Shown piece by piece: positions 1 to 21,238 of a stretch of 21,238 bases of DNA; the first letter of the stretch is position 1, and each line of letters opens with the position of its first letter. The position numbers and the translations under genes were made by a program. Below the pieces are notes generated by a model that saw only the letters and a program-made list of their open reading frames with translations, did no database searches and had not been told where the DNA came from. This stretch comes from a virus, in IMG/VR virus record IMGVR_UViG_3300021962_009340, positions 1-21,238 of that record, one strand, 5' to 3'.

Positions 1-734
1 AGTTGCGTTTCGATCTACGCGAAAGTTTCCCTGCTATCACTACAAAGAAGTTAGCATGGAAAGCCTGCGCGGGAGAGCTACTTTGGTTCTTAGAGGGCAG
101 CAGTGATGAACGTAGACTAGCAGAGATCACCCATAGTACAAGGGAGGGTGTCGTTACTATCTGGACACCCAACGCAATGGCAGGTTATTGGAAAGATAAG
201 GCAAAGTTTGAAGGTGATCTAGGTCGTGTTTATGGTGTACAGTGGCGTGATTGGACTGGTATAGACCAAGTAAAAAATCTAATCGACAGCATAAAGAACA
301 ATCCTAACGGACGTAGACATATACTCAGTGCGTGGAACGTAGGTGAATTAGATCAGATGGCACTACCACCTTGCCATGTCATGAGCCAATATTACGTGAG
401 CAAGAATAAAGAACTAAGTTGCCATATGTATCAGCGTAGTGTAGATGTATTTCTGGGTTTGCCATTCAACATAGCAAGTTATGCCTTACTCACGCATATG
501 ATTGCGCAAGTATGTGATCTCAAGGTTGGCGAACTAATAATATCAACGGGCGATACCCATATCTATAGTGATCATGTTGAACAAGTGAACGAACAATTAC
601 GTCGGGAGATGTATCCACAACCCACACTTTGGTTGAACCCAGAAATCAAAGACATTGATAAATTCACTATGGATGACATAAAGTTGCTAAACTATGTGAG
701 CCATGATAGCATAAAAGCTAAGATGGCAGTATAA
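1..734 (+). CDS. thyA: thymidylate synthase (5'-truncated by window edge)
   Basis: ThyA-type thymidylate synthase: methylates dUMP to dTMP using methylene-tetrahydrofolate, supplying dTTP for phage DNA synthesis (T4 td is the counterpart). The reading frame is already open at base 3. The TTG there reads as an internal Leu in the conserved LRFDL segment, so I treat the gene as partial and missing roughly 20 N-terminal residues. Numbering from that codon, visible landmarks are ELLWFL (25-30), the RRHILSAWNVGELD block (104-117), catalytic Cys124 in LPPCHV, QRS (144-146), DVFLGLPFNIASYALL (148-163) and GDTHIYSDH (183-191). The C-terminus KAKMAV resembles the usual KAPVAI ending. All core catalytic motifs are intact, so it is probably active. 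The next gene starts 1 nt after its stop, which suggests one transcript. Confidence 0.95.
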   Translation, partial: LRFDLRESFPAITTKKLAWKACAGELLWFLEGSSDERRLAEITHSTREGVVTIWTPNAMAGYWKDKAKFEGDLGRVYGVQWRDWTGIDQVKNLIDSIKNNPNGRRHILSAWNVGELDQMALPPCHVMSQYYVSKNKELSCHMYQRSVDVFLGLPFNIASYALLTHMIAQVCDLKVGELIISTGDTHIYSDHVEQVNEQLRREMYPQPTLWLNPEIKDIDKFTMDDIKLLNYVSHDSIKAKMAV

Positions 735-735
735 C

Positions 736-975
736 ATGCAAGAAGTAATAGTACATAAAATTCGCATGGGTGATGTGGAAGATCCCGACCTTTTCGTCGC
801 TGAACCTATTTGGAAGTGGCAACAAACTGATGAAGGTAAGTGGGTCATGGAACATAGCAAACAACAGCCCATGTGGAAGCGCACAGCAGATCCTACTACA
901 TATGGGCATCTATATACCATACACGCCTGGTTAGATGGACAAGATTTGACATATTGGAAATTGAAATATGAGTAG
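736..975 (+). CDS. conserved phage protein of unknown function, 79 aa
   Basis: Small soluble protein with no signal peptide or membrane segment. It is rich in Trp and acidic residues, with a block GDVEDPDLFVAEPIW (12-26) followed by a WQQTDEGKWVMEH stretch. I recall similar short proteins in T4-like aquatic phages from the MGDVEDPDL..AEPIW..WQQ pattern, but I know no function for them. The start ATG is 1 nt after the thyA stop, and the 3' end overlaps the next gene by 8 nt. It therefore sits inside a tightly coupled operon between nucleotide metabolism and the epimerase gene. A role tied to the replisome or nucleotide pool would be guesswork. Confidence 0.75.
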   Translation: MQEVIVHKIRMGDVEDPDLFVAEPIWKWQQTDEGKWVMEHSKQQPMWKRTADPTTYGHLYTIHAWLDGQDLTYWKLKYE

Positions 976-1942
976 AAAATTTATTTTAGTAACAGGTGGG
1001 TTTGGTCTTATAGGACATCGTGTTGTACGCAATCTAAGAGATACTAATCATTATCTAACAGTCACAGATACAGAAACGAATTATGGTATAATCCCGCAAG
1101 ATGAGATTGATTATCTCATGGCTCAACGAAAGAAAGTGACTGGTGCTGTGCATAGTTACAAATACGATATCAGCAACAATCTATGTATGAATAAGTTGTT
1201 TGATCATGCTCAACCAGATATCGTCATACACATGGCGAGTTTTCCACGACAGAAAGTTGTCAATAAAAATCCTGCTAAAGGCGCACAGGTCATGTGCGAA
1301 GGCCTATTGAATCTATTAGAGAATGCCAAAAAACATAATGTCAAAAAATTTGTGTATATCAGCAGCAGCATGGTTTATGGAGATTTCACAGACGATGTGA
1401 CTGAAGATGCAGTTTGCAAACCACAAGGACAATATGGCATCATGAAACTTGCTGGCGAATGGCTCACTAGAGACTATACACGTAGCACTGGCATGGCGCA
1501 TACTATCATACGTCCTAGTGCTGTTTATGGTCCATTAGATGTTGAAGATCGTGTGATCGCAAAGTTCATGCTTACAGCGATGCGCGGTGGCACACTCAAT
1601 GTAAATGGTGCGAATGAGACATTAGATTTCACATACGTTGATGATGCTGCTAATGGTATCACAGCAGCCGCATTGAGCGACAACACAGATAACAAAACGT
1701 ATAACATCACAAAGAGCCATAGTCGCACATTGCTTGATGCTGCCCAACTTGCTGTGAAGATCGTAGGCAAGGGTAATATCGAAGTTAGAGATAAAGATGC
1801 CGACTTCCCTAGCCGCGGCGCATTGAACATTGACGCTGCCCGACGTGATTTCGGATATGATCCTAAGGTCGATGTAGAAGAAGGATTTCAAAAATATTAT
1901 GACTGGCTCAAAACTTCTCCGTACTGGGCTAGCAAAATCTAA
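968..1942 (+). CDS. NAD-dependent epimerase/dehydratase (extended SDR family)
   Basis: Extended short-chain dehydrogenase/reductase of the nucleotide-sugar epimerase/dehydratase type, 324 aa, the usual length. The Rossmann dinucleotide motif GGFGLIG lies at 10-16. HMAS (88-91) matches the conserved H-x-A-S/A turn. The catalytic triad is represented by the Ser stretch ISSSMVYG (131-138) and Y156-x3-K160 in QYGIMK. RPSAVYGP and the later DFTYVDDAANG block fit the sugar-nucleotide-binding half. It probably acts on an NDP-sugar in the cytosol, but the substrate cannot be read from sequence. The downstream radical SAM and DegT aminotransferase genes suggest a dedicated sugar pathway. The start overlaps the previous gene by 8 nt, and the 3' end overlaps the radical SAM gene by 44 nt. 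Confidence 0.9.
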   Translation: MSRKFILVTGGFGLIGHRVVRNLRDTNHYLTVTDTETNYGIIPQDEIDYLMAQRKKVTGAVHSYKYDISNNLCMNKLFDHAQPDIVIHMASFPRQKVVNKNPAKGAQVMCEGLLNLLENAKKHNVKKFVYISSSMVYGDFTDDVTEDAVCKPQGQYGIMKLAGEWLTRDYTRSTGMAHTIIRPSAVYGPLDVEDRVIAKFMLTAMRGGTLNVNGANETLDFTYVDDAANGITAAALSDNTDNKTYNITKSHSRTLLDAAQLAVKIVGKGNIEVRDKDADFPSRGALNIDAARRDFGYDPKVDVEEGFQKYYDWLKTSPYWASKI

Positions 1943-3146
1943 AACGTTTTGTGCATTACCCTGGGTCAGTGTCACTACAGATACAGACGGCAGCATAAGA
2001 CCGTGCTGTATAAGCCTAGATAAAATCACGAAAAAAGACCAGTCTTTTTATAATCTAGGTAAAGATAACATAGAAGACATAATCAATTCTGATCATTTTG
2101 TACAGATCAGAGAGAAGATGCTGAACGGAGAAAAAGTCAGTGGCTGCGAAAATTGCTACAAACAGGAAGAAAACGTAGGTAGCAGTCATAGAACATATTA
2201 TAATCAAGTATTTCCTGGAAAATATACAGAATCATTTATACATCCTAATATCAAATATGCAGATTTGCGTTTTGGAAATTTATGTAATTTGAAATGTAGG
2301 AGCTGCAATTCATCCGCAAGCAGCAGTATAGCCAAAGAAGTGATACAACTTATCAATACTGAGATAGACAGATATCACTATAGCTCTGATTCAAACATCG
2401 AAGAGTGGTATACTACTGATATGTTTAGATCGAACACTGACAAATTTATGGACACTTTGGAAGAATTATATATCACAGGTGGTGAACCTACGTTAGTAGA
2501 AAATAATATAGATTTTTTATCTATGCTAGTAAAGCAAGGTAAAAGTCATAAAATTAGAATCAAAATAAACTCTAACATGACTAATATCAATAAATCTTTT
2601 TATGATTTGATCAGTCAATTTAGGAGCACTTGTTTTTTTGCTAGCATAGATGGATATAAAGAAATACAGGAATATCTCAGATACCCCAGTAACTGGAACA
2701 CTATAGATACTAATCTACAGAAGATTTTAGACAATCCGAAAATGATCGTTAGACCCACACCGGTAGTACAGATAGGAAATCTGAATAGACTTGTAGATTT
2801 GTTTGAGTATTTTGAGAGTTACAATAGAAAGCATAAAAAAGGTAAGATCCAGATAGATCCTATCATGTTAGAATTTCCTTCTTACTTTGATATAAAATAC
2901 CTACCTACATCTTACAAGGAACAATGCTTTAGGACCATAGATGACTGGGTCAAAACAAAGTGTAAATATCAAAGTTCTCAGTTTCATCTAAAGATCCAGG
3001 CTATAAAAAACAAATGTTTGACAGATGCTTTTGATAAAGATAAATTATTAGAATATAAGTCATTCAATGACATCCTTGATAATCATAGAAATCATTATCT
3101 GAAAGATGTCAATTTAGAACTTTATGAAATGATAAAAGACATATGA
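1899..3146 (+). CDS. radical SAM enzyme with N-terminal twitch/SPASM-like domain
   Basis: Radical SAM protein, 415 aa. The N-terminal part (about 17-90) has the Cys pattern of a twitch/SPASM auxiliary iron-sulfur domain: FCALPW (C18), DGSIRPCC (C36, C37), then CENC (C83, C86). The radical SAM core follows, with the cluster triad C129-x3-C133-x2-C136 in GNLCNLKCRSC and the GGEP SAM-binding motif at 194-197. This order (twitch first, core second) is reversed relative to classic SPASM enzymes but matches a known N-terminal-twitch family frequent in phage and surface-polysaccharide loci. Substrate unknown. The only ATG that keeps C18 is at 1899, giving an unusual 44-nt overlap with the epimerase gene. 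The stop overlaps the next start as ATGA. Sampled composition is clearly more AT-rich (about 27-30% GC) than neighbouring genes, suggesting separate acquisition. Confidence 0.88.
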   Translation: MTGSKLLRTGLAKSKTFCALPWVSVTTDTDGSIRPCCISLDKITKKDQSFYNLGKDNIEDIINSDHFVQIREKMLNGEKVSGCENCYKQEENVGSSHRTYYNQVFPGKYTESFIHPNIKYADLRFGNLCNLKCRSCNSSASSSIAKEVIQLINTEIDRYHYSSDSNIEEWYTTDMFRSNTDKFMDTLEELYITGGEPTLVENNIDFLSMLVKQGKSHKIRIKINSNMTNINKSFYDLISQFRSTCFFASIDGYKEIQEYLRYPSNWNTIDTNLQKILDNPKMIVRPTPVVQIGNLNRLVDLFEYFESYNRKHKKGKIQIDPIMLEFPSYFDIKYLPTSYKEQCFRTIDDWVKTKCKYQSSQFHLKIQAIKNKCLTDAFDKDKLLEYKSFNDILDNHRNHYLKDVNLELYEMIKDI

Positions 3147-4216
3147 TATCTCATTTTGGGCTAGCAAGACAGTATAAAAATCTAAAAGCCGAATTATTAG
3201 AGGCTACTGATCTAGTACTACGAAGTGGTGAACTGATGAACGGTTCATACACAGCAGCCTTTGAGACATGGCTCGCTATGCGAACTAATACTATGTTCGC
3301 AATCACTGTACATAGCGGTACGCAAGCGTTAGAGATGATCGCACACTATGTGCGCAAAACATCTGATGATAAATTTGATCAGCCCCCTATAGTAAGGATA
3401 CCTAACATAACTTATATCGCTACTCTCAATGCTTTCTTGAAAGCAGGATTTGTCGTTGAATTAGTTGATACTGACAAAAATGGATTGATGAGACCTGATC
3501 GTGAAAACTTATTATCTAACTTTAGTAAGTTTTCATGTAATGTTGGATTGTATGGGGCTAATCCAGAACTACAGTCTATCACTGGTCATAACTATAATGA
3601 CGTTGTAGATGGAGCGCAACATTGGCTTGTTGCTGATAATGTAGGCACAGGAATGGCCATCAGTTTTGATCCAACTAAAAATCTACCTAGTAGTGGTAAT
3701 GGTGGTGCTATCGTAACTAATGATCGTGAGTTATGGGACTTTGCCTATAGTTATCGTAGCAACGGCAAACCCGATCATGACACAGCAGGTACTAATAGCC
3801 GCATGAGCGAACTAGACTGCGCACATCTTTCTGTACGTGCGAATTATATCGATCAATGGCAATGGCGCCGCAAAGAGATACGTCATTATTATCTGGATGA
3901 ACTAAAACATGTCAACGTTCGATGCTTGAGCAGGGATCATCTTGTACATGCTGATCAAAAGTTTGTACTCTATACTGACAAGAGAGATGAACTCAATCAA
4001 TTTCTAAATGAAAACGGTATTGAGACTAAGATACACTACCCTAAAGCACTAAGCGAATTGCCTGTTGCTAAACATATATATGCTAAACCTGATATGCTGA
4101 GTACTAGCGTGAATCTGACGAGGGGACTATTGAGTTTACCTATCTATCCAGAGTTATCTGATAGTGAAGTTGAGTTTGTTGCGAACAAAGTAAAGTCTTT
4201 TTTTGCTTCTAACTAG
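3143..4216 (+). CDS. DegT/DnrJ/EryC1-type PLP aminotransferase
   Basis: Fold-type I, PLP-dependent sugar aminotransferase family, 357 aa (typical is 360-400). Landmarks: the substrate/phosphate loop HSGTQALEM (57-65); PNITYIATLNAFLKAG (87-102), the usual N-T-x-x-A-T segment; DGAQHW (156-161), which carries the PLP-ring Asp; and FDPTKNLPSSGNGG, with K179 as the expected Schiff-base lysine. The C-terminal IHYPKAL and LPIYPELS motifs are also family hallmarks. Members convert keto-sugar nucleotides to amino sugars, usually with glutamate as donor. The start shares ATGA with the radical SAM stop, so the two are translationally coupled. It ends in an 8-nt convergent overlap with the minus-strand sulfotransferase-like gene. 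Amino-sugar formation is inferred from the family, and the product is not known. Confidence 0.9.
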   Translation: MISHFGLARQYKNLKAELLEATDLVLRSGELMNGSYTAAFETWLAMRTNTMFAITVHSGTQALEMIAHYVRKTSDDKFDQPPIVRIPNITYIATLNAFLKAGFVVELVDTDKNGLMRPDRENLLSNFSKFSCNVGLYGANPELQSITGHNYNDVVDGAQHWLVADNVGTGMAISFDPTKNLPSSGNGGAIVTNDRELWDFAYSYRSNGKPDHDTAGTNSRMSELDCAHLSVRANYIDQWQWRRKEIRHYYLDELKHVNVRCLSRDHLVHADQKFVLYTDKRDELNQFLNENGIETKIHYPKALSELPVAKHIYAKPDMLSTSVNLTRGLLSLPIYPELSDSEVEFVANKVKSFFASN

Positions 4217-4922
4217 CCTTTGCTTCAAGTTCTAGTATAACATCTTGTGTTTGTTTATCCAGCTGGACAAAAGGATCTAGCTGATTTTGTTTTTTAGGCA
4301 TTTTTACTATATCAACTTTATCAAAATCAATATCCTCATAGGCTACTACTTCACTATCTTTTTTATCTAACATTTGCCAATGCTCTATTCTCTTATACAG
4401 ATTATAAATTATATCTTTAGCAACAGAAACATTTGAATAAACGGTGTTATCTTTATTTGGTTTATATTGTTTCGTTCCCATGGCCAGTGCATAGCTAGCC
4501 AATTGCCTGCGTAAATTTTTTCTATACAAGAAGATGTTCTTGTCCGCTAGATAATATAATTTCTCATAAGATTTTGTGGACATCGGCATCACATGATTAT
4601 AAAACAAAACAGGATTTTTGTGTGCATCATGCCTTTCTAATAAACTTAGCCTGTAATTTTCTTCTGATTCTATATCTAAGGTACGCTGTTCACCTACGAT
4701 TTTGCTTTGTATAGAACGTCTTAGCACATCATAATAATATTTTTTATAACCGCAGCCATTCTCATACTCATAGACATAATCACCATACCCCGGCTTCATG
4801 TAGTTGTAGAAGTGAAATTGATTTAGGAATTGGGGAATTATAGTTAGTTTATATTTATTTGATAGGTACTTTGCATACCAGTTGCTACCGGTCCTAGGAG
4901 TAGACCACAAATTTATGATCAT
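4209..4922 (-). CDS. sulfotransferase-like protein
   Basis: Protein of 237 aa with a sulfotransferase signature. STPRTGSNW (7-15) matches the 5'-phosphosulfate-binding loop of PAPS-dependent enzymes. LYRKNLRRQLASYALA (132-147) matches the 3'-phosphate-binding element, with R134 and S143 as the expected contacts. No signal peptide is seen, so it is cytosolic. It would move sulfate from PAPS to an acceptor, plausibly a surface sugar or lipid, but the acceptor is not deducible. It is the last gene of a minus-strand unit: its ATG overlaps the o-spanin stop (ATGA), so it is co-translated with lysis genes. Codon use and composition are strongly AT-biased, unlike the spanins. It is shorter than many sulfotransferases, so a degenerate or specialised form is possible. 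Confidence 0.75.
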   Translation of the reverse strand: MIINLWSTPRTGSNWYAKYLSNKYKLTIIPQFLNQFHFYNYMKPGYGDYVYEYENGCGYKKYYYDVLRRSIQSKIVGEQRTLDIESEENYRLSLLERHDAHKNPVLFYNHVMPMSTKSYEKLYYLADKNIFLYRKNLRRQLASYALAMGTKQYKPNKDNTVYSNVSVAKDIIYNLYKRIEHWQMLDKKDSEVVAYEDIDFDKVDIVKMPKKQNQLDPFVQLDKQTQDVILELEAKAS

Positions 4923-5194
4923 TTTTCGCTGACGCTATCGAATATTTCTTTTTGCTTTGCGTACCATTCTTTCCAAGCAGCGTTTTGAGCAGCGCACATA
5001 TGGTACTTGTTATAGTTTCCTACAACAGTTTTTAGGAACTCGCTGAAATAGACTTTATCTTTACCGATCTTGTCTAGTTTGTCACATTCTACTAATAATA
5101 TTTCCGGTGCTTCTGGAAATTTAGCAGTGACAGGAACAGTCGTAGCACATCCTGCTAACAAAGTAACTGCGCAAAATAGTAGTAGTTTATTCAC
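4919..5194 (-). CDS. putative outer-membrane spanin (Rz1-like lipoprotein)
   Basis: Small lipoprotein, 91 aa from the GTG at 5194. I prefer that start over an upstream ATG at 5266 because it places a clean lipoprotein signal at the N-terminus: VNK, a hydrophobic stretch LLLFCAVTLLAG, then Cys16 in the lipobox LLAGC. It also overlaps the i-spanin stop codon and has an AAGGGG ribosome-binding site about 6 nt upstream. The mature protein of about 76 residues would be anchored in the outer membrane. With the gene before it, this is the i-spanin/o-spanin pair that fuses inner and outer membranes at the end of lysis. The assignment rests on architecture and gene order, as o-spanins share little sequence. 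The stop overlaps the sulfotransferase-like start. Confidence 0.75.
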   Translation of the reverse strand: MNKLLLFCAVTLLAGCATTVPVTAKFPEAPEILLVECDKLDKIGKDKVYFSEFLKTVVGNYNKYHMCAAQNAAWKEWYAKQKEIFDSVSEK

Positions 5195-5666
5195 TGACTT
5201 CCCCTTGTGGCTTGTTTTCTGGTGTAGTATTTTCCATTGGCACTTCATTGCTTGCTGATATATCATGAGCCTTGATCGCTACTTCTGGTACTTCACAATT
5301 ACTATCAAATACTTTCACTTCTCTATCTATATATTCGACTACCTTAGCACCCTTTACCCTGATATACTCTTTTTCCTTGACTACCTTTTCTACGATGACA
5401 GTATTTGTCTCTGCTGCTTTGGCCTGTGCTTCCGCTACACGGGCTTCCATCTCTTTCACACGTAGTTCCCACTTGGCTTTCTCTGCTAAACCCCCCTCGA
5501 GGTATATTCCTAAAGATAATAGCAGTATGCCTATGATCTGTACAGGAAGTTTATATTTGCTGATGAAAGGTATGAACCCTAACACGAATCCTGCAATAGT
5601 ACCCAAAACACCAATCAAGAATATGATGTGAACGAAAGTCTCGGGTAGCCAGTTTATAATCCACAT
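5187..5666 (-). CDS. putative inner-membrane spanin (Rz-like)
   Basis: Protein of 159 aa: two N-terminal hydrophobic segments (about 11-33 and 38-56), then a long charged, Ala/Glu/Lys-rich helix predicted as coiled coil (about 58-118), and a C-terminal tail with a single Cys (C124) in NCEVPEVAIKAHD. The Cys-x-VP-x-x-x-I-x-x-H pattern is one I associate with Rz-like proteins of T4-like aquatic phages. It is followed directly by a lipoprotein gene starting within its stop codon, the standard spanin arrangement. Two membrane segments rather than one is a variation on the textbook i-spanin. Its ATG lies only 7 nt from a late-promoter match on the minus strand (5681-5674), so its late mRNA may have almost no leader. 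Confidence 0.72.
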   Translation of the reverse strand: MWIINWLPETFVHIIFLIGVLGTIAGFVLGFIPFISKYKLPVQIIGILLLSLGIYLEGGLAEKAKWELRVKEMEARVAEAQAKAAETNTVIVEKVVKEKEYIRVKGAKVVEYIDREVKVFDSNCEVPEVAIKAHDISASNEVPMENTTPENKPQGEVSE

Positions 5667-5670
5667 ATGA

Positions 5671-5682
5671 CATTATTTATGC
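5671..5682 (-). promoter_or_regulatory. late promoter candidate for the spanin unit
   Basis: Read on the minus strand this is GCATAAATAATG, containing CATAAATA, close to the T4 late-promoter octamer TATAAATA. It lies immediately upstream of the i-spanin ATG at 5666. It overlaps the plus-strand late promoter at 5681, so the two form a compact divergent pair. Confidence 0.6.
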
Positions 5683-5702
5683 TAAATACTAGTAGGAGTA
5701 TT
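5681..5702 (+). promoter_or_regulatory. late promoter with overlapping RBS hairpin
   Basis: GCTAAATA (5681-5688) is a late-promoter match. The sequence AATACT (5685-5690), a 6-nt loop and AGTATT (5697-5702) form a perfect 6-bp inverted repeat. Its loop and 3' arm hold the AGGAG ribosome-binding site (5694-5698) of the gene at 5707. A late transcript starting 6-7 nt after the octamer would lack the 5' arm and leave AGGAG unpaired. Confidence 0.55.
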
Positions 5703-5706
5703 ATCT

Positions 5707-6234
5707 ATGGCTATTCAACTTGTAAATATCGGCGGTCTTCCAAACGATGGTGAGGGTGATCCGTTACGTACAGCGTTTAGTAAGATAAACAATAACTTTG
5801 TTTATTTGCAGCAAACAAGCACTAATTTAGCAAAAACAGTGACTCTAAACAATGATCCCGAACAAGTCATATTTGAATATCCAGCAGATGAATTCACCAT
5901 GGCGCTATTTCAAGTCAAGAGTTATCGCGATGACAACAATGACAGCCAGATGATATTTTTAGGTGCGCAGACTTATAACGACTTATCAGATGTAAAATAT
6001 ACAGTATATGGTATCACTAATGTAGGTAATTGGCTTACACAATATGACATGGATGTAAGCGGGGGTAATGTAAGATTATTAGTCAATCCATTGCAGAATG
6101 AAGTAATCACACACTTCATCAGTTATCAAGTAACATATGAAGGCGATCTAGGTGTGGGTGTACCGATGATAAGCGAAAGTGGGGCAGGACTTGTCACAGA
6201 GACAGGCAACGTATATATCACGACAGAAAGCTAA
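5707..6234 (+). CDS. tail-fibre/virion-type structural protein
   Basis: Protein of 175 aa opening with IGGLPNDGEGDPLRTAF (8-24) followed by KINNNF. This is a recurrent N-terminal signature of phage fibre and appendage proteins (PNDGTGDPLRTAF..iN.NF). The middle is beta-rich with a W and many Val/Thr, and the C-terminus ends in TETGNVYITT, resembling the TTGNVYVRT segment of the large structural protein at 7818. No catalytic motif or signal peptide. A late promoter and AGGAG RBS precede it, consistent with late expression as a virion component. It could be a short fibre, an adaptor, or a decoration attached by its N-terminal motif. The exact location on the particle is unknown. The next gene begins 1 nt after its stop. 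Confidence 0.6.
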   Translation: MAIQLVNIGGLPNDGEGDPLRTAFSKINNNFVYLQQTSTNLAKTVTLNNDPEQVIFEYPADEFTMALFQVKSYRDDNNDSQMIFLGAQTYNDLSDVKYTVYGITNVGNWLTQYDMDVSGGNVRLLVNPLQNEVITHFISYQVTYEGDLGVGVPMISESGAGLVTETGNVYITTES

Positions 6235-6235
6235 G

Positions 6236-6640
6236 ATGCGCGCCAAAGAATTTTTGACAGAACAAGAACTATCAGATGTCCATGATGGACTAGATGTTGC
6301 CTCATTGGCATTACCATATACATATATGATGCCAGAATTACAGAATAGTAACTTCTATAACATCTATCGTTTTGGTGTTGCTATCGCAGCAGTGCGCGGG
6401 GAAGAAGGTGATAAAGATGGAGTGCAGGATCAAAACAGACCTGACTTTAGAGCAACCAGTGAATGGGGTCAGAATCTTATCGTAAGTAGTTATGATCCTG
6501 AAATCAAAGGTGTCTTGAAAAAGGCATTAGTAAAAACTCATCATAGTGGAATGAAATCAGTAAGTAGTCCAGGTAGCGAAGAGATGAAGGATACATATAG
6601 CGGCTCTCCAGTCAAAGCATTCAAAGGTTATGCAAAATGA
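6236..6640 (+). CDS. small protein with capsid-targeting-like N-terminus, paralogue 1
   Basis: I place the start at ATG 6236, directly after the previous stop, rather than the longer in-frame start at 6179, which would overlap the upstream gene by 56 nt. This gives 134 aa starting MRAKEFLTEQE. That N-terminus resembles the T4 capsid-targeting sequence (M-K-T-Y-Q-E-F-I-x-E), including an L-T-E that fits the gp21 prohead protease site (L/I-x-E). Residues around 16-60 form a hydrophobic, probably helical domain. The C-terminus is basic: SPVKAFKGYAK. The N- and C-terminal ends recur in the next gene (MRAKEFVNEA and SPIKPFKGYKK). No known enzyme motif. An internal head protein, possibly injected with the DNA, is an inference. 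The stop overlaps the next start as ATGA. Confidence 0.7.
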   Translation: MRAKEFLTEQELSDVHDGLDVASLALPYTYMMPELQNSNFYNIYRFGVAIAAVRGEEGDKDGVQDQNRPDFRATSEWGQNLIVSSYDPEIKGVLKKALVKTHHSGMKSVSSPGSEEMKDTYSGSPVKAFKGYAK

Positions 6641-7005
6641 GAGCTAAAGAATTCGTCAACGAAGCAATCAATGGTAAGCCTGGCAAAAGATATGGCCAAG
6701 CAAGCACTGGTATAAACACTTTTGGTAGAAGCAATTATGATAATACATATGACTTGCATAGAGTCATGATGGCAGTAGCAATGACTGACGGTAAGATCAA
6801 GCCAGACCTTGATCAGCAAAGTTGGGCAGCAAAATACAATACTGCACATCCCTATACATATGAAGAACAAGAAATGCTTGAACTGGCTTATAAGGCAGCA
6901 GGTATACCTTATCAGGACTTGAATCAAGGTGACATGGATAGTAAAGAATTAGAAGATACTCAAGTAAAAAGTCCAATCAAACCTTTCAAGGGATATAAAA
7001 AATAA
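6637..7005 (+). CDS. small protein with capsid-targeting-like N-terminus, paralogue 2
   Basis: Protein of 122 aa starting MRAKEFVNEA and ending SPIKPFKGYKK; both ends match the preceding gene while the middle differs. EFVNEA aligns with the EFIAEA of the T4 internal-protein capsid-targeting sequence, and cleavage after E9 (V-N-E) would be a slightly non-canonical prohead protease site. The central part has a DLHRVMMAVAMTDGKI stretch and a PYTYEEQEMLELAYKAAG segment, which looks like a small helical bundle. No cysteines, no membrane segment. Translation is coupled to the upstream gene (ATGA overlap), so the two are made in similar amounts. Function unknown; tandem duplication followed by divergence is the simplest origin. 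Confidence 0.7.
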   Translation: MRAKEFVNEAINGKPGKRYGQASTGINTFGRSNYDNTYDLHRVMMAVAMTDGKIKPDLDQQSWAAKYNTAHPYTYEEQEMLELAYKAAGIPYQDLNQGDMDSKELEDTQVKSPIKPFKGYKK

Positions 7006-7027
7006 TTACAAGTCTTTATGTGAATAA

Positions 7028-7043
7028 GTATTGAAATCAATAC
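7028..7043 (+). other. short stem-loop before the methyltransferase RBS
   Basis: GTATTG, loop AAAT, CAATAC: a perfect 6-bp stem ending 3 nt before the AGGAA ribosome-binding site of the gene at 7056. It could tune translation or mRNA decay. It has no T-run, so it is not a terminator. Confidence 0.35.
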
Positions 7044-7055
7044 ACAGGAATTCAC

Positions 7056-7763
7056 ATGAAAGACCTTATAGATATCAATAACACGCTTGATCTAGTTAAG
7101 CTCAAACTATACAATGAATGGCTATATACTGCCCATATCTATGATGAGGGTAATAGCAACATGCACCAGGGTTTGACTGCACAAGTTGTAGGTAAATACA
7201 TCGATCCTTTAAATTTGCCTAAAGACGCAGCAATCTTAGACGTAGGATGCGGTCCAGGATATTTCCTAGACGAAATGAAGAAGCGAGAATACACCAATCT
7301 TACAGGTATCACGCTAAGTCCGGGAGACATCAAAATCTGTGAAGAAAAGGGTCATAAGATCAAGAAATATGACATTAGTTTCTTTCCGCAAAAAGACGGC
7401 TACTATGATGAAAGTGTAGACTTTATTTTCTTGCGTCAAGCACTTGAGCATAGCCCATATCCTATCTTTAGTTTGATGGAATATAATCGTGTATTGAAAC
7501 AGGGAAGCAAAATATATATTGAAGTTCCCGCCCCTGCTTGTGATCGAAAGCATGAATATAATCCTAATCACTATAGCATTTTGGGACAAGATCAGTTGAT
7601 GGCATTATTGAATCGCACAGGATTCAAGATCGATAATTTTCAAGCTATCGAATTCAAGATCGGGATTCCTACTGTGACTAATGAAGATGGATCTGTGAAA
7701 GAATTCACAGAAAAGTATTTCTGCATAGTAGCAACTAAAGATCGTCCCTTAGACATCAAATAA
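7056..7763 (+). CDS. class I SAM-dependent methyltransferase
   Basis: Protein of 235 aa with a class I (Methyltransf_11/UbiE-like) fold. SAM-binding motif I is LDVGCGPGYF (61-70). The acidic motif II region follows at about 78-96, and FIFLRQALEHSPYP (123-136) is the usual post-II segment with the 'EH' seen in small-molecule and sugar methyltransferases. RVLKQGSKIYIEVPAP is the typical beta-5 region. It lacks DNA-methylase DPPY or PC motifs, so it is unlikely to modify DNA bases. Substrate unknown; many phage relatives sit among sugar-modification genes, and it may belong functionally with the epimerase, aminotransferase and sulfotransferase genes. AGGAA RBS 5 nt upstream. It lies between late genes and is followed by a hairpin-promoter element that may also end its transcript. 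Confidence 0.85.
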   Translation: MKDLIDINNTLDLVKLKLYNEWLYTAHIYDEGNSNMHQGLTAQVVGKYIDPLNLPKDAAILDVGCGPGYFLDEMKKREYTNLTGITLSPGDIKICEEKGHKIKKYDISFFPQKDGYYDESVDFIFLRQALEHSPYPIFSLMEYNRVLKQGSKIYIEVPAPACDRKHEYNPNHYSILGQDQLMALLNRTGFKIDNFQAIEFKIGIPTVTNEDGSVKEFTEKYFCIVATKDRPLDIK

Positions 7764-7776
7764 CCAGCCCAAAAAC

Positions 7777-7817
7777 GATAAATACTCTCATAGATTGATT
7801 TTTATGAGAGTATTTTT
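7777..7817 (+). promoter_or_regulatory. late promoter nested in a 12-bp hairpin that covers the RBS
   Basis: GATAAATA (7777-7784) matches the late-promoter octamer. AATACTCTCATA (7781-7792) and TATGAGAGTATT (7803-7814) are perfect 12-bp complements with a 10-nt loop, and five T follow (7813-7817) up to the ATG at 7818. The only Shine-Dalgarno-like bases (GAGAG, 7806-7810) are in the 3' arm. RNA arriving from upstream would form the hairpin, which could act as a terminator and an RBS lock. RNA started at the late promoter (near 7790) would lack the 5' arm. This is the logic known for T4 lysozyme, soc and gene 49 leaders. Confidence 0.65.
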
Positions 7818-9329
7818 ATGGCTTATCCGGAACCAGCAAACGTCAGCCCGTGGTATTTGCGCAATATCACGCAAGCCCTCGCCCTAAATGAAACTACGGG
7901 TAATGTCTATGTCCGTACAGACGCACAGATTGATATAAGCAATGCTAATATCAGCATAGGCAATGTTGGTATAGATAGTTTTGGTAATGTCGATATATCA
8001 GGAAACACTCTCCCTGTAACAGTAGAAGGTGGCAACATCACAGTTGACACTATCACAGGTAATGTCAATGTCACACAGGGCACTGATCCATGGATCGTAG
8101 AGGGCAATGTATCAATCAGTGGTACTGCCAATGTCAGTTTAGGTGGCACTAACTTAGACGCATTTGGTAGATTGCGTGTTAGCGATCCATATACATTGTT
8201 TGATACAAGAGCGATGTATTATGACCATGGACAATTCGCAAGCAATCTAGTAGCAGGTGGTAATGTAGCGTATAACGCAAACTCAAGCACATACCTCATG
8301 ACCGTAGCAACTTCAGGGGATGCTGTATATCGTGAGACAACAAAGACATTTAGTTATCAGCCAGGCAAAAGTTTATTAGTGATGAACACATTCTGCGGTA
8401 ACACACCAACAGCAGGATTGACACAGCGTGTTGGTTATTTCAATGATGAGAACGGTATATACTTTGAAGTCAATGGTATAACAAAGAACATGGTCATACG
8501 CTCAAATAGTACTGGATCATTGACTTATGAAACAGTTCCACAAAGTAGTTGGAACGGTGACAGATTGACTGGATTAGGCGGTGCTAACAATCCATCAGGC
8601 ATAGCATTGAATGTTGACAGAGATCAGATATTTTGGATGGACATTGAATGGTTAGGTGTAGGTAGCGTAAGAACAGGTTTCGTCATCAATGGTCAGTTCA
8701 TTGTATGTCATACATTCCATCATGCTAATGAATCAGGTAATGTCAACACATATATGGGCACAGCAAATCTACCTGTGCGTTATGAGTTGATTAGCACAGG
8801 CCCTGCAGGTAATCTTAGACAGATTTGTAGCACTGTGATATCAGAAGGTGGCTATCAGTTATCAGGACAACAAAAGAGTGCAGGACATACATTTAGTCAA
8901 GCAGTAGATTTACCTAACGATGATAGTTATGTTCCTGTATTTTCAATAAGACTAAAAAGCACTATGCCAGATGCTATAGTGATACCAAGCACATGGAGTT
9001 TGAGTGTAAGTTCAAACGATCTATATGCGTGGAAGATAGTTCGCAGAGCGATAACATCAGGTGGTAGTTGGACTTCAGCAGGCGCAGATAGTCCTGTAGA
9101 ATACAATATAGAACCAACAGCATTAGTAAGCGGTGATGTAGTTGATGAAGGATTTATCCGTGCATCAAATCAAAGCGTGAGCAGTCCGTCTAATCAAGAG
9201 ATTACATTTGAGAATCAACTAGTGCGTGATCCTTTTACTAATACTATGTACGAGTTTGTGATCATGGCTGCTACTGATGGCACTAATCAAAATGCGTTGG
9301 CTGCTGTACAATGGCAACAGATTACATAA
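7818..9329 (+). CDS. large fibre/virion structural protein
   Basis: Protein of 503 aa. The N-terminal 130 residues are a low-complexity beta-repeat built from GNV/ISGN units, followed by LDAFGRLRVSDPYTLFD (136-152), a signature I recall from structural proteins of many aquatic phages. The C-terminal 350 residues are beta-rich with jelly-roll-like spacing of Trp, Gly and aromatic residues, ending in EFVIMAATDGTNQNALAAVQWQQIT. There is no signal peptide or enzyme motif. It is probably a head fibre, tail fibre or other surface-exposed virion protein with a host-contact C-terminal domain. It has its own late-promoter/hairpin element just upstream. Exact virion location cannot be told from sequence. 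Confidence 0.65.
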   Translation: MAYPEPANVSPWYLRNITQALALNETTGNVYVRTDAQIDISNANISIGNVGIDSFGNVDISGNTLPVTVEGGNITVDTITGNVNVTQGTDPWIVEGNVSISGTANVSLGGTNLDAFGRLRVSDPYTLFDTRAMYYDHGQFASNLVAGGNVAYNANSSTYLMTVATSGDAVYRETTKTFSYQPGKSLLVMNTFCGNTPTAGLTQRVGYFNDENGIYFEVNGITKNMVIRSNSTGSLTYETVPQSSWNGDRLTGLGGANNPSGIALNVDRDQIFWMDIEWLGVGSVRTGFVINGQFIVCHTFHHANESGNVNTYMGTANLPVRYELISTGPAGNLRQICSTVISEGGYQLSGQQKSAGHTFSQAVDLPNDDSYVPVFSIRLKSTMPDAIVIPSTWSLSVSSNDLYAWKIVRRAITSGGSWTSAGADSPVEYNIEPTALVSGDVVDEGFIRASNQSVSSPSNQEITFENQLVRDPFTNTMYEFVIMAATDGTNQNALAAVQWQQIT

Positions 9330-9341
9330 TGGAGTTTTGAT

Positions 9342-9791
9342 ATGTTGAAGTTATTATGGGTTATTCCAATAATTGGTGTATTTTTCTTATTATCATCTTG
9401 CGAGGGACATTATCGTTATCCTTGTCAAGACCCTGCCAATTGGGGAAAGGAAGAATGTAACAATGAAGTATGTAAAGCAGAGGGCTCATGTACCGATGAT
9501 GTTTTGGGCAAAAGCTCAAGTCCGTTCGGTAATGCCTTCGAACAATCTGACAGAGAAGAAACTACAGGTACTTGCTCACCAGAAATAAGTAGTAATGTTG
9601 AAAATGATGAAGATGACTATGTTCCAGTAGCAAAGGTACCTAGTCGCATAGTGCCAAAGACTAAAAAAGTAGAAGAGTATTTTGATGAAGATGATATACC
9701 TTCAAGAACACCTAACACGTTTTTTGAAGAAGAGATTTTGACAAACAATACAGTAGTTGATACAGCAGCGCATGATGCTGCTACGATGTAA
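9342..9791 (+). CDS. cysteine-rich phage lipoprotein (RYPCQDPANW family)
   Basis: Protein of 149 aa with a lipoprotein signal peptide: MLKLLWVIPIIGVFFLLSSC, lipobox LLSSC with C20 as the lipidated residue. The mature start carries YRYPCQDPANW (24-34) and further cysteines at 28, 39, 44 and 50, suggesting disulfides outside the cytoplasm. The rest is acidic, Ser/Asp/Glu-rich and probably disordered. I recall the RYPCQDP.NW..EC motif from uncharacterised lipoproteins of T4-like cyanophages and other aquatic phages. Its place directly before the holin candidate and endolysin suggests an envelope or lysis role. Superinfection exclusion or an accessory outer-membrane lysis protein are equally possible. 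GGAG RBS upstream. Confidence 0.75.
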   Translation: MLKLLWVIPIIGVFFLLSSCEGHYRYPCQDPANWGKEECNNEVCKAEGSCTDDVLGKSSSPFGNAFEQSDREETTGTCSPEISSNVENDEDDYVPVAKVPSRIVPKTKKVEEYFDEDDIPSRTPNTFFEEEILTNNTVVDTAAHDAATM

Positions 9792-9800
9792 GAGGTTTAT

Positions 9801-10133
9801 ATGGGACAAAGATATACAGAAGCAGAACTGAATGCTAGAATGCGATTCTCAATCGGCATATTGCTTGCCGTTTGCTTAGTTGGTATAGTGTTCGTGGTAC
9901 TATACTCACTAATATTCGTGACTCAACCAATAGGACAGCAAAGTCCTAACGATGCTGAATTCTTCAAGTTGATCACACCAATCGCAACATTTCTTACTGG
10001 CATCTTATCAGGCATCATGCTTGGTAAAACAGACAACAGAGATGATAAGAAAGATGGTCCTGAGCAACCAGAACTTGGTCCAGCAAAAGAACCATTAGAA
10101 CTAATGGATGAAGTAGACGATCATATAGCATGA
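9801..10133 (+). CDS. holin candidate, small two-helix membrane protein
   Basis: Protein of 110 aa with two predicted membrane helices (about 16-40 and 54-75) separated by a short polar loop with QPIGQQSPND, and a charged, acidic C-terminal tail (DDKKDGPEQPE onward). The second helix, FFKLITPIATFLTGILSGIMLG, is typical of small phage holin-like proteins. The gene overlaps the endolysin start by ATGA, the usual holin-endolysin coupling. Two-helix topology would fit a class II holin releasing the endolysin to the periplasm. No motif proves holin function; a membrane regulator of lysis is the alternative. AGAGG RBS upstream. Confidence 0.6.
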   Translation: MGQRYTEAELNARMRFSIGILLAVCLVGIVFVVLYSLIFVTQPIGQQSPNDAEFFKLITPIATFLTGILSGIMLGKTDNRDDKKDGPEQPELGPAKEPLELMDEVDDHIA

Positions 10134-11287
10134 GTTTGAAAAGTTTACAACAAAAGATAGGTGTAGCAGCCGATGGTGCTTGGGGACCAGGCACATTCAA
10201 AGCAGCCATGGCATATTATAAGTTGCCAGCCGCTAGAGCAGCACATTTCTTTGGCCAGACAGCACATGAGACAGGTGGCTTCAAAGCATTTAGTGAGAAT
10301 CTAAACTACAATGCTGCTGGGTTGAAAGCAATATTCAAGAAATATTTCCCAGATGATAGTACAGCAAATCGTTATGCTAGACAGCCAGAGAAGATCGCTA
10401 ATCGTGTTTACGCAAGTCGCATGGGCAATGGTCCAGAAAGTAGTGGTGACGGCTGGCGATATCGTGGTCGCGGAGCATTACAATTGACAGGTCGCGATAA
10501 TTACGCAGCCTTCGCAAAGTATTGTAATCGTCCAGACGTGATGAGCAATCCAGACATCGTTGCTACAGAACTAGCATTTGAGAGTGCTATGTTCTTCTTT
10601 GAACGTAACAAGTTATGGGCTATTTGCGATCAAGGTATAAACGAGAAAGCGATTTTAGTATTGACTAAAAGAATCAATGGTGGCACACACGGTCTTGCTG
10701 ATCGTAGCGAGAGAACAAAAAAATACTTTATGTGGACAGCAGGTGCAAGTCCTGTAGTGGCAGTCTCAGCACCTCAAGCAACAGCACCAAGCGCACCAGC
10801 ATTGATAGTAACACCTGATATGCAACTTAGCCCACATTTCAACCTAAAAGAGTTTACAAAAAGTGACACAGCAATACGTAAAAGAATCGATAATACACCA
10901 GGACCAGTACACGCAGCAAATCTCAAAAAAGTCTGTGAGAAAATACTTGAGCCAGTTCGCAATCATTTTGGTAGGCCTGTTCGTATCAATAGTGGCTATC
11001 GCGGTCCCGCTCTCAACGCCGCTGTTGGTGGATCAAGCAAATCGCAGCACTGCAATGGAATGGCTGTTGACTTTGAAATAGATGGATTACCTAATCCTGA
11101 ATTAGCAAAATGGGTGAGTGAGAATTGTGAGTTTGATCAGATCATACTTGAATTCTATGATCCAAAAGAAGGACCTAACAGTGGTTGGGTACATGCAAGT
11201 TACAGTGAAGGTGCTAATAGAAAGCAGAAACTTACTGCTGTAACAGAGAATGGTAAAACAGTTTACAAACCAGGATTCCTGGCATAA
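10130..11287 (+). CDS. endolysin with GH19 muramidase/chitinase-like and M15 peptidase domains
   Basis: Modular endolysin, 385 aa. Residues 5-25 look like a trimmed peptidoglycan-binding repeat (ADGAWGPGTFKA). Residues about 35-200 form a GH19-type glycosidase: catalytic E47 in HETGGF, likely second acid E56, and the GRGALQLTGRDNY block (113-125). An Ala/Pro-rich linker (206-226) leads to a Peptidase_M15-type domain (about 230-360) with zinc-site residues H307 and D314 in SQHCNGMAVDF and H355 in WVHASY. It would cut both the glycan and the peptide cross-links of peptidoglycan. No signal peptide, so export depends on a holin, consistent with ATGA overlap with the gene before it. Two catalytic domains are uncommon for phages of Gram-negative hosts. 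Confidence 0.9.
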   Translation: MSLKSLQQKIGVAADGAWGPGTFKAAMAYYKLPAARAAHFFGQTAHETGGFKAFSENLNYNAAGLKAIFKKYFPDDSTANRYARQPEKIANRVYASRMGNGPESSGDGWRYRGRGALQLTGRDNYAAFAKYCNRPDVMSNPDIVATELAFESAMFFFERNKLWAICDQGINEKAILVLTKRINGGTHGLADRSERTKKYFMWTAGASPVVAVSAPQATAPSAPALIVTPDMQLSPHFNLKEFTKSDTAIRKRIDNTPGPVHAANLKKVCEKILEPVRNHFGRPVRINSGYRGPALNAAVGGSSKSQHCNGMAVDFEIDGLPNPELAKWVSENCEFDQIILEFYDPKEGPNSGWVHASYSEGANRKQKLTAVTENGKTVYKPGFLA

Positions 11288-11299
11288 CGGAGAAAAAAA

Positions 11300-11524
11300 A
11301 TGACAAAAGCAGAAATTTTAGCAAAAATAGAAGAATATAAAAATAATCCTGCATACGTAGGGTTAGGATATCAGTTATCTGAGATTATAGGACGCTATGA
11401 CGATAACACTCATAACAAAGTAGTGTATACAAGCGAAGTACAAAAAATTAGAACAAATTTACGTGTACTAAATCCTGAAGTCAAGGCTCTTCATGAAGTA
11501 TTAGCTGGCATGTTGAAACTATAA
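11300..11524 (+). CDS. hypothetical protein, 74 aa
   Basis: Small soluble, mostly helical and Lys/Glu-rich protein with a good RBS (CGGAG, about 9 nt before the ATG). It sits 12 nt after the endolysin and 9 nt before the terminase. That position invites the idea of a small terminase subunit, but T4 gp16-type proteins are about twice this length and I see no helix-turn-helix or coiled-coil signature that would support it. Contains a segment PAYVGLGYQLSEIIGRYDD. Function unknown; expression with the terminase is likely. Confidence 0.65.
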   Translation: MTKAEILAKIEEYKNNPAYVGLGYQLSEIIGRYDDNTHNKVVYTSEVQKIRTNLRVLNPEVKALHEVLAGMLKL

Positions 11525-11533
11525 GAGTGATTC

Positions 11534-13087
11534 ATGCCTGCTAATAATTCTAGTTCTCTGATCAAAGATCCATATACAAAAACTGTATTCAAGACGGAAC
11601 AAGAACTAGATCACTTTGTGAAGTGCTGTGATCCTAAGAAGGGTTATTTGTATTTCATGGATAATTTCTTTTATATACAGCATCCTACTAGGGGTAGTAT
11701 GCTGTATCATCCATATGAATACCAAGAACGTCTTATAGATACATATCATAGATATCGTTATGCTATAGCATTGATGCCTAGACAGTCAGGTAAGACTACA
11801 AGTGCAGCCGGCTATCTATTATGGTACGCTATGTTCGTACCTGATAGCACTATCCTCATTGCTGCACACAAGTATGCAGGCGCGCAAGAAATCATGCAAC
11901 GTATAAGATATGCTTATGAAAATTGTCCTATGCATATCAAAGCAGGTGTAGCAACATACAACAAGGGTAGTTTATTCTTTGATAATGGTAGCCGTATCGT
12001 ATCAGCCACGACAACTGAAAATACTGGTCGTGGTATGTCTATCTCATTGTTATATCTTGACGAGTTCGCATTCGTAAGACCAACAATCGCAGAACAGTTC
12101 TGGACTTCTATCACACCAACTCTAGCAACTGGTGGTAAGGCTATCATTACAAGTACTCCAAACAGTGACGAAGATCAATTCGCACTGATATGGAAAGGTG
12201 CTAACAAGACTGAAGATGAGTTTGGTAACAAGACAGATGTAGGGGTGAATGGATTCAAATCATACAGATCATATTGGAATGAACAGCCCGGTCGTGATGA
12301 GAAGTGGGCCGAAGAGATGAAGAATCAGTTAGGTCTTGATCGTTTCAATCGTGAGATCGGTTGTGAGTTCATCATTGCAGATGAGACATTGATCAATCCT
12401 AACACATTGATACAGTTAGAGGGTGTAGAGCCTGTACATCGCATGGGTCAAGTTCGTTGGTATAAGAAGCCAGAAAAGGGCAACATCTATGTAGTAGGTC
12501 TTGACCCAAGTCTTGGTACAGGAAGTGACCCTGCTGCTATACAGATATTTGAAGCAAATACTACCACACAGATAGGTGAATGGAAACATAATAAGACAGA
12601 GATACCGCAGCAAATAAAATTATTAGCGGAAATCAACAAGTATATCGTTGAATGCACAGGTGAGCCAAATAATCTTTATTATAGTTTAGAAAATAATAGC
12701 ATCGGCGAAGCTGCATTGATCTCATTGAATGAGTTTGGGGAAAGTAACGTGCCCGGTATCTTTTTTAGCGAATATGGTAAAAAGCGAAAAGGTTTCAATA
12801 CAAGCCATAAAGTAAAACTCACTGCTTGCGCTAAATTCAAGACATTGCTAGAGTCTAAAAAGATGAAAATACATAGCAGACCGTTGATATCAGAACTTAA
12901 AAATTTTGTAGCGTCGGGGGGAAGTTATGCTGCTAAAATCGGAGATACTGATGATTTAGTGATGGCTTCATTATTGATCGTCAGAATGCTACAGCAGCTA
13001 TCCGATTTCCATTATGATTTAGAAAATCAGATGCGCGACCACGAAGAAATCATCCAGCCCTTACCCTTCTTTGCAGTTCTAAGCTAG
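11534..13087 (+). CDS. 17: terminase large subunit, T4 gp17-like
   Basis: DNA-packaging motor ATPase and nuclease, 517 aa. Walker A is MPRQSGKTT (81-89), Walker B LLYLDE (172-177) with E177 as the likely catalytic acid, and the coupling motif is TSTPN (206-210). The C-terminal RNase H-like nuclease has D324 in VGLDPSLGTGSDP, and a late acidic cluster GDTDDLVMA near 480. It cuts concatemeric DNA and pumps it through the portal into the prohead. The family (gp17 of T4-like phages) usually runs 550-610 aa, so this is a compact version, but all motor and nuclease motifs are in place. A late-promoter match follows its stop. No gp16 homologue is seen beside it. Confidence 0.95.
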   Translation: MPANNSSSLIKDPYTKTVFKTEQELDHFVKCCDPKKGYLYFMDNFFYIQHPTRGSMLYHPYEYQERLIDTYHRYRYAIALMPRQSGKTTSAAGYLLWYAMFVPDSTILIAAHKYAGAQEIMQRIRYAYENCPMHIKAGVATYNKGSLFFDNGSRIVSATTTENTGRGMSISLLYLDEFAFVRPTIAEQFWTSITPTLATGGKAIITSTPNSDEDQFALIWKGANKTEDEFGNKTDVGVNGFKSYRSYWNEQPGRDEKWAEEMKNQLGLDRFNREIGCEFIIADETLINPNTLIQLEGVEPVHRMGQVRWYKKPEKGNIYVVGLDPSLGTGSDPAAIQIFEANTTTQIGEWKHNKTEIPQQIKLLAEINKYIVECTGEPNNLYYSLENNSIGEAALISLNEFGESNVPGIFFSEYGKKRKGFNTSHKVKLTACAKFKTLLESKKMKIHSRPLISELKNFVASGGSYAAKIGDTDDLVMASLLIVRMLQQLSDFHYDLENQMRDHEEIIQPLPFFAVLS

Positions 13088-13096
13088 GACATTTGG

Positions 13097-13104
13097 ACTA
13101 AATA
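13097..13104 (+). promoter_or_regulatory. late promoter candidate
   Basis: ACTAAATA, close to the CTAAATA form used by T4-like aquatic phages. Only TCTTT separates it from the ATG at 13110. There is no Shine-Dalgarno sequence in the 22-nt gap after the terminase, so late mRNA from here would start at or next to the start codon. Confidence 0.55.
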
Positions 13105-13109
13105 TCTTT

Positions 13110-14636
13110 ATGCCTGTAAATACGGAAACTCTAAACAAGAATATCTATGATGAACTCCAAGCTAGGGGAATGGATCCTGTCCCTTTAGACAGCAAAGGGG
13201 ATACTTATGATGAGATTGAGCAGGCTGATGTATTCCGTTTCAAATATGATAAAGAAGATCCTAAAAAAGTAAGTTGGGTGACGATTGAGGGTCCTGATTT
13301 AGTTTTTTACGTCGATGATGATTTTGTAAAGTCACCTACGTTCGAACCCTTCTCAAGATTTATGAAAAATTGGGCGCGTAGAAAGACATTAGGATTCGAG
13401 ATTCTAAACAAAGATCGCCTGTTTGGTGATATGAAAAAGAGGACGATTATGAAAAAGAAAGAAGAAATGATGGAAGGCTATCACCCAATGGGCAAAAACA
13501 AAAGCTATAATGATGCTATACCGCAAGTAAAAATTATATTACAACATACACGCCAACTTGAAGAAGGCGAACAGCGTTTCCGTAACATCGCCAAGATATT
13601 TGTAGAAAATACAAGCGGTGAGCGTTTCTTGCTACCAACTAATCGCCCTGGTCTAGCAAGAGTATATGCACGCCATATCGCAGAAGGTGGTACTCCATAC
13701 GATGATAAAGGTCGTCATATCACTACATTAGTAGAAGAATATCAGAAGATGGCAGGATTCGTCCGTGCCACACGCAATGGTCAGTTCAACGAATCAGCAT
13801 TGAAGTTAGTCAATGAAGGTCTAAATCATTATAATGAATTACGCATGACACTACAAGGCATGGCTAGCCATCGCGGATATAACAAGTATTTTGAAAGTTA
13901 TACACCGGTATTGAACGAAGAATCAGATGATGACATATCTCTCAATGAACTATTCGTACAGGAAACACTAGATCCACGCATCGAAAGCGTGATGCCAATT
14001 CTAAAACGTTTGAATAAAAATATAACTGAGATGAGTGCTGTAAAAGAATTAGAAGAATGGGCAGAATCAATCACAGAAGTTGAAGATCAAACTACAAAGA
14101 CACTAGCAGAACCTGCTGAAGAAATGCTTGATGAAGCACCGGGCGCAGAAACATTGGCGCATGACGATGAAACTGAAAAGTCAAATCTTGATGCATTTGA
14201 TTTAGATGAAACTGAATTACGTTATTATTACCCTTCTGCTACAAAATCAAGAATCAAAGACAAGATCAGAAAGAAATTCAATAGAATGGAAGAAGGTCCA
14301 GCAGACGAACCAGTAGAACCAGACATGGACTCAGATGACAAACGCTGGGACGATGTTGAAGATGTATCAGAAGGTTCTATGAAAGCGGCTATGCATGATG
14401 ATGCCGAGAACATGTCACTAAAAGAATTCCTCATGAAATATGGTGATGATGATTTTGCTAGAGAATTTTGGCACACCGTGAATGGCGTTGATGAAGGTCT
14501 TGACGCTAACCAAAAACGTGCAGGACAATTAGGCCCAACTGAAAAAGTAGGACCAAAAGGCGCTGTAGGCAAATTGGTTGGCGCAAGCGAAAGTGTTGAA
14601 TTGGATACCTTGAAAACACTTTCGGGAATAAAGTAA
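13110..14636 (+). CDS. conserved phage protein of unknown function, 508 aa
   Basis: Large, strongly charged protein. The N-terminal 230 residues look folded, with ADVFRFKYDKEDPKKVSWV, a PLDSKGD turn and a basic segment RRKTLGFEIL. The C-terminal half (about 270-508) is acidic and probably extended, with repeated helix-like units such as EMSAVKELEEWAES (334-347). It ends in a segment containing DANQKRAGQLGPTEKVGPKG, which I recall from proteins of other T4-like aquatic phages without a known role. No enzyme motif, signal or membrane segment. Expression from a late promoter next to its ATG, and its position after the terminase, favour a head or packaging role. An alternative start at Met21 (13170) has a purine-rich run too close to be a good RBS. 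Confidence 0.8.
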   Translation: MPVNTETLNKNIYDELQARGMDPVPLDSKGDTYDEIEQADVFRFKYDKEDPKKVSWVTIEGPDLVFYVDDDFVKSPTFEPFSRFMKNWARRKTLGFEILNKDRLFGDMKKRTIMKKKEEMMEGYHPMGKNKSYNDAIPQVKIILQHTRQLEEGEQRFRNIAKIFVENTSGERFLLPTNRPGLARVYARHIAEGGTPYDDKGRHITTLVEEYQKMAGFVRATRNGQFNESALKLVNEGLNHYNELRMTLQGMASHRGYNKYFESYTPVLNEESDDDISLNELFVQETLDPRIESVMPILKRLNKNITEMSAVKELEEWAESITEVEDQTTKTLAEPAEEMLDEAPGAETLAHDDETEKSNLDAFDLDETELRYYYPSATKSRIKDKIRKKFNRMEEGPADEPVEPDMDSDDKRWDDVEDVSEGSMKAAMHDDAENMSLKEFLMKYGDDDFAREFWHTVNGVDEGLDANQKRAGQLGPTEKVGPKGAVGKLVGASESVELDTLKTLSGIK

Positions 14637-14669
14637 TATTTTTTACACACACTTCGGTCATATATACTA

Positions 14670-14709
14670 TTGACACATATTGATATTCGTATAGAATATT
14701 AGTATGTGT
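14670..14709 (+). promoter_or_regulatory. sigma70-like promoter with 37-nt dyad upstream of gp32
   Basis: TTGACA (14670-14675) with a TATAAT-like TAGAAT (14692-14697, 16-nt spacing). Embedded in it is a long inverted repeat: ACACATATTGATATT (14673-14687), 7-nt loop, AATATTAGTATGTGT (14695-14709), fully pairable over 15 bp if two G-U pairs are allowed. The dyad could be an operator or, in read-through RNA, a stem-loop. A similar promoter-dyad lies at 19382. Confidence 0.55.
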
Positions 14710-14710
14710 T

Positions 14711-14729
14711 AGTTGTCTCCTAGACAACT
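14711..14729 (+). other. leader hairpin of gp32 mRNA
   Basis: AGTTGTCT, loop CCT, AGACAACT: a perfect 8-bp stem near the expected 5' end of the gp32 transcript and about 55 nt before its ATG. No T-run follows, so it is not a terminator. It may stabilise the mRNA or take part in autogenous control, as T4 gp32 represses its own mRNA through a structured leader. Confidence 0.5.
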
Positions 14730-14784
14730 CAACATAAAACACATTTAGGCTCAACATAGGCATTTACAACATAGGAGATTATAT

Positions 14785-15768
14785 ATGGCAAGTCTAGCAG
14801 ATATCCGTGCCCGTCTCGCGGCACAAGAAAGTAAGAAATCAAATCAGGGTCAACGTACTCAATCAGATAACGCAATCTATCCTCATTGGAATATGGAAGA
14901 AGGCACTACTGCCACTATCCGTTTTCTTCCAGACGCAAATAGTTCAAATACATTTTTCTGGGTAGAACGTCAGATCATCAAGTTGCCATTCAATGGCGTA
15001 AAGGGTGATCCCAACATGAAGCAAGTCATCGTTCAAGTCCCATGCGTAGAAATGTATGGTGATAACTGCCCGATCTTGGCAGAAGTTCGTCCTTGGTATA
15101 AAGACGATACTCTAAAAGAAATGGCAAACAAATATTGGAAGAAGCGCAGTTATCTCTTTCAAGGTTTTGTTCGCCAGAACCCAATCGGCAATGATGTAAC
15201 TCCTGCGAACCCGATTCGTAGATTCGTCATCAGCCCACAAATTTTCACAATCATCAAAGCAAGTTTGATGGATGTTGAAATGGAAAACATTCCTACTGAT
15301 TATTTGAATGGTACAGATTTCAACGTCAAAAAGACTAGCAAGGGTGGTTATGCTGATTATTCAACTAGTAACTGGGCACGCCGTGAAAGCCCATTGACTG
15401 AAGCAGAGCAGGCTGCTATCGAGGCTCATGGTCTTTTCAATCTTGCTGACTTCTTGCCCAAGAAGCCCAGCGAATCAGAGTTGCGTGTCATCAAAGAAAT
15501 GTTTGAGGCTTCAGTAGATGGTAAGCCTTATGACAATGACAAGTGGGGCGCATACTATCGTCCATATGGTCTTGAGGCTCCTGCAGGCGCAGCCGCTGCT
15601 CCGCATGTGACTGAGACTACTACTTTGAATGTTTCTGCAAAGAAGCAAGTAGTCGAAGACGATGAACCAGAGTCAAAGAGTGAACCCGTAGTTGTTCCTA
15701 AGAGTACTTCTAGCGATAAGGCACAGGACATTTTAGCGATGATCCGTGCGAGACAGCAGAAGGGCTAA
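14785..15768 (+). CDS. 32: single-stranded DNA-binding protein, T4 gp32-like
   Basis: Replication and recombination SSB of 327 aa (T4 gp32 is 301). The basic N-terminal arm (MASLADIRARLAAQESKK) corresponds to the cooperativity (B) domain. The core OB-fold carries IYPHWNMEEG, RQIIKLPFNG and KYWKKRSYLFQGFV. The acidic C-terminal domain (EDDEPESKSE, about 290-300, then a short helix DILAMIRAR) is the partner-binding tail. In the region of T4's zinc knuckle only two Cys are seen (C87 and C95 in CPIL); the CPxC second cysteine is replaced by Leu, so zinc binding is probably lost or uses other ligands. Strong AGGAG RBS. It is followed by uvsX and uvsY, its partners in strand exchange. Confidence 0.92.
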   Translation: MASLADIRARLAAQESKKSNQGQRTQSDNAIYPHWNMEEGTTATIRFLPDANSSNTFFWVERQIIKLPFNGVKGDPNMKQVIVQVPCVEMYGDNCPILAEVRPWYKDDTLKEMANKYWKKRSYLFQGFVRQNPIGNDVTPANPIRRFVISPQIFTIIKASLMDVEMENIPTDYLNGTDFNVKKTSKGGYADYSTSNWARRESPLTEAEQAAIEAHGLFNLADFLPKKPSESELRVIKEMFEASVDGKPYDNDKWGAYYRPYGLEAPAGAAAAPHVTETTTLNVSAKKQVVEDDEPESKSEPVVVPKSTSSDKAQDILAMIRARQQKG

Positions 15769-15771
15769 TAA

Positions 15772-15810
15772 AGTTTGGGGAGAGGTAAAACTCTCCCCTC
15801 TCCTAAACTG
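15772..15810 (+). other. stem-loop with two alternative pairings after gp32
   Basis: GGGGAGAG (15777-15784), loop GTAAAA, CTCTCCCC (15791-15798): a strong 8-bp GC-rich stem. A second CTCTCC copy followed by TAAACT (to 15810) can instead pair with AGTTT-GGGGAGAG from 15772, with one bulge. The two folds exclude each other. No U-run follows, so it may be a 3'-end stabiliser or partial attenuator between gp32 and the downstream genes. The RBS of the next gene (GAGG) lies immediately after it. Confidence 0.5.
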
Positions 15811-15821
15811 AGGAAACTACC

Positions 15822-16058
15822 ATGACACTACCAGACGAAAGATACCGCGCACTAAAGCAAGGGAAAAAACTACTAGAAGAGTTATGCGATCCGGGTAAGA
15901 CGCCCCGTGTGCCGTCTATCGTCCGTGATCGTGCCCGTGGTGCATTAAGACACTATCCAAATGACTATGAGATTGATCGTATCGCGGACAGTTGTCCTGA
16001 TATGCTTGACAAAATAGCATTCAATGATAGAATTGCTAAACGAAATATTTTGAAATAA
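15822..16058 (+). CDS. BPSL0761-family-like small protein
   Basis: Protein of 78 aa with LPDERYRALKQGKKLLEEL near the start, then DPGKTPRVPSIVRDRARGALRHYP (23-46). The DERxRA...TPRVP...R..A...LRHYP pattern is what I remember as the BPSL0761 family of small proteins in proteobacteria and their phages; function not known. It is a basic, helical, soluble protein, so nucleic-acid binding is possible. It lies between gp32 and uvsX and has a GAGG RBS, so it is probably made with the replication genes. The presence of this family fits a proteobacterial host. Confidence 0.7.
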   Translation: MTLPDERYRALKQGKKLLEELCDPGKTPRVPSIVRDRARGALRHYPNDYEIDRIADSCPDMLDKIAFNDRIAKRNILK

Positions 16059-16067
16059 GAGGAATAT

Positions 16068-16265
16068 ATGGCTAAAAATATAATCAATGAAAATTTCAGC
16101 ATGAACTATCGCAGTTCAGACAATCACAATGGTGATACTGTAGCCGATGTGAGTATGAGTTTTGACAACCCCAAAGATGATTCAATTGTTATCACGCGAT
16201 TGAATACTTGGCTGAAGGCCATAGGTCGCGATAATATTGAAGTCAAACTAAAGGCAGTAAAGTAA
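16068..16265 (+). CDS. hypothetical protein, 65 aa
   Basis: Short protein with a beta-rich first half (DTVADVSMSFDNP) and a helical second half containing ITRLNTWLKAIG. No known motif. It has a GAGGAA RBS, starts 9 nt after the previous gene and ends 1 nt before the uvsX start, so it is co-expressed with the recombination genes. I do not recognise the family. Confidence 0.65.
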   Translation: MAKNIINENFSMNYRSSDNHNGDTVADVSMSFDNPKDDSIVITRLNTWLKAIGRDNIEVKLKAVK

Positions 16266-16266
16266 C

Positions 16267-17325
16267 ATGGCGAAACCATTCGATGTTAGTAAATTTAGAA
16301 AAGATATTACCAAGAGTATTGAAGGTCTCAGTATTGGTTTCAATGATCCTACTGATTGGATCAGTACCGGTAACCACGCTCTCAATTATCTTATTAGCGG
16401 AGACTTTAACAAGGGAGTCCCACTAGGTAAGGTAACTGTATTCGCAGGTGAATCAGGTTCAGGCAAATCATATATTTGCTCAGGCAATCTTGTTCGTCAC
16501 GCACAACAGCAAGGCATTTTCGTTGTACTGGTTGATACTGAAAACGCACTTGATGAAGATTGGTTGAAGGCATTAGATGTAGATACTAGCGAAGATAAGT
16601 TGTTGAAACTAAACATGGCAATGATTGATGACGTTGCTAAGACTATTAGTGAGTTTATGAAAAATTATAAACTTTTACCAGCGGAAGACAAGCCGAAGGT
16701 ATTGTTTATCATTGACAGTCTTGGTATGTTGTTGACTCCAACTGATGTCAATCAGTTTGAAGCAGGTGACATGAAGGGTGACATGGGTCGTAAACCTAAG
16801 GCATTGACTTCACTTGTTCGCAACTGTGTCAACATGTTTGGATCACATAATGTTGGTCTAGTCGCAACGAATCACACATATGCTAGCCAAGATATGTTTG
16901 ATCCAGATGACAAGATCAGTGGTGGTCAAGGCTTCATCTATGCTTCAAGTATTGTCGTTGCTATGAAGAAACTCAAACTCAAGGAAGATGATGAAGGCAA
17001 CAAGATCAGCGAAGTGCGTGGTATTCGTAGTGCCTGTAAGGTTATGAAAACACGTTACGCAAAGCCATTTGAAAGTGTTCAAGTCAAGATTCCTTATGAG
17101 ACAGGCATGAATCCTTACAGTGGTTTGCTTGATCTATTTGAAAAGGCAAATATTCTTACTAAGGAAGGTAATCGTTTAGCATATACTTGTAATGACGGAA
17201 CTGTACTAAAGTTCTTCCGCAAAGGTTGGGAAAGCAATGAAGATAATTGCCTCGACAAAGTAATGTCAGAATATCAAAACCGTGAAACAAAGATAAGTAA
17301 TACAAATTCTGTAACGGAGGAATGA
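16267..17325 (+). CDS. uvsX: UvsX recombinase (RecA/Rad51 family)
   Basis: T4 UvsX-type strand-exchange protein, 352 aa (T4: about 390). Walker A is GESGSGKS (61-68), Walker B VLFIID (145-150), preceded by VVLVDTENALDEDWL, the expected switch region. LVATNHTYASQDMFDPDDKISGGQG is the RecA-family loop 2/DNA-binding region. It forms filaments on ssDNA coated with gp32 and drives recombination-dependent replication, loaded by UvsY, whose gene lies 259 nt downstream. It ends with a short hydrophilic tail. Nothing is missing from the ATPase core. Confidence 0.95.
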   Translation: MAKPFDVSKFRKDITKSIEGLSIGFNDPTDWISTGNHALNYLISGDFNKGVPLGKVTVFAGESGSGKSYICSGNLVRHAQQQGIFVVLVDTENALDEDWLKALDVDTSEDKLLKLNMAMIDDVAKTISEFMKNYKLLPAEDKPKVLFIIDSLGMLLTPTDVNQFEAGDMKGDMGRKPKALTSLVRNCVNMFGSHNVGLVATNHTYASQDMFDPDDKISGGQGFIYASSIVVAMKKLKLKEDDEGNKISEVRGIRSACKVMKTRYAKPFESVQVKIPYETGMNPYSGLLDLFEKANILTKEGNRLAYTCNDGTVLKFFRKGWESNEDNCLDKVMSEYQNRETKISNTNSVTEE

Positions 17326-17329
17326 TAGA

Positions 17330-17581
17330 ATGAGTATTACTGTTATAGCAGAGGTATGGCGTGCCTTGAAGTTAGAAATCGACGAGAATAATCTTCCAGA
17401 TGCGGCTGAATCTCTCATCAATGTTTTAGTCGATAATGATTATGATACTGCTGAAATCAAAGAAGCATTTCGCAGAGAAACGGTTGTCATCGATGCATTA
17501 CGTGATTATAACTCACAATATGAAGAAGAATTTGAAGAAGAATATGAAGAGGATGAAGACTTAGAAGATGATGAATGGTGA
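17330..17581 (+). CDS. small acidic-tailed protein between uvsX and uvsY
   Basis: Protein of 83 aa: a helical N-terminal domain (about 1-60; AEVWRALKLEIDENNLPDAAESL) and an extremely acidic C-terminus of about 20 residues, almost all Glu/Asp with Tyr/Phe (from YNSQYEEEF on). Such tails mimic DNA or bind SSB and recombinase surfaces. Placed between UvsX and UvsY, it could regulate recombinase loading, but this is only context. GGAGG RBS at the end of uvsX; the next start is 3 nt after its stop. Family not recognised. Confidence 0.7.
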   Translation: MSITVIAEVWRALKLEIDENNLPDAAESLINVLVDNDYDTAEIKEAFRRETVVIDALRDYNSQYEEEFEEEYEEDEDLEDDEW

Positions 17582-17584
17582 TAA

Positions 17585-18043
17585 GTGAACTGGTACACCA
17601 AAATCACAACTGATCTGTCTCATATTCCTGATTTCATAGCACACTATGAATCAGAATTAGAGCAAGCAAAATGGGACTGTAGGGTAGGTGGAAAGGTAGA
17701 AAAAAATATCTCAAACCTACCCGGCATCACAGAACAGCGTTTCAATCAATTACAAGAGATTGAAGCGGTGTTGAATTATCTCAATATACAATTGCGCAAA
17801 TTGCGCAGGAAATATTTCCAGAAATACTTAGAAGGATACAACAGAGCCCTTACGAGCCGTGATGCTGAGAAGTATACTGACGGTGAAGATGAAGTCATTG
17901 ACTTTGAAGTATTGATCAACGAAGTCGCGTTATTGAGAAATAAGTGGCTTGGCATCATGAAAGGTCTTGATAGCAAGCAGTGGCAACTAGGCCATATCGT
18001 AAGGTTACGTACAGCCGGCATGGAAGATGTCACGGTTAGCTAA
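17585..18043 (+). CDS. uvsY: UvsY recombination mediator
   Basis: Protein of 152 aa (T4 UvsY 137 aa). The first part is acidic and helical (DLSHIPDFIAHYESELEQAKWDC), followed by LPGITEQRFNQLQEIEAVLNYLN and a basic helix LRKLRRKYFQKYLEGYNRALTSRDAEKY, the pattern of UvsY proteins. It forms a ring-like oligomer that displaces gp32 and loads UvsX on ssDNA. The start is GTG at 17585, 3 nt after the preceding stop; the coding frame begins NWYTKI, matching family N-termini. It is in the same transcript as uvsX. Assignment rests on motif pattern plus synteny. Confidence 0.85.
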   Translation: MNWYTKITTDLSHIPDFIAHYESELEQAKWDCRVGGKVEKNISNLPGITEQRFNQLQEIEAVLNYLNIQLRKLRRKYFQKYLEGYNRALTSRDAEKYTDGEDEVIDFEVLINEVALLRNKWLGIMKGLDSKQWQLGHIVRLRTAGMEDVTVS

Positions 18044-18045
18044 GT

Positions 18046-18315
18046 ATGAATACACAGATAGTTACCGATCTCATTTGTACATACTTATATAATAAGCGCG
18101 TATATTTGGATAGTGACATTGATATAGTAGATCATGTAGATAGATATCTACAATATAGGTCTTTATATTTTGACTATTGCGGCCATGAAATCGAAATAAG
18201 GATACATAACGCGAAATTTATAGAAATAAAAGTCAGGGGAGAATTCGGCTGTGTTTGTGATTGTATACAAAAAGTTAGAAAAGAGATAGATAGATTATCA
18301 TTCTATAGGTTTTAG
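18046..18315 (+). CDS. hypothetical protein, 89 aa
   Basis: Protein of 89 aa, Tyr- and Ile-rich with four cysteines (including CVCDC near residues 69-73). N-terminal helix TDLICTYLYNKRVYLD, then DIDIVDHVDRYLQYRSLYFDYCG. The sampled composition is markedly AT-rich (about 27% GC), as in the SGNH-like gene after it. No RBS beyond weak purines in the uvsY end. I do not recognise the family, and the closely spaced cysteines could bind a metal. Confidence 0.6.
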   Translation: MNTQIVTDLICTYLYNKRVYLDSDIDIVDHVDRYLQYRSLYFDYCGHEIEIRIHNAKFIEIKVRGEFGCVCDCIQKVRKEIDRLSFYRF

Positions 18316-18317
18316 CC

Positions 18318-19184
18318 ATGGGAATTCTAAACACAGCAAGGCACAGAATTAGAAAAGTTGCACAAGAAAACACGATCGGAAACAAGATAAATCCTGCTGA
18401 TTATGATAGAGTGATTTCTTATGGGTGCAGTTTTACAGCAGGGGACGAGATCGCTGATCACATCTTGCTGAACAAGACATTTGAAGAAACTAACATACTA
18501 AAAGAAAACTTCTTCAACCAAGTTCAGTTTTACGAACATTATAAAATCAAGATACCCAATGAGACGATGTATAAAAACGCTTGGGCCGGGCAAGTAGCAA
18601 AACTTTTAGGTCTGCCTATTGAATCCCGGGCATATCCTGGTTATTCTCTCAAACAGACATTTTTTCAACTTTACGCAGACTATAAAAATAATAAGATTGG
18701 TCCTAGGGACCTAGTATTAGTAGGGCTGACTGGGCCAACGCGATTAGTCTGGTTCGAAAAAAGCAAAAGAAGCCTAGACTCTGCGCCACTACATAATTAT
18801 ATTGATTTGAAAAATCTTTCAAGCGACGGACAGTTGTCTATTATGAATTTGTTTGACGATAATATATTAGCGTTTGACTATTTTAGTAGTTTGAATAACA
18901 TCCAACAACTAAAAAACTATATGAACATACGCATACAACCTATGACTGTAAGTAACACTATAGGTACTAAAGAGTTTATAATGAAAGATACTTTGAACCC
19001 GGAAATCTTTCGATACTGTCTTAACGTATGGGAAGATGCCCGAAGCATCATCTTGCTTCCTAAAGTTTTCTTGAAAGATAAAGTAATTGACCCTAACATA
19101 ACTTTATGCAAATACAAACATCCTCCTTTGCAGTCGCATATAGAGTTAGCAATACAGATCATCGATAGGTGTGTCACAGAATGA
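18318..19184 (+). CDS. SGNH/GDSL-type hydrolase-like protein
   Basis: Protein of 288 aa with an SGNH block I motif: SYGCSFTAGDE (34-44), nucleophile S38. RAYPGYSLKQ (104-113) fits block II, LVLVGLTGPTR (132-142) the block III region, and KHPPLQSHIELA (267-278) block V, with H268 as the likely catalytic His; a clear Asp partner at D-x-x-H is absent. Members hydrolyse esters, often O-acetyl groups on sugars, or act as sugar acetyl-esterases/transferases. It has no signal peptide, so it would act inside the cell or in the particle. It is AT-rich like the epimerase-cassette radical SAM gene, which hints at a common type of origin. Activity is not certain because the third catalytic residue is not evident. 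Confidence 0.7.
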   Translation: MGILNTARHRIRKVAQENTIGNKINPADYDRVISYGCSFTAGDEIADHILLNKTFEETNILKENFFNQVQFYEHYKIKIPNETMYKNAWAGQVAKLLGLPIESRAYPGYSLKQTFFQLYADYKNNKIGPRDLVLVGLTGPTRLVWFEKSKRSLDSAPLHNYIDLKNLSSDGQLSIMNLFDDNILAFDYFSSLNNIQQLKNYMNIRIQPMTVSNTIGTKEFIMKDTLNPEIFRYCLNVWEDARSIILLPKVFLKDKVIDPNITLCKYKHPPLQSHIELAIQIIDRCVTE

Positions 19185-19375
19185 TTCCTATGCGTAACAT
19201 ACTTGAGCGGTGTTTGGCTTTATGCGAAAGCATGAATCTAGAAGATTTACAAAAATATCCTGAAGCCAGTTATCTGATTCCAATGTTACATGATGCGCTA
19301 GAGCAAGAAGAAAAATGCACACATGTATTTGTAGAACACACCTGCATAGGTTGCGGATTTACCCAAAAGTTCTAA
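19181..19375 (+). CDS. small protein with zinc-ribbon-like C-terminus, 64 aa
   Basis: Start taken at ATG 19181, which overlaps the previous stop as ATGA, rather than the ATG at 19169, which would add four residues. The C-terminal half has CTHVFVEHTCIGCGF, giving Cys, His, His, Cys, Cys spaced like a tiny zinc-binding unit. The N-terminal half is helical (RNILERCLALCESMNLEDLQKYPEASYLIP). Role unknown; zinc binding is inferred from spacing only. Confidence 0.6.
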   Translation: MIPMRNILERCLALCESMNLEDLQKYPEASYLIPMLHDALEQEEKCTHVFVEHTCIGCGFTQKF

Positions 19376-19381
19376 ATTAGC

Positions 19382-19421
19382 TTGACACAATATCTAGTAT
19401 CGTGTAATCTATATCTTGTGT
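19382..19421 (+). promoter_or_regulatory. sigma70-like promoter with 37-nt dyad
   Basis: TTGACA (19382-19387) followed by TGTAAT (19403-19408, 15-nt gap) or TAATCT (19405-19410, 17-nt gap). ACACAA (19385-19390) and TTGTGT (19416-19421) are perfect complements at the ends of a 37-nt dyad whose inner parts pair imperfectly. The dyad's length and position relative to TTGACA are the same as at 14670. Confidence 0.55.
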
Positions 19422-19443
19422 TCAATAAATGTAGGAGATAATC

Positions 19444-19656
19444 ATGACCGTTCGTAGTCGCGTTTTGCTGAATATGTTCCTCACCGTTGCAGGGACTGTG
19501 GGCACTATTCTGGGTTTGCAGTTCTTTTTTGGGGATTATGGCATCATCATCTTTTGGTCTGGTCTATTAGCGTATCTGCTATACATCATGTATCATGTAC
19601 AGGTCGGAATCGCTACCAGGAAACAGCAAGACCTAGTTGACAAACTCAAGGAGTAA
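19444..19656 (+). CDS. small membrane protein, 70 aa
   Basis: Two hydrophobic helices (about 9-29 and 33-50) separated by a short FFGDYG turn, and a basic-to-amphipathic C-terminal tail (TRKQQDLVDKLKE). Arg residues at 4 and 6 suggest the N-terminus stays in the cytoplasm. It has a strong AGGAG RBS and its own promoter, and is followed by a terminator, so it is a single-gene early unit. Small early membrane proteins of T4-like phages often alter host membrane functions or block superinfection; nothing here tells which. Confidence 0.7.
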   Translation: MTVRSRVLLNMFLTVAGTVGTILGLQFFFGDYGIIIFWSGLLAYLLYIMYHVQVGIATRKQQDLVDKLKE

Positions 19657-19679
19657 TAGGACCGTTTTATAGCGCATGG

Positions 19680-19716
19680 ACGGGGGTAAGTCATAGACAG
19701 ACATATCCCCGTTTTC
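19680..19716 (+). terminator. Rho-independent terminator
   Basis: ACGGGGGTA (19680-19688) pairs with TATCCCCGT (19704-19712) over 9 bp with one G-U pair, around a 15-nt loop, and is followed by TTTTC. It closes the small membrane-protein transcript. Confidence 0.7.
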
Positions 19717-19764
19717 TTCCGCTTATATCCAGGCCTATTAGGTCCTAGACGGCTATGTAAGTTA

Positions 19765-19817
19765 TTGATTTATATGGAATTATAGTTCTTGACCTAGGCC
19801 TAGTTTGGGCATATACT
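19765..19817 (+). promoter_or_regulatory. early promoter with conserved upstream box
   Basis: TTGACC (19789-19794), 17-nt spacer, TATACT (19812-19817). Upstream box TTGATTTATA-N5-TTATAGTT (19765-19787) is shared with the promoter at 20281 at identical spacing. A 10-bp palindrome CTAGGCCTAG (19794-19803) sits just inside the -35 and could be an operator. No gene lies in 19657-19845 apart from this and the preceding terminator. Confidence 0.75.
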
Positions 19818-19845
19818 ATCTATACAGTTGATTGAAGGAGTTTTT

Positions 19846-20055
19846 ATGAGCATTGACAAGCGACATGGTGGACCTTATGATCGTGGATCGGCTGACGCAT
19901 ATTATCGTCGCCCGTTCAAGCCCCACTATTACAAGGGTGCTACAGGGTCTAGTGAGTTGGTCACTGAAGATGACATGACCGACGAGGAAATTCTTGAATA
20001 TAACACGGGTTTTACGGAACAAGTAGAGTCTGGTACTTTCAAGGAGTGGGAATAA
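19846..20055 (+). CDS. conserved small protein (KRHGGPYDRGSADAYY family)
   Basis: Protein of 69 aa. I chose ATG 19846 (AAGGAG RBS 9 nt upstream) over the in-frame ATG at 19828. The N-terminus MSIDKRHGGPYDRGSADAYY followed by PHYYKG is a pattern I recognise from small proteins in phages and proteobacteria, with a conserved MTDEEI..YN.GF segment near the C-terminus, also present here (DMTDEEILEYNTGF). Function unknown. Soluble, acidic C-terminal part. Early expression from the promoter just upstream. Confidence 0.75.
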   Translation: MSIDKRHGGPYDRGSADAYYRRPFKPHYYKGATGSSELVTEDDMTDEEILEYNTGFTEQVESGTFKEWE

Positions 20056-20056
20056 T

Positions 20057-20260
20057 ATGGGATATCGCATACTGAGCGACCATGATCGTAAGTGGCAACC
20101 CCGAAAAGGTCTAGAAGGTCCCTTCTATTACCCGAACGGACAGGTGTTGTATTACGATCCTAAGGCTGGTCAGTACTGGGATCCTACTACGGACTTCTAC
20201 GTGCCCAACGGCACTGTAGCAGAATTGAAGAATGAGTTTTTCGGCATTCTAAGTCGTTGA
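20057..20260 (+). CDS. hypothetical protein, 67 aa
   Basis: Short protein rich in Tyr, Pro, Gly and Asp, with two similar aromatic segments: GPFYYPNGQVLYYDP (21-35) and GQYWDPTTDFYVPNG (38-52). The repeat of aromatic-Asp-Pro and YxPNG units suggests a small beta structure made of two related hairpins. Co-transcribed with the preceding gene (1-nt gap, GGAG RBS inside its end). Family not recognised. Confidence 0.65.
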   Translation: MGYRILSDHDRKWQPRKGLEGPFYYPNGQVLYYDPKAGQYWDPTTDFYVPNGTVAELKNEFFGILSR

Positions 20261-20308
20261 TTTATAAAGGTTTATAGTTGTTGACTCTGCCTGTCAATTT
20301 GCTATAAT
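20257..20308 (+). promoter_or_regulatory. strong early promoter
   Basis: TTGACT (20281-20286), 16-nt spacer, perfect TATAAT (20303-20308). Upstream box TTGATTTATA (20257-20266) and TTATAGTT (20272-20279) match the promoter at 19789 base for base with the same spacing. The box begins inside the stop region of the preceding gene. Confidence 0.85.
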
Positions 20309-20342
20309 AGTTATATTGATTGTTGACTAACGGAGTATATGT

Positions 20343-21238
20343 ATGTCGATTGTTCTAGTGAAAAGCGGTTCGTATCGCGGCATGCCTGTGATCAATACGC
20401 AGTTCAAATTGGTTCGCGGTTTTCAGACTGGCAAGAAAGGTAGTTACATCACTGTTCGCAATGACGGTGTGTTTACTGACTATGCTGGTATCGATACTGT
20501 GAAGATCAAGGTCGAGGACCAGCATGACTTTGAATTTATTTCAGGTGAAGGTGATATGACACAAGTCGTTCCTCAAGTGCCCGCAGTTGTCGAATCTGAT
20601 GACGAGGCTATGAATCGTATCGCAACACGTTTTGCGATTCTTGACGAGATGTCTAAGGCTACTACCAATGGTGGCATTCGCGCAATGATCGTGAGTGGTC
20701 CCCCGGGCGTTGGTAAGTCGTTTGGTGTCGAGCAGCAGTTAGAAAAGGCGTCAATGTTTGATCGTCTTGCTGGCAAGACACTCAAGTACGAGGTCGTCAA
20801 GGGTGCTATGACGGCGCTTGGTCTCTATGCGTGTCTGTTCAAGCATAGCGATAAGAACCACGTGTTGGTGTTCGACGATTGTGATAGCGTACTCATGGAC
20901 GATTTGTCGCTCAACATTCTCAAGGCTGCGCTTGACAGTGGTAAGCGTCGTCGCATCTACTGGAATAGTGATAGCAATATGTTGCGTCGAGAGGGCATCC
21001 CCGATGCGTTCGACTTCAACGGTTCTTGCATCTTTATCACTAACATCAAGTTTGAGAATTTGAAGAGCAAGAAGTTGCAGGATCACCTCGAGGCACTTCA
21101 GTCGCGCTGTCACTTTCTTGACTTGACGATTGACACCGAGCGTGACAAGTTGTTGCGTATCAAGCAGGTTCATCGTGATACTGATGGTGGTCTGTTCCGC
21201 GACTATCATTTTGAGAATGATGAGAGTGATCAAGTGTT
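20343..21238 (+). CDS. AAA-family ATPase (3' end beyond window)
   Basis: Open frame of at least 298 codons running off the window end. Start ATG 20343 has an ACGGAG RBS 7 nt upstream; an ATG at 20339 is out of frame. Residues 1-90 are an N-terminal domain with no motif I know. The ATPase core has Walker A GPPGVGKS (119-126), Walker B VLVFDD (174-179), and a sensor-1-like CIFITN near 230-235. Such phage ATPases are widespread, but their role (remodelling, replication help or defence evasion) is not settled. Base composition is higher in GC (near 48% in a sampled line) than in most of the window, and codons such as GTC, CGC, CTC and GAC are frequent, suggesting adaptation to host usage or separate origin. 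It is driven by the strong promoter just upstream. Confidence 0.85.
   Translation, partial: MSIVLVKSGSYRGMPVINTQFKLVRGFQTGKKGSYITVRNDGVFTDYAGIDTVKIKVEDQHDFEFISGEGDMTQVVPQVPAVVESDDEAMNRIATRFAILDEMSKATTNGGIRAMIVSGPPGVGKSFGVEQQLEKASMFDRLAGKTLKYEVVKGAMTALGLYACLFKHSDKNHVLVFDDCDSVLMDDLSLNILKAALDSGKRRRIYWNSDSNMLRREGIPDAFDFNGSCIFITNIKFENLKSKKLQDHLEALQSRCHFLDLTIDTERDKLLRIKQVHRDTDGGLFRDYHFENDESDQV

Follow-up and report, generated by a model that had tools for sequence, protein, structure and literature searches.

Paralogous proteins of an uncultured jumbo phage carry a candidate new form of the T4-like capsid-loading signal

Introduction

Two adjacent small genes of an uncultured virus encode proteins, here called A and B, that begin with almost the same nine residues and finish with almost the same tail, which raises the question of whether these ends mark proteins destined for the phage head. 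In phage T4, the first ten residues of the capsid-targeting sequence (CTS) suffice for packaging, with targeting mapped to residues 4 and 7 and processing to residues 8 and 10; the protease gp21 cleaves after L/I-x-E, gp23 is cut after residue 65, and the head-packaged Alt is likewise processed by gp21 (PMC9026906). The T4 internal proteins IPI and IPIII provide precedents for injected anti-defence proteins (PMC3012670, PMC9391042). A preliminary description of the DNA had interpreted A and B as T4-style internal proteins, with a variable centre that an arms race would have produced.

Results

The locus and its source

The window, by which we mean the whole stretch of 21,238 bases analysed, belongs to an uncultured jumbo T4-like myovirus in which terminase, gp32-like and UvsX-like genes are recognisable by profile matches. 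Its TerL is 49% identical to that of Pseudomonas phage PA5oct. The nearest long relative (G003), whose B is 78% identical to B of the window, has a gp23 sharing 66-69% identity with those of PA5oct and Vibrio phage 2.275.O; judged by gp23, PA5oct (Arenbergviridae) and this Vibrio phage are the closest relatives in culture. A and B lie in an operon ordered as CTAAATA, gp9/gp10-like gene, A and B, the start of B and the stop of A overlapping in ATGA:

5682..5688, plus strand: CTAAATA, a T4-late-promoter-like element 25 nt upstream of the operon's first gene
5707..6234, plus strand: first gene of the operon, 175 aa, with a gp9/gp10-like baseplate/fibre-connector N-terminus (phrog_677, E 6.7e-6; phrog_8859, E 2.4e-7)
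6236-6640, plus strand: protein A, 134 aa, MRAKEFLTEQ...SPVKAFKGYAK, with a YRFG-type centre
6236..6262, plus strand: tag of A, MRAKEFLTE, with a predicted protease cut after E9
6575..6637, plus strand: C-terminal tail of A, SEEMKDTYSGSPVKAFKGYAK
6637-7005, plus strand: protein B, 122 aa, MRAKEFVNEA...SPIKPFKGYKK, a paralogue of A
6637..6663, plus strand: tag of B, MRAKEFVNE, with a predicted protease cut after E9
6940..7002, plus strand: C-terminal tail of B, SKELEDTQVKSPIKPFKGYKK
7056..7763, plus strand: class I SAM methyltransferase (PF13489, E 5.7e-15), the conserved next gene

The same promoter-like element recurs upstream of virion structural genes at 7778 and 13098. Beside the operon, positions 968-4922 hold a cluster of epimerase-like, radical SAM/SPASM, DegT-type aminotransferase-like and sulfotransferase-like genes, several of them kept in many relatives, which is possibly a surface or sugar modification cassette. 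Overlapping genes on the minus strand (4919-5666), conserved beside the operon, resemble an inner/outer spanin pair (phrog_456 for 4919-5266), and a putative endolysin with GH19-like and peptidase M15 domains is found at 10130-11287.

A and B are paralogues over their whole length

The shared MRAKEF[L/V]xE starts and SP[V/I]KxFKGYxK tails reported in the preliminary description are real: MRAKEF occurs exactly twice in the window against none for a backwards control, and the last 21 residues alone give a BLASTP E of 8e-6. The same description held that the ends are alike and the middles differ, of which the likeness of the ends stood and the unrelatedness of the centres did not. Profiles of A-type and B-type relatives align end to end with a probability of 99.6%, and centre-only profiles of the two groups still match (E 3.8e-7, probability 92.9%) against E 0.48 for a reversed control, which rules out unrelated centres. 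Since the profiles match even without both ends, the two proteins belong to one family and are paralogous throughout, the centre being a diverged homologous domain.

In an alignment of 91 family sequences, M1, R2, A3, F6, E9, R42, E104 and S112 are invariant and Y38 is nearly so, the conservation of residues 1-9 being partly forced by how some of the loci were fetched; among the 38 sequences of the A group, M1, A3, E5, F6 and E9 are invariant. The family has no match in Pfam, PHROG, NCBIfam or PDB, searches with A, B and two other members found no homologue in cultured phages, and none of the family was found in bacterial genomes. A profile match to an S-layer protein (E 0.023) was taken as chance. 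AlphaFold2 predicts helical structures for A and B with moderate confidence (pLDDT 81 and 76, pTM about 0.5), and with no PDB match we rejected any fold-based assignment of function. The models are least certain at the tagged N-terminus, with low values at the end of B as well and better ones in the small helical centre; the contrast between N-terminus and centre is as expected for a removable tag. The predicted pI is 5.6 for A and 6.7 for B, or 5.57 and 6.97 for the mature forms, compared with a family median of 8.1 and with 8.9-9.5 for the T4 internal proteins.

The family alignment also contains a nearly invariant S-x-E directly before the tail (residues 102-104 of B). The phiKZ-type proteases cleave at S/A-x-E, and T4 Alt is cleaved near its C-terminus as well, so that a second cut at this site is conceivable.

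The N-terminal tag is a portable protein motif

To avoid circularity, we fetched open reading frames with only MRAKEF fixed, at the DNA level. Position 7 was I, L, V or M in 102 of the 116 frames retrieved and position 9 was E in 94 of them. Searched across the whole viral collection, the tag codons in their real order hit at least 120 stretches and the same codons in scrambled order hit 9; 13 large records contained 33 tag matches and none of the backwards pattern. The codons of the tag vary freely, with six Arg codons and four Ala codons in use and variation also at [ILV]7; conservation is thus at the protein level, and MRA[KR][ED]F[ILV]xE is a genuine portable N-terminal motif. Neither MRAKEF nor MRAREF was found in this sense in the open-access papers searched.

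The tag heads unrelated proteins, including an ADP-ribosyltransferase (PF03496, E 9.5e-13), a GNAT acetyltransferase, a LysM+M23 protein, an amidoligase, GH19 enzymes (twice), DUF6267 (twice) and DUF6321 proteins and many proteins with no match. Two of the tagged genes lie adjacent to each other (L096:6640-7242 and 7239-7946), and the former, which has the PF03496 domain, recalls T4 Alt, itself an ADP-ribosyltransferase. The exact L-x-E protease site claimed earlier for A is correctly described, and F-L-T-E is identical to the T4 gp23 cleavage site; in B the site reads V-N-E, one step from the L/I-x-E consensus.

An element acting in DNA or RNA, either the downstream region of a late promoter or a translation-start signal, might also keep the first codons of a gene constant. 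The motif [ACG]TAAATA occurred within 40 nt upstream of 25 of 166 tagged genes compared with 239 of 1016 other open reading frames, and enrichment of the tagged genes as a whole was therefore not seen. Split by class, it preceded 6 of 111 genes of the small A/B family, most of which lie inside operons, and 19 of 55 other tagged genes, among which it clusters 12 nt before the ATG, as such an element would predict. The wide synonymous-codon variation at R2, A3 and [ILV]7, however, led us to reject a motif at the DNA level; E9 moreover sits 24 nt into the gene, and the motif also begins internal modules of fused proteins. A nucleic-acid signal is accordingly a highly improbable explanation of the tag. 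In several late genes (13098-13110 in the window, and L088, L090, L118, L134, L157, L176 and others), 15 tagged ones included, the motif starts exactly 12 nt ahead of the ATG, a spacing that would give leaderless or nearly leaderless late mRNAs.

The C-terminal tail, fusions and replacement of a centre

The tail motif was found near the C-terminus of 93 of 2,488 open reading frames. Of these, 69 encode tagged proteins and about a dozen encode further family members, untagged or variant; five are copies of the core protein in the position of gp68, just before the protease. Of 70 occurrences of the strict form SPxKxFKGY, 69 were at the end of the protein; 62 of these 69 had a recognisable tag and the remainder were mostly truncated by contig ends.

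The preliminary description had proposed a search of related phages for the same ends around unrelated centres. One such case was found, the A/B family otherwise having one homologous centre. In L019:6369-6722, one of four tandem members, tag and tail are intact and the centre has been exchanged in frame for a suffix_2_RND membrane domain of bacterial type (E 2.6e-16), whose GC content is 64% where that of the locus is 34%; the family profile matches only residues 1-12 and the last 30 of this chimaera. The same arrangement is present in L020; the two sequences do not differ there and are perhaps not separate cases.

Elsewhere, five larger proteins end in the A/B module:

L140, 8839-12102: fusion of 1087 aa
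L048:2062-3390 (also in L024): fusion of 442 aa
L222, 9911-11185: fusion of 424 aa
L159, 2782-3939: fusion of 385 aa
L079: fusion of 384 aa

Three of the fusions carry an internal MRA[KNQ]EF[IV]xxQLxE, with L-x-E still on offer. By sequence, those of L159, L222 and L140 are apparently nucleotidyltransferase-like, Pfam giving at most a sub-threshold FAD-synthetase hint. All fusion and centre-replacement cases come from metagenome assemblies.

Gene order and selection

A family member directly follows the gp9/gp10-like gene in 64 of 66 cases and directly precedes the methyltransferase in 58 of 63, in loci that partly overlap. With pS near saturation, so that only strong positive selection is excluded, pN/pS was 0.15-0.47 for the A/B centre, 0.14-0.33 for the gp9/gp10-like gene and 0.12-0.17 for the methyltransferase. 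A and B evolve somewhat faster than the methyltransferase, yet under purifying selection.

These data bear on the proposal that A and B evolve rapidly and serve as injected anti-defence proteins. Their CTS-like tag, the T4 precedents IPI and IPIII (PMC3012670, PMC9391042) and the single true centre replacement, by the suffix_2_RND domain, are what an arms race could leave behind, but the centres of A and B are homologous, R42 is invariant and Y38 nearly so, gene order is fixed, and pN/pS of the centre lies within or slightly above the range of the neighbouring genes at near-saturated pS. What had been taken for a variable centre made by an arms race is the centre of a single conserved family whose gene order is fixed and on which purifying selection acts, and we regard this proposal as quite unlikely.

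Links to the prohead core and its protease

Processing of the predicted kind would need a gp21-type protease. The preliminary description had asked for one in the genome; it is absent from the 21-kb fragment itself and present in relatives. G003 encodes an S77 protease (E 3.7e-29) alongside gp23, a portal, a core protein and a gp22-like gene, and among the records of the tag search an S77 protease was found in all five over 190 kb and also in one of 121 kb.

The tag itself occurs in this neighbourhood. In L136, a tagged protein of 71 aa is encoded between the portal and the scaffold/S77/gp22/gp23 genes, the position of gp67. Its homologue in PA5oct, gp333 (40% identity, E 3e-19), occupies the same position, starts with MKINDIITE and is annotated as detected by ESI-MS/MS. 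A looser start, M[KR]xx[DE][hydrophobic]2xE, was not clearly enriched among the MS-detected proteins of PA5oct; the strict form was found in 2 of 93 MS-positive proteins and in two further proteins that were not MS-positive. As these cases are too few, only the homology to gp333 was used.

Should the tag instead mark the tail, the baseplate or another location in the virion or cell, a gp9/gp10-like gene at the head of the operon and tagged GH19 and M23 enzymes would be readily understood. That the motif ends in a site of the prohead-protease type, with the tag on the gp67-position protein and the tail on the gp68-position protein, argues against such a destination, which we consider very unlikely.

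Discussion

We favour, as likely, an explanation in which A and B are internal head proteins or components of the prohead core, with a capsid-targeting sequence that can be cleaved off. It is supported by the conservation of E9, the match to T4 residues and the unrelated tagged proteins, as well as by L136 and gp333, the tail on the gp68-position protein, the S77 protease in relatives and the late-promoter-like site. Counting against it are the failure to find a homologue in cultured phages, the lack of clear enrichment among MS-detected PA5oct proteins, the non-basic character of A and B, the V-N-E of B and a gene position that, unlike that of the T4 internal proteins, is conserved. Of the T4-style interpretation first put forward, the CTS-like start that ends in a protease site and heads unrelated proteins, an Alt-like ADP-ribosyltransferase included, has held up, and the arms race has not.

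Computation gave us the motif and its portable nature, the common tails, the neighbouring genes and the protease of the relatives, and from these we infer that A and B are docked and packaged, cut, retained and injected. Made late, they would be docked by their N-terminal nine residues into the scaffolding core around the portal; the activated S77/gp21-type protease would cut after [L/I/V]-x-E9 and remove the docking peptide, and mature A and B would be kept in the head beside the DNA and exit together with it on infection. The SPxK tail, common to the core protein encoded before the protease, would probably be a second contact with the core.

The competing possibilities overlap partly with this prohead-core explanation, and our confidences are not meant to sum to one. 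A and B could be gp67/gp68-like core proteins that serve in assembly only, being cut up or expelled at maturation and never injected. Conserved gene order, purifying selection, a tail in common with the gp68-position protein and a tag in common with the gp67-position protein are in keeping with this, whereas a single predicted cut near the N-terminus is not fragmentation, the tag also marks enzymes that would be of use only at a later stage, and extra family copies differ between phages; on balance a role confined to assembly seems rather unlikely. Under our preferred explanation, whether the mature proteins act in the host cell is close to an even question, with the balance slightly against, and a specifically anti-restriction function is unlikely.

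Taken together, the sequences support a capsid-loading signal like that of T4 but in a new form, with an added element at the C-terminus, in A and B and in a broad range of other proteins. We tentatively suggest that in a large clade of uncultured jumbo T4-like phages two-ended loading, by a cleavable N-terminal MRAKEF[ILV]xE label and a core-binding SPxK tail or module at the C-terminus, may build a changing set of enzymes and membrane proteins into the prohead core and deliver them into the host, the A/B module serving also as a carrier at the C-terminus of cargo enzymes. Should the label act as we suppose, a string of nine residues would list head-packaged, and probably injected, proteins of metagenomic phages, reaching phages with no cultured relative that carries the family; the list so far includes an ADP-ribosyltransferase, an acetyltransferase, an amidoligase and cell-wall enzymes. 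Capsid loading would then also have a second signal sequence next to that of T4, with a suggested role for the C-terminus that the literature cited here does not describe for T4 internal proteins.

Comparison with known systems

The likeness to the T4 consensus holds in part: IPII and IPIII start with MKTYQEFIAEA and IPI does not. With an offset of one residue, F7, I8 and E10 of the T4 CTS correspond to F6, [ILV]7 and E9 of the tag. As with IPI, IPII and IPIII, a short N-terminal peptide with an EFIxE-type end labels small proteins with unrelated bodies, and relatives have a prohead protease of the same family; the promoter-like sequence may in addition point to late expression. In contrast to the T4 internal proteins, the label is MRA[KR][ED]F[ILV]xE, of nine residues, rather than MKTYQEFIAE, and A and B have a conserved C-terminal SPxK tail, have bodies of a single conserved family whose gene order and position are fixed, and are not basic; their bodies gave no sequence or fold match to those of the T4 internal proteins, IPI included.

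The tagged protein with an ADP-ribosyltransferase domain in a related phage resembles T4 Alt; A and B have no such domain, and their relation to Alt is only through the shared start peptide. A likeness to gp67 and gp68 of T4 is seen in the tag on the gp67-position protein and the SPxK-type tail on the gp68-position protein, whereas A and B belong to another operon and their centres are not homologous to gp67 or gp68. Polyvalent and MuF-fused effectors (PMC5512222, PMC9503650) are likewise a varied set of enzymes with predicted carriage in the head. Unlike the MuF or portal fusions, the carrier here would be a predicted-cleavable peptide of nine residues together with a small C-terminal module.
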